DNA of 64,000 nt, from NCBI RefSeq assembly GCF_001428305.1, contig NZ_LMRZ01000005.1:438403-502402 (forward strand). The letters run 5' to 3'. Positions 1 through 64,000 of the stretch are shown here, in pieces. Each line of letters opens with the position of its first letter. Position 1 is the stretch's first letter. The translations under genes and the position numbers were made by a program. The notes under the pieces were generated by a model that saw only the letters and a list, made by a program, of their open reading frames with translations, was not told where the DNA came from and searched no databases. This DNA comes from Janibacter sp. Soil728. Lineage in GTDB: Bacteria; Actinomycetota; Actinomycetes; Actinomycetales; Dermatophilaceae.

Positions 1-2
1 CC

Positions 3-1304
3 ATCCACTGGGCCCACCGCATCGGTGGCGACCCTGCCGTCGTGGTCTTCGGCGCCGGCTTGCTGGTGGTGCAGGCGGCGCTGGGTCCCGAGGCACTCTT
101 TCGTCCCTTCAACCCCTACTTCGGTCTCCTGCCCATCTACCTGGCGCTCGTCCTCCTGACGGCCTGCGTGGCCGGCCTGCCGGGGACCGGCTGGCCGCTC
201 GTCGTCACGACAGCCGTCGTCGCGCAGGCAAATCTCGCCTACGCGCCGATCGGGCTGGGCATCGCGGCGGCCGCGCTCGCGGTGGCCGGGTGGCGAGCCC
301 TCCGGGAGCGTCGTCCACCACGCCGCACCCCTGGTCGCTCCTTGGCCCAGATCCGCCCGTCGCCCGCAGTCACGTGGGCCCTGGTCTGTGCCGGGCTGGT
401 CTGGGCACCGGTCCTCCTCGAGCCCCTGCGCCACGACCCGGGCAATCTCGTGCAGCTGGCCAGGGCCGCCCGCTCCGGTGTCGCCGCCCAGGGGCTCGAG
501 GGCGCCCTGGGGCGCGTGGGACTCTTCGCCCCGGTGCCCGGCGGATTCCGGCCCCTCGGTCTGGACCTCGTCTACGAGCCGTCGTGGACCATCCAGGTGC
601 TGGGGGCGCTGGTCCTGGGTCTCCTGGCCGGCTCCGCCGTGCCGTGGGGAGCCGCCCGCCGCCGGCGCGTCGCACCCGTGCCCGCCCGGGTGGCGCTGCT
701 CGGAGCGGCTCTGCTCCTCGTGACGGTGGCCCGCCTTCCTGTCGACGGGTTTGCCAGCCACTACCTGGCCAGCGTGATCCCCGTCGTGGTCTTCGCCTGG
801 GCAGCCGTCGCGTGGCGGGCCGCCATGCACGTGCGCCAGCTGCCGCGGGCATTCGACCGGCTGGTCGTCATGAGGCTCGTCCCGCCTGCCGCCGCTGTCT
901 CACTGCTCCTGGCCGTACTGGCCCACCCGGTGGGCACCGTCGGCTCCGACCTGGGGCGCGGCGCCAGCGCGCTCGTGCTCGAGGCGAGCAGCGAGTTCTC
1001 TCCGGGATCCTCTGTCGCGGTGAGCGGACGCGGTTACCTGGCGGGCCTGTCCACCACCCCCGCGGTCGCGCTGCAGCTGGAACGAGCCGGGTTCACCACC
1101 CACTACCTCTACGCGTGGCCGACGTCCGAGGACGCCGAGCGGTTCGCCACGGTCAGGGCGCCGGCGGACACGGTGCGCGTCCACCTCATCGGGAGCGACA
1201 CGGCCAATCGCACTCCCCCGGCGGGATTCCGCTCGCTCGGCACCGTCGAGGTCTCCTCGCAGGACTCCGTCGCCGTCTACGTCCAGGTGCCGTCCCCCTG
1301 GTAG
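3..1304 (+). CDS. Polytopic membrane protein, 5' truncated by window edge
   Basis: The frame is open from base 3, so the gene starts to the left of the window and at least 433 residues of its C-terminal part are visible. I see repeated hydrophobic stretches typical of a multi-pass membrane protein: two near the start, a pair around the first 100 residues, one before the Trp-rich segment ending in LRHDPGNLVQL, and more near residues 195-300. About 130 mostly soluble residues follow at the C terminus. The Pro/Asp/Gly/Asn-rich loop after a membrane helix resembles GT-C type glycosyltransferases or related cell-envelope proteins of actinobacteria, but no catalytic signature is clear. I do not assign a function. 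It ends 69 bp before the thioesterase gene. Confidence 0.7.
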   Translation: MHWAHRIGGDPAVVVFGAGLLVVQAALGPEALFRPFNPYFGLLPIYLALVLLTACVAGLPGTGWPLVVTTAVVAQANLAYAPIGLGIAAAALAVAGWRALRERRPPRRTPGRSLAQIRPSPAVTWALVCAGLVWAPVLLEPLRHDPGNLVQLARAARSGVAAQGLEGALGRVGLFAPVPGGFRPLGLDLVYEPSWTIQVLGALVLGLLAGSAVPWGAARRRRVAPVPARVALLGAALLLVTVARLPVDGFASHYLASVIPVVVFAWAAVAWRAAMHVRQLPRAFDRLVVMRLVPPAAAVSLLLAVLAHPVGTVGSDLGRGASALVLEASSEFSPGSSVAVSGRGYLAGLSTTPAVALQLERAGFTTHYLYAWPTSEDAERFATVRAPADTVRVHLIGSDTANRTPPAGFRSLGTVEVSSQDSVAVYVQVPSPW

Positions 1305-1373
1305 GGAGTGGAACGACGACCGGCGCCCATGGCAGGCTGACCCGCGTCCGGATCAACAGATGTAGGAGTCACG

Positions 1374-1817
1374 ATGACCGACGCCACCCTTCCCACGCGG
1401 AGCCAACCCCCGACCGTGGACGAGCTCAACGCGGTCCGGGGCACCCTTCCGGAACGGATGGGCGTCGAGGTCCTCGAGGCCACGGCCGACCGCATCGTCG
1501 CGCGCATGCCCGTCGAGGGCAACACCCAGCCGTACGGGATCCTGCACGGCGGCGCGAGCGTCGTCCTGGCCGAGACCGTCGGCTCCATCGGCTCGGCGCT
1601 GCACGCGCACACCCTCGGCAAGATCGCGGTCGGGCTCGACATCAACGCCACCCACCACCGCGCGGTGCGCACCGGGTGGGTCACCGCGACCGCCGTGCCC
1701 GTGACGCTCGGCGGCAGCGTGGCCTGCTACGAGGTGACGATCAGCGACGACGAGGGCCGTCGCGTTTGCACCTCGCGCATCACCTGCATCCTGCGCGATC
1801 TGCCGCCCGGCGCCTGA
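1374..1817 (+). CDS. PaaI-family hotdog-fold acyl-CoA thioesterase
   Basis: A 147-residue protein with the size and layout of single-domain hotdog thioesterases (PaaI/MenI/EntH group). The signature is the ILHGGASVVLAETVGS stretch near residues 58-73: HGG precedes the long central helix, and the Glu in LAET is the usual catalytic acid. The family hydrolyses acyl-CoA, often aromatic or DHNA-CoA, in the cytoplasm, usually as a tetramer. The substrate cannot be told from sequence and no menaquinone or phenylacetate genes are adjacent. The ATG follows GTAGGAGTC, a good ribosome binding site. It stands alone between two membrane-protein genes on the same strand. Confidence 0.88.
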   Translation: MTDATLPTRSQPPTVDELNAVRGTLPERMGVEVLEATADRIVARMPVEGNTQPYGILHGGASVVLAETVGSIGSALHAHTLGKIAVGLDINATHHRAVRTGWVTATAVPVTLGGSVACYEVTISDDEGRRVCTSRITCILRDLPPGA

Positions 1818-1918
1818 GTGGGACGCGGCTCCCCTCTCCTTCGGCGGTCGAGATGTGGACACCGGGAGGGTGAGCTCGGCGTCTATCGTGACCCCGGCAG
1901 CTGACGACAAGGAGACCC

Positions 1919-2671
1919 GTGGACTTCATCGGTGCCGGGACGGTGCTCAACGTGCTCACGGTCATCGCCGGAGCGCTGCTCGGCATGGCCATCGGCGGTC
2001 GCCTGCCCGAGCACACCCGTGACGTCGTCACGGACTGCCTCGGGCTCGTCACCCTGCTCATGGCCGGCCTGTCGGTCATGGACGTCACCTCGCCGGCCCT
2101 GGGGGACGCCGTCGGCTCCGGCGCACCGGTGCTCATCGTCCTTGGCTCGCTGCTGGTCGGCAGCGTCGTGGGCTCGTTGCTCGGCATCGAGAGGTGGCTC
2201 GGCACCCTCGCAGGTCGCGTGCAGTCGCTCGTCGGCCGGGGCAACGACGACTCCGAAGGACGTGAGCGCTTCATCGAGGGCTGGCTGACCGCGAGCCTGC
2301 TCTTCTGCGTCGGACCGCTGACGATCCTGGGCTCCCTGGACGACGGTCTGGGACGCGGCATCGACAAGCTCGCCCTGAAGTCCGTCCTCGACGGCTTCGC
2401 CGCCCTGGCCTTCGCCTCGACCTTCGGGGTGGGAGTGCTGCTCTCAGCGGTGAGCGTCGCCGTCGTCCAGGGCTCGCTGACGATCCTCGGAGTGGGCCTC
2501 GGCGCGCTCCTGCCCGATGCGCACATCGCCGCGCTCACGGCCACCGGTGGTCTGATCCTCGTGGGGATCGCGTTGCGGCTGCTGAGGATCCGTCAGATCC
2601 CGGTCGGGGACATGCTCCCCGCGTTGATCATCGCTCCCCTGCTCACCCAGCTCGTCGTCTGGCTGGGCTGA
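1919..2671 (+). CDS. DUF554 family membrane protein
   Basis: A 250-residue, very hydrophobic protein matching the DUF554 (YdfK/YqgA) family: about seven membrane segments, an N-terminal FIGAGTVLNVLTVIAGALLG segment and the conserved FCVGPLTILGSLDDGL motif near residues 128-143. The family is a putative inner-membrane transporter or channel of unknown substrate. The GTG start is supported by AAGGAG seven bases upstream. Its 3' end converges on the ANTAR regulator gene with 36 bp between stop codons, which holds an imperfect hairpin. Confidence 0.85.
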   Translation: MDFIGAGTVLNVLTVIAGALLGMAIGGRLPEHTRDVVTDCLGLVTLLMAGLSVMDVTSPALGDAVGSGAPVLIVLGSLLVGSVVGSLLGIERWLGTLAGRVQSLVGRGNDDSEGRERFIEGWLTASLLFCVGPLTILGSLDDGLGRGIDKLALKSVLDGFAALAFASTFGVGVLLSAVSVAVVQGSLTILGVGLGALLPDAHIAALTATGGLILVGIALRLLRIRQIPVGDMLPALIIAPLLTQLVVWLG

Positions 2672-2697
2672 CCCGGTCCGAACCACGCCGGACCCGG
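2672..2697. terminator. Candidate bidirectional hairpin between convergent genes
   Basis: CCCGGTCCG and CGGACCCGG form a nine-base stem with one C-C mismatch around an eight-base loop, directly after the DUF554 stop and before the stop of the convergent response regulator. There is no T-tract on either strand, as is common in high-GC actinobacteria, so termination is inferred from position and fold only. Confidence 0.4.
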
Positions 2698-2707
2698 CTG
2701 GCGCCGG

Positions 2708-3307
2708 TCAGGCCTTGTCCATCCCGGCGACGACGGCATCGGCGACCTCGCGCATCCCCAGACGGCGATCCATCGCCGTCTTCTGAATCCAGCGGAAGGC
2801 CTCCGCCTCGGTGATCTTCAGCTTCTTCATCAGCACGCCCTTGGCCTTCTCGACGGCCTTGCGCGTCTCCAGACGCTCGCCGAGGTCGGCGACCTCTGAC
2901 TCCAGGGCCTTCAGCTCCGCCCAGCGGGAGGTCGCGACCTCGATCGCGGGCGTGACGTCGGAGACGGTGAAGGGCTTGACGATGTAGGCCATGACGCCTG
3001 CGTCACGAGCCCGCTCGACGAGCTCCTTCTGCGAGAAGGCCGTGAGCATGATCACGGGGCAGATGCGCTTGCTCCCGATGGTCTCGGCGGCCGTCAGCCC
3101 GTCCATGACCGGCATCTTGACGTCCATGATGATCAGGTCCGGTCGCAGCGAGTCGGCGAGGGAGACGGCCTCCTCACCGTTGCTGGCCTGCCCGACGACG
3201 TCGTAGCCGGCGTCGGTGAGCATCTCGGCCAGGTCGAGGCGGATCAGTGCCTCGTCCTCGGCGAGCAGTACCCGCAGGCCCTGGTGGCTCTCGGTCTCCG
3301 CCGTCAT
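2708..3307 (-). CDS. pdtaR: ANTAR-domain response regulator, PdtaR-like
   Basis: A 199-residue two-domain regulator. Residues 11-125 are a receiver domain with the acidic pair E17/D18, phosphoacceptor D62 in IIMDVKMP, T89 and K111 in IVKPF. Residues about 130-190 form an ANTAR RNA-binding domain (three helices, with [20 protein letters not shown] typical). PdtaR-type proteins are phosphorylated by a PdtaS kinase and bind paired hairpins in nascent mRNA to prevent termination. No kinase gene is adjacent, as is usual for this pair in actinobacteria. I chose the ATG at 3307, not the longer open frame, because GGAGG lies eight bases upstream and the receiver begins normally there; a longer frame would run through the tRNA gene. 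Confidence 0.9.
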
Positions 3308-3336
3308 GGTCTTGTCCTCCGTCGTTGGTGACTGTC

Positions 3337-3422
3337 TGGTGCCGAGGGCGGGACTTGAACCCGCACGCCCTTGCGGGCAGAGCATTTTGAGTGCTCCGTG
3401 TCTGCCATTCCACCACCCCGGC
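3337..3422 (-). tRNA. tRNA-Leu, anticodon CAA, CCA encoded
   Basis: Read on the minus strand, GCCGGGG pairs with CCTCGGC (one G-U) as the acceptor stem, followed by discriminator A and an encoded CCA. The anticodon stem GAGCA/TGCTC closes loop CTCAAAA, giving anticodon CAA for codon UUG. The T arm is GCGGG/CCCGC around TTCAAGT. A long variable arm (CCCGC AA GGGCG region) marks it as class II, as expected for leucine. Length is 86 nt. It lies 29 bp upstream of the pdtaR start on the same strand, so the two may share a transcript. Confidence 0.95.
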
Positions 3423-3467
3423 CGGAGTGCGCCGCAAGCATACCGACCGAAGGGGGGTGCTTCCGAC

Positions 3468-4964
3468 TCAGCCCATCCCGCCGGGTAGCGCGCCGGTGGT
3501 GCCGTCCGGGACATCGGAGGCACCGTCCCGGTAGGCGACGGTCGTCTTGTTCTTCGCGTCACCGATCCGGTGCACCCGCATCGCATTGGTCGAGCCGGGC
3601 ACCCCGGGGGGCGAACCGGCGACGATGACCACGCGGTCTCCCTCCTCGACCCAGCCCAGCTCGAGGAGCTGCTCGTCGACCATCAGGGCGTACTGGTCGG
3701 TGTGCGTCACGGCCGGCGTCAGGAAGGTCTGCATCCCCCACACCAGCGACAGCTGGGAACGGGTGTCCTGCACCGGGGAGAACGCGAGCATGGGCAAGCC
3801 GGAGCGGACCTGGGCGAGACGACGCGCGGAGCCACCGGTCTGGGTGAAGGCGATGAGGTACTTCACGCCTAGGGCCTCCCCCGCCTCCGCGGCGGCCGCC
3901 GTGACGACCCCACCCTGGGTGGTGGGCGGACCCATGAGGTCGCGCATCCGGCTCAGGCCCTCCTCCTCGGTGGTCTCGATGATCTTGGACATCGTCTTGA
4001 CCACCTCGATGGGGAACTTCCCGATCGCGGTCTCCCCCGAGAGCATGAGCGCGTCCGCGCCGTCGAGCACGGCATTGGCGGCGTCGCTGGCCTCTGCCCG
4101 GGTCGGTCGCGAGTTGTCGATCATCGACTCGAGCACCTGGGTGGCGACGATGACCGGCTTGGCCTTCTGCCGGCACATCTCGACGGCACGCTTCTGCACG
4201 ATCGGGACCTGCTCGAGGGGGAGCTCCACCCCGAGGTCGCCGCGGGCGACCATGATGCCGTCGAAGGCGTCGATGATCTCCTCGAGCGCCTCGACCGCCT
4301 GGGGCTTCTCGATCTTGGCGATGACGGGCAGACGCACCCCGATCTCGTCCATGATCTCGTGCACCCGGGTGATGTCCTGCGCCGACCGGACAAAGCTCAA
4401 CGCGATGTAGTCGGCACGTAGACCGAGCGCCCATCGCAGGTCCTGCTCGTCCTTGTCCGACAGTGCCGGTGCGCTCACGGCCGCGCCGGGCAGGTTGATG
4501 CCCTTGTTGTTCGAGAGCGGTCCGCCGTAGACGACGACGCACCGCACGTCGGTCTCGTCGACGTCATGCACGGCCAGGGTGATCTTGCCGTCGTCGACGA
4601 GGATCGTGTCCCCCGCGCTGACGTCACCGGCAAGGCCCGGGTAGGTCGTCCCGACGACCTGCTCGTCACCCGGGACGTCACGGGTCGTGATGGTGAAGTG
4701 GTCGCCTGCGGCCAGGACGATCGGCCCGTCGGCGAAGCGCCCGGTGCGGATCTTGGGGCCCTGCAGGTCGACGAGGACGCCCACCGCGTGGCCGGTCGCG
4801 TCGCTCGCCTCCCGGACGCTGCGGTAGTTGGCCTCGTGGACCGAGTACTCACCGTGCGAGAGGTTGAGCCGGGCGACATCCATGCCGGCGGCGACGAGCT
4901 CGCGGATGCGCTCAGGGGTGGAGGTGGAAGGGCCGAGAGTGGAGACGATCTTGGCGCGACGCAT
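3468..4964 (-). CDS. pyk: Pyruvate kinase
   Basis: A 498-residue enzyme catalysing phosphoenolpyruvate + ADP to pyruvate + ATP, the last step of glycolysis. The N terminus [14 protein letters not shown], the RLNLSHG motif, the LQGPKIRTG segment, the active-site signature [12 protein letters not shown] and [12 protein letters not shown] are all present in order. The C-terminal regulatory domain is complete; the length is normal for bacterial Pyk with a short tail. It stands between the tRNA and gltD on the same strand. The 81-bp gap to gltD holds a strong stem-loop, so pyk probably has its own promoter. Confidence 0.97.
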
Positions 4965-4983
4965 GCTGCCAGCCTATGACCAT

Positions 4984-5032
4984 GACGAAGGGAGGGTGAC
5001 CACCTGAAGCGGTCCCCCTCCCCTTCGCCGTC
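4984..5032 (-). terminator. Candidate terminator downstream of gltBD
   Basis: Two arms, 4984-5001 and 5011-5032, form an imperfect GC-rich stem of about 18 pairs around a nine-base loop, between the gltD stop and the pyk start. It lacks a clear U-tract but its position fits termination of the gltBD transcript ahead of pyk. Confidence 0.5.
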
Positions 5033-5045
5033 GTCATCCTGCCCC

Positions 5046-11067
<6,022 letters not shown>

Positions 11068-11171
11068 CGTCCTCGGTGTGTGGGATCGAGAAGACGCCCG
11101 GCGTTCGAGTGGCGAACGACGGGCGCGCTTCGTCAGGGATGGGCGCGGACGTCGACGGCCGCGGTGCGCTG

Positions 11172-11224
11172 AGTGTACAGCTTTTTTGTCTTACCTAGTG
11201 AGAGTTGATGTCTCACTAGGTGAG
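11172..11224 (-). promoter_or_regulatory. Paired palindromes and -10 box upstream of gltB
   Basis: Two copies of a 13-bp palindrome, CTTACCTAGTGAG (11190-11202) and CTCACTAGGTGAG (11212-11224), have centres 22 bp apart, about two helical turns. Together they also form a perfect 11-bp inverted repeat (11193-11203 with 11211-11221). On the minus strand TACACT (11172-11177) is a plausible -10 box with no good -35, and the palindromes lie directly upstream of it, where an activator or repressor would bind. The element overlaps the last lgt codons. No T-tract follows on either strand, which argues against a terminator. I do not recognise the regulator. Confidence 0.6.
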
Positions 11225-12063
11225 ATACTCGACTCATCGGGCTCCTCGGCCCTGCGACCGAGGAGGGTGTAGAGAACCACACCGAGGACGAAGACGAGGA
11301 TGCTCGTCCAGATGTTGACCCGCAGACCGAGGATCGTGTTGGCCGCGTCCGTGCGGATCATCTCGATGAAGAGCCGCCCGACGGGGTAGCCACCGATGTA
11401 GAGGGCCATCACCTGCCCGGGCGCGAAGCGGACGCGCCGGTCGAGGACGAGCAGGAGCACGGCGAGCCCGAGAAGGAAGAGCGACTCGTAGAGGAAGGTC
11501 GGGTGGAAGGTCCCGAGCACCACGGGTTGGCCGGCGCCGTCGACCACAGCCCGGCCCGTGCTGCTGTCCCACCGGTGGATCTCCAGAGCCCACGGCAGGT
11601 CGGTGCGGGGACCGTAGATCTCGTTGTTGAACCAGTTGCCCCAGCGGCCGACGGCCTGGGCGACGAGGATGCCCGGCACGGCGGCGTCGGCGAAGGTGAG
11701 GAATCGCACCCCCTCCTTGCGGCAGCCGATCCAGGCACCCACGGCACCCAGGGCGACGGCGCCCCAGATGCCAAGGCCCCCTTGCCAGATCTTCAGCGCG
11801 TCGATGGGGTGTCCACCGTCGCCGAAGTACGGCTGGGGCGTGGTGATGACGTGGTAGAGCCGACCGCCGATGATCCCGAAGGGCACCGCCCACATGGCGA
11901 TGTCCAGGACCACGCCCGGCTCTCCCCCGCGGTCTTGCAGGCGCCGGTCGCCCATCCAGACGGCGATGAAGATCCCCGCGAGGATGCACAGGGCGTAGCC
12001 GTGGATGGTCAACGGACCGAGGTCGATGACCCCGACGGTGGGCGAAGGGAGCGCTGTCGGCAT
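11191..12063 (-). CDS. lgt: Prolipoprotein diacylglyceryl transferase
   Basis: A 290-residue integral membrane enzyme that moves diacylglycerol from phosphatidylglycerol to the lipobox cysteine of prolipoproteins, the first step of lipoprotein maturation. Seven membrane helices are visible. The Lgt signature GRWGNWFNNEIYG and the HPTFLYESL motif are intact, as is the early HGYALCILAG helix. ATG at 12063 forms a TGATG overlap with the stop of the DsbA-like gene; a GTG one codon upstream is equally possible. A likely client in this window is MetQ. The 3' end carries the gltB operator-like palindromes, so the last codons serve two roles. Confidence 0.95.
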   Translation of the reverse strand: MPTALPSPTVGVIDLGPLTIHGYALCILAGIFIAVWMGDRRLQDRGGEPGVVLDIAMWAVPFGIIGGRLYHVITTPQPYFGDGGHPIDALKIWQGGLGIWGAVALGAVGAWIGCRKEGVRFLTFADAAVPGILVAQAVGRWGNWFNNEIYGPRTDLPWALEIHRWDSSTGRAVVDGAGQPVVLGTFHPTFLYESLFLLGLAVLLLVLDRRVRFAPGQVMALYIGGYPVGRLFIEMIRTDAANTILGLRVNIWTSILVFVLGVVLYTLLGRRAEEPDESSISPSETSTLTR

Positions 12064-12863
12064 CACGGCTTCTGCACCAGGTCAGCGGGGACCGAGCCGG
12101 AGGTGAGGACCTCGGTCAGCGTGGCGGTGTCGGCCCGCCGTGTGTTCTGGTCGATCAGGGCGCCCCAGCTCAGCTTGGTGCCGGCGACCTCGATGACGGG
12201 GGTGCCGGTGATGCCCTGCTTGACCGTCTCGTCGTCGACGCTCTTGACGTAGTCGACGTAGGTGCCCTGGTCGGTGCACTTCTGCCAGGCGGCGAGGCGC
12301 TCACCGGACAGCCCGGCGCCCTTGGCCGCCTTGGTGTAGTCGGACGAGGGGAAACCGGCGCTCGTCTCCTGCGCGGGCTGGAGCGCGAAGAGTGCCGTGT
12401 GGTACTTCTCCCAGACGCCCTGGTCGGCCGCACAGACCGCGCTCGCCCCGGCCACGGCGGAGGAGTCGCCACCGGTGTTGCTGTCGATCACGGTCTTGAG
12501 GTGGACCCGCAGCCGGATCGTGCCGTCCTTGGCCAGCTCGTTGATCGTGCTGCCCATCGACTGCTCGAAGACCTGGCAGATGGGGCAGCGGAAGTCCTCG
12601 TAGACGTCCACGACGGGCGCGTCCTCGGCCGGCTTCGCGGAGGCGAAGGGCTCGATCGGCTGGCCCTTGGTCACGCCGTCGGGCAGCTGGCTCGCGCCAC
12701 CGGCGCTGCTCCCGGTGTCCTGGCTGGCCCACACGACGCCGCCGATGATCAGCGCCATCGCCAGGACGACGACGATGCCGGCGACGACGATGACATTGGC
12801 GCCACCGCTCGCTGCCGCCTGGCCGGCAGCCCGTGCCTTGGCCTTGCGGTCGTTGGTGGTCAT
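12063..12863 (-). CDS. Membrane-anchored DsbA-like thiol-disulfide oxidoreductase
   Basis: A 266-residue protein. A cytoplasmic, basic and alanine-rich N terminus is followed by one membrane segment (about residues 24-46). A thioredoxin_4 (DsbA/DsbG-type) domain then faces outward, with active site C93-P-I-C96 in EDFRCPICQVFE and the cis-Pro motif GTPVIEVAG near residue 215. Such proteins oxidise or isomerise disulfides of exported proteins. The ATG is preceded by AAGGAG and overlaps the stop of the MauE-like gene by four bases. The adjacent MauE/DoxX-type membrane protein is a plausible redox partner and lgt follows directly, so the three form an envelope-protein cassette at the end of the trp operon. 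Confidence 0.88.
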   Translation of the reverse strand: MTTNDRKAKARAAGQAAASGGANVIVVAGIVVVLAMALIIGGVVWASQDTGSSAGGASQLPDGVTKGQPIEPFASAKPAEDAPVVDVYEDFRCPICQVFEQSMGSTINELAKDGTIRLRVHLKTVIDSNTGGDSSAVAGASAVCAADQGVWEKYHTALFALQPAQETSAGFPSSDYTKAAKGAGLSGERLAAWQKCTDQGTYVDYVKSVDDETVKQGITGTPVIEVAGTKLSWGALIDQNTRRADTATLTEVLTSGSVPADLVQKP

Positions 12864-13342
12864 GCTGACTCCTTGTGGGCGCCGAAGAGGGCCCGGTCGA
12901 GGCTCAGGGTGGAGGCGGGACGGACGACGAGCCACGCGCCGCACAGGGCGAGCCCGAGGTCACGGGCGATCTCACGGCCGTACTCGGTCTGGTCGGACGC
13001 GACCTGCCCGCCGCCGCCGAAGCAGCCGCAGTCGATGCTCAGACCGCGCGCCCACGCCTGGGCGATACCCACGACGAAGGCGGCCATCAGCACGGCCCCG
13101 ACGACCGCCGAGACGCGGGTGAAGAGGCCGATGACGAGCAGCACCCCGACGACGATCTCGACCCACGGCAGGGCATAACCGATCCAGCGGGCCAGCTCGA
13201 AGGGCATCACGTCGTAGGCCTGGACCGCCCGGGCGGCACCCAGAGGGTTGCCCACCTTGAGCACGCCGGCCACGACGAGGACGCCACCGAGGACCAGCCG
13301 GGCGACGAGTCCGACGTGGTCACGCAGACGGCCAGCGCTCAC
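12860..13342 (-). CDS. MauE/DoxX-family redox-associated membrane protein
   Basis: A 160-residue protein with four membrane helices (about residues 12-28, 52-72, 78-96 and 126-143) and the C105-G-C107-F-GG motif in the loop after helix three, typical of the MauE branch of the DoxX superfamily. MauE proteins cooperate with thioredoxin-fold proteins such as MauD in disulfide formation outside the cytoplasm; here the DsbA-like gene is next, with a four-base overlap. The start is GTG at 13342, overlapping the trpA stop as GTGA. A longer in-frame extension is Arg-rich, lies within trpA and is not real. The exact electron route is inferred. Confidence 0.82.
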   Translation of the reverse strand: MSAGRLRDHVGLVARLVLGGVLVVAGVLKVGNPLGAARAVQAYDVMPFELARWIGYALPWVEIVVGVLLVIGLFTRVSAVVGAVLMAAFVVGIAQAWARGLSIDCGCFGGGGQVASDQTEYGREIARDLGLALCGAWLVVRPASTLSLDRALFGAHKESA

Positions 13343-14136
13343 GCGCGTCCCCGGACACCCTCGGCGAGCTCTGCGGTCAGCTCGCGCAGAGCGGCCAGAC
13401 CTTCGTCCCGACCGCGGTCGAGCAGCGTGCTCACGAGGGCGGATCCGACGATGACGCCGTCGGCGAAGGAGGCTACCTCGGCCGCCTGCGCGCCGTTGCT
13501 CACGCCCAGCCCCACGCACAGCGGCAGGTCGGTCGCCTCACGCAGCCGCGCCACGAGCTCGGAAGCGCCGCTGCCGACGCTGCCGCGGGTGCCGGTGATG
13601 CCCATCGTGGAGGCGGTGTAGACGAAGCCGCTGGATGCGCCGGTGACCACCGATATGCGCTCGGCCGTGGAGCTGGGTGCGACGAGGAAGATCCGATCCA
13701 GGCCATGGCGTTCGCTGGCCTCGTGCCACTCCCCTGCTTCCTCCGGGATCAGGTCCGGCGTGATCATGCCGACCCCACCCGACGCGGCCAGATCAGCCGC
13801 ATAGCGATCGACGCCGCGTCGCAGGACGAGGTTCCAGTAGGACATGACCACGGGGACGGCACCGGCGTCTCGGACCGCGGCGGTCGCGCGGAAGACATCG
13901 TCGACGTGCACCCCCTTCGCCAGCGCCTCGGTCGCGGCCCGCTGGATGACGGGACCGTCCATGACGGGGTCGCTGTAGGGCATGCCGACCTCGACGATGT
14001 CGGCGCCGGCCTCGGCCAGCGCGGTCATCGCGGCGAGCGAGCCCTCGACGTCGGGGTAGCCGACGGGCAGGTAGCCGATGAGGGCGGCGCGGCCCTCGGC
14101 CTTGCAACGGGCGAAGACCTCGCTGAGCGCACTCAT
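13339..14136 (-). CDS. trpA: Tryptophan synthase alpha subunit
   Basis: A 265-residue TIM-barrel subunit that cleaves indole-3-glycerol phosphate to indole and glyceraldehyde 3-phosphate; indole is channelled to TrpB. The catalytic residues sit at E49 ([11 protein letters not shown]) and D60 (VMDGPVIQ), the same numbers as in the classical enzyme. GTRGS and VGLGVSNG near the phosphate site are intact. The ATG at 14136 overlaps the trpB stop by four bases, ensuring coupled synthesis of the alpha2-beta2 complex. Confidence 0.97.
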
Positions 14137-15425
14137 GCCTGGCCGTCCTTGTCGACGAGGCCGAACCACTCGGCCGCGGTGTGCATGTCCTTGTCACCGC
14201 GCCCCGAGAGGTTGACCAGGAGCAGAGCGTCCGGGCCGAGCTCCTTGCCCACGTCGAGCGTCGCAGCGAGTGCGTGTGCGGACTCGAGCGCCGGGATGAT
14301 GCCCTCGGTGCGGCACAGCAGCTGGAAGGCGTGCATCACCTGATCGTCTGTCGCATAGCGGTACTCGGCTCTCCCGCTGTCGCGCAGGAACGAGTGCTCG
14401 GGCCCGACGCTGGGGTAGTCCAGCCCCGCCGAGATGGAGTGCGTCTCCAGCGTCTGCCCCTGGTCGTCCTGCATGAGATAGCTCATCGCCCCGTGCAGCA
14501 CCCCGGGCTCCGCGGTCGCGAAGCGAGCCGCGTGCCGGCCGGTGTCGATGCCGTCGCCGCCGGCCTCGACACCGATCAGGCGCACACCTTGATCAGTGAC
14601 GAAGCGGTGGAAGATCCCCATGGCGTTGGAACCGCCACCGACACAGGCGATCACCGCGTCGGGCAGGCGGCCGGTCAGCTCGAGGACCTGACCACGAGCC
14701 TCCTCGCCGATGATCTTGTGGAAGTCGCGGACCATCTCTGGGAAGGGGTGGGGCCCGGTGACCGTACCGAGGACGTAGTGCGTGTGGTCGACATTGGTCA
14801 CCCAGTCGCGCATGGCCTCGTTGATGGCGTCCTTGAGCGTCGCGCTGCCGTGCTCGACGGCGACGACGGTGGCGCCGAGGATCTTCATCCTCGCGACATT
14901 GAGGGCCTGCCGCTCGGTGTCGACCTTGCCCATGTAGATCGTGCACTCCAGCCCCATCAGGGCGGCTGCCGTGGCGGTGGCCACGCCGTGCTGACCGGCC
15001 CCGGTCTCGGCGATGACTCGCCGCTTGCCCATGCGCTTGGTGAGCAGCGTCTGGGCGAGGACGTTGTTGATCTTGTGGCTGCCCGTGTGGTTGAGGTCCT
15101 CACGCTTGAGGATGATCCGGGCGCCCCCGGCGTGCTCGGCGAACCGCGGGACCTCGGTGATGATGCTCGGGCGGCCGGTGTAGGTGCGGTGGAGGGTGGC
15201 CAGCTCGTCGATGAACTCGGGGTCGACCAGCGCCTTCTGCCGCGCCTCGTCGAGCTCCTCGAGCGCCGGGATGAGGGCCTCGGGGACGTACCGTCCGCCG
15301 AAGGCGCCGAAGCGTCCCGGCACGTGGACCTGTGCCGGGACGGACTCTGCCTGCTCGGTCCCTGCCTGCTCGGTCCCTGCCTGCTCGGTCCCTGGCTGCT
15401 CGGTGGTCATCTCGTCCTCACTCAT
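14133..15425 (-). CDS. trpB: Tryptophan synthase beta subunit
   Basis: A 430-residue PLP enzyme that condenses indole with serine to give tryptophan. The PLP lysine is K118 in [15 protein letters not shown]; the glycine-rich phosphate loop [10 protein letters not shown] and the C-terminal SGRGDKD are present. The catalytic core begins at [15 protein letters not shown] (about residue 37). The first 30 residues are an unusual GTEQA pentapeptide repeat encoded by a 15-bp tandem repeat. I use ATG 15425 because it overlaps the trpC stop (ATGA); an internal ATG at 15410 is possible and would shorten the tail by five residues. Confidence 0.96.
15351..15401 (-). repeat. 15-bp tandem repeat in the trpB 5' end
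   Basis: Three and a partial fourth copy of the 15-bp unit CTGCTCGGTCCCTGC (plus-strand reading) lie at 15351-15365, 15366-15380, 15381-15395 and 15396-15401. The third differs at its last base. On the coding strand they give repeated Gly-Thr-Glu-Gln-Ala in the N-terminal tail of TrpB. Because 15 is a multiple of three, copy-number change would keep the frame. Confidence 0.9.
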
Positions 15426-16213
15426 GCGTGGGTGGCCGCTTCGATCATGGACCGGACTGCGGTGGCTGGGTCGCCGCCGATCACGAGAGCCTCGCCGACG
15501 AGGATCGCATCGGCGCCGGCCCGGGCGAAGAGCGCTGCCTCCTCCGGCCCACGAACGCCGGACTCGGCGACGCGAACGCACGATGCGGGCACCAGCGGAG
15601 CCAGCCGGGCGAAGGTGTCGGTATCGACCGTCAGTGTCTTGAGGTTGCGGTTGTTGACCCCGATGACGGTGGCGCCCAGGTCGACGGCGCGGGCGGCCTC
15701 GGCCTCGTCGTGGACCTCGACGAGGCAGGTCATCCCGAGCGAACCGGCGAGCGCCATGAGGTCGGCCAGCCGACGGTCGTCCAGTGCCGCGACGATGAGC
15801 AGGATGATGTCCGCGCCGTGGGCACGGGCCTCCCACACCTGGTACTCGCTGACCATGAAGTCCTTGCGCAGGACCGGCACGTCGACCGCGGCACGGACCG
15901 CGTCAAGGTCCTCGAGGCTGCCGCCGAAGCGTCGCTTCTCGGTGAGGACGGAGATGGCACTGGCTCCCCCGGCCTCGTAGGCGCCGGCGAGCGCGGCAGG
16001 GTCGGCGATGTCGGCAAGGGCGCCCTTGCTCGGGCTGGCGCGCTTGACCTCGGCGATGACGGAGAGTCCGGGCCGGCGCAGCAGCGCCTCGGCGTCCCGC
16101 GGGGCGGGCATCCCGTCGCACAGCCGCTGCAGGCGCTCGAGCGAGGTGTGAGCCTCGCGTCCGGCGAGGTCTTCACGGACCCCTTCGATGATCTGGTCGA
16201 GGACGCTGGGCAT
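15422..16213 (-). CDS. trpC: Indole-3-glycerol phosphate synthase
   Basis: A 263-residue (beta/alpha)8 enzyme that closes the indole ring from carboxyphenylamino-deoxyribulose phosphate. The signature [13 protein letters not shown] (about residues 51-63) contains the catalytic Lys, and LRKDFMV, GVNNRNL and AESGV follow in order. Length is normal and there is no fused TrpF domain. It begins with ATG nine bases after the TIGR02234 gene and overlaps trpB by four bases. trpD and trpF are not in this window. Confidence 0.97.
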
Positions 16214-16222
16214 GCCGACAGG

Positions 16223-16813
16223 CTAGTCGACGCTCGGGTCGTCCCCGAGAGTGACCCGGTCCCAGTCGGAGTCCACGCGTTCGCCGCGCTGCCCGCTCAC
16301 CGAACCTGCGTCAGGATCCGTGACCGGGCGCTCGTACTTGCGGCCCAGACCACCCCACCGGCGACCACCCACGAGGCCCCCGACGAGGGCGAGCAGCAGG
16401 ATGAGTGCGGCGATGATCGCGATCCACGGCCAGGTCGTCGCCGACCCGGTGGCCTCGAGCGTCGCCGTCCCGCCGGAGTGGGTCGCCGCCGCCGTGCCGA
16501 GCACGTGCGGCGCGTCGACGATGGTGCGGATCGACAGGGCGGCCACCCCGACGGCGACGAGCCCCAGGATCGTCAGGGAGATCCAGCGCGCCACGCGACC
16601 GGAGGTGGTCGCCGCGATCGCCGCAGCCATCGCCACGAGCGCGAGGCCGGCCAGACCCGGAGCGGCCTCGGTGCCGAGTGCAGAGTCGCGCACCGGTCCG
16701 GCCACCCCGTCGACGGTGCCCGTGATCCACTCGGCACGGCCCGCGGCGAGCAGGATGATGCCGCCAGCGATCGCCAGCAGAACGACGACGGCCTTGCGGC
16801 CCAGCAGCCTCAC
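16223..16813 (-). CDS. Trp-operon-associated membrane protein (TIGR02234)
   Basis: A 196-residue protein with four predicted membrane helices: one at the N terminus (VVVLLAIAGGIILLAAG), a pair in the middle around residues 50-95, and one near residue 130-150 ending in GGLVGGRRWGG. It matches the actinobacterial TIGR02234 family, found between trpE and trpC and of unknown function; a role in tryptophan transport or sensing has never been shown. The GTG start overlaps the trpE stop as GTGA. The C-terminal tail is charged and probably cytoplasmic. Confidence 0.85.
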   Translation of the reverse strand: MRLLGRKAVVVLLAIAGGIILLAAGRAEWITGTVDGVAGPVRDSALGTEAAPGLAGLALVAMAAAIAATTSGRVARWISLTILGLVAVGVAALSIRTIVDAPHVLGTAAATHSGGTATLEATGSATTWPWIAIIAALILLLALVGGLVGGRRWGGLGRKYERPVTDPDAGSVSGQRGERVDSDWDRVTLGDDPSVD

Positions 16814-18381
16814 CGGACGCCTCCGACCGGGCGGATCGCTCGGGCGGACGCGACGGCGGCCAGGGCGCTACCGGCCTTGTGCACGGTCTCCTCCTGCTCG
16901 AGGCTCGGCACGGAGTCGGCAACGATGCCGGCCCCGGCCTGCACGTGCGCGACGCCGTCCTTGATCAGGGCCGTGCGGATGGCGATGGCCATGTCCATGT
17001 CGCCGTGGAAGTCGAGGTAGCCCACGACTCCCCCGTAGATGCCGCGACGACTGCGCTCGTACTGCTCGATGAGCTGCAGGGCCCGTGGCTTCGGTGCTCC
17101 CGAGAGGGTGCCCGCCGGGAAGGTGGCCACGAGGACGTCGAAGGCGTCGACCCCCTTCGCCATCTCCCCGACGACGGTCGACTCGAGGTGGATGACATGA
17201 CTGTAGCGACGCAGGTTCATGAACTCGACGCAGTCGACCGTGCCGGCCGTGCAGACCCGCTGGAGGTCGTTGCGACCGAGGTCGACGAGCATGACGTGCT
17301 CGGAGCGCTCCTTGGGGTCCCCGATGAGGTCCTCCTCGAGCTGCAGGTCGTGCTCCGGGGACTTGCCGCGCGGACGAGTACCGGCGATCGGGTGGGTGAT
17401 GGCCCGCCGGCCGGTGACCTTGACGAGCGCCTCGGGTGAGGAGCCGACGACCTCGTAGACCGAGCCGTCGGGGTGCGGCAGGCGGACGAAGTACATGTAG
17501 GGGCTGGGGTTGCTGCGGCGCAGGGCGCGGTAGACCTCCAGGGCATCGACCGGGCAGGGCGTGGAGAAGCGCTGGGACAGCACGACCTGGAAGACCTCGC
17601 CCGCGCGGATGTCCTCCTTTGCCTGCTCGACGATCTCCTCGAAGCGCTCGACGCTCACATCGCTGGTCACCTCGGTGCGTGCGGCAGCGGCCAGGTCGGG
17701 ATCGATGGTCGCCACGGTGCTGGGCGCCGGGGCGGCGAGCCGCTCGGTCATCGCGTCAAGACGCTCGACCGCGTCCTGCCATGCCTCCTCGACCCGCTCG
17801 TCGGTGTCGTCGTAGTTGACGACATTGGCCACGAGCAGGAGCGAGCCGTCGCTGTGGTCGAGGACCGCGACGTCGGTGGCCAGCACCATGCCCAGCTCGG
17901 GCACACCCAGGACGTCCGGGAGCACGGACGGCACCTTCTCCCAGCGGCGGACGGCGTCGTAGGAGATGGCGCCCACCATCCCACCGGTCAGCGGCGGCAA
18001 CCCATCGATCGGGTCGGTGGACAAGGCCTCGATGGTGGCGCGAAGGGCGGCGGTCGGGTCGCCGTCGGTGGGCACCCCGACCGGCGGCTCACCGATCCAG
18101 TGGGCCTGCCCGTCGAGCTCGGTGAGCGTCGCGCGGCTCTGCGCACCGATGATCGACCACCGCGACCAGACCCCGCCGTGCTCGGCAGACTCCAGCAGGA
18201 AGGTTCCCGGTGCGTCGCCAGCGAGCTTGCGGTACACCCCGACGGGCGTCTCGCCGTCGGCCACGAGACGGCGCACCACGGGCACCACCCGGCGATCGCG
18301 CGCGAGCACCTGGAAGGTGTCGAGGTCGGGCCAGGTGCGGCCGGGGGTCAGGTCGGGCACTGCGGTCTGCGCCTCGGTCAT
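16810..18381 (-). CDS. trpE: Anthranilate synthase component I
   Basis: A 523-residue chorismate-using enzyme that makes anthranilate with ammonia from TrpG. The chorismate-binding domain is clear: [22 protein letters not shown], the GSSPE motif, [32 protein letters not shown] and the C-terminal [11 protein letters not shown]. The N-terminal regulatory region contains LLESAEHGG, a version of the LLES feedback site for tryptophan. The ATG overlaps the hisI stop by four bases, tying tryptophan and histidine synthesis to one transcript. No leader peptide with tandem Trp codons is seen, consistent with trpE being internal in the operon. Confidence 0.97.
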
Positions 18382-18764
18382 CGCGGCTCCCCCACGACAG
18401 CGCCGAGGTCACCCCCGGCGTCGAAGCAGGTGCGCTCCCCGGTGTGGCAGGCAGCACCCACCTGGTCGACCCGCACGAGCAGGGCGTCACCGTCGCAGTC
18501 GACCGCGACGGAGCGCACGTGCTGGACGTGTCCGGACGTGTCCCCCTTGCGCCAGTACTCCTCACGGCTGCGGGACCAGAAGGTCACCCGCCCGCTGGTC
18601 AGCGTGCGGTGCACGGCCTCGTCGTCCATCCAGCCGAGCATGAGCACCTCGCCGGTGTCGTGCTGCTGGACGATTGCGGCGACGAGGCCCGCGGCGTCGC
18701 GGCGCAGCCGGGTCGCGAGCTGCTCGGGCAGGGGCGAGGACGAAGGGGTGGACACCCTTCGCAT
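18378..18764 (-). CDS. hisI: Phosphoribosyl-AMP cyclohydrolase
   Basis: A 128-residue enzyme opening the purine ring of PR-AMP in step three of histidine synthesis. The characteristic [30 protein letters not shown] and zinc-ligand [10 protein letters not shown]...CHTGERTCF segments are all present. It is the stand-alone form, with HisE encoded separately upstream. I chose ATG 18764; a GTG at 18755 is an alternative. Its 126-bp upstream gap is shared with the divergent TIGR03085 gene and must carry promoters for both, although I see no convincing boxes. Confidence 0.95.
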
Positions 18765-18890
18765 TCTGGCACTTCCACCTGTGACGACCACGAACCGCCC
18801 ACGCGATCACCCGTCAGGTCATCGCCCTTCGCGTCCGTGCGGGGTTACGCTGCACAGTCAGTCAGCAACTTCTCTCCTCCCGGAGGCCCG

Positions 18891-19529
18891 ATGATCCGCC
18901 ACGCCCGCGCCGAGCGCGCTGCCCTGTGCGACACCCTGCTGCAGGTGGGGCCCGACGCACCCACCCTGTGTGGGGACTGGACCACCGGGGACCTCCTGGC
19001 GCACCTCATCGTGCGGGAGGGCCGCCCGGACCAGGCCGCTGGGATCCTCGCCGCGCCGCTCGCGGGACGGACCGAGGCCGCGATGGCCGCGCTGCTGCGG
19101 GACAACGACTTCGAGACGCTCGTGGAGCGGCTTCGCAAGGGCCCGCCGCGCTGGCACCCGATGAGCCTCCCCCCGGTCGACGAGCAGGCCAACCTCGTCG
19201 AGATGTTCGTCCACCACGAGGACATCCTGAGGGCCGGCCTCGGTGCGCCGCGTCGTGCGCTGGACCCTGCGATGATCTCGGCGCTCGGCGACCGGCTCGC
19301 GGTCATGGCCAAGATGCTCTTCCGCAAGACCGCGGGCGCCGACCTCGAGATCGTCACGGCCAAGCGGCGCACGCGGATCGGCTCGGGCAAGGGACCCGTC
19401 GTGGAGATCCACGGTCGGCCGGGCGAGATCATCCTCTTCGGCTTCGGTCGCCAGGCCGTGGCCGAGGTCGAGCTCCTCGGGCCCCCTGAGACCGTCGAGA
19501 TCGTGCGCACCACCCCCTACGGCATCTGA
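18891..19529 (+). CDS. TIGR03085-type metal-binding, DinB/maleylpyruvate isomerase-like protein
   Basis: A 212-residue protein of the DinB-like four-helix family in the TIGR03085 branch restricted to actinobacteria. Conserved positions include the TLCGDWTTGDLLAHLIVREGRPD segment (metal-ligand His near residue 39) and the VHHEDILRA motif (His pair near residue 107), which would bind a metal. Relatives are mycothiol-dependent transferases, but no substrate is known for this branch. The ATG follows GGAGG. It is the only plus-strand gene between hisF and hisI, so it divides the histidine genes into two transcripts. Confidence 0.82.
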   Translation: MIRHARAERAALCDTLLQVGPDAPTLCGDWTTGDLLAHLIVREGRPDQAAGILAAPLAGRTEAAMAALLRDNDFETLVERLRKGPPRWHPMSLPPVDEQANLVEMFVHHEDILRAGLGAPRRALDPAMISALGDRLAVMAKMLFRKTAGADLEIVTAKRRTRIGSGKGPVVEIHGRPGEIILFGFGRQAVAEVELLGPPETVEIVRTTPYGI

Positions 19530-19564
19530 CCCGCCGGCGAGCCGCACCGGCGCCACCCAAGATC

Positions 19565-19586
19565 TGCATTGCCCTATGGCAATGCA
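19565..19586. repeat. Dispersed palindrome, copy 1
   Basis: TGCATTGCC and GGCAATGCA form a perfect nine-base-pair stem around loop CTAT. It follows the TIGR03085 stop by 35 bp and faces the 3' end of hisF. The same stem recurs at 19602-19631, 27687-27708 and 55981-56014. Termination is the likely role. Confidence 0.85.
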
Positions 19587-19601
19587 ACCTCCTGGGTGCC
19601 T

Positions 19602-19631
19602 GATCTGCATTGCCCTATGGCAATGCAGATC
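19602..19631. terminator. Dispersed palindrome, copy 2, between convergent genes
   Basis: The shared core (TGCATTGCC, CTAT, GGCAATGCA) is extended by GATC on both sides to a perfect 13-bp stem with a four-base loop. It lies 25 bp from the hisF stop and 72 bp from the TIGR03085 stop, the right place to end both convergent transcripts. There is no U-tract. Confidence 0.7.
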
Positions 19632-19656
19632 TGCGTGGAGGGACGAAGGGGGAGCG

Positions 19657-20445
19657 TCAGGTGGCGCGGCCGCGGCGCACGGGGTGACCCGTGGCGGCCA
19701 GCGCGTCCTTGACCGCACCGATCGAGACCTCGCCGAAGTGGAAGATGCTCGCGGCGAGGACCGCGTCCGCACCTGCCTCGACGGCCGGCGGCATGTGCGC
19801 CGCAGAGCCGGCCCCGCCGCTCGCGATGACCGGGATGCTCACCTCGGCGCGCACCGCACGGATGAGCTCGAGGTCGAAGCCGGCCTTGGTCCCGTCGGCG
19901 TCCATGGAGTTGAGCAGGATCTCCCCGGCCCCCAGCTGCGCCGCCCGCGCGCACCACTCGATCGCATCGATGCCGGTGCGGGTGCGACCCCCGTGCGTGG
20001 TGACCTCGAACCCACCTGAGAGCGAGCCGTCGTCGGTGGTGCGACGCCGCACATCGGCCGAGAGCACGAGGACCTGGGCGCCGAAGCGGTCGGCCACCTC
20101 GCTGATCAGCTCCGGCCGGTTGATCGCGGCCGTGTTGACCCCGACCTTGTCCGCGCCGCAGCGCAGCAGTCGATCGACGTCCTCGACGGTGCGCACGCCC
20201 CCACCCACCGTGAGGGGGATGAAGACCTCCTCGGCAGTGCGGGTCACGACGTCATAGGTGGTCGCTCGGTCGGAGCTGCTCGCGGTGACGTCGAGGAAGG
20301 TCAGCTCGTCGGCACCCTCCCGGCCGTACCGTCGGGCAAGCTCGACCGGGTCACCGGCGTCGCGCAGGTTCTCGAAGTTGACGCCCTTGACGACCCGTCC
20401 GGCGTCGACGTCGAGGCAGGGGATGACACGCACGGCGAGAGACAC
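19657..20445 (-). CDS. hisF: Imidazole glycerol phosphate synthase, cyclase subunit
   Basis: A 262-residue TIM barrel that, with HisH, converts PRFAR and ammonia to imidazole glycerol phosphate and [25 protein letters not shown] holds the first catalytic Asp; the second is in the VLSADV strand. [11 protein letters not shown] and the C-terminal IASGGAGS phosphate-binding loops are present. The start is GTG at 20445; the family normally begins just before RVIPCLDV, which fits. The 3' end is followed by two palindromes. hisH and hisA are not in the window. Confidence 0.96.
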
Positions 20446-20485
20446 GAGGGCAGCCTACCGAGCCGGACGGATACGCTTCGGCGCG

Positions 20486-21049
20486 ATGTCGTCCCTCGAG
20501 CAGGTCCTGGCCCACGCCGACTCCGTCCCCCCGTCGTGCGGAGCGGTGCGCATCATCGCGCTCGACGGGCGCAGCGGCTCCGGCAAGACCTCGCTGGCCG
20601 GTGCCGTCGCCCGGGCATGGGACGCCCCCGTGGTGTCGATGGACTCGATCTACCCGGGCTGGTCGGGTCTGGCTGCAGCACCTCCCCTGCTCGTCACACA
20701 CGTCCTGCATCCGCTCGCCCGCGGCGAGCAGCCGGTGGTCCCCACGTGGGACTGGCTCGCGGACCGCCCGGGCCCACTCCTGTCCATCACGGTCGGTGAG
20801 CGGCTCGTCGTCGAGGGGTGCGGCTCGAGCGTCGGCGAAGCGTCAGCGCTGGAGGGCACGAGGATATGGCTCGACGGACCCGCCGAGCTGCGTCGTCAAC
20901 GCGCCATCGACCGCGACGGCCCGCTCTTCGAGGAGCACTGGGAGATGTGGGCGCAGCAGGAGGCCGCGCTCTTCGCCGCCGACCGCACTCGCGAGCGGGC
21001 CCACCTCGCCATCGAGATGTCTTCGGACACAGGTCCTAGCGGCCGATGA
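20486..21049 (+). CDS. P-loop kinase, uridine-kinase-like
   Basis: A 187-residue protein with Walker A motif GRSGSGKTS at residues 28-36 and a mid-protein VVSMDSIYPGW region that resembles the substrate loop of uridine kinases and related nucleoside kinases. The RIWLDGPAELRRQRAIDRDG segment looks like the lid region. The substrate cannot be named from sequence. The ATG at 20486 lies 40 bp from the divergent hisF start. Its last 14 bases overlap the end of the convergent PH-domain gene. Confidence 0.75.
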   Translation: MSSLEQVLAHADSVPPSCGAVRIIALDGRSGSGKTSLAGAVARAWDAPVVSMDSIYPGWSGLAAAPPLLVTHVLHPLARGEQPVVPTWDWLADRPGPLLSITVGERLVVEGCGSSVGEASALEGTRIWLDGPAELRRQRAIDRDGPLFEEHWEMWAQQEAALFAADRTRERAHLAIEMSSDTGPSGR

Positions 21050-21461
21050 GATCGGCGAGGCGCTGCGCCTCGTCGACGGACCCCGGACCATCGGATCGTT
21101 GGATCGCCATGACGGCGATGTCCATGCCGTCCGCCAGGTCGAGCCGGGGCCAGGGCATGCCCTCGGAGAAGCGCACAGCCGTGATCTCCTCCCAGGGGAC
21201 GAGCTCGCCCGGTCCGAGGTTGCGCACCCACAGCCCCTCGGCCGTGGGCCGCGCGTGGATCGTGGCGTAGCGGGTCATGAAGGCGGCGACGCCAGCACCG
21301 ATCAGGACGGACGTGACGCGATCCATGACGCCGAAGCGCTCGGGCAGCGCGATGGCCAGTCCGACCGAGCCCACGAGGATCGCCACCCCGAGGACGGTCG
21401 AGACGACTCGCCCTCGGACGGGCCGGAAGGTGGCGGCGCCCGCCCTGTCGGGCAGGGTCAT
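21036..21461 (-). CDS. PH-domain (bPH2-type) membrane protein
   Basis: A 141-residue protein with two membrane helices in the first 65 residues (VSTVLGVAILVGSVGLAIAL and VTSVLIGAGVAAFM) followed by a small bacterial PH-like domain: EGLWVRNLGPGELVPWEEITAVRF is typical, the same layout as PH proteins found beside hisG/hisE in many actinobacteria. Function is unknown. The ATG overlaps the hisG stop by four bases, so it is the last gene of the pnuX-hisE-hisG unit. Confidence 0.8.
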   Translation of the reverse strand: MTLPDRAGAATFRPVRGRVVSTVLGVAILVGSVGLAIALPERFGVMDRVTSVLIGAGVAAFMTRYATIHARPTAEGLWVRNLGPGELVPWEEITAVRFSEGMPWPRLDLADGMDIAVMAIQRSDGPGSVDEAQRLADLIGR

Positions 21462-22297
21462 AGTCGGCAGGCCGAGATCTCGGTGACGAGGATGGCCCGG
21501 GCGCCGAGGTCGTAGAGCTCGTCCATGATCCGGTTGGTCCGTCCGCGCGGGACCATCGAGCGCACAGCGCACCAGCGCTCGTCGTGCAGGGTGCTCACCG
21601 TCGGTGACTCGAGTCCCGGCGTGAGCTGCACGGCCTGCTCCACGAGCTCGGCGGGGCAGTCGTAGTCGAGGAGCACGTACTCGCGGGCGGTGACGACGCC
21701 CTTGATGCGGCGGTGGAGCACGTCGATGCCGCTCTCGCTGGCGTCGCTGCGGCGGATGAGCACTGCCTCGCTGCGCAGGATCGGCTCGCCGAAGACCTCC
21801 AGGCCCTGCTGCCGCAAGGTGGTGCCCGTCTCGACGACATCCGCGATGGCGTCCGCGACGCCGAGCGTGATGGCGGTCTCGACAGCTCCGTCCAGACGCA
21901 CGACCTCCGCGGTGACCCCCTTCGCCGCCAGGTGGTCACGCACGAGGCCGGAGTAGGAGGTCGCCACCCGTCGCCCGTCGAGGTCGGCTGCGCTGGTCGC
22001 CTCACCGGGACGGCCGGCGAAGCGGAAGGTCGATCCACCGAAGCCCAGCCCCATGACCTCGGTGGCGGTGGACCCGGAGTCCAGCAGCAGGTCGCGGCCG
22101 GTGATGCCGGCGTCGACCTGGCCCTTGCCGACGTACAGCGCGACGTCACGGGGACGCAGGTAGAAGAACTCGACGTCGTTGTCGGGGTCGGCGACGATCA
22201 GCTCCTTGCTGTCGCGGCGGACCCGGTAGCCCGACTCGCGGAGCATCTCGACGGCGGGCTCGGACAGCGAGCCCTTGTTGGGAACGGCAATGCGCAC
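21458..22297 (-). CDS. hisG: ATP phosphoribosyltransferase, long form
   Basis: A 279-residue HisG catalysing the first, feedback-regulated step of histidine synthesis (ATP + PRPP). RIAVPNKGSLSEPA at the start, the GITGRDLL segment and the PRPP-binding region are present. The last 75 or so residues form the HisG_C allosteric domain for histidine, so this is the long form and needs no HisZ. I chose GTG at 22297 with GAGAGGA upstream, ten bases after the hisE stop, rather than an upstream ATG inside hisE. Confidence 0.95.
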   Translation of the reverse strand: MRIAVPNKGSLSEPAVEMLRESGYRVRRDSKELIVADPDNDVEFFYLRPRDVALYVGKGQVDAGITGRDLLLDSGSTATEVMGLGFGGSTFRFAGRPGEATSAADLDGRRVATSYSGLVRDHLAAKGVTAEVVRLDGAVETAITLGVADAIADVVETGTTLRQQGLEVFGEPILRSEAVLIRRSDASESGIDVLHRRIKGVVTAREYVLLDYDCPAELVEQAVQLTPGLESPTVSTLHDERWCAVRSMVPRGRTNRIMDELYDLGARAILVTEISACRL

Positions 22298-22307
22298 GGC
22301 GGTCCTC

Positions 22308-22571
22308 TCAGAGGTGGGTGTAGACGTCCTCGACGGTGAGTCCACCGTCGATCATCAGCACCTGCAGGTGGTAGAGCAGCTGGCTGATCTCCTCGGCCAG
22401 CTCCTCCTTGCTCTCGTACTCCGCCGCCATCCAGACCTCGGCGGCCTCCTCCACGATCTTCTTGCCGATGGCATGGGTCCCGGCGTCCAACTGCGCCACG
22501 GTGCCCGACCCCTCGGGCCGCTCGGCGGCCTTGCGGGAGAGTTCGTCGAAGAGGGTCTCGAAGGTCTTCAC
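22308..22571 (-). CDS. hisE: Phosphoribosyl-ATP pyrophosphatase
   Basis: An 87-residue all-alpha MazG-like enzyme that removes pyrophosphate from PR-ATP, step two of histidine synthesis. The metal-binding motif [13 protein letters not shown] followed by the [13 protein letters not shown] helix is diagnostic. It lies 11 bp downstream of the pnuX stop, so it may be read from the riboswitch-controlled transcript as well as from a promoter of its own. Confidence 0.95.
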
Positions 22572-22582
22572 GGGAGTTCAGC

Positions 22583-23296
22583 CTAGTTTGCCGGGGCCGG
22601 TGCGCTGTCCACGGGTTCACGGTCCGGACTCTCGGTGCGCGAGGCGCGCAGCCAGACGAAGAAGCCGTAGAGGACGAAGCCGGCATAGACGGCGTACAGG
22701 ACCGCGGTCGGCAGGTAGTCGCTGTGCCACAGCAGGGGCACGCCGACGAGGTCGACCCCGATCCAGATGAGCCAGAACTCGTTCCACCCCCGGGCCATGG
22801 CGTAGGTCGCGAGCAGCGATCCCATGAAGATCCAGGCGTCAGCGACGTGGTACCACCTCGGGGCCGGCCAGCCAGCGCCCAGCATCGAGAAGACCTGCTG
22901 CACGACCACGACCCCGATGACCATCGTCACCGCAAGGCCGACGCGCTCGGCCACGGTCGCCCAGCGAGGGGTGATCGCGTGCGCCTGACCCGAGTGGTTG
23001 GCCTGCTTGACCTGCCGCCAACGCCACCAGCCGTAGAGCGAGGTGATGATGAAGAAGATCTGCCGGGCGGACTGCCCGAAGAGGGGCGCCTTGTCATCGA
23101 CGCCCATCGTCACTCCGATGTAGACGAAGAAGAGGATCGCGTTGCCCACGATCCCGATGGGCCAGGCCCACACCTTGCGCAGCATCCCGCCGACGGCCGA
23201 GGCGAGACCGAAGGAGATCCCGATGACCTCCATGAGCGAGAGGCGGTAGCCAGCGATGTCGACGCCGGCCGAGTAGATCCATTCGATGATGGACAT
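22583..23296 (-). CDS. pnuX: PnuC-family riboflavin transporter (PnuX/RibM)
   Basis: A 237-residue membrane protein with about seven helices and the PnuC-family WAWPIGIVGNAILFFVYI and LYGWWRWRQ motifs. Plain homology would suggest nicotinamide riboside uptake. However, an FMN riboswitch lies 26 bp upstream on the same strand, and in actinobacteria the riboswitch-controlled members (PnuX, RibM) import riboflavin. I therefore assign flavin uptake, which is inferred from context. AGGA eight bases before the ATG lies next to a segment that can pair with the riboswitch 3' end, suggesting control of translation. hisE follows after 11 bp. Confidence 0.88.
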   Translation of the reverse strand: MSIIEWIYSAGVDIAGYRLSLMEVIGISFGLASAVGGMLRKVWAWPIGIVGNAILFFVYIGVTMGVDDKAPLFGQSARQIFFIITSLYGWWRWRQVKQANHSGQAHAITPRWATVAERVGLAVTMVIGVVVVQQVFSMLGAGWPAPRWYHVADAWIFMGSLLATYAMARGWNEFWLIWIGVDLVGVPLLWHSDYLPTAVLYAVYAGFVLYGFFVWLRASRTESPDREPVDSAPAPAN

Positions 23297-23321
23297 GCGT
23301 CGTCCTAGTCCGCGCGCGCCG

Positions 23322-23430
23322 CTCTCATCCGGACTTTGACCGTCGGCCCCGGAGTTCTGGACCGGAGTTCACCGTCTGCCGAGGCAGCCGGGTCGCGGGC
23401 TCTCACCGCCGGTGCGGAATCTCACCGCGT
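23322..23430 (-). promoter_or_regulatory. FMN riboswitch (RFN element)
   Basis: On the minus strand the conserved blocks appear in order: GGTGAGATTCC, ACCGGCGGTGAGAGCCCGCG, a variable stem (CTGCCTCGGCAG), ACTCCGGGGCCGACGG and TCAAAGTCCGGATGAGAG. These match the RFN aptamer that binds flavin mononucleotide and turns expression off. Downstream, CGGAC just before the AGGA ribosome binding site can pair with GTCCG of the aptamer's 3' end, so a translational switch is likely; no U-tract terminator is seen before the ATG. Confidence 0.9.
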
Positions 23431-23529
23431 CACGTGGCACGTGCAGGGACATTGTGCGCGAAGGGAGAGCCCGCTCGGCCATTGGGTTGGCTCCGTGAGA
23501 TGCAAGACCCGGGACCTGATCCGAGAGGG

Positions 23530-24238
23530 TTCGCCCCCTCTGAAGGGGGTAAGACGGTTCGTCCCCACCCACGGGACCAAGACGAGTTCGCCCCCTGTGA
23601 AGGGGGCAAGACGGTTCGTCCCCACCCACGGGGACCAAGGCAAGTTCGCCCCCTGTGAAGGGGGCAAGACGGTTCGTCCCCACCCACGGGGACCAAGACA
23701 AGTTCGCCCCCTCCACGGGGGGCAAGACCGTTCGCCCCCTCTGAAGGGGGCAAGACCATTCGTCCCCACCCACGGGGACCAAGACGAGTTCGCCCCCTCC
23801 ACGGGGGGCAAGACCGTTTGCCCCCTCTGAAGGGGGCAAGACCGTTCAGGCAAGACAGTTCGTCCCCACCCACGGGGACCAAGACGAGTTCGCCCCCTCA
23901 CGGGGGGCAAGACCGTTCGCCCCCTCTGAAGGGGGCAAGACCGTTCAGGCAAGACAGTTCGTCCCCACCCACGGGGACCAAGACGAGTTCGCCCCCTCCA
24001 CGGGGGGCAAGACCGTTCGCCCCCTCTGAAGGGGGCAAGACCGTTCAGGCCAAACAGTTCGTCCCCACCCACGGGGACCAAGACGAGTTCGCCCCCTCCA
24101 CGGGGGGCAAGACCGTTCGCCCCCTCCACGGGGGGCAAGACCGTTCGCCCCCTCTGAAGGGGGCAAGACCGTTCAGGCAAGACAGTTCGTCCCCGCCCAC
24201 GGGGACCAAGACCGTTCGCCCCCTGTGAAGGGGGCAAC
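23530..24238. repeat. Tandem hairpin-repeat array, 23 units
   Basis: Twenty-three units of 27-30 bp, each starting TTCG (one TTTG) and ending in AAGAC plus a few bases, lie almost end to end with no unique spacers. Three classes occur. Class A has stem GTCCCC/GGGGAC with loop ACCCAC (8 units, first at 23558). Class B has GCCCCC/GGGGGC with loop TCCACG (6, first at 23703). Class C has GCCCCCT/AGGGGGC with loop CTGA or GTGA-like (9, first at 23530). Four 14-bp linkers starting TTCAGG lie at 23845, 23944, 24044 and 24172. From 23859 the order A-B-C-linker repeats with about a 100-bp period. It is stop-poor in several frames but I see no coding evidence. Confidence 0.9.
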
Positions 24239-24252
24239 GCACGAACCCTTCG

Positions 24253-24412
24253 AGACGGCGCTGGCGCGCCTCCTCAGGGAACGGTGAGCAGACGGCGCTG
24301 GCGCGCCTCCTCAGGGAACGGTGAGCAGACGGCGCTGGCGCGCCTCCTCAGGGAACGGGTAAGAAGACGGCGCTGGCGCGCCTCCTCAGGGAACGGTGAC
24401 CAGACGGCGCTG
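24253..24412. repeat. 37-bp direct tandem repeats
   Basis: Five starts of AGACGGCGCTGG occur at 24253, 24290, 24327, 24365 and 24402, giving periods of 37, 37, 38 and 37. The first four units share GCGCGCCTCCTCAGGGAACG; the fifth decays after about ten bases. A weaker CGCCTCCTCAGG relic lies near 24460. This fills the gap between the hairpin array and the end of rpe. No gene is evident from 23431 to 24488. Confidence 0.85.
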
Positions 24413-24488
24413 GGCGCACATCCCAGGGGCGGTGGTGCGACGGGCTGGCCACGCCTCCTCAGGAGACGAGATGTCGGTCGTGGCTCGT

Positions 24489-25145
24489 TCAGTGGCCGTG
24501 GCCCTGCGCCAGCTCCCGCAGCTCGTCGATCGCCCCAGCAGCCGACTCGGCTCCGTAGACGGCCGACCCGGCGACGAAGACATCGGCGCCCGCCTCGGCG
24601 CACTGCTCGATGGTCTTCGCGGAGACACCGCCGTCGACCTGGATCCAGATCTCGCCGCCGTGCTTCTTCACGGCCTCGCGCACCTGCGCGACCTTGGGCA
24701 TCTGGTCGGCCATGAAGGACTGCCCACCGAATCCGGGCTCGACCGTCATGACGAGGACCATGTCGAGCTCGGGCAGCAGCTCCTCGTAGGGGGCGAAGGG
24801 AGTTCCCGGCTTGAGGGCCATCGACGCTCGCGCGCCCTGGGCCCGGATGTCCCGGGCCAGGGTGACGGGGTTCTTCGCGGCCTCGATGTGGAAGGTGACC
24901 GACTTCGCCCCGGCCTCGGCGTAGGGCGGTGCCCAGCGGTCGGGGTCCTCGATCATCAGGTGGCAGTCGATCGGGATCGGGCTGACCCGCAGCAGCGACT
25001 CGACGATGGGCAGGCCGAGGGTGAGGTTGGGCACGAAGTGCGCGTCCATGACGTCGACGTGCGCCCAGTCGGCGTTGCTGATCGCGTCCAGCTCGGACTG
25101 CAGGTTGGCGAAGTCGGCGGAGAGGATGCTCGGGGAGATCTGCAC
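24489..25145 (-). CDS. rpe: Ribulose-phosphate 3-epimerase
   Basis: A 218-residue TIM-barrel enzyme interconverting ribulose 5-phosphate and xylulose 5-phosphate in the pentose phosphate pathway. [13 protein letters not shown], the metal/catalytic [36 protein letters not shown] and the second catalytic Asp in IQVDGGVS are intact. The GTG start at 25145 follows AAGGAAA. It lies 50 bp after rsmB and is the last gene before the repeat region. Confidence 0.97.
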
Positions 25146-25195
25146 GGGTTTCCTTGCTGGAGAGACGGGTTCAGACAGCGGACATGGAGTTGGTG

Positions 25196-26680
25196 TCAGG
25201 ACGTCTTGCGCAGCAGCGCGAGGAACATCCCGTCGGTGCCGTGCAGGTGCGGCCACAGCTGGGCGTGCGGTCCGTCACCGAGACCGGTGAGCGTGGCCAC
25301 CGCTGCGGCAGACAGGTGCTCGCGGGCGTCGAGCACCTCGACGTCGTCACGCTTCTTGAGCACGTCACGCACGACGAAGGTCGTCTCCGACAGGTGCGGG
25401 CTGCACGTCGCGTAGGCGATGACGCCGCCGGGACGCGTGGCATCGATACCGGCCGCGAGCAGCTCGCGCTGCAGGGGGCCGAGACCGACGAGGTCGCTCG
25501 GCTGCCGGCGCCAGCGCGCCTCGGGGCGGCGGCGCAGCGCGCCGAGCCCGGTGCAGGGCGCGTCGACGAGCACGCGGTCGTAGGTCTGCGGTTCGTCCCG
25601 GCCCACCTCACGGCCGTCCCCCGTGCGGACGACGAGCTCGCGACCGTGGTCCTTGGCCTTGGCCATCGCGGGACGCAGGCTCTGCCGGACCAGCTCGGTG
25701 CGGTGCTCGCTCAGCTCGTTGGCGACGAGGTCGGCGCGCTGACGCAGGGCGAGGGCGGCGAGCAGGCCCGCCTTCCCCCCGGGCCCAGCACACAGGTCCA
25801 ACCAGCGCTCGGGTGCACCGTCGGCGCGCTCGTGCACCGGCACGCCCGCCAGCGCGAGAGCCAGCAGCTGGCTCCCTTCGTCCTGGACGGCGGCGCGGCC
25901 CTCGCGGATCGCGTCGATGCTGCCCGGGTCACCGCTGTCGAGCTCTGCGGCGAAGGGGGACCACCGCCCGGGCTGCGCACCGGCAGCGAGCAGCTCGTCG
26001 ACCTCGCACAGGCCGGGACGAGCGATGAGCGAGACCTCGGCAGGGATGTTGTGCGCCTCGAGCAGCTGCTCGAGGACGTCGTCCGCGTCGTCCGTGGTCG
26101 CGACGCCGTGACCGATCAGGGCCTGACGCAGCGCCTTGACGATCCACACGGGGTGCGAGAGCGAGACGGACAGTCGCTCGGTCACCGGCTCGGTCGGAGT
26201 GACCAGCTCGAGCCACTCCTCGCGGCTGCGCTCACCGACGCGCCGCATGACGGCGTTGACCAGGCCAGCGGCTCCCTGTCCGGCTGCGGAGCGGGCGAGG
26301 GCGACGGACTGGTCGGCGGCCGCGTGCACGGGGACGCGCATGCCCAGGACCTGGTGGGCACCCATGCGCAGGACGTCGAGCACTCCCCCGTCCAGCTTCG
26401 CGACGGGTCGTTGTGAGGCGTGGGTGATGACGGCGTCGTAGAGCCCCTGCATGCGCAGGGTGCCGTAGGTCAGCTCGGTGGCGAAGGCGGCGTCCCGCCC
26501 GCTCAGATGGGCCCGGCGCAGCGCCTTGGGCAGCTCGAGGTTGGCATAGGCGCCGTCCTCGGAGACGGCGCGCAGGACCTGCTGAGCGGTCGCGCGGGGC
26601 ACGTCTGCCCGGCGTGCTCGCGCCGAAGGTGCAGTCCGCGACTTCTGGCGCGGTCCCTTGTGGTGGTTCTCTGACGTCAT
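25196..26680 (-). CDS. rsmB: 16S rRNA m5C967 methyltransferase
   Basis: A 494-residue protein. Residues about 25-155 are a NusB-like RNA-binding domain. The C-terminal two-thirds is the SAM-dependent RNA m5C methyltransferase, with [17 protein letters not shown] (residues 295-311) binding SAM and the two cysteines C376 (VDAPCTGLG) and C426 (YATCSPH) for catalysis and release. It methylates C967 of 16S rRNA. The basic, Ser/Arg-rich first 25 residues are usual in actinobacteria. The ATG overlaps the fmt stop by four bases. Confidence 0.94.
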
Positions 26681-27609
26681 GCCGTCTCCTCTCCGAGGCG
26701 GTCCCCGGAATCGATGCGCACCCCGCGGGCCCAGTCGGCAGCCGGCATGGGCTTCTTGCCCAGCGGCGTCACCTCACCCAGGCGCACGGCTCGGTCGGCG
26801 GTCCCGACGAGCACCTCTCGCTTGCGGGCGTCGATCTTCCCAGCGGGCAGCCGCTCGTCGGTGATCGTCACCGGTCCGAGCTTGAGCCGCTCGCCGCGGA
26901 AGGTCGTCCAGGCGCCCGGTGCCGGCGAGCAGCCCCGGATGAGTCGGTCGACCGCCAGCGCGGGGTGCGCGAGATCGACGTGGGCGTCCTCGACGGTGAT
27001 CTTGGCGGCATGGCTGACGCCTTCGCCAGGTTGGGGCCGAGGCTCGAGGTCGCCGGTGGCGATGCCGTCCATGGTCGCCACCAGCAAGGGCGCGCCAGCA
27101 TCCGCGAGCCGGGTGAGCAGCGTGCCGGAGGTGTCATCGGGGCGGATCCGCTCCGTCATCGTGCCGAGGACCGGTCCGGTGTCGAGCCCGGTCTCGATGA
27201 GGAAGGTGCTCGCGCCGGTGAACTCGTCGCCGGACATCAGGGCTCGCTGCGCGGGCGCTGCCCCCCGCCAGGCCGGCAGCAGCGAGAAGTGCAGGTTGAC
27301 CCAGCCGTGCGCGGGGATGTCCAGTGCCTCGGCGGGCAGCAGGGCTCCGTAGGCGACGACGGGGCAGCAGTCCGGGGCCAGTTCGCGAAGGCGCCCCAGG
27401 AACTGTGGGTCCTTGGGGCTGCTCGGTGCGAGGACCTCGAGTCCGGCCTCCTGGGCGACGACCTTGACCGGTGACGGCTCGAGACGTCGGCCACGCCCGA
27501 CCTTGGCGTCCGGACGGGTGATCACCCCGATGACCTCGTGGTCGGAGTCGAGCAGGGCACGCAGGGAGGGGACGGCGACCTGTGGGGTCCCGGCAAAGAT
27601 CAGTCGCAC
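26677..27609 (-). CDS. fmt: Methionyl-tRNA formyltransferase
   Basis: A 310-residue enzyme formylating initiator Met-tRNA with 10-formyl-THF. The N-terminal Rossmann domain begins [15 protein letters not shown]; the active-site region [20 protein letters not shown] contains the conserved SLLP motif; a C-terminal OB-like tRNA-binding domain follows. The GTG start at 27609 is separated from priA by a 124-bp gap with a palindrome, so fmt-rsmB-rpe probably form a separate unit. It overlaps rsmB by four bases. Confidence 0.96.
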
Positions 27610-27686
27610 GGGGCGAGTCTAGGTGCCCTCAGCGCCCCCGGGCGCCCGCCGGTCGCTCGCAGCGGCTCTGGTCAGGGAGTCAGGCT

Positions 27687-27708
27687 TGCATTGCCATGGG
27701 GCAATGCG
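27687..27708. terminator. Dispersed palindrome, copy 3, after priA
   Basis: TGCATTGCC, loop ATGG, GGCAATGCG: an eight-base-pair core (GCATTGCC/GGCAATGC). It lies 25 bp beyond the priA stop and 78 bp before the fmt start, on the strand both genes use. This fits a terminator of the long pyr-priA transcript. Confidence 0.65.
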
Positions 27709-27733
27709 GAGTACTGCCCCCAAGCCGACGGCG

Positions 27734-29812
27734 TCATCCCGTGGTGAGGTGACCGACCTTGACCGAGGTCAGGTCCGGGGCCTTGCGCGCACTCTCGCCC
27801 GCCCGCACGTCCTTGAGCGCGGCGGCGACGAGCGGCCCGTCGGCGAAGGGAGCGGTGACGACCAGTCGGCGACGCTGGTCGGACCCGGGCACGGGCAGCG
27901 GCCCGAGGAGCTGTGCGGCGGGGGCCGCTGCCCGCACGGCGTGCTCGATCGCCTCGATCCGCTTGCGGTCCGTCTGGATCTCCGCGCTCCACGTCGTCGG
28001 GGGCAGCGACAGCTCCGCGCGCTCGGTGAGCTCTCGCGCCGCGAACCACTGCGGGTCCCAGCGCACGAGCGCCTCCACCGCAGGGATCGTCACGTGAGAA
28101 GGCGCACCGCAGAGCACGACCAGTCCCCCATCGGTCCAGGGCCGAGCCAGCCCGGATGCGGCGAACCATCGGCGTACTGCTTCCTCCGCGGCCCTCAGGT
28201 CGGGCCGGTCGAGGCTCGCCCAGGCATCGAGCAGCAGGACCGCGGCGTAGCCACCCTCGGCCACGGGCTCGGCCCCCGGGGTGGAGACCACGATCGCGGG
28301 CTCGGCCCCGACGCTCTCCTGCACGTCCCCCGCTCCTGAGGTGATGACCCGGGTCCCGGGGAAGGACCGACCGATCTCCTCGGCGGTGCGGCGGGCGCCG
28401 ATGATCCCGGCGCGGAGTCGGTCGCCGTCGCAGTGGGGGCAGAGGAATCCGCGTGGCGAGCGGCCGCACCAGCCGCACTCGGGAGCCCGATCGGGCGAGG
28501 GCAGGGCCAGCGGCCCCTGGCACTCGGGACAGCGGGCCGGCGCGCGACAGGTCGCGCAGGACATCGCGGGGAGGTAGCCCCGTCGAGGCACCTGGATGAG
28601 CACGGGACCACACGTGAGTGCCGCGGCCGCGGCGCGGTGCGCCGACGACGGGATGTGCGCACGGGCACCGGGACCATCACGCTCCTCGTCGACGCCCTCG
28701 CCCGCGACGACGACCCGCGGCGCCTCCCGGCGAGGGGTCGATCCCCCGACGAGGTGGACGACACCGGCCTCGACGAGCGCGGCGACATCGATCGACATGG
28801 CGAGGCCCCCGACGAGCAGGGCAGCGTCCTCGACATCGGCCCGGGTGGTCAGGACATCGCGCACGTGCGTGTAGGGAGCGCGGGGCTCCTGGTGCAGGTC
28901 GTCGCCGTCGTCCCACCATGCGACGAGCCCGAGGTCGTGCACGGGCGCATAGGCGGCAGCGCGGGTCCCGACGACGACCCGCACGTGCCCGCGCAGCACC
29001 TTCAGCCACGCCGTGTAGCGGGCCTGCGGGCCCTGGTCCGCGGACAGGCGCACGTGCTGCCCCGGGCCGAGCACCTCGGTCAGCGCCGCATCCACCCGCG
29101 CGAGATCGCGCTGGTCCGGGACGACGATGACGCTCCCCCGGCCAGAGAGCAGGGCGCCCCGGGCGGCCGCGGCGAGGGCCTGCGGCCAGTCGGTCTCGGG
29201 CGGTCGTGACGGGCCGGCGATCCACGCCGCCCTCGGCGACTCGCCACCCGCGACGCGGGACCACCAAGCGGAGCCTGCCCGGTAGCCGGACCACACCTCC
29301 GGCGGCGTCAGGGACGAAGGGGGGTCGCCCCCTTCGCCCGCTTCGGTCACCGCCACCGTCGCCGGGTCGTCCTGAGCCGGGTCGTCCTGTGGCTGGTCGT
29401 CCTGAGGCGGGGCGGGCTGTGGCGGCTCGAGCGACAAGGCCTTCTCGGCGCGCGCGTGGCGGGGTGGGATGGCCAGCCTGAGCACGTCCATGACTGTGCC
29501 CGCCTGGTGACGGGCCAGACGGCGGGCCACCTCGAGGATGTGCGGGGTGAGGACCTGCTCGGGCGAGACGACGGTGCGCACGGGGGCCAGGCGGCCCGTG
29601 TGCTCGGCGACATCACTGCGCTCGACCACGTAGCCGGCCAGGTCTCGGCCGGCGAAGCGCGCCTTGATCCGCACGCCGGGCTGTGCGGCCTCGTCCAGCT
29701 CCTCGGGCACGAGGTACTCGAAGGGCCGGTCCAGATGGACCAGCCCCGAGTCGATGAGTACCTGGGCGACGCGCACGGGGACAAACGTAACCGGGCGGGG
29801 TGTCAACGACAT
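27734..29812 (-). CDS. priA: Primosomal protein N' (PriA), helicase-degenerate actinobacterial type
   Basis: A 692-residue PriA with the N-terminal DNA-binding domain (LVHLDRPFEYLVPEELDEAAQPG) and the eight-cysteine zinc region (CATCRAPARCPECQ...CGWCGRSPRGFLCPHCD). Where a helicase Walker A should be I see no GKT, and the DEAH region reads as WWDDGDD, so ATP hydrolysis is unlikely, as known for actinobacterial PriA. It would still recognise forks and load the primosome. The start is uncertain: ATG 29812 lies inside a strong stem-loop and lacks a spaced ribosome binding site, and GTG 29776 would start at VRVAQVLIDSG. A charged, repetitive DDQPQDD linker lies near residue 140. Confidence 0.9.
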   Translation of the reverse strand: MSLTPRPVTFVPVRVAQVLIDSGLVHLDRPFEYLVPEELDEAAQPGVRIKARFAGRDLAGYVVERSDVAEHTGRLAPVRTVVSPEQVLTPHILEVARRLARHQAGTVMDVLRLAIPPRHARAEKALSLEPPQPAPPQDDQPQDDPAQDDPATVAVTEAGEGGDPPSSLTPPEVWSGYRAGSAWWSRVAGGESPRAAWIAGPSRPPETDWPQALAAAARGALLSGRGSVIVVPDQRDLARVDAALTEVLGPGQHVRLSADQGPQARYTAWLKVLRGHVRVVVGTRAAAYAPVHDLGLVAWWDDGDDLHQEPRAPYTHVRDVLTTRADVEDAALLVGGLAMSIDVAALVEAGVVHLVGGSTPRREAPRVVVAGEGVDEERDGPGARAHIPSSAHRAAAAALTCGPVLIQVPRRGYLPAMSCATCRAPARCPECQGPLALPSPDRAPECGWCGRSPRGFLCPHCDGDRLRAGIIGARRTAEEIGRSFPGTRVITSGAGDVQESVGAEPAIVVSTPGAEPVAEGGYAAVLLLDAWASLDRPDLRAAEEAVRRWFAASGLARPWTDGGLVVLCGAPSHVTIPAVEALVRWDPQWFAARELTERAELSLPPTTWSAEIQTDRKRIEAIEHAVRAAAPAAQLLGPLPVPGSDQRRRLVVTAPFADGPLVAAALKDVRAGESARKAPDLTSVKVGHLTTG

Positions 29813-29828
29813 CCCGCCCGGTTGCGTT
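29784..29828 (-). terminator. Strong stem-loop between metK and priA
   Basis: Arms 29784-29803 and 29809-29828 form a 20-bp stem (AACCGGGCGGG core) with two wobble or mismatched positions and a five-base loop, starting nine bases after the metK stop. On the minus strand GTTTGTCC follows. It looks like a terminator or attenuator for the metK transcript and covers the annotated priA ATG. Confidence 0.65.
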
Positions 29829-29836
29829 GTGGAGGA

Positions 29837-31060
29837 TCAGACGCCGACGGCGGCCCGGAGAGCCTCGACCTTGTTGGTCCGCTCCCACGGGAAGGCGTTG
29901 TCGTACCCGGCCGCCTCGGTACGACCGAAGTGGCCGTAGGCGGCAGTCGGGGCGTAGATCGGGCGGAGCAGGTCCAGCTCTTCGACGATGGCCAGCGGCC
30001 GCAGGTCGAAGACGCTGTCGACGGCGGCCTGGATCTTGTCGACCGCGACCTTCTCCGTGCCGAAGGTCTCGATGTACAGGCCCACCGGCTGCGCGGCGCC
30101 GATCGCGTACGCGACCTGGACCTCGCACCGACCGGCGAGTCCGGCGGCGACGACATTCTTGGCGACCCAGCGCATGGCGTAGGCAGCGGAGCGGTCCACC
30201 TTGGAGGGGTCCTTGCCGGAGAAGGCACCGCCACCGTGGCGGGCCATGCCGCCGTAGGTGTCGACGATGATCTTGCGGCCCGTGAGGCCGGCGTCGCCCA
30301 TGGGGCCACCGATGACGAACTTGCCGGTGGGGTTGATCAGGCTGCGGTAGTCCGACGTGTCGAGCTCGACGCCGGAGTCCTTCAGCGCGGACATGACCGG
30401 CTCGAAGACATGCTTCTGGATGTCCTGCGGGAGCTGACGCTCGTGGTCGATCTCGGCGGAGTGCTGGGTGGACAGGACGACGGTGTCCAGGCGCACGGCC
30501 CGGTCCCCGTCGTAGTCGATCGTCACCTGCGTCTTGCCGTCGGGCCGCAGGTAGTCCAGCTCGCCGGACTTGCGCACCTCGGTCAGCCGCTGGGAGAGCC
30601 GGTGCGCGAGGAAGATCGGCAGCGGCATGAGCTCGGGGGTGTCCTCGCAGGCGTAGCCGAACATCAGGCCCTGGTCGCCGGCGCCCTGCTTGTCCTTGGG
30701 ATCGACGCCACCCGTGCGGTTCTCGTAGGCGGTGTCGACGCCTTGGGCGATGTCGGGGCTCTGCTGGCCGATGGAGATCGAGACGCCGCAGGTGCGGCCG
30801 TCGAAGCCCTTCTCCGAGGAGTCGTAGCCGACGCCGTCGGCGATGACCTTGCGCACGAGCTTGGGTATCTCGACATAGGACTCGGTGGTGACCTCGCCGG
30901 CGACGTGCACGAGACCAGTGGTCACCATCGTCTCGACGGCCACCCGGCTGTGCGGGTCCTGCTCGAGCATGGCGTCGAGGATCGAGTCGGAGATCTGGTC
31001 GCAGATCTTGTCGGGGTGACCCTCGGTCACCGACTCGGAGGTGAAGAGACGTCCGGACAC
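29837..31060 (-). CDS. metK: S-adenosylmethionine synthetase
   Basis: A 407-residue enzyme making SAM from methionine and [25 protein letters not shown] at the start, the [12 protein letters not shown] hexapeptide region, and [19 protein letters not shown] are the MetK signatures. The GTG start at 31060 follows GGGAG and gives the standard N terminus; upstream in-frame codons do not resemble the family. It lies 75 bp after coaBC. The metNIQ methionine importer is on the other strand in the same window. Confidence 0.97.
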
Positions 31061-31135
31061 GCAGAACTCCCAAGATCGTGGATGGACGGCCGACGTGACC
31101 GTCCGGTAGGGCGGGCCCAGTCTAAGCACCCGTGG

Positions 31136-32377
31136 TCAGTCGACGGTGAGCGATCTCGCGACGACGTCCCAGATGCCGTGCGACACCTCGGACTTGCTGG
31201 CCGGGCCGAGCGCGGTCACCGCCTCGCTGCCGCGGGTGAGGACGTGCACGCTCGTCTCGTCCTGACCGAAGGTCTTGTCGACGCCCACCTCGTTGACCAC
31301 GAGCAGGTCGCAGCCCTTGCGTGCCAGCTTGGCCCGGCCCAGGTCGAGGACCGATCCCGTGGCGTCACCGGTCTCTGCCGCGAACCCGACGATCAGGGGG
31401 GTCGTGGCCGGGCCCCGATCGGCGACGATGCCGGCGAGGATGTCCGGGTTGCGGACCAGCGTGATGGTGGGTGCGGCGTCGGGGTCGGCCGGGTCGTGCG
31501 TCTTCTTGATCTTGCTGTCGTTGTACTCTGCGGGGCGGAAGTCGGCCACCGCCGCGACCATGACGACGACATCGTGGTGGGCCACCCGGGCGGTGATCTC
31601 CTGCTGCAGCTCCTGCGCGGTCTCCACCCGGACGACATCGACACCTGCAGGGACCGGAAGGTCCACGTTGGCCGCGACGAGCGTGACGGACGCACCGCGC
31701 GCGACGGCGCTCTCGGCCAGGGCCAGCCCCTGCTTGCCCGAGGACCGGTTGCCGAGGTAGCGCACCGGGTCGAGCGGCTCGCGGGTGCCACCGGTGCTGA
31801 TCAGCACTCTGCGTCCGGCAAGGTCAGCGGGGATCTGTGCTCCACCCGTGCTCGCCTCGAGCACGGCGAGGGCCGCGGCATGGATCGCTTCGGGCTCCGG
31901 CAGCCGACCGGGCCCGGTGTCGGCGCCGGTGAGGCGCCCCGAGGCGGGCTCCACGACGCTCACGCCGCGGTGGCGCAAGGTCGCCACATTGGCTCGCGTC
32001 GCCGGGTGCTCCCACATCTCGGTGTGCATCGCCGGCGCCAGGACGACCGGGCAGCGCGCGGTCAGCAGCACATTGGTCAGCAGGTCGCCGGCGAGCCCGT
32101 GGGCCGCCTTGGCCAGCAGGTCAGCGGTCGTCGGTGCGACGACGACGAGGTCCGCCTCCTGCCCGATGCGCACGTGCGGCACATCGGTGATGTTGCTCCA
32201 GACATCGGTCTGGACGGGGTGACCGGACAGGGCCTCCCACGTCGGGGCACCGACGAACCTCAGCGCGGCCTCGGTCGGGACGACCGTGACCTGGTGCCCA
32301 CTCTCGGTGAACAGGCGCAGCAGGAGAACCGCCTTGTAGGCGGCGATACCGCCGCCGACACCGAGGACGATGCGCAC
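31136..32377 (-). CDS. coaBC: Bifunctional PPC synthetase / PPC decarboxylase
   Basis: A 413-residue fusion for two steps of coenzyme A synthesis. The first 180 residues are the FMN-dependent CoaC decarboxylase (GVGGGIAAYKAVLLLR, then PAMHTEMWEHPATRANV). From about residue 190 the CoaB ligase begins (RRVLISTGGTREPLDPVRYLGNRSSGKQG). Domain order and length match the usual CoaBC. The GTG start lies 13 bp after the rpoZ stop, an arrangement conserved in actinobacteria. Confidence 0.96.
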   Translation of the reverse strand: MRIVLGVGGGIAAYKAVLLLRLFTESGHQVTVVPTEAALRFVGAPTWEALSGHPVQTDVWSNITDVPHVRIGQEADLVVVAPTTADLLAKAAHGLAGDLLTNVLLTARCPVVLAPAMHTEMWEHPATRANVATLRHRGVSVVEPASGRLTGADTGPGRLPEPEAIHAAALAVLEASTGGAQIPADLAGRRVLISTGGTREPLDPVRYLGNRSSGKQGLALAESAVARGASVTLVAANVDLPVPAGVDVVRVETAQELQQEITARVAHHDVVVMVAAVADFRPAEYNDSKIKKTHDPADPDAAPTITLVRNPDILAGIVADRGPATTPLIVGFAAETGDATGSVLDLGRAKLARKGCDLLVVNEVGVDKTFGQDETSVHVLTRGSEAVTALGPASKSEVSHGIWDVVARSLTVD

Positions 32378-32390
32378 GAAGGGGGCTCCG

Positions 32391-32705
32391 TCAGGCCTCG
32401 TCGGCAGCGGCGGCCGGCGCCTTGGGGGCAGCCGTACCCTCGTCGGAGGCGCTGGCCTCCTTGGTCAGCAGGCCCTCGTTGATCTCACGCAGGGCGATCG
32501 ACAGCGGCTTGTCGTGGACCTGTGCGTCGACCAGCGGGCCGATGTACTCGAGCAGGCCCTCCTGGAGCTGCGAGTAGTACGCGTTGATCTGACGAGCGCG
32601 CTTGGCGCCGTAGATGACCAGTGCGTACTTGCTGTCGGCCTTGGTCAGGAGGTCGTCGATCGGCGGGTTGGTGATGCCGATGGGGTTTGCCTTGGTGCCG
32701 GACAC
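32391..32705 (-). CDS. rpoZ: RNA polymerase omega subunit
   Basis: A 104-residue omega subunit that assists assembly of the core enzyme around beta-prime. The conserved [26 protein letters not shown] region is clear; an acidic, alanine-rich tail (about residues 83-104) is typical of actinobacteria. GTG start at 32705, 25 bp after gmk. Confidence 0.95.
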
Positions 32706-32730
32706 GTCGAGGTGGTCCTTGTCGTCGAGG

Positions 32731-33288
32731 TCAGTGGGATTTCATCAATGATACGAGTTCTTCGGCCGCACGACGAATGTCGTCGTTGACGACCACGCGG
32801 TCGAACTCGTTTTGGGCGGCCAGCTCGACCTTGGCGGTCTCGAGCCGCACGGCCCGCTCCTCCGCCGTCTCGGTGCCGCGCCCCACCAGCCGGTCGACCA
32901 GCTCGTCCCACGACGGCGGGGCCAGGAAGACGAAGCAGGCCTGCGGCATCGAGGCGCGCACCTGGCGGGCCCCCTGCAGGTCGATCTCGAGGAGGGGCAG
33001 CTTGCCGGCGGCCAGGGCCTCCTCGACCGGGCGCCGCGGAGTGCCGTAGGAGGCACGGCCGTGGACGACCGCCCACTCGAGCATCTCCCCCGTGGCCACC
33101 TTGTCGGCGAACTCGTCGCCGGACATGAAGTGGTAGTGCACGCCGTCCTCCTCGCCGGGGCGCGGCGGCCGCGTCGTCGCAGAGACGGAGAGCCAGACGT
33201 CCGGGTGGTTCTGACGGATCCATGCGGCGACGGTGCCCTTGCCCACGGCGGTGGGACCGGCCAGCACGGTCAGACGGGGTGAGCTCAT
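32731..33288 (-). CDS. gmk: Guanylate kinase
   Basis: A 185-residue enzyme phosphorylating GMP to GDP. P-loop GPTAVGKGT at about residues 11-19, the GMP-binding [13 protein letters not shown] and YHFMSGDEF motifs, and the [10 protein letters not shown] segment are present. The start overlaps the mihF stop by four bases. It follows the pyrimidine genes and so joins purine and pyrimidine nucleotide supply. Confidence 0.97.
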
Positions 33289-33608
33289 ACCCGGGTGAAC
33301 CTCTCGAGGAGTGCGGTGCGTTGGTGCGGGCCCAGCCCGCGGACGCGGCGGGAGGCCGCGATCCCCAACTCTTGCATGATGCGTACTGCAGTCGCAGGGC
33401 CCACACCCGGCATCGACTCGAGCACCGTCACCACGCGCATCCGCGCGACGACGGGATCCGTGCGGCCGGCGTCCAGGACCTCCGGCAGTCCGACGGCTCG
33501 ACTCTTCAGGCGCTGCCGAAGGTCCGCCCGGGCCGCTCGTGCCTGCGACGCCCGGGTCAGCGCTGCGGCCCGCTGCTGCGGGCTGAGCGTCGGCACGGGC
33601 ACTGGCAC
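33285..33608 (-). CDS. mihF: Actinobacterial integration host factor (MihF-type)
   Basis: A 107-residue DNA-binding, nucleoid-associated protein of the actinobacteria-only IHF family, unrelated to HU/IHF of proteobacteria. The C-terminal helix-two-turn-helix region ([20 protein letters not shown], then [14 protein letters not shown]) is diagnostic. The N terminus is basic and alanine-rich. GTG at 33608 follows GGAGG. Its place between pyrF and gmk is the standard actinobacterial order, which supports the call. Confidence 0.94.
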
Positions 33609-33650
33609 GGGACCTCCGAAGGAGCGGGTGGTGGGTATCGGCTCACCATC

Positions 33651-34517
33651 TCACGAGGCGGTGATGGCAGCGACCTCCGTCGCCACCACCCGCGCACGGT
33701 CGCGCAGGGCAGCGACACCAGGACCGGCCCGCAGGACATCGCGGCTGCTGCTGGCCAGCACCTGGGGCAGCGCCCCGGCGAAGACCGAGCGCACATCGGC
33801 AGCGGTCGCGCCCTGTGCGCCCAGACCGGGCGCAAGGACCGGGCCGGCCATGCCGGGCAGGTCCACACCGAGGTCCCGTACTGCCGAGCCCACGGTCGCG
33901 CCCACGACGAGACCGACGCTCCCGAGCTCACCGCGTCCGCGGGCCTCGGCGTTGTCGACGCCGGCGTCATCGGCGATAGCTCCGGCCACGGAGCGCCCGT
34001 CGGCCAGCCGGGCGTGCTGGACCTGAGCGCCCTCGGGGTTGGAGGTCAGGGCCAGGACGAAGACCCCACGACCGGTCGCGTGCGCCAGGTCGATGGCCGG
34101 GCGCAGCGAGCCGTAGCCGAGATAGGGGCTGAGCGTGATCGCGTCGGCCGCAGCCGGCGCATCCTTGCCCAGGAAGGCCTCGCCATAGGCGTCGACGGTC
34201 GTGCCGATGTCGCCGCGCTTGACGTCGAGGACAGTGAGGGTGCCCGCGTCACGCAGATCGGTCAGGGCCCGCTCGAGGAGGGCCACCCCCTTCGCCCCGA
34301 AGACCTCGAAGAAGGCCGACTGTGGCTTGACCGCGGCCACGGCCCCGCCGAAGGCCTCGACACAGGTCATGGTGAACCGCTCGACGCCGGCGAGGTCATA
34401 GGTCAGTCCCCACGACTCGACGAGCCCGCGGTGCGGGTCGATGCCCGCGCAGAGCGGACCGTGCTGCCCCATCGCCGCCTGCAGTCGCGCGCCGAAGGGC
34501 ACGGTGTCGATGCTCAT
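33651..34517 (-). CDS. pyrF: Orotidine 5'-phosphate decarboxylase, type 2
   Basis: A 288-residue decarboxylase making UMP, the last de novo pyrimidine step. The longer length and the GIDPHRGLVESWGL start mark it as the type 2 family seen in actinobacteria. The catalytic Asp-Lys-Asp network is in VLDVKRGDIGTT, and ALTSNPEGAQVQ and LAPGLGAQG follow. The ATG overlaps the pyrD stop by four bases. Confidence 0.96.
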   Translation of the reverse strand: MSIDTVPFGARLQAAMGQHGPLCAGIDPHRGLVESWGLTYDLAGVERFTMTCVEAFGGAVAAVKPQSAFFEVFGAKGVALLERALTDLRDAGTLTVLDVKRGDIGTTVDAYGEAFLGKDAPAAADAITLSPYLGYGSLRPAIDLAHATGRGVFVLALTSNPEGAQVQHARLADGRSVAGAIADDAGVDNAEARGRGELGSVGLVVGATVGSAVRDLGVDLPGMAGPVLAPGLGAQGATAADVRSVFAGALPQVLASSSRDVLRAGPGVAALRDRARVVATEVAAITAS

Positions 34518-35494
34518 GGGACGAACCTCTCGTGGGCGATACCGGTGACTTCGGACAGACGGGTGAAGCCGCGCTCGGCGATCAACGTCTCGAGCTCGCG
34601 TCCCACCCGCTCGGGTGCCGTCGGGTCGTTGAAGGCAGCCGTCCCCACCTGGATCGCGCTGGCACCGGCGGCGATGAGCTCGAGGGCATCACGACCGTGC
34701 CGCACTCCCCCGACGCCCACGATCGGCGCGGTCTTGATCCGCCCGGCACGCATCGCGCCGGCGACCTGCCACACCGCTCGCACGGCCATCGGCCGGATGG
34801 CCGGGCCGGACAGTCCGCCGGTGGCGGCGACGAGGTGCGGACGCAACCGGTCGACGTCGATGGCCACGCCCAGCGTGGTGTTGATCATCGTCAGCCCGTG
34901 GGCTCCGGCCTTGAGGACGGTGTCGGCGATCCCGACGATGTCGGTGACATCGGGGCTGAGCTTGGCGAGCATCGGCAGGCCTCGCGGGACCTCCTCACGC
35001 ACCAATGTCATGACCTTGTGCGAGCTCGCCGGGTCGCAGGCGAAGACGAGCCCGCGGTTGGCGACATTGGGGCAGGAGATGTTGACCTCGATGGCCGCCA
35101 CGGCGCTGGCGTACCTGCTGCGCACGATCGTCCTGGCCACGGTGGCGAACTCCGACGCAGTGCTCCCGGCGATGGACACCACGACCCGGGCGCCGATCGA
35201 GTGCAGCCAGGCCAGGTCCTCCTCGACGAAGGCCTGCACTCCCGGTCCCTGCAGACCGATGGAGTTGAGCATCCCGGACGGCGTCTCGGCCATGCGGGGC
35301 GTGCCCCGGCCGGACACCGGCTGGGCCTTGACCGACTTGGTGACGAAGGCACCGAGCTGCGCGATGTCGATGAAGCGGTGCATCTCACGGCCGTTGGCGG
35401 CGCACCCGCTCGCCGTCATCATCGGGTTGGGCAGGCGGACTCCAGCCAGGTCGACGGACATGTCCACGGCCGAAGGGGGTGACAGCGCAGTCAT
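34514..35494 (-). CDS. pyrD: Dihydroorotate dehydrogenase, class 1B catalytic subunit
   Basis: A 326-residue FMN enzyme oxidising dihydroorotate to orotate. VNISCPNV holds the catalytic cysteine of class 1 enzymes (class 2 uses serine); NTTLGVAID and GVGGVRHGRDALE bind FMN. There is no N-terminal membrane helix. With PyrK upstream this is the NAD-linked class 1B complex, cytoplasmic and independent of quinone. ATG at 35494 follows AAGGAGG and overlaps the pyrK stop by one base (TGATG). Confidence 0.95.
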   Translation of the reverse strand: MTALSPPSAVDMSVDLAGVRLPNPMMTASGCAANGREMHRFIDIAQLGAFVTKSVKAQPVSGRGTPRMAETPSGMLNSIGLQGPGVQAFVEEDLAWLHSIGARVVVSIAGSTASEFATVARTIVRSRYASAVAAIEVNISCPNVANRGLVFACDPASSHKVMTLVREEVPRGLPMLAKLSPDVTDIVGIADTVLKAGAHGLTMINTTLGVAIDVDRLRPHLVAATGGLSGPAIRPMAVRAVWQVAGAMRAGRIKTAPIVGVGGVRHGRDALELIAAGASAIQVGTAAFNDPTAPERVGRELETLIAERGFTRLSEVTGIAHERFVP

Positions 35495-36389
35495 CAGCGC
35501 ACCTCCTTGGGTGCACCGACGGCATCGGCCGGCACCCGGCACAGTCCGTCGTCGAAGGCCTCCCAGCGCACCCGGTCGCCCCGGAAGACAGGGCCCTCCA
35601 GGCAGCTGCGGACCATCTTGGTGGTGCCGTGCTGATCGGCCACGGGCATGACGCAGGTCATGCAGATCCCGACACCGCAGGCCATGGCCTCCTCGACCGC
35701 GACCTGCGCGACGATGCCGTGGTCGGAGGCGATCGCGCTCATCGAGCGCAGCATGCCCATCGGTCCGCACCCGTAGAGCACGCCTGCGCCGGTGCGCGCG
35801 ATGAGGTCCGGCAGGACGTCGGAGACCCATCCCTTGGTCCCCGCGGACCCGTCATCGGTGGTCACGGTGACCCCGTCGGCGACCCGGCGGGCCTCGACGA
35901 CACCGAAGAGCCGGTCGGCCGAGGCCGCACCGAGGACGATCTCGACGGGGCAGTCGCGCTCACGCAGCTGCTCGGCGAGCCAGAAGAGCGGGGCGGAGCC
36001 GTAGCCACCGCCGACGAGGATGCACGGGACCGGCTGCGACGGGAGGGGGAAGCCCTTGCCCAGCGGCCCGATGACGCTGACGCTCTCGCCGGCCTCGAGG
36101 CGGGTCAGCTCCTGGGTGCCGGGCCCGGCGGCTGCCACGACGATCTCGGTCGTGGCGCCGTAGGTCCCGGCAGGGCTGACCCGGTGGATCGAGAAGCTGC
36201 GGCGCAGCAGCATCGAGCTCGTACCGTCACCGACCGACAGGGCCACGAACTGCCCCGGTCGGGCGATCTCGGGCAGGCCGGGCGTCACGAGCGTCAGGTG
36301 CCGGTAGGCACCCACCGCCGTGTTGCCGAGCACCTCGGCGTCGACCTGGACGACCCCGGATCCCTCGCGAGCCGCGATGGTGCGTGCGG

Positions 36390-36393
<4 letters not shown>
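35494..36393 (-). CDS. pyrK: Dihydroorotate dehydrogenase electron-transfer subunit
   Basis: A 299-residue ferredoxin-reductase-like partner of PyrD, passing electrons from FMN to NAD+ via FAD and a 2Fe-2S cluster. The FAD site RRSFSIHRV, the NAD loop [15 protein letters not shown] and the cysteine cluster [12 protein letters not shown] with a later Cys in RSCLEGP are present. The GTG start at 36393 overlaps the carB stop (GTGA). Confidence 0.94.
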
Positions 36394-39691
<3,298 letters not shown>

Positions 39692-39692
<1 letters not shown>

Positions 39693-40846
39693 CAGGCCTG
39701 GGTCTCCTTGGTGCTGGCAGCCAGCAGATCGGTGAAGCGGTCGAAGAGGTAGGCGGCGTCGTGCGGGCCGGCCGCCGCCTCCGGGTGGTACTGGACGGAG
39801 AAGGCGAGCAGGCGTCCGCCGTCGTCATGGAGCTCCAGCCCCTCGACGACGTCGTCGTTGAGGCACACGTGACTCACGCTCGCGCTGCCGAAGGGGGTCT
39901 GCGTCACCTCGTCGAGCGGGGCGTCCACGGCGAAGCCGTGGTTGTGCGCGGTCACCTCGACCTTGTTGGTCGTCCGGTCGAAGACCGGCTGGTTGATCCC
40001 GCGGTGGCCGTACTTCAGCTTGTAGGTGCCGAAGCCGAGCGCCCGCCCGAAGAGCTGGTTGCCGAAGCAGATGCCGAAGTAGGGCAGACCGGCCCGCAGG
40101 GCCTCCTGCAGGAGGGCGATCTGGTCACCGGCCGTGGCCGGGTCACCCGGGCCGTTGGAGAAGAAGAGCCCGTCCGGACCGACGGCCAGCACCTCCTCCA
40201 GGGTCGCGGTGGCAGGCAGGACGTGCACCTCGATGCCGCGCTCGGCCAGCCGCGTCGGGGTCATCGTCTTGATCCCGAGGTCGATCGCCGCGACGGTGAA
40301 CCGCTTGTCCCCCTTCGCCTCGACGACATAGGCCTCGGTGGTGCTCACCTGGGCCGCCAGGGCGGAGCCGGCCATCTCGGGTGCGGCCTGCACCCGCTGC
40401 AGCAGGGTGGCCTCGTCCGCGAGGGCGTCCCCGGAGAAGATGCCCACGCGCATGGCGCCGCGCTCACGCAGGTGGCGGGTGAGGGCGCGGGTGTCGATGC
40501 CGGCGATGCTCACGATGCCCTGCCCGGTCAGCTCCTCCTCGAGCGAGCGACGCGATCGCCAGTTGCTCGGTCGGATCGCGGGGTCGCGCAGGACGTACCC
40601 GGCGACGTGGATGCGGGAGGACTCGTCGTCCTCGTCGTTCCACCCGGTGTTGCCGACGTGGGGCGAGGTCATGACGACGACCTGCCCGCGGTAGCTGGGG
40701 TCGGTGAGCGTCTCCTGGTAACCGGTCATGCCGGTGGAGAAGACCGCTTCACCGACGGTCTCGCCGACGGCGCCGTAGGCGGTTCCGGAGAAGGTCCGCC
40801 CGTCCTCGAGGACGAGGACCGCTGGGGTGGTGCTGTGCTGACTCAA
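39692..40846 (-). CDS. carA: Carbamoyl-phosphate synthase small subunit
   Basis: A 384-residue glutaminase that feeds ammonia to CarB. The class I amidotransferase triad is seen as Cys in [16 protein letters not shown] and His/Glu in [14 protein letters not shown]; the SNGPGDPA motif is intact. The start appears to be a rare TTG at 40846: it overlaps the pyrC stop (TTGA), has GGAGAGG ten bases upstream, and gives the normal N-terminal length. Confidence 0.95.
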
Positions 40847-42140
40847 TTGATGACCTCTCCATCGGTGGCCGTGACGCGGCCGCGCAGGATCGTCGTACGG
40901 ACAGCCCCGGTGAGGGTGTGCCCGGCGAAGGGGGTGTTGCGGGACAGTGACTGCGAGGCGGACGGGTCGACGGTGACCCGGGCGCTGGTGTCGACGAGCA
41001 CGAGGTTGGCAGGAGCGCCCACCTCGATCGCCCGTCCGTGGTCGGTGAGCCCGGCGATGCGAGCAGGTGCGTGGGACATCCGCTCGGCGAGCGTGACCAG
41101 ATCGGTCCGCCCCGACGTGACCATGACGTCATGGACGACGGAGAAGGCGGTCTCCAGCCCGAGCATGCCGAAGGCCGCATCGGGGAAGGCGTGCTCCTTG
41201 TCGTGCCGGGCGTGCGGAGCGTGGTCGGTCGCGACGGCATCGATCGTCCCGTCGGCCAGGGCCGCGCGCAGCGCCTCGACGTCCTCTGCGGGCCGCAGCG
41301 GCGGGTTGACCTTGTAGACGGGGTCGTAGCCGGTGAGCAGGTCGGTCGTCAGGACGAGGTGGTGCGGGGTGACCTCTGCGGTGATCCGGGCCCCGCGTCG
41401 CTTGGCCCAGCGCACGGCCTCCACGCCCTCGGCGGTCGAGACGTGGGCGACGTGCACCCGGGAGCCGGTGTGCAGCGCCAGCTCGGCGTCGCGGGCGATG
41501 ATGCTCGACTCGGCGACGGCCGGCCAGCCGGTCAGCCCGAGCCGGCCGCTCACCTCACCCTCGTGGCAGCAGGCGGCCGGGCCGGCGAGCGCCGGGTCCT
41601 GGCTGTGCTGGGAGATGACCCCGTCGAAGGCCCGCACGTACTCCAGCGCCCGGCGCATGACACGGGCGTCGTGGACGCAGCGTCCGTCGTCGGAGAAGAC
41701 CCGCACCCGGGCCCGCGAGCGGTGCATCAGCCCGAGCTCGGCGAGCTCGGCGCCCTCGAGCCCCTTGGTCACCGAACCGATCGGCTGCACATCGCAGTGA
41801 CCCGCAGCGACCCCGAGGTCGAGGACGCGCTCGGCGGACTCTGCGGTGTCGGTGACGGGGTTGGTGTTGGCCATGGCCAGGACGGCGGTGAAGCCACCGG
41901 CCGCAGCGGCGGCGGAGCCGGTGCGCACCGTCTCCGCGTCCTCACGGCCCGGCTCGCGCAGGTGCGTGTGCAGGTCGACCAGGCCAGGGAGCAGGGCGAG
42001 CCCGTCGGCCTCGAGACGCTCGACGTCCGCAGGGGCGTCGGTGGCTGCGTCGGCGCCGAGCGCGGCGATGACGCCGTCCCGGACCAGCAGGTCGGTTGCC
42101 CGGCCACCCAGCGGTGAGGCGCCGGTGATCAGCAGGTCGC

Positions 42141-42144
<4 letters not shown>
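40843..42144 (-). CDS. pyrC: Dihydroorotase
   Basis: A 433-residue zinc amidohydrolase cyclising carbamoyl aspartate. [17 protein letters not shown] carries the first zinc ligands and substrate Arg; [14 protein letters not shown] is the second signature. The long form and operon position mark it as class I. It overlaps pyrB by four bases. The catalytic Asp in TDHAPH is intact, so this is an active enzyme and not the inactive PyrC' form. Confidence 0.96.
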
Positions 42145-43742
<1,598 letters not shown>

Positions 43743-43828
43743 TGTCGGTCGCGACGACTGTACCGCTCGACCCCCGAGCAGCTCGAACTCATCTCACCCG
43801 AAGGAGACGCAATAGACATATGAACGTT

Positions 43829-43858
43829 TTGCTTATGGCAGGTATAACTTCTTATTAT
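43829..43858 (+). promoter_or_regulatory. Candidate promoter of leaderless metNIQ
   Basis: TTGCTT (43829-43834) and TATTAT (43853-43858) are spaced by 18 bp inside an unusually AT-rich stretch (about 43811-43862). The metN GTG begins seven bases after the -10 box and no Shine-Dalgarno is present in that gap, so transcription would start at or next to the start codon. Leaderless mRNAs are common in actinobacteria. Confidence 0.6.
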
Positions 43859-43865
43859 CTAACTC

Positions 43866-44870
43866 GTGACCGAGACACCACCACTTCTCCGCCTGAGCGG
43901 CCTGCGCAAGGAGTTCCCCTCCTCGCGCGGCCCCGTCGTCGCCCTCGAGGACATCACCCTGTCCATCGCCCGCGGCTCGATCCACGGCATCGTCGGTCGC
44001 TCCGGCGCCGGCAAGTCCACCCTCATCCGCTGCCTCACCGGCCTCGAGCGGCCGACCGCCGGAACCGTGGACCTCGACGGCACCGACATCCCGGCGCTCA
44101 CCGGCGACGAGCTGCGCGCGGTCCGCCGCCGCTTCGGCATGGTCTTCCAGCATGCCAACCTGCTCGACTCGCGATCCGCCGCGGACAACATCGCTCTCCC
44201 GCTGGAGATCGCGGGCTGGTCGGCCGGCGAGCGACGCGCCCGCGTCGCCGAGCTGCTCGACCTCGTCGGCCTCACCGACCGCGCGGACAACCACCCGGGC
44301 CAGCTCTCCGGTGGACAGCAGCAGCGCGTCGGCATCGCCCGCGCCCTGGCGACCCGCCCCGACATCCTGCTGTGCGACGAGCCGACCTCGGCACTGGACG
44401 CGGCGACGACCCGCCAGATCCTCGGTCTGCTGCGTGACCTGCGCGAGCGACTCGGCATCACCGTCGTGATCATCACCCACGAGCCCTCGGTCGTCCGCGA
44501 GGTGTGCGACACCGTCACCCTGCTGGCCGACGGCACCGTCGTGGAGACCGGCGCCATCAGCGACGTGGTCGCCGATGCGACCGGACAGCTCCACCGGGAC
44601 CTCGTCCCCCTTCCGCCCCTGCCGCTGGAGCACGACGGCGGCTACGTCGAGGTCGCCCTGGGAGACGCGCGCTCGGGCACCACGAGCGTTGACGCGGTCC
44701 TGGCCCTCCTGCGCGAAGGGGGTGTGCCCGCCGAGGTCGCCGCGGCCACCCTCGAGACCATCGGCGGACGCCGGGTCGGACGCATCCAGCTCGAGGTGGA
44801 CCCGACGCGCACCCAGGAGGCGGTCCGGCTCCTGCAGGCCGCCCACCTCTCCCCGGAGGTCGCCGCATGA
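43866..44870 (+). CDS. metN: Methionine ABC transporter ATPase
   Basis: A 334-residue ABC ATPase: Walker A GRSGAGKST (about residues 44-52), Q-loop FQHANLL, signature LSGGQQQRVGIARAL, Walker B ILLCDEPTSALD and switch His in ITHEP. The last 80 or so residues form the NIL/ACT-like domain that binds methionine and inhibits transport, which separates MetN from other polar amino-acid transporters. The GTG start has no ribosome binding site. It overlaps metI by four bases. Confidence 0.93.
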   Translation: MTETPPLLRLSGLRKEFPSSRGPVVALEDITLSIARGSIHGIVGRSGAGKSTLIRCLTGLERPTAGTVDLDGTDIPALTGDELRAVRRRFGMVFQHANLLDSRSAADNIALPLEIAGWSAGERRARVAELLDLVGLTDRADNHPGQLSGGQQQRVGIARALATRPDILLCDEPTSALDAATTRQILGLLRDLRERLGITVVIITHEPSVVREVCDTVTLLADGTVVETGAISDVVADATGQLHRDLVPLPPLPLEHDGGYVEVALGDARSGTTSVDAVLALLREGGVPAEVAAATLETIGGRRVGRIQLEVDPTRTQEAVRLLQAAHLSPEVAA

Positions 44871-45562
44871 TCGCCCTCACCACCCTGGCGGCCGAGGGCC
44901 GCTGGTTCGACAACCCGATCATCCAGCAGGCCGTGCCGACCGCCATCTGGGAGACCCTCGCGATGACGGTCGTCGCCGGCATCCTCACCGCGCTCCTGGG
45001 GATCCCCCTCGGCGTGCTGCTCTTCACCACCTCCCCCGGCGGGACCGCACCCAGCGCCTTCCTCAACCGCGCGGTCGGGGCCGTCGTCAACATCGGGCGG
45101 TCGCTGCCCTTCCTCATCCTGATGATCTCGATCATCCCCTTCACCCGCCTGGTCGTCGGGACCTCCATCGGCTGGCAGGCGGCGGTCGTGCCGCTGACCG
45201 TCGGGGCCATCCCCTTCTACGCCCGGCTCGTCGAGACCTCGCTCCGGGAGGTGTCGGCCGGCAAGGTCGAGGCCGTGACGATGATGGGCGCCAGTCGCGG
45301 CGAGATCACCCGCAAGGTGCTGCTCCCCGAGGCCCGTTCTGGCCTCGTCGCCGGGCTCACCACCACAGTCATCGCCCTCATCGGCTACACCGCCATGGCT
45401 GGCGCCGTCGGGGGCGGCGGGCTCGGCGCGGTCGCCATGAGCTACGGCTACAACCGCTTCGAGTCCGACGTGATGATCGTCTGCGTCGTGCTCCTCGTCG
45501 TCATCGTGACGATCGTCCAGGTGATCGGCGACCTCGTCGCCCGCCGCCTCGACCGCCGCTGA
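44867..45562 (+). CDS. metI: Methionine ABC transporter permease
   Basis: A 231-residue inner-membrane permease with five or six helices. The EAA loop that contacts MetN is in KVEAVTMMGASRGEITRKVLLPEA, and GYTAMAGAVGGGGLGAVAMSYGYNRF is the conserved MetI stretch. It is translationally coupled to metN and followed 55 bp later by the binding protein. Confidence 0.94.
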   Translation: MIALTTLAAEGRWFDNPIIQQAVPTAIWETLAMTVVAGILTALLGIPLGVLLFTTSPGGTAPSAFLNRAVGAVVNIGRSLPFLILMISIIPFTRLVVGTSIGWQAAVVPLTVGAIPFYARLVETSLREVSAGKVEAVTMMGASRGEITRKVLLPEARSGLVAGLTTTVIALIGYTAMAGAVGGGGLGAVAMSYGYNRFESDVMIVCVVLLVVIVTIVQVIGDLVARRLDRR

Positions 45563-45617
45563 CCCGCACGACGCCACCGCACCACCAGCCACCGCACCAC
45601 CACTCGAAAGGACACCC

Positions 45618-46466
45618 ATGTCCACCTTCCGCTCCACGACCCGCGCCGCCGCGGTCATCATCGTCACCTCGCTCGGCCTCTCGGCCTGCGGACTGGCGAA
45701 GGGTGACTCCGAGGGCCCCGCGGCCGACGACAAGGGCATCACCACGATCACCGTCGGCGCCTCCCCGACACCGCACGCCAAGATCCTCGAGTACGTCGAC
45801 AAGGAGCTGGCTCCCGCGGCCGAGCTCGACCTCGACATCAAGACCTTCGACGACTACATCCAGCCCAATGTCCAGCTCTCCGAGGGCACGCTCGACGCGA
45901 ACTACTACCAGCACCTCCCCTACTACGAGGAGCAGGTCACCGACCGTGGGTACGACTTCGCGCACTTCACGGGCATCCACATCGAGCCCTTCGCGCTCTA
46001 CTCGGACAAGGTCAAGGACGTCAAGGACCTGAAGTCCGGCGCCCAGATCGGTGTCAACAACGACCCGTCCAACCAGGGTCGGGCCCTGCAGCTGCTGGCG
46101 GACAACGGCGTCATCACCCTCAAGGACGGCAAGGACGCGACCAACGCGACGATCTTCGACGTCAAGGACAACCCGAAGAAGCTGACGTTCAAGGAGACCG
46201 ACCCGGCCCAGCTGGCTCGCTCCCTGCAGGACCTCGACGCCGCCGTCATCAACGGCAACTACGCCATCGAGGCGGACCTGTCGACCAAGGACGCGCTCAT
46301 CGTCGAGGACGGCAAGGACAGCCCGTACGCCAACTTCCTCGCCGTGCAGAAGGCCAACGAGAACAACCCCGGCCTGAAGAAGCTCGACGAGCTGCTCCAC
46401 TCCCCCGAGGTCAAGGCCTACATCGAGAAGACCTGGCCGGGCGGCGAGGTCCTGCCCGCCTTCTGA
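45618..46466 (+). CDS. metQ: Methionine-binding lipoprotein
   Basis: A 282-residue NlpA/MetQ-family solute-binding protein. A signal peptide ends in the lipobox LSAC with Cys 24 as the lipidation site, so Lgt encoded in this window would act on it. TVGASPTPHAKILEYV and QPNVQLSEGTLDANYYQHLPY are MetQ hallmarks, as is INGNYAIEADL near residue 215. GAAAGGA precedes the ATG. The stop faces the Nudix stop across 18 bp. Confidence 0.94.
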   Translation: MSTFRSTTRAAAVIIVTSLGLSACGLAKGDSEGPAADDKGITTITVGASPTPHAKILEYVDKELAPAAELDLDIKTFDDYIQPNVQLSEGTLDANYYQHLPYYEEQVTDRGYDFAHFTGIHIEPFALYSDKVKDVKDLKSGAQIGVNNDPSNQGRALQLLADNGVITLKDGKDATNATIFDVKDNPKKLTFKETDPAQLARSLQDLDAAVINGNYAIEADLSTKDALIVEDGKDSPYANFLAVQKANENNPGLKKLDELLHSPEVKAYIEKTWPGGEVLPAF

Positions 46467-46484
46467 TCCCACTGGGCGAGGGGC

Positions 46485-47129
46485 TCACTGACGACGGCGG
46501 GGGCGCCCTTCGGCTCGGTCGTCGCGCACCCCGGTGATGACCGGCTGCAGCGCCATGACCTTCGCCAGCGTGCCGAGGTCCCGCAGCTCCTCCAGGAGGA
46601 CCCTGGTCGGCGTCATCAGGCGGAGGTCACCGGCAGCGTGATCGGCCAGCAGCGAGGCGACGGACTCCCAGCGCGAGTCCACCGCCTCGCTCGTCTGGTG
46701 GACCGGCTGCGGCCCCGCGCGCTCGACCGGCAGGACGAAGAAGGCCACGTCGAAGCGCTTGGGTGCCCTCTCGGGCGTCACCCAGGAGTCCCACGGATGC
46801 AGGTCGGCCGGGTTCGCGATGTACCCGGTCTCCTCGGCGAGCTCCCGCACGCCGGTGGCCAGGCGGGTGCGCGCGCGCAGCTGCGCGTCGTCACTCGGTC
46901 CGTCGAGGTCGGACCAACGACGCACGTGGTCGGCCACGACCTCCTCGGGCAGGGGCAGCTGCGCTCCCAGTGCCTCGTCGGCAGGGTCGCACCGTCCGCC
47001 GGGGAAGACCACGACGCCGGCAGCGAAGTCCATGGTCAGCTGGCGGTGCTGGACGAAGACCTCCAGCCCCTCCCCTGCGTCACGAAGGGGGATGACGCTT
47101 ACGGCGGGCCTCGCCGGAACCGGAGTCAC
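46485..47129 (-). CDS. Nudix hydrolase
   Basis: A 214-residue protein. The Nudix box can be traced from GGRCDPADEA onwards to RELAEETGY, with the REL-EETG core intact but a long insertion (about 45 residues) between the first Gly and the helix, as in the NUDT7/NUDT19-like coenzyme A or acyl-CoA hydrolase branch. The substrate is not certain. The GTG start at 47129 overlaps the AI-2E gene stop as GTGA; a longer upstream frame is only a shadow of that gene. Confidence 0.82.
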   Translation of the reverse strand: MTPVPARPAVSVIPLRDAGEGLEVFVQHRQLTMDFAAGVVVFPGGRCDPADEALGAQLPLPEEVVADHVRRWSDLDGPSDDAQLRARTRLATGVRELAEETGYIANPADLHPWDSWVTPERAPKRFDVAFFVLPVERAGPQPVHQTSEAVDSRWESVASLLADHAAGDLRLMTPTRVLLEELRDLGTLAKVMALQPVITGVRDDRAEGRPRRRQ

Positions 47130-48313
47130 TCGGCGACCGCGGCCTCGTCGTCGAGCGACTCGGCCACGTCCTCGCCCTCGTCGGACTCCGCCTCGACGTC
47201 GTCGGCGGTGATGATGCCCGCCTTGAGGTTGGCCTGCTCGCTGAGATAGCGCAGGATCACCGCCGCGACGGCCGCGACGGGCACCGCGAGGAAGGCGCCC
47301 ACGATGCCGAAGATCGTGCTGCCGACCGCGACGGACAGCAGGATGATCCCGGCGTGCAGCTGCATCGACCGCCCCTGCAGCATGGGCGAGAGGACATTGC
47401 CCTCGAGCTGCTGCACCGCGATGATCAGGATGAGGACGAAGAGCGCGGTCATCGGGCCCTGCGCGACCAGGGCCACGAGGACGGACAGGAAGCCGACCGC
47501 GAAGGCACCGACGATCGGGATGAACCCACCGAAGAAGGTGAGGATGGCCAGCGCGAAGGCCAGCGGCACACCGAGCAGGGCCAGACCGGTGCCGATGAGC
47601 ACCGCGTCGACCGCGGACACCAGGGCCTGGGTGCGGATGAACCCGCCGAGCGTGTTCCATGACCGAGTGGCCACCTCGGTGAGGTGCTGACCGGTCCGCT
47701 CGCCCGAGACCCGGCGGACGAAGGGGAGGAACTGCGGCCCGTCCTTGATGAAGAAGAAGACGAGCACCAGCACGAGCACGAGGGTCACGATGCCCGAGCC
47801 GACCGCAGAGGCACCGGCGAGCGCACCGGAGGCGATCTGGCCGCTCTGGTCCTGCAGCCACGTCGTGGCGGACTTGACCGCGTCGTTGATCGTCGCGCTG
47901 TCGAGGTTGAAGGGCGCCTGGGCAGCGCGGTCCTGCAGGTCGGTCAGCCCCTTGCTCGCCTGGCTGGCCAGATCACCCGACTGGCTGACGAGGGACGGAG
48001 CGATCGCACCGAGCACACCGAAGAAGACCACCAGAGCACCGATGATCACCAGGGCCGCGGCGAGCGCGGCGGGCACGCCCTTGCTGCGCAGCCACCGGGT
48101 CGGGGGCCACAGGACGGTCGCGACGATCAGCGCCAGCAGGACGGGGAAGACCCCGACCCAGAGCTTGGCCAGCAGCCACCAGATGATGAAGGCACCTGCC
48201 GCGACGAGCAGCAGCCGCATCGACCATCGCGCCAGCCAGGCGATTCCGTCGCCGATGACAGCGCCACGGTCGGGGGTGTGCGGGGTGGGTCGTGCATCGG
48301 GCGTCGTGCTCAC
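47126..48313 (-). CDS. AI-2E family transporter
   Basis: A 395-residue integral membrane protein with about eight helices and the family's FFIKDGPQFLPFVRRV and GGFIPIVGAFAVGFLSVLVAL motifs. The AI-2E (TqsA/PerM) family contains putative exporters of signalling molecules or ions; the substrate here is unknown. The C-terminal 40 residues are strongly acidic and probably cytoplasmic. I chose GTG 48313 with GAGGAG in front over a TTG at 48331 inside nusB. Confidence 0.88.
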   Translation of the reverse strand: MSTTPDARPTPHTPDRGAVIGDGIAWLARWSMRLLLVAAGAFIIWWLLAKLWVGVFPVLLALIVATVLWPPTRWLRSKGVPAALAAALVIIGALVVFFGVLGAIAPSLVSQSGDLASQASKGLTDLQDRAAQAPFNLDSATINDAVKSATTWLQDQSGQIASGALAGASAVGSGIVTLVLVLVLVFFFIKDGPQFLPFVRRVSGERTGQHLTEVATRSWNTLGGFIRTQALVSAVDAVLIGTGLALLGVPLAFALAILTFFGGFIPIVGAFAVGFLSVLVALVAQGPMTALFVLILIIAVQQLEGNVLSPMLQGRSMQLHAGIILLSVAVGSTIFGIVGAFLAVPVAAVAAVILRYLSEQANLKAGIITADDVEAESDEGEDVAESLDDEAAVAE

Positions 48314-48323
48314 GGGCAACTCC

Positions 48324-48737
48324 TCAGACAAGAGTGGGCTTGACCTCGACGATGCGGCCCAGGAGGCCGTTGACGAACTTCGGGGACTCGTCGGTGCTCA
48401 GCTCGGTGGCCAGGACCACGGCCTCGCTGACGGCGACCTCGTCGGGGACGTCGTCGCTGAAGAGGATCTCCCAGGTGCCAAGGCGCAGGATCGCGCGGTC
48501 GACGTCGGGCATCCGGTCCAGCGTCCAGCCCTGGCTGTAGGTGGTCAGGGCGTCGTTGATGTCATTCCAGTTCGCGACCACGCCCGTCACCGCGGTCACG
48601 GTGTACTCGTTGAGCGGAGCCGGGGTCACCGGGGTGACCGCGCGATCGCGCGCGAGGTCACCGGCGTTGAGCCCGCGCGACTCCGCCTCGAAGAGCAGGT
48701 CGACGGCCCGTCGACGTGCCTTGGTGCGTGCTCCCAC
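48324..48737 (-). CDS. nusB: Transcription antitermination factor NusB
   Basis: A 137-residue all-helical RNA-binding protein that with NusE binds boxA of rRNA leaders. The KARRRAVDLLFEAESRG start and the LRLGTWEILFSDDVPDEVAVSEAVVLA and KFVNGLLGRI segments are typical. GTG start directly abuts the efp stop with no gap. In most actinobacteria pyrR follows soon after; here the AI-2E, Nudix and metNIQ genes intervene. Confidence 0.96.
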   Translation of the reverse strand: MGARTKARRRAVDLLFEAESRGLNAGDLARDRAVTPVTPAPLNEYTVTAVTGVVANWNDINDALTTYSQGWTLDRMPDVDRAILRLGTWEILFSDDVPDEVAVSEAVVLATELSTDESPKFVNGLLGRIVEVKPTLV

Positions 48738-49298
48738 TCAGCTCACTCGACCGAGGTAGGAGCCGTCGCGGGTGTCGACCTTGACCTTGGTGCCCTGCTC
48801 GAGGAAGAGCGGCACAGCGATCTCGGCGCCGGTCTCGAGCGTGGCGGGCTTGGTACCGCCGGTCGAGCGGTCGCCCTGCAGGCCGGGCTCGGTGTAGGTG
48901 ATCTCCAGGACCACGGAAGCCGGCAGCTCGACGTAGAGGACGGTGCCGTCGTGACGGGCGATGACCGCTTCCTGGTTCTCGAGCATGTACTTGGCGGCAT
49001 CACCGACGACCTCGGGCGGGACCGGGATCTGGTCATAGGTGTCGCCGTCCATGAAGACGTAGTCCGTGCCGTCGTGGTACAGGTACTGCATGTTGCGCTT
49101 GTCGACATTCGAGGTCTCGACCTTGGTGCCGGCGTTGAAGGTCTTGTCGATCGTCTTGCCGCTGGTGACATTCTTCAGCTTGGTGCGGACGAAGGCCGGG
49201 CCCTTGCCCGGCTTGACGTGCTGGAACTCCACGACGCTCCAGAGCTGGCCATCGATGTTGAGGACCATGCCGTTCTTGAGGTCATTCGTCGTTGCCAC
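48738..49298 (-). CDS. efp: Translation elongation factor P
   Basis: A 186-residue three-domain EF-P that relieves ribosome stalling at polyproline. [20 protein letters not shown] and the loop [17 protein letters not shown] carry the Lys at the tip of domain I. C-terminal [24 protein letters not shown] is complete. No modification genes are nearby. The start is GTG 49298, the family's normal length; the longer frame upstream is not conserved. Confidence 0.97.
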
Positions 49299-49384
49299 GT
49301 GTGTGCTCGCCTTCGCATTGTCATGTCGTCTGGTCGGTCCGTTACTGCTGCTGCGCCGTGGGCGCGCGCGGGCCGCCATGCATC

Positions 49385-50659
49385 CTAACCGGCGAGCGCC
49401 CCGGACACCCACGCATTCACTGTCGGCGCGCTCTCACGGAGCATGGAGATGTGGTCTGCCCCCGGCACCCGCGCGTACTCGACGTCGGCGCCCTGCTTCG
49501 TGTACTGCTCGACGAGACGATCGCTCAGCATCATCGGCACGGTGGTGTCCTGCGTCCCCTGGACGATGAGCACGGGGACGTGCGGGTGCACCTCGGCGGC
49601 GTCATTGGTCCCGACCGTGCGCCGGATCCGGGACAGGTCGGCGCCGTCGCGCACGAAGTCGTCCAGGGTCATCCCACCGAAGGAGTCCTGCGCGAAGAGC
49701 TCGGCGATGCACCTCGTCTCCAGCTGTGGCAGCAGCTTCAGCCCAGCCGGGCTGACGAGGTCCTCGACCGGCACCTCGGACGTGCGAGCGGCGGAGACGA
49801 TGAGCGGTCCGAGGAATGCCGCGCCGGAACCCGCCTCGGCGGCAGCTGCCTTCTCCTTCTCGCTGGCACCGAGCACCGTGGAGCTCCCGGTCATCTCGAC
49901 CACGGCGCCGAGCTGACTCGGAGGCGCGAGCGCCACGATGCCCCTCAGCTCCAGCCCTGGCGAGTAGGCATCGGTGAACCTGCTGGTGAAGAGCGCCGCC
50001 TGCCCACCCTGGGAGTGGCCCATGGCCACCCACCGGGCCGACAGGTTCGAGGAGAGCTCATGGGCGGCCAGGACGATGTCCGTCATGGCCGCCCCGGCCG
50101 ACTGGCCCATCAGGTAGGGATGTGGCCCCGGAGTGCCCAGGCCCTCGTAGTCGGTCCGCACCACGGCGTACCCGTCGTCGACGAGGTCGGCGGTGGTCTG
50201 ATCCATCGAGGCGGTGTAGACGCCCGTCTGCTGGTCGACGAGCGAGCGTGAGGGCGCGCAGTCGTCGGCCATCCCGGTCGTGCCGTGCCCCCAGCTGATG
50301 ACCGGCCAGCCACCCTCCGGTGGGTCCCCCGTGGGCACCGAGACCACCCCGGACACGGCGACGGGCTCCCCCTTCGCGCTGGTGGAGCGGTACATGACCA
50401 CATGGGTGGTGCCACCGATCGTCGGACCGTCGACCACCCGACGAGACCAGATGAGGCTCCCGTGGCGGTCGGCCGACAGCTGCTGCGCCGTGACCTCGTA
50501 GAAGGCAGCTCCGGGGGGACCGCTCGGCGTGCCGGCGCCCTCCTCGCCTCGGTTCGCGCTCCACACGAGCAACGCCGCGACCACCGCGATCACCAGGACC
50601 ACGGCCACGAGGATCCTCCGGCGGGGACGTGAGCTCATCGAGGTCAGCACACCACCCAT
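49385..50659 (-). CDS. Secreted or membrane-anchored lipase-like alpha/beta hydrolase
   Basis: A 424-residue protein with an N-terminal basic stretch and a single hydrophobic helix ([20 protein letters not shown]), likely a signal anchor. The alpha/beta hydrolase core follows, with oxyanion region [16 protein letters not shown], nucleophile elbow GHSQGG, an Asp in QGTQDTTVP and His in PGADHISML. This matches the secretory lipase (LIP) family, which includes triacylglycerol lipases and esterases. The substrate is unknown. An internal ATG at 50638 is an alternative start. It is divergent from the glutamate-synthase-like gene, with only 29 bp between starts. Confidence 0.85.
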
Positions 50660-50688
50660 CCTCGCAAAGCCCTCGTGTTGGAGGCAGT

Positions 50689-52260
50689 ATGGCGGGCATG
50701 AAGTCGACGTCCGCCCTCGCTCTGCTCGCCGCCGGGACCGCCGGCCTCGCCGCCCGGGACCTCCTGCAGAAGCAGCACTCGCTCAAGCGCAACTTCCCGG
50801 TCCTCGCCAATGCCCGCTACCTCCTCGAGAAGATCGGGCCCGAGCTGAGGCAGTACATCGTCACGAGCAATGACGAGGAGCGTCCCTTCAGCCGGGACCA
50901 GCGCTCGTGGGTGTACGCGTCGTCGAAGATGGAGAACAACTACGTCGGCTTCGGCACGGACAACGACGTCGAGCGGGTCGAGGGCTACCCGATCTTCAAG
51001 CACCGCACCTTCTCCGACGTCTCGGCCTCGACCCCGACCCACCACGGGGAGGAGACCCCGCTCCCCTGCGCCAAGGTGCTGGGCGCGGCTCGTGGGCGAC
51101 GTCATGCCTTCCGGCCGGAGTCGGTCGTCAACATCTCCTCGATGAGCTTCGGCTCGCTCTCGGGCAACGCGGTCCACGCCCTCAACGAGGGCGCCCGCCT
51201 CGCCGGGTGCATGCAGCTGACGGGCGAGGGCTCCCTCTCCCCGTACCACCGGCAGGGTGGCGACCTGATCTTCCAGATCGGTACGGCCTACTTCGGCTGC
51301 CGCGACGACGAGGGTCGCTTCGACCTGGCCAAGCTCCAGGCCGTCGTCGAGTCCGCACCGGTGAAGGCGATCGAGATCAAGCTCAGTCAGGGTGCCAAGC
51401 CCGGCCTCGGTGGCATGCTGCCCGCTGCCAAGATCTCGCGCGAGATCGCCGAGACCCGTGGCATCCCGCAGGGCGAGGACTGCGCGAGCCCCTCCCGCCA
51501 CACGGAGTTCGACGACATCGACTCCATGCTGGACTTCGTCGAGCTCCTGGCGGCGGAGACCGGGCTGCCCGTGGGCATCAAGTCGGCCGTCGGGGACCTG
51601 ACCTTCTGGGAAGACCTCGCCGAGGCCATGGCCGACGGGTCTCGTGGCGTCGACTTCATCGCCATCGACGGCGGCGAAGGGGGGACCGGCGCGGCTCCCC
51701 TCGTCTTCACCGATGCGGTGGCCCTGCCCTTCCGCCTGGCCTTCACCCGCGTCTACGCGATCTTCGCGAAGGCCGGTCTCACCGACCGGGTCGTATGGGT
51801 CGGCTCCGGCAAGCTCGGCCTGCCGGAGAATGCGCTCGTCGCCTTCGCGCTCGGCGTCGACATGGTGCACGTGGCCCGTGAGGCGATGCTCGCCGTCGGC
51901 TGCATCCAGGCGCAGCAGTGCCACACCGACCACTGCCCCACCGGGGTCGCCACGCAGAACCAGTGGCTCGCGCGCGGTCTCGACCCGACCCTCAAGGCGC
52001 AGCGCGTCAACAACTACATCCGCACCCTGCGCCGCGACCTGCTCAAGGTGTCGGAGGCCTGTGGTGTCTGGCACCCGGGTCTGCTGACGGTCGGTGACGT
52101 GGACCTGCTGCTGGGCAACCGCAAGGCGACAGCGCTGGGCGAGGTCTACGACTACGAGCCCGGTTGGGGCCGGCTCGGTGAGGAGGACGCGGCCGCCATC
52201 ATCGAGCTGATGAGGCGGACCGCGCCCTCGGGCGAGGACGAGGTGGTCCCGGCTACTTGA
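50689..52260 (+). CDS. Stand-alone glutamate-synthase-domain FMN protein
   Basis: A 523-residue protein holding the FMN-binding synthase domain of GltB but lacking the glutaminase and C-terminal beta-helix domains. An N-terminal hydrophobic stretch (SALALLAAGTAGLAARDLL) may anchor it. Catalytic-domain motifs are SQGAKPGLGGMLP, DGGEGGTGAAPL and the cluster motif CIQAQQCHTDHC with the same C-x5-C-x4-C spacing as GltB. The role of these proteins is unresolved; electrons might come from ferredoxin or another donor because no GltD-like partner is adjacent. ATG 50689 follows GGAGG; 50698 is an alternative. Confidence 0.86.
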   Translation: MAGMKSTSALALLAAGTAGLAARDLLQKQHSLKRNFPVLANARYLLEKIGPELRQYIVTSNDEERPFSRDQRSWVYASSKMENNYVGFGTDNDVERVEGYPIFKHRTFSDVSASTPTHHGEETPLPCAKVLGAARGRRHAFRPESVVNISSMSFGSLSGNAVHALNEGARLAGCMQLTGEGSLSPYHRQGGDLIFQIGTAYFGCRDDEGRFDLAKLQAVVESAPVKAIEIKLSQGAKPGLGGMLPAAKISREIAETRGIPQGEDCASPSRHTEFDDIDSMLDFVELLAAETGLPVGIKSAVGDLTFWEDLAEAMADGSRGVDFIAIDGGEGGTGAAPLVFTDAVALPFRLAFTRVYAIFAKAGLTDRVVWVGSGKLGLPENALVAFALGVDMVHVAREAMLAVGCIQAQQCHTDHCPTGVATQNQWLARGLDPTLKAQRVNNYIRTLRRDLLKVSEACGVWHPGLLTVGDVDLLLGNRKATALGEVYDYEPGWGRLGEEDAAAIIELMRRTAPSGEDEVVPAT

Positions 52261-53056
52261 TCTCGCGGGTGAGGATCCGGTAGCTGCCGATCACGAGCGG
52301 CAGACCGACCCACATCGCGAAGCTCGTGGCCAGCTGCGCCCAGCTCTCCCCGGTCATGGTCCCCTCCGTGAGCGGCCCGGTGACGAGGTTGAGGTCGAGC
52401 CAGCTCGCGACATCCGACATCCGCTCGATCATCGCGGTGAGGATCGTCCACACCGTCGGCAGCGCGAGGCTCGCCACGATGGCGATCGGGGTGTTGAGGA
52501 AGGCCGCACCGAAGGCGACACCCTGCAGGGTGAAGATCAGCGCGGTGAGGACCACGCCGGCGAGCGAGATCCCGGTCAGGGTGAACTCTCCTGCGGAGAC
52601 CAAGGTCGCCAACGCGGCAGCAGTCCCGCCTGCAGCCAGCAGGACGAGGCACAGGACGAGCGCGGCCGCGACCTTGGCGGCGATGATCCGCCCTCGTCGG
52701 GGCACGAGGGTGAAGGTCGCCAGACCGGTCCGCTGGCTCCACTCCTGGGTCGCGGACATGATGCCCATGATCGGCAGCAGCATCATCAGCGGCATCGTGA
52801 TGAAGCCGAGGAAGGTCGGGTACCGGTGATCCTGCTCCTGCCCCCAGATGACCAGACCGCCGGCGACGAGGAAACCGACTCCGGCCATGGTGATGAGCAT
52901 CCACAGTCCGGCGCGGGTGTCGACCATCTTGCGCACCTCGATGGTGACGAGTCGCACGAAGGGCACCCGGTCACCGGACACGTCGACGGGTGGTCGCGCG
53001 GCGCTCGACGACGTGGCCTGCGATGCGGACTCGGTGGGTGCGGTGGCGGTGCTCAT
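52253..53056 (-). CDS. ABC-2 type transporter permease
   Basis: A 267-residue membrane protein with six helices. The N-terminal 30 residues are Ser/Ala-rich, then VRLVTIEVRKMVDTRAGLWML begins the ABC-2 permease fold; SATQEWSQRTGLATFTLVPRRGRIIAAK is a conserved cytoplasmic segment. It pairs with the ATPase gene, which it overlaps by four bases. The 3' end overlaps the convergent glutamate-synthase-like gene by eight bases. Such pairs next to a NarL-type two-component system often export antimicrobials or lipids; the substrate is not visible. Confidence 0.88.
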   Translation of the reverse strand: MSTATAPTESASQATSSSAARPPVDVSGDRVPFVRLVTIEVRKMVDTRAGLWMLITMAGVGFLVAGGLVIWGQEQDHRYPTFLGFITMPLMMLLPIMGIMSATQEWSQRTGLATFTLVPRRGRIIAAKVAAALVLCLVLLAAGGTAAALATLVSAGEFTLTGISLAGVVLTALIFTLQGVAFGAAFLNTPIAIVASLALPTVWTILTAMIERMSDVASWLDLNLVTGPLTEGTMTGESWAQLATSFAMWVGLPLVIGSYRILTREIK

Positions 53057-53949
53057 GCGGCAATCCCCTCTCGGGACTCGGCGGCGGTCAGGGTGAGGAA
53101 GAGCTCCTCGAGGCCGCCGGCGGAGCCGGAGGCGAGGTCGGTGAGGACGACGCGGGCATCGAGCGCGATGCGGCCGACGGCCTCGCTGCTCGTCTGGGCG
53201 AGCAGCCCGGCGGGACTCGAGGTGACCTCGATGCCTGCTCGGGTCAGTGCATCGGCGAGCGCCGCGTCATCGGTGGACCGCACGCGGGTGCCCTGCTGCT
53301 GGAGCAGCTCCTCGACGGTGCCCTCGGCGACGATGCGGCCGCCCCCGATGATGACCAGCTCGTCGGCGACGATCTGCACCTCGGACAGCAGGTGCGAGGA
53401 CAGCAGGACCGTGCCGCCGCGGTCGGCGAAGCCACGCAGCAGCCCGCGCATCCAGTGGATGCCCTGCGGGTCCAGACCGTTGGCCGGCTCGTCGAGGATC
53501 AGCACCTCGGGATCACCGATGAGTGCAGCGGCCAGGCCGAGACGCTGACGCATGCCGAGCGAGTAGTTGCGCACTCGCCGACCGGCCTCCTTGTCGGTGA
53601 GGCCGACGGTGGCCAGCCCCTGGGTGACTGCGCTCGGTCCGACACCGATGGTCCTGGCGGCGAGGGACAGGACCTCCTTGCCGGTGCGTCCCGGGTGCTG
53701 GGCGGAGGCGTCCAGCATGACGCCGACATGGCGCCCGGGGTTGGGCAGCTCCCGGTACCGGCGGCCGAGGACGAGCGTCTCACCGGAGGTCGGCGGCGTG
53801 AGCCCGGTCATCATCCGCATCGCGGTGGACTTGCCGGCGCCGTTGGGGCCGAGGAACCCGGTGACGCTGCCCGGGCGGGCCGTGAAGGAGATGTCGTGGA
53901 CGGCGGTGAAGTCGCCGTACCGCTTGGTGAGGTCGGTGGCCGTGATCAT
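53053..53949 (-). CDS. ABC transporter ATPase
   Basis: A 298-residue ABC-2-type ATPase with Walker A GPNGAGKST (about residues 36-44), signature YSLGMRQRLG, Walker B VLILDEPANGLDP and switch SSHLL. The last 80 or so residues form the usual C-terminal extension of drug-export ATPases. The ATG at 53949 starts with MITATDLTKRYGDF; a longer frame upstream would enter the divergent regulatory gap. It is transcribed away from the sensor kinase. Confidence 0.92.
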   Translation of the reverse strand: MITATDLTKRYGDFTAVHDISFTARPGSVTGFLGPNGAGKSTAMRMMTGLTPPTSGETLVLGRRYRELPNPGRHVGVMLDASAQHPGRTGKEVLSLAARTIGVGPSAVTQGLATVGLTDKEAGRRVRNYSLGMRQRLGLAAALIGDPEVLILDEPANGLDPQGIHWMRGLLRGFADRGGTVLLSSHLLSEVQIVADELVIIGGGRIVAEGTVEELLQQQGTRVRSTDDAALADALTRAGIEVTSSPAGLLAQTSSEAVGRIALDARVVLTDLASGSAGGLEELFLTLTAAESREGIAA

Positions 53950-54003
53950 GCCCCAACGATGCGTCGTGGGAGGCGACGTGGGCATCGGCCGCAGGTCGTG
54001 AAC

Positions 54004-54090
54004 CCACCTACGACTTTGGGAGGGGGCTGCTCCCCGAGAGCCCGACCTGTGGCGGATGCCGGTTCGGTCGCCTGCCACCTACGGTTGGGG
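54004..54090. promoter_or_regulatory. Related operator-like repeats in the divergent ABC/two-component gap
   Basis: CCACCTACGACTTTGGG (54004-54020) and CCACCTACGGTTGGGG (54075-54090) share CCACCTACG and TTGGG and lie 71 bp apart. The first is itself a loose dyad (CCTAC with GGGAGG). A weaker relative in reverse orientation, CCCCAACGATGCGTCGTGGG, begins at 53951 next to the ATPase start. These are candidate sites for the response regulator encoded downstream, but no consensus is known to me. Confidence 0.4.
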
Positions 54091-54091
54091 C

Positions 54092-55300
54092 GTGACCTCC
54101 ACCCCAGCTCTCGACGAGCGGCTCCCGGACCGGCTGACGTGGTGGGACACCACGTGGCGGGTGGGCGTGGCCCTCCTGCTCGGCCTGGTGTTCTGGGTCT
54201 TCACCGCGGCGCTCCTCTTCCCCGACCCCGACCAGGAGCCGGAGACCTGGCGTGGACTCTGGCTCATCCTCGTCGACCCGCTCCTGGGGCTGATCGCCGC
54301 AGGGTGCCTGCTGCTCCGCCGGCGCTGGCCCGTCACCATCACGGCCGTGACGACGGTGCTGACGGCTGCCTCGACCGTGGCCGCCGGCGCGCAGACCATC
54401 GCCCTGACGTCACTGGCCACGCGTCAGCGCTGGCGCGAGATCCTCCCGATGGGCGCGCTCACCGTGGCCGCCGGCCTCTTCTCCGCGCGCATCATCTACC
54501 CCGAACCCGGACCCGGCTCCCTGCCGCTGTGGATCGAGGGCCTGGTCAACGTGCTCGTCGTGGGCATCATCGTCGCCGTCGGGTACTCCATCGGCTCACG
54601 GCGCGCCCTCGTGCGCTCCTGGGTGCAGCGGGCCCAGACGGCGGAGTCCGAGCAGCGCGCCCGGGTGGCCCAGGCACAGACGGCCGAACGCAGCCGGATC
54701 GCCCGGGAGATGCACGACGTGCTCGCGCACCGCATCTCGCTGGTGACGATGCACTCCGGTCTCCTCAGCTATCGACCCGACCTCCCCGAGGACGAGCGCC
54801 GGGCCGCCATCACGGCCATCGACACCAACGCACGAGCCGCGTTGACGGACCTGCGTGAGGTGCTTGGCGTGCTGCGAGAGGACGCGGGGGGCTCCCCCCT
54901 TCGCCCGCAGCGCACTCTCGCCGACCTACCGGAGCTGCTCGACGACGCGCGGTCCGCGGGCACCAGGGTCAACCTCACCGAGGGTGGGCCGGATCTGACG
55001 ACCCTCCCGGAGACGACGAGCCGGACGGCCTATCGCGTCATCCAGGAGGGCCTGACCAATGCCCGCAAGCATGCACCCGGCGCCACGGTGGTCATCCACC
55101 TCGCCGGCCGGTCCGGTGGCGGGCTCGAGGTGACGGTCACCAACCCGAGCTCCCTGAGCCGCGATGCGCGCCCCGTCCCCGGTGCGGGGGTCGGGCTGCT
55201 CGGCCTGTCCGAACGCGTGAGCCTGGCGGGTGGACGGATGGAGCACGGCTGGCGTGACGACCAGCACCGGCTGAAGGTGTGGCTACCGTGGGCCCCGTGA
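54092..55300 (+). CDS. NarL-type sensor histidine kinase
   Basis: A 402-residue HisKA_3 kinase. About five membrane helices lie in residues 24-165, with little extracellular sequence, so it may sense the membrane or its partner transporter. A coiled coil (about 175-205) leads to the phosphoacceptor H208 in AREMHDVLAHRIS. The ATP-binding domain has the N-box VIQEGLTNARKHAPG and the G-box VGLLGLSERV. GTG at 54092 fits the gap. The stop overlaps the regulator start (GTGA). Confidence 0.92.
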   Translation: MTSTPALDERLPDRLTWWDTTWRVGVALLLGLVFWVFTAALLFPDPDQEPETWRGLWLILVDPLLGLIAAGCLLLRRRWPVTITAVTTVLTAASTVAAGAQTIALTSLATRQRWREILPMGALTVAAGLFSARIIYPEPGPGSLPLWIEGLVNVLVVGIIVAVGYSIGSRRALVRSWVQRAQTAESEQRARVAQAQTAERSRIAREMHDVLAHRISLVTMHSGLLSYRPDLPEDERRAAITAIDTNARAALTDLREVLGVLREDAGGSPLRPQRTLADLPELLDDARSAGTRVNLTEGGPDLTTLPETTSRTAYRVIQEGLTNARKHAPGATVVIHLAGRSGGGLEVTVTNPSSLSRDARPVPGAGVGLLGLSERVSLAGGRMEHGWRDDQHRLKVWLPWAP

Positions 55301-55983
55301 GCACCCCGAGCAACGACCCGATCTCGGTCGTCCTCGTCGATGACGACCCGATGGTGCGCACCGCGCTGTCGATGATCCTCGGGGGCGCGCCGGAGATCAC
55401 GGTCGTCGCCCAGGCGCCGGATGGTCGGCAGGGCCTGTCGGTCATCGCCGAGCACTCCCCCGATGTCGTCCTCATGGACATCCGGATGCCGCGGATGGAC
55501 GGGTTGGCCGCCACCGACGCGCTGGTCCGCAGCGGGTCGTCGAGCAAGGTCATCATCCTCACGACCTTCGACGCCGACGACGACGTGATGCGGGCCCTGC
55601 AGCACGGCGCGGACGGCTTCCTGCTCAAGGACACTCCTCCGGACCGGCTGGTCGAGGCGGTCCGTCTCGTGGCCGCGGGGCAGTCGATCCTCTCCCCCAG
55701 CGTCACGGCGTCAGTGCTCAGCTCCGTGCGGGCGAGCGGCGGCTCCGGGTCAGGTGCATCTCGTGACGAGGCCCGGGCCAGACTGGCTGCACTCACCGAT
55801 CGCGAGCTGGAGGTCGCCAGAGCCGTCGGCTCGGGCCTGTCCAATGCGCAGATCTCCGGCCAGCTCTACCTCAGCGTGGCGACGGTCAAGGCGCATGTCG
55901 GCCGCATCCTCGACAAGCTGGACGCGGACAACCGGGTGCAGGTGGCCATCGCCGTGCACGAGGCCGAGCTCGACGCCCCCTGA
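55297..55983 (+). CDS. NarL/LuxR-type response regulator
   Basis: A 228-residue regulator. The receiver domain carries the acidic pair in LVDDDPMV, phosphoacceptor D61 in VLMDIRMP, then Thr in ILTTFDAD and Lys in FLLKDTPP. The C-terminal LuxR-type helix-turn-helix is seen in LTDRELEVARAVGSGLSNAQISGQLYLS (in two parts) with VATVKAHVGRIL. I use GTG 55297, which overlaps the kinase stop; GTG 55279 in the same frame would add six residues. It likely controls the divergent ABC transporter. Confidence 0.92.
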   Translation: MSTPSNDPISVVLVDDDPMVRTALSMILGGAPEITVVAQAPDGRQGLSVIAEHSPDVVLMDIRMPRMDGLAATDALVRSGSSSKVIILTTFDADDDVMRALQHGADGFLLKDTPPDRLVEAVRLVAAGQSILSPSVTASVLSSVRASGGSGSGASRDEARARLAALTDRELEVARAVGSGLSNAQISGQLYLSVATVKAHVGRILDKLDADNRVQVAIAVHEAELDAP

Positions 55984-56014
55984 CCGTGCATTGCCATAGG
56001 GCAATGCACGGTCA
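55981..56014. terminator. Dispersed palindrome, copy 4, between convergent genes
   Basis: A perfect 15-bp stem (TGACCGTGCATTGCC with GGCAATGCACGGTCA) around loop ATAG, starting at the response-regulator stop codon itself and ending 17 bp before the aroB stop. It is the longest of the four copies. It lies exactly where both convergent transcripts should end. Confidence 0.75.
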
Positions 56015-56030
56015 GGTCGTGGTGGCCGGG

Positions 56031-57113
56031 TCAGGCCAGGGCGGCGTAGGCCTCGCGCAGCAGCGACTCGTCGGGACCCTCGAGGCGGCCGGGCTCGGCG
56101 AGGCCGTCGAGGACGACGAAGCGCAGGGTCGCCCCGCGGGTCTTCTTGTCCCGGCGCAGCGCGACCAGCAGCTCGTCGAAGGTCGCCCGCGAGTAGGTCG
56201 TCGGCAGGCCGAGGAGTCCCAGGACGTACCGGTGACGCTCGAGGAGGGCGGCGTCGATCCGCCCGGTCCGGTGGGCGATCTCGGCGGCGTAGACCATGCC
56301 GATCGCCACGGCCTCGCCGTGCCGCATCCGATAGCCCTCGTGGTGCTCGATGGCGTGCCCGAGGGTGTGGCCGTAGTTGAGGATCTCGCGCAGGTGCGAC
56401 TCGCGCAGGTCAGCGGCCACGACCGTGGCCTTGATGGCGATCTTGCGCTCGATGACCTCGCGCAGCGCGGCCGACCCGGGGTCCTGCACGGCCGACTCGT
56501 CCACCTCGACGATCTCGAGGATGCGCGGATCGGCGATGAACCCGCCCTTGACGACCTCGGCCAGCCCGGCCGACAGGTCCGCCGGCGGCAGGGTGCTCAA
56601 GTGGTCCAGGTCGCACAGGACCGCGGCCGGGGTGTGGAAGGCCCCGACGAGGTTCTTGCCCTCTGCGGTGTTGATCCCCGTCTTGCCTCCCACCGCGGCG
56701 TCGACCATGCCGAGCACGGTCGTCGGCACGTGGACGACGGCCACGCCGCGCAGCCACGCCGCTGCGGTCCAGCCACCGAGGTCGGTGACGCTGCCGCCAC
56801 CGACAGCGACGACCGCGTCGCTGCGGGTGAAGCCGGCCTGCCCCATGGTCGCCCACAGGTCGGCGGCGACGGTGACGGTCTTGGCTGCCTCTGCGTCCGG
56901 GACCGCGGCGACATGAACCTCGAGCCCGGCGTCACGCAGGGCCGTCACCACGGGCGCCGCGAGTCGCGCCAGGGGCGCACCGTGGACGACGAGGACCCGG
57001 GCCACGCCCTGTGGGAGCACCTCGGCCACCCGGGCGGAGACCCCGTGGCCGACGAGCACGTCGTAGTCCTCCCCGACAGGGATGGCCGTCACATCGTCGG
57101 TCACGCCGCTCAT
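56031..57113 (-). CDS. aroB: 3-dehydroquinate synthase
   Basis: A 360-residue NAD- and zinc-dependent enzyme for the second shikimate step. VGGGSVTDLGGWTAA binds NAD, VPTTVLGMVDAAVGGKTGIN is the family hallmark, and the zinc ligands lie in the REILNYGHTLGHAIEHH stretch. ATG overlaps the aroK stop by four bases. No aroQ follows, and the 3' end meets the palindrome. Confidence 0.97.
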   Translation of the reverse strand: MSGVTDDVTAIPVGEDYDVLVGHGVSARVAEVLPQGVARVLVVHGAPLARLAAPVVTALRDAGLEVHVAAVPDAEAAKTVTVAADLWATMGQAGFTRSDAVVAVGGGSVTDLGGWTAAAWLRGVAVVHVPTTVLGMVDAAVGGKTGINTAEGKNLVGAFHTPAAVLCDLDHLSTLPPADLSAGLAEVVKGGFIADPRILEIVEVDESAVQDPGSAALREVIERKIAIKATVVAADLRESHLREILNYGHTLGHAIEHHEGYRMRHGEAVAIGMVYAAEIAHRTGRIDAALLERHRYVLGLLGLPTTYSRATFDELLVALRRDKKTRGATLRFVVLDGLAEPGRLEGPDESLLREAYAALA

Positions 57114-57622
57114 GCATCCTCCAACCGGGACAGTGCCTCGGCGACGACGTCGTCGACCCCGCGCCCGGCGGTGTCCACCCGGTGGGTGGCCAGCGACTCG
57201 TAGGTCGGGCGACGGCTCTCCATGGTCTTGATCCAGCTCTGCCGGGGGTTGACCGACAGCAGCGGCCGGCTCTTGTCGAAGCCGATCCGCTTGGCGGCGT
57301 CAGCGATGCCGACGTCGAGGAAGAGCACGGTGTGTCCCTCCAGCGCCTCGGTCACTGCAGGGATCATCGGCGCGCCACCACCGAGCGCGAGGACGGTGCC
57401 GTCCTCACGGAGTGCATCGAGCACTGCGCGCTGCTCCGCCGCCCGGAAGTAGTCCTCGCCCGACTCGACGAAGAGGTCGGAGATGCTGCGCCCCTCCCGC
57501 TCCTCGACGAGGGCGTCGGTGTCGACGAGGCGTCGGCCGAGGCGCTCGGCCAGCCCTCGGGCGACCGTCGACTTGCCGACGCCGGGAGGACCGATGACGA
57601 CGACGAAGGGAGCCCCGCTCAC
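57110..57622 (-). CDS. aroK: Shikimate kinase
   Basis: A 170-residue kinase phosphorylating shikimate. P-loop GPPGVGKST at about residues 11-19, the [11 protein letters not shown] Mg/shikimate site, ALGGGAPM and SRPLL lid residues are intact. The GTG at 57622 overlaps the aroC stop (GTGA), preferred over an ATG nine bases upstream. Confidence 0.96.
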
Positions 57623-58848
57623 GCCTCCCACGTCCGCATGAGCTCGGGGATCGACTCGAGGTAGGACCGGTGGTTGCGGGCGGTCTCCGCGACCGAGTCA
57701 CCGCCGAACTTCTCGACGCAGGCCTCCGCGAGGACGAGGGCGACCATCGCCTGGGCGACGACCCCGGCGGCCGGGACGGCACAGACGTCGGAACGCTGGT
57801 GGATGGCGGTCGCGGGGTCGGTGCCGGCCACGTCGACGGTCTCCAGGGCGCGCGGGACGGTGCTGATCGGCTTCATCGCGGCGCGCACGCGCAGCACGTC
57901 ACCGGTACTCATCCCCCCTTCGGTCCCCCCGGCACGACCCGTGCGCCGGTGGATGACGCCGGCGGAGTCACGCTCCATCTCGTCGTGGGCCGCGGACCCG
58001 CGACGGCGGGCGGTGGTGAAGCCGTCACCGACCTCGACCCCCTTGATCGCCTGGATGCCCATGAGCGCGCCGGCCAGACGCGCATCGAGCCGCCGGTCCC
58101 AGTGGACGTGACTGCCCAGCCCGGGCGGCAGGTCGTAGGCCAGCACCTCGACGACGCCGCCGAGGGTGTCGCCGTCCTTCTTGGCCGCCTCGATCTCGGC
58201 CACCATCGCGTCGGTGCCCTCGCGGGTCATCGCGCGCACGGGGTTGGCATCGAGTGCGTCGACATCGTCGGGTGTGGGCAGCGGCCCGTCGGCGGGCGCC
58301 TCACCCTCACCGATGGCGACGGTGTGCGCGACGAGGCGGATGCCGTAGGCCTGCTCGAGGAAGCGCTCGGCGATCTCGCCGAGGGCGACGCGCGCCGCGG
58401 TCTCGCGCGCGGAGGCGCGCTCGAGGATCGGGCGGGCCTCGTCGAAGCCGTACTTCTGCATGCCCACGAGGTCGGCGTGCCCCGGACGCGGGCGGGTCAG
58501 CGGACGGTTGCGGGCGATCTCCTTGTCGGCGCCGATGTCGTCGGCGGCGGCCAGGGCCGCGCTCTCGACGGGGTCGGCACCCATGACCGTCTCCCACTTG
58601 GGCCACTCGGTGTTGCCGATCATGACGGCCAGCGGCGAGCCGAGGGTGCTCCCGTGACGTACCCCGCCGAGGAAGGTCACCTGGTCCTGCTCGAACTTCA
58701 TCCGGGCGCCCCGGCCGTACCCGAGGCGGCGTCGGGCGAGAGCAGCAGCCACGTCCGAGGTCCTCACCTCGACCCCGGCGGGCAGCCCTTCGAGGGTCGC
58801 CACGAGGGCTTGGCCGTGCGACTCACCAGCGGTCAACCAACGCAACAT
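57619..58848 (-). CDS. aroC: Chorismate synthase
   Basis: A 409-residue FMN-dependent enzyme forming chorismate from [26 protein letters not shown] at the start, [28 protein letters not shown] and [10 protein letters not shown] motifs are all present. ATG 58848 gives the standard start; the longer open frame upstream overlaps aroE and is not conserved. Its product feeds trpE in this window. Confidence 0.97.
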
Positions 58849-58883
58849 GGGCGCAATCCTCGCACTTCGATCGCGGGGCGCCG

Positions 58884-59738
58884 TCAGGCGTCCGGGGTGT
58901 GGCCCAGCGCCGCTCGTCCTGCCGACTGCATCGCCTCGACCGGCGCGGGTGTCCCGGTGAACAGCTCGAACTGCCGCGCGGCTTGATGGACGAGCATCTC
59001 GAGCCCGGAGACGATCGTCGCACCGTGCTCGCGTGCGGCCCTCGCCAGCGGCGTCGGCCAGTCCGCGTAGACGACGTCGAGGAGGGTCACCCCGTCGAGG
59101 ACTCCGGTCAGGTGCCCGGCGGCCGCTGCGTTGGCCGGTCCTCCCGGCACGGTGGAGACGATCGCCGCGTCGCCGGTGAGTGACCACTCGTCCAGGGGCA
59201 CGATGAGCACGTCGACATCAGCGACGTCGCGCAGCTCCTCGGCTCGCTGCGGCGTGCGAGCAGCGACCGTGATGCGGGTGGCCCCGAGCCCCACGAGGCC
59301 GAGGAGGGCGGAGCGTGCCGTCGCGCCGGACCCGACGATCGTCGCCGAGGTGATGCCCGTGGCGCCCGCGTCCGCCAGCGCGCGGGTCACCCCGTGCACG
59401 TCGGTGTTGTCCCCGCGCCAGCCGGCATCGGTGCGCACGAGCGTGTTGATCGCTCCCGCACGGTGCGCGAGCTCGCTCACCTCGTCAGCCACCTCGAAGG
59501 CCGAGACCTTGAGCGGCATCGTCAGGCTGAGCCCGCGCCACGAGCCGTCCAGCCCGGCGACGAAGGGGGCCAACCCCCCTTCGTCCACGTCATGAGGGGT
59601 GTAGTCCCAGCCCGAGAGGCCAGCTGCCACATATCCCGCCCGGTGCAAGGTCGGCGACAGGGAGTGCCGGATCGGGCTCCCGAGGACCCCCGCGTGGTGG
59701 GTCGGGCTCAGCACCGGTCCTGGTTGTCCGCGCACCAC
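58884..59738 (-). CDS. aroE: Shikimate dehydrogenase
   Basis: A 284-residue NADP-dependent reductase of 3-dehydroshikimate. [16 protein letters not shown] binds shikimate, catalytic K77 is in LTMPLKVSA and D113 in RGDNTDVHG; the NADP loop is [17 protein letters not shown] at 59738 has AAGGAG eight bases upstream but lies 31 bp inside mltG; GTG at 59714 is a shorter alternative. The C-terminal segment [15 protein letters not shown] is typical. Confidence 0.94.
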
Positions 59739-60859
59739 TGGTCGAACTCCTTGGCGTTGTTGTCGTGCTCGCGCTGGGTGGTGGCGAACTTCGTCTCGCC
59801 CGTGTCCGGGTCGACCGTGACGAAGAAGAGCCAGTCACCGGGCTCCGGGTTGCCCGCCGCCTCGATGGCTGCGCCGCCCGGGTTGTTGATCGGGCCCGGC
59901 GGCAGACCCTTGTGCATGTAGGTGTTGTACGGGCTCGGACTGGCGCGCATCTCGTCCGTCGTACCGGCCTTGCCGCGCCCCTGGAAGATGTAGTGGACCG
60001 TGCTGTCCATGTTGAGCATGCCGACGGTCGGCCCGTCGACGTCCTTGAGGCGGTTCTCGATGACGCGGGCCACCTTGCTGCGGTCTGCGGCTCCGGACTC
60101 GCCCTCGACGATGGAGGCCACGATGAGCGTGCGCTCCCAGTCGTCCTTGGCGACGCCGGCCTTGGTGAGGTGGTCGGTCGTCAGCGTGATCATCGTGTTC
60201 AGCTGCGCGACGGCGCTGGTGCCCTTCTCGAACTCGTAGGTCGACGGAAAGAGCCATCCCTCGACATCGCCGCCGGCCTGCTCGGGCAGCTTGAGCTTGG
60301 CGGACTTCTCCGCCTTCTCGTACGCGGAGACGGGGGTGCCGGTGCCCTTGGCGAGCTTCGCGTAGATCTCGGAGCGCCACAGGCCCTCGGGGATCGTGAT
60401 GCCCTTGGCCACGCGGTTGGCCGGGTCGAGGAGGCGGTCGAAGGCGTCGGCGGCCGGCATCTCCTTGAGCATCGCGTACGTGCCGGGCTGGATCGAGGCG
60501 GCCTTGTCCGGCTGCGCCGTCGCGACCTGGGTGAAACCGCTCGTGGACTTCACGACCCCGGCCTCGACCAATGTCTCGCCGATCTCGGAGCCGGCCATCC
60601 CGGACGAGATGTCCACCTCGACCGACCCGTGCCCCGGTCCTGCGTAGTCCTTGGCCTCGGAGCTGCCCGGGATGAGCGAGCGCAACGAGCCGAAGGCGAA
60701 GAAGATCGCCACCAGGACGACGGCCGCGGCCAGGATCATCGCCAGGCAACCGGCTCCACCACGACGCGAAGAACGCGCCTGCGTCGATCGCTGCTGACGT
60801 CGGGTGCCGGCCACCTCGGCCGGCCCCTCGTCGAAGATGTCCTCGTGCAGCTCGCTCAT
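59708..60859 (-). CDS. mltG: Endolytic transglycosylase MltG
   Basis: A 383-residue YceG-family enzyme thought to cut nascent peptidoglycan strands at the membrane. A cytoplasmic basic tail is followed by one membrane helix (about residues 36-56, ACLAMILAAAVVLVAIFFAF-like), a LysM-like region and the catalytic core with Glu in ASIVEGESG and the conserved YNTYMHKGLPPGPINNPG near the end. It overlaps ruvX by four bases. Confidence 0.93.
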   Translation of the reverse strand: MSELHEDIFDEGPAEVAGTRRQQRSTQARSSRRGGAGCLAMILAAAVVLVAIFFAFGSLRSLIPGSSEAKDYAGPGHGSVEVDISSGMAGSEIGETLVEAGVVKSTSGFTQVATAQPDKAASIQPGTYAMLKEMPAADAFDRLLDPANRVAKGITIPEGLWRSEIYAKLAKGTGTPVSAYEKAEKSAKLKLPEQAGGDVEGWLFPSTYEFEKGTSAVAQLNTMITLTTDHLTKAGVAKDDWERTLIVASIVEGESGAADRSKVARVIENRLKDVDGPTVGMLNMDSTVHYIFQGRGKAGTTDEMRASPSPYNTYMHKGLPPGPINNPGGAAIEAAGNPEPGDWLFFVTVDPDTGETKFATTQREHDNNAKEFDQWCADNQDRC

Positions 60860-61381
60860 GCGTCCTTGCCCTTCAGCGGTGTGCGTCGGCGCGGCCGACC
60901 GACCCGTTCCCCGGGGGGTCTACCGGTTGCGCGTTCCGTGTCCAGCGCAGTCTGCAGGATGAGGACGGCGGCCACCTGGTCAACGACATCGCGATGACGG
61001 CGCCCGTCCAGTCCGCTCTCTCGCAGGCCACGATGAGCATCCACCGTGGTGAGCCTTTCGTCCACCAGGCGGATCGGCGTGTTGCCGATCGGTGCTTCAG
61101 CGAGCACCGCTCGCAGGCGTCTGGCCCAGGACCTGGCCTTGTCGGCCGCCGGTCCCTCGCTCCCGTCGAGGGAGCGAGGCAGGCCGACGACGAACTCCAT
61201 GGCGTCCATGTCCGTGGCGATCTGCACCACCCGGTCGACATCGCTGTCGTGCTCGAGATCACGCGGCACGGTCTCGACAGGTGTCGCGAGGAGGCCCGAG
61301 GGGTCGCTCGAGGCGACCCCGACCCGGGCCTCCCCCACGTCGATGCCGATCCGCACGCCGCGGCGCGCGGTACCGGCTGCG

Positions 61382-61389
<8 letters not shown>
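60856..61389 (-). CDS. ruvX: Putative Holliday junction resolvase / pre-16S rRNA nuclease
   Basis: A 177-residue YqgF-family RNase H-fold protein. RIGIDVGEARVGVASSDPSG carries the first catalytic Asp; VVGLPRSLDG, VDERLTTVDAHR (Glu) and a late DVVDQVAAVLIL helix follow. The family has been linked to 16S rRNA 5' processing as well as junction resolution. GTG 61389 overlaps the alaS stop by eight bases and has GGGAG upstream. Confidence 0.92.

Positions 61390-64000
<2,611 letters not shown>

Follow-up and report, generated by a model that had tools for sequence, protein, structure and literature searches.

What is the run of 23 palindromes between rpe and a pnuX-like gene in this Janibacter genome, and how did it arise? 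We examined it within a 64-kb stretch of DNA, referred to here as the window. The array separates rpe from the FMN riboswitch of the pnuX-like gene; both genes and the riboswitch are on the minus strand. In our judgement there is an even chance that the array arose by tandem amplification of palindromes from two REP-like families, which occur in Janibacter and near kin and are linked to a nuclease. The relevant features of the window are as follows.

22583-23296, minus strand: pnuX-like transporter gene (NMN_transporter family)
23313-23443, minus strand: FMN riboswitch in the pnuX leader (RF00050, 74.9 bits), downstream of the array on this strand
23529-24237, no strand assigned: palindromic-unit array, 23 units (8 A, 6 B, 9 C) and four 14-bp linkers
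23529-23757, no strand assigned: first part of the array, C-A-C-A-C-A-B-C, mainly 58-bp C-A dimers, with the same layout in relative G010
23758-24184, no strand assigned: higher-order part of the array, four A-B-C-linker blocks of about 100 bp each, the fourth with two B units
24185-24237, no strand assigned: end of the array, terminal A and C units
24253-24463, no strand assigned: second tandem array, adjoining the first and built of 37-bp units (AGACGGCGCTGGCGCGCCTCCTCAGGGA...) from another family that has dispersed copies in the genome (Tandem Repeats Finder)
24489-25256, minus strand: rpe, ribulose-phosphate 3-epimerase; the array is 3' of this gene

Positions 23529 to 24237 divide into 23 units, each of about 27-30 bp. 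These form 23 consecutive hairpins, from 23534 to 24235, with stems of 5-9 bp and loops of 4-7. An earlier note on this DNA had described 23 contiguous hairpin units of 27-30 bp and, in the second half, A-B-C-linker blocks of about 100 bp. Both descriptions hold, with small corrections at the opening and closing motifs. Briefly, one unit opens with ATTCG and another with GTTTG; one closes with AAGGC and the last with CAACG. From 23758 the order is A-B-C-link three times, then A-B-B-C-link, then A-C. The four 14-bp GTTCAGG linkers resemble units from which the hairpin has been deleted. A-unit stems read GTCCCC/GGGGAC and those of B and C units GCCCCC/GGGGGC. At the second stem pair, all 8 A units have T-A and all 15 B and C units have C-G. 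Stem damage is confined to the first two units, at the array edge. The first ends with GGGGGT and the second, short of one G, has a 5-bp stem. Exchange would keep inner units alike and leave edge units damaged. The array scored up to 726 in Tandem Repeats Finder, and GYCCCC-N6-GGGGRC matched 20 times within it and 0 times in the rest of the window.

The second tandem array belongs to a repeat family (CCCTTCGAGACGG...CCTCCTCAGGGA) with 19 places in the same genome, 24253-24463 included. Small tandem arrays of this family were present in several of seven places examined. The window also holds a short array of a 15-bp repeat at 15347-15404 (3.9 copies, 97% matches). The FMN riboswitch and one tRNA were the only Rfam matches in the window at gathering score. 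Assignment of the palindromic array to a known RNA family was rejected, since it had no such match.

Is the array a fixed part of the locus? We surveyed the rpe-pnuX spacer in 16 genomes, with pnuX outside view in G001, G002, G006, G013 and G014; units are known in the spacer of 5 of the 16. G010 carries alternating C and A units, including one mixed unit with a broken pair 2. An IS110-type transposase gene splits a unit of the G010 array (L091 2857-4062, minus strand). We infer that this gene is a later passenger and not the source of the array. Perfect units occupy the same spacer in G009 (three in tandem), G003 and G011 (one each). No units were found in G004, G005, G007, G008 and G015, where the spacer is in view, and the G012 spacer has three unpaired, chance-like matches that do not take the array form. 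The genomes thus carry anything from 23 units down to none in this spacer. The array therefore expands and contracts, and it does not belong permanently to the locus. The suggestion of whole-unit conversion in the earlier note is supported to this extent: both the layout and the varying size in relatives favour array growth unit by unit. The same note had worried that the array might exist only in this assembly. It does not, and the G010 array at the same place makes an assembly artefact unlikely.

In both families the repeat is at its simplest a dyad, TTCGYCCCC-N6-GGGGRC, in which arms of 6-9 bp flank a 6-base centre; its full form is TTCGCCCCC-N6-GGGGGCGAA. In the array's own genome, TTCGYCCCC-N3..9-GGGGRC matched 31 times forward and 12 times in reverse; a reversed control pattern matched 0 and 1 times. 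All 16 Janibacter genomes had matches. Counting the array, and full palindromes once per strand, the totals came to 118 forward and 116 reverse matches; the reversed control gave 0 and 3. Strand matches per genome ranged from 4 to 43, array included, for a pattern that misses copies without TTCG. The poorest genome, G002, has four matches, one with a paired stem and a 6-base centre. Dyads are frequent in most of the 16 Janibacter genomes and rare across our sample of the order. There, the full dyad with CGAA occurred in 3 of 149 genomes, with eight sites in the array's own genome and one each in two others of the same family.

Dispersed dyads occur in a recB-like linker, in the spacer after a dnaE2-like gene and in a gene beside folP. 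The folP-neighbour gene has a dyad in 8 genomes and the recB-like gene in 5; these 8 and 5 orthologues are weak evidence because they were found via the pattern itself, which forces most of the stem identity. In the members of both groups that were read, the dyad encodes FAPxxGGE. The number of dyads varies in the spacer after the dnaE2-like polymerase gene (L046 1480-1660, L092, L129, L113), and this spacer has both dyad classes, those with C-G and those with T-A at pair 2, in G010 and G009. Four T-class-like hairpins, two with T-G at pair 2, lie in a 558-aa reading frame of G010 (L090 2061-2309). Long perfect arms, of 19 and 16 bp, were noted at L112 (about 2012-2029) and L132 (about 1558-1575) in G004 and G009. 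Some dispersed copies decay. Alignment of two places gave no clean empty site for the dyads, of the kind that a transposon-derived MITE, with its target site duplication, would be expected to show. In a viral collection, four stretches had the dyad pattern, and the one examined in part was an isolated copy in AT-rich DNA.

The difference between A and B/C stems had been read in the earlier note as a compensatory change, C to T with G to A, that keeps the pairing. The dispersed copies bear this out. Of the 92 copies with a 6-base centre among all listed places of G001-G011, 84 had pair 2 paired (Fisher p ~1e-15). As a control, copies with other centre lengths had pair 2 paired in 6 of 27. Random non-pairing stem variants, which according to the note would count against its reading, were not the rule in these relatives. 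With copies of the array's own genome outside the array added, pair 7 was paired in 66 of 106; 2000 shuffles gave a mean of 40.4 and a maximum of 59. A second set of 114 distinct copies was partly chosen for paired matches, and the G001-G011 counts are the fairer test. In this set pair 2 was paired in 107 copies (shuffle mean 60.6, maximum 77) and pair 7 in 73 (shuffle mean 43.0, maximum 58). We made no use of its G-T and A-C counts, which say nothing about strand. Outer pairs were without covariation in the 114-copy set (70 for the stem-adjacent pair versus 67.9 in shuffles), and pairs forced by the search pattern are uninformative. Pairing is kept by linked changes, well above chance, across the genus.

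A DUF222/HNH-type group of genes harbours many of the dyads, in the middle of the gene and near the stop codon. In the array's own genome, 7 of 14 dispersed places (array left out) fall inside three such genes or no more than 34 bp away; together the three genes account for about 0.17% of the sequence. The equivalent figures were 7 of 16 in G010, 2 of 6 in G001, 2 of 4 in G005 and 2 of 7 in G006. The five-genome total is 20 of 47, from place lists entered by hand and with copies inherited by duplicates that are not independent. The other DUF222 genes of the array's own genome (L022-L024, L026-L030) have no such dyad.

The class of dyad follows the type of gene. A protein search of the 16 genomes identified 18 genes of the C type, spread over 15 genomes, and 11 of the T type, one per genome in 11 genomes. 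Counted inside the reading frame or up to 60 bp beyond its end, the 18 C-type genes all carry C-G dyads (36 C-G, 0 T-A). By the same measure, the 11 T-type genes all carry T-A dyads (26 T-A, one C-A, 0 C-G). The pattern used for these counts detects only these dyad classes. In a phylogenetic tree, C and T types fall on opposite sides of one fully supported branch, with a T clade of 10 of the 11 rows; the eleventh gene, from G007, is read in two frames and was left out. This gene (L239) may be broken or mis-sequenced. Since the clades split at one branch, the class match represents few independent events. It was established on one or a few occasions and inherited from then on. Both classes exist across the genus, each tied to its own gene clade. 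A and B/C units are two older, separate palindrome families and not variants that arose within the array. G001, G005 and G006, where no T-type gene was found, each list one T-A dyad with a 6-base centre.

DUF222 (PF02720) was matched by 9 of 20 group members at E up to 1 (best 2.4e-12), and HNH (PF01844) weakly by 8 of 20 (best 0.00097). The C-type member L086 had no Pfam match, and L086 and L088 had no NCBIfam match. Residues of a D-H...N...H-H motif are at least 90% conserved in the 20 members. The product is probably a nuclease that acts as a dimer. The structure model of L086 was poor (mean pLDDT 55), with the HNH part unresolved, and a search for relatives of solved structure gave nothing useful (best E 0.25). 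A part in anti-phage defence was considered and rejected, three of these proteins being without a PADLOC match. An SOS-box-like sequence covers the start codon in 14 of 23 genes at up to 2 mismatches and in 9 at up to 1; the search required ATG-TT[CT]GA, most of the right half, such that only the left half is independent. L169, L170, L172, L193 and L223 are examples, and the sequence resembles the mycobacterial SOS box, TCGAAC-N4-GTTCGA. No T-type gene had such a start, among the 6 of 11 in which the start was found.

Is the dyad within the gene maintained as protein or as DNA? In most genes, the mid-gene dyad encodes the peptide FAPxxGGE. The codons are GCC in 17, CCC in 17, GGG in 16 and GGC in 17 of the 18 C-type genes, all picked by protein search. 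For conserved Ala, Pro and Gly codons elsewhere, the mean majority shares were 0.60, 0.69 and 0.58, from 16 of the 18 genes. The dyad is intact in 16 of 18. It was lost in G009 through one codon; in G012 the codons and the peptide have both changed. The near-frozen synonymous codons point to a constraint on the DNA at this site. Very short conversion tracts could mimic such selection; varying loops and flanks that are not shared oppose this. The earlier note had offered selection on a folded form, RNA or cruciform, as one explanation. The part of this that is borne out is that pairing is kept and that, at one site, the stem persists at synonymous positions. The outer pairs do not covary, and our data do not separate a folded RNA or cruciform from a two-fold symmetric site in duplex DNA.

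More distant relatives set limits on the association. The only homologue found in G002 (38% identical) has two dyads inside the gene and three at its 5' side, 43 bp apart; two of these three have T-G at pair 2. In G081 (probably J. melonis), a 40% identical homologue has GCCCCC-N6-GGGGGC at the homologous spot. Two T-class dyads (L170, 2486-2503 and 2565-2582) lie about 420-520 bp before the start of a nuclease-gene homologue from J. melonis. A further paired change, GTTCCC-N6-GGGAAC, precedes the start codon by 46 bp in J. massiliensis and 62 bp in Marihabitans. GYCCCC-N6-GGGGRC was absent from 28 related-gene loci (98 kb) of nine other genomes of the order, G081 left out, and the nearest thing in those loci was one 7-bp TTCG/CGAA dyad. 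A rule for all DUF222/HNH genes was rejected, given the absence of dyads from these 28 loci of other genera and from the other DUF222 genes of the array's own genome. The association of dyad and gene is old in the Janibacter lineage and not general.

Four features point towards recognition of the dyad by a dimeric protein: a centre fixed at 6 bases, symmetry of the arms, fidelity of class, and position at the gene. For such a protein, the product of the DUF222/HNH-type gene would be the best candidate. These features suggest, and do not prove, a partnership between dyad and nuclease. The encoded protein, as a candidate dimeric nuclease, would bind its own dyad and cut or nick there. Repair of the break would copy dyads to new places, and repeated exchange would build tandem arrays, for which the rpe-pnuX spacer would be a tolerant place. 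Dyads inside the genes may serve gene control or mark their own locus. Our fullest account is a self-contained system of palindrome and nuclease, unrelated to RAYT. Two DUF222/HNH-type nucleases, some with an SOS-box-like start, would each recognise, spread and amplify their own intragenic dyad, which would be under constraint as DNA. Dyad and enzyme specificity would have changed together through paired stem changes. We propose this tentatively, as a possibility and not a probability.

A somewhat more doubtful explanation is that the dyads are ordinary REP-like repeats, with an unknown route of spread and no functional link to a gene. Linkers and tails of dispensable genes, those of DUF222/HNH type among them, would simply tolerate such repeats. 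The class match would then derive from a founding copy in each clade. The single split of the gene clades is in keeping with this, as is an array that varies from 23 units to none at one spacer. So too are copies in other genes and spacers (recB-like, after dnaE2-like, beside folP); known REPs fall in recB and dnaE2 as well, according to passages of PMC3733652. What this explanation does not predict is the near-frozen synonymous codons of the mid-gene dyad, though short conversion could mimic these. It also sits poorly with G002, which lists one paired copy with a 6-base centre yet has five dyads at its gene.

Dyads could instead be operators or anchoring sites of another DNA-binding protein, a regulator or chromosome organiser, some of them at repair-related genes, with the array as a decoy or anchor cluster. 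A fixed centre between symmetric arms would suit any dimer, dyads lie 5' of the gene in distant relatives, and among the neighbours are a recB-like gene and one resembling an error-prone polymerase. Nevertheless, we think this unlikely. The sites at C-type and T-type genes of Janibacter are mid-gene and near or just after the stop codon, not at the start. Moreover, the class split tracks the nuclease-gene clade, and no separate regulator was found.

Unlikelier still is an RNA-level element in the rpe transcript, acting as a stabiliser, processing site or weak terminator upstream of the FMN riboswitch and pnuX. The arrangement of rpe, array and riboswitch-pnuX on one strand would allow it, and the minus strand of the array folds as RNA far more stably than shuffled sequence (z = -10.2, 20 shuffles). 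Yet one weak terminator-like site was found in the array where shuffles give 1.0 over the region, and units are known from the spacer in 5 of 16 genomes, with none in five others where it is in view. An array of intrinsic terminators was rejected on the same count of one weak site against that background. Chance or an assembly artefact is barely credible: the genome is GC-rich and tandem repeats may be mis-assembled, but G010 has an array at the same locus, the reversed control is nearly absent and the window has no other match.

How does the proposed pairing of dyad and nuclease compare with known systems? No report of the dyad repeat was found in the open-licence literature, among the matches listed. 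The remark in the earlier note that it knew of no described element with this layout needs qualifying in that the units resemble REP elements in kind.

In REP13E12, the repeated unit is the gene itself. Going by the account in parts of PMC10589994, REP13E12 and the 13E12 family of Mycobacterium tuberculosis, whose genes combine DUF222 and HNH, probably share a broad protein family with the Janibacter DUF222/HNH-type genes. Unlike our observations in Janibacter, the passages on 13E12 in PMC10589994 and PMC4181829 report no small dyads. A section of PMC4181829 proposes a link between 13E12 HNH genes, DnaE2 and LexA in M. tuberculosis. The SOS side may be shared, in that several Janibacter genes have an SOS-box-like start.

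REP and BIME elements of the GTAG superfamily are dispersed palindromes of 20-40 bp, matched to an associated endonuclease gene, RAYT or TnpAREP (passages of PMC3733652 and PMC8266576), with which the REPs co-evolved (a passage of PMC8266576). Like REP and BIME elements as described in part of PMC3733652, the Janibacter dyads are short, dispersed and clustered in spacers, some in recB-like or dnaE2-neighbouring sequence. An IS110-type gene inside a unit of the G010 array recalls the IS110-family insertion in REPs exemplified by ISPpu9 in a passage of PMC8450116. Unlike RAYT-linked GTAG REPs, the units have no unpaired GTAG tag; their flanks are GTTCG and AAGAC, CGAA or CCAA. The Y1/RAYT transposase (PF01797) was found in 0 of 16 genomes, and in 5 of 14 control genomes. 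Also unlike REP/RAYT, the dyads lie inside the candidate partner gene and have far fewer copies. REPs usually exceed 100 copies per genome, as stated in a passage of PMC2817692. Hence, in the broad sense the Janibacter dyads are REPs as dispersed short palindromes and fall short in number.

Some REP palindromes have neither RAYT nor a known partner enzyme, according to passages of PMC3733652. Those with a CGTC tag, mainly from alphaproteobacteria, have stems of 8-9 bp and no RAYT or known transposase; the passages on them define an unpaired CGTC tag, a stem that begins with A-T pairs, and a CCA tail (PMC3733652). The Janibacter palindromes are of similar size to those described there and likewise lack RAYT. 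They differ in that CGTC lies within the arm of A units, not unpaired, and is absent from B and C units, and in their 6-base centre. The Janibacter dyads are REP-like in distribution and are set apart by the missing tags and RAYT, the lower copy number and their place in a candidate partner gene. A dyad class that tracks the clade of its DUF222/HNH-type gene provides a defined 24-bp candidate substrate, with matched and mismatched forms as a built-in control. If true, the partnership would add an independent second type of pairing between enzyme and palindrome.
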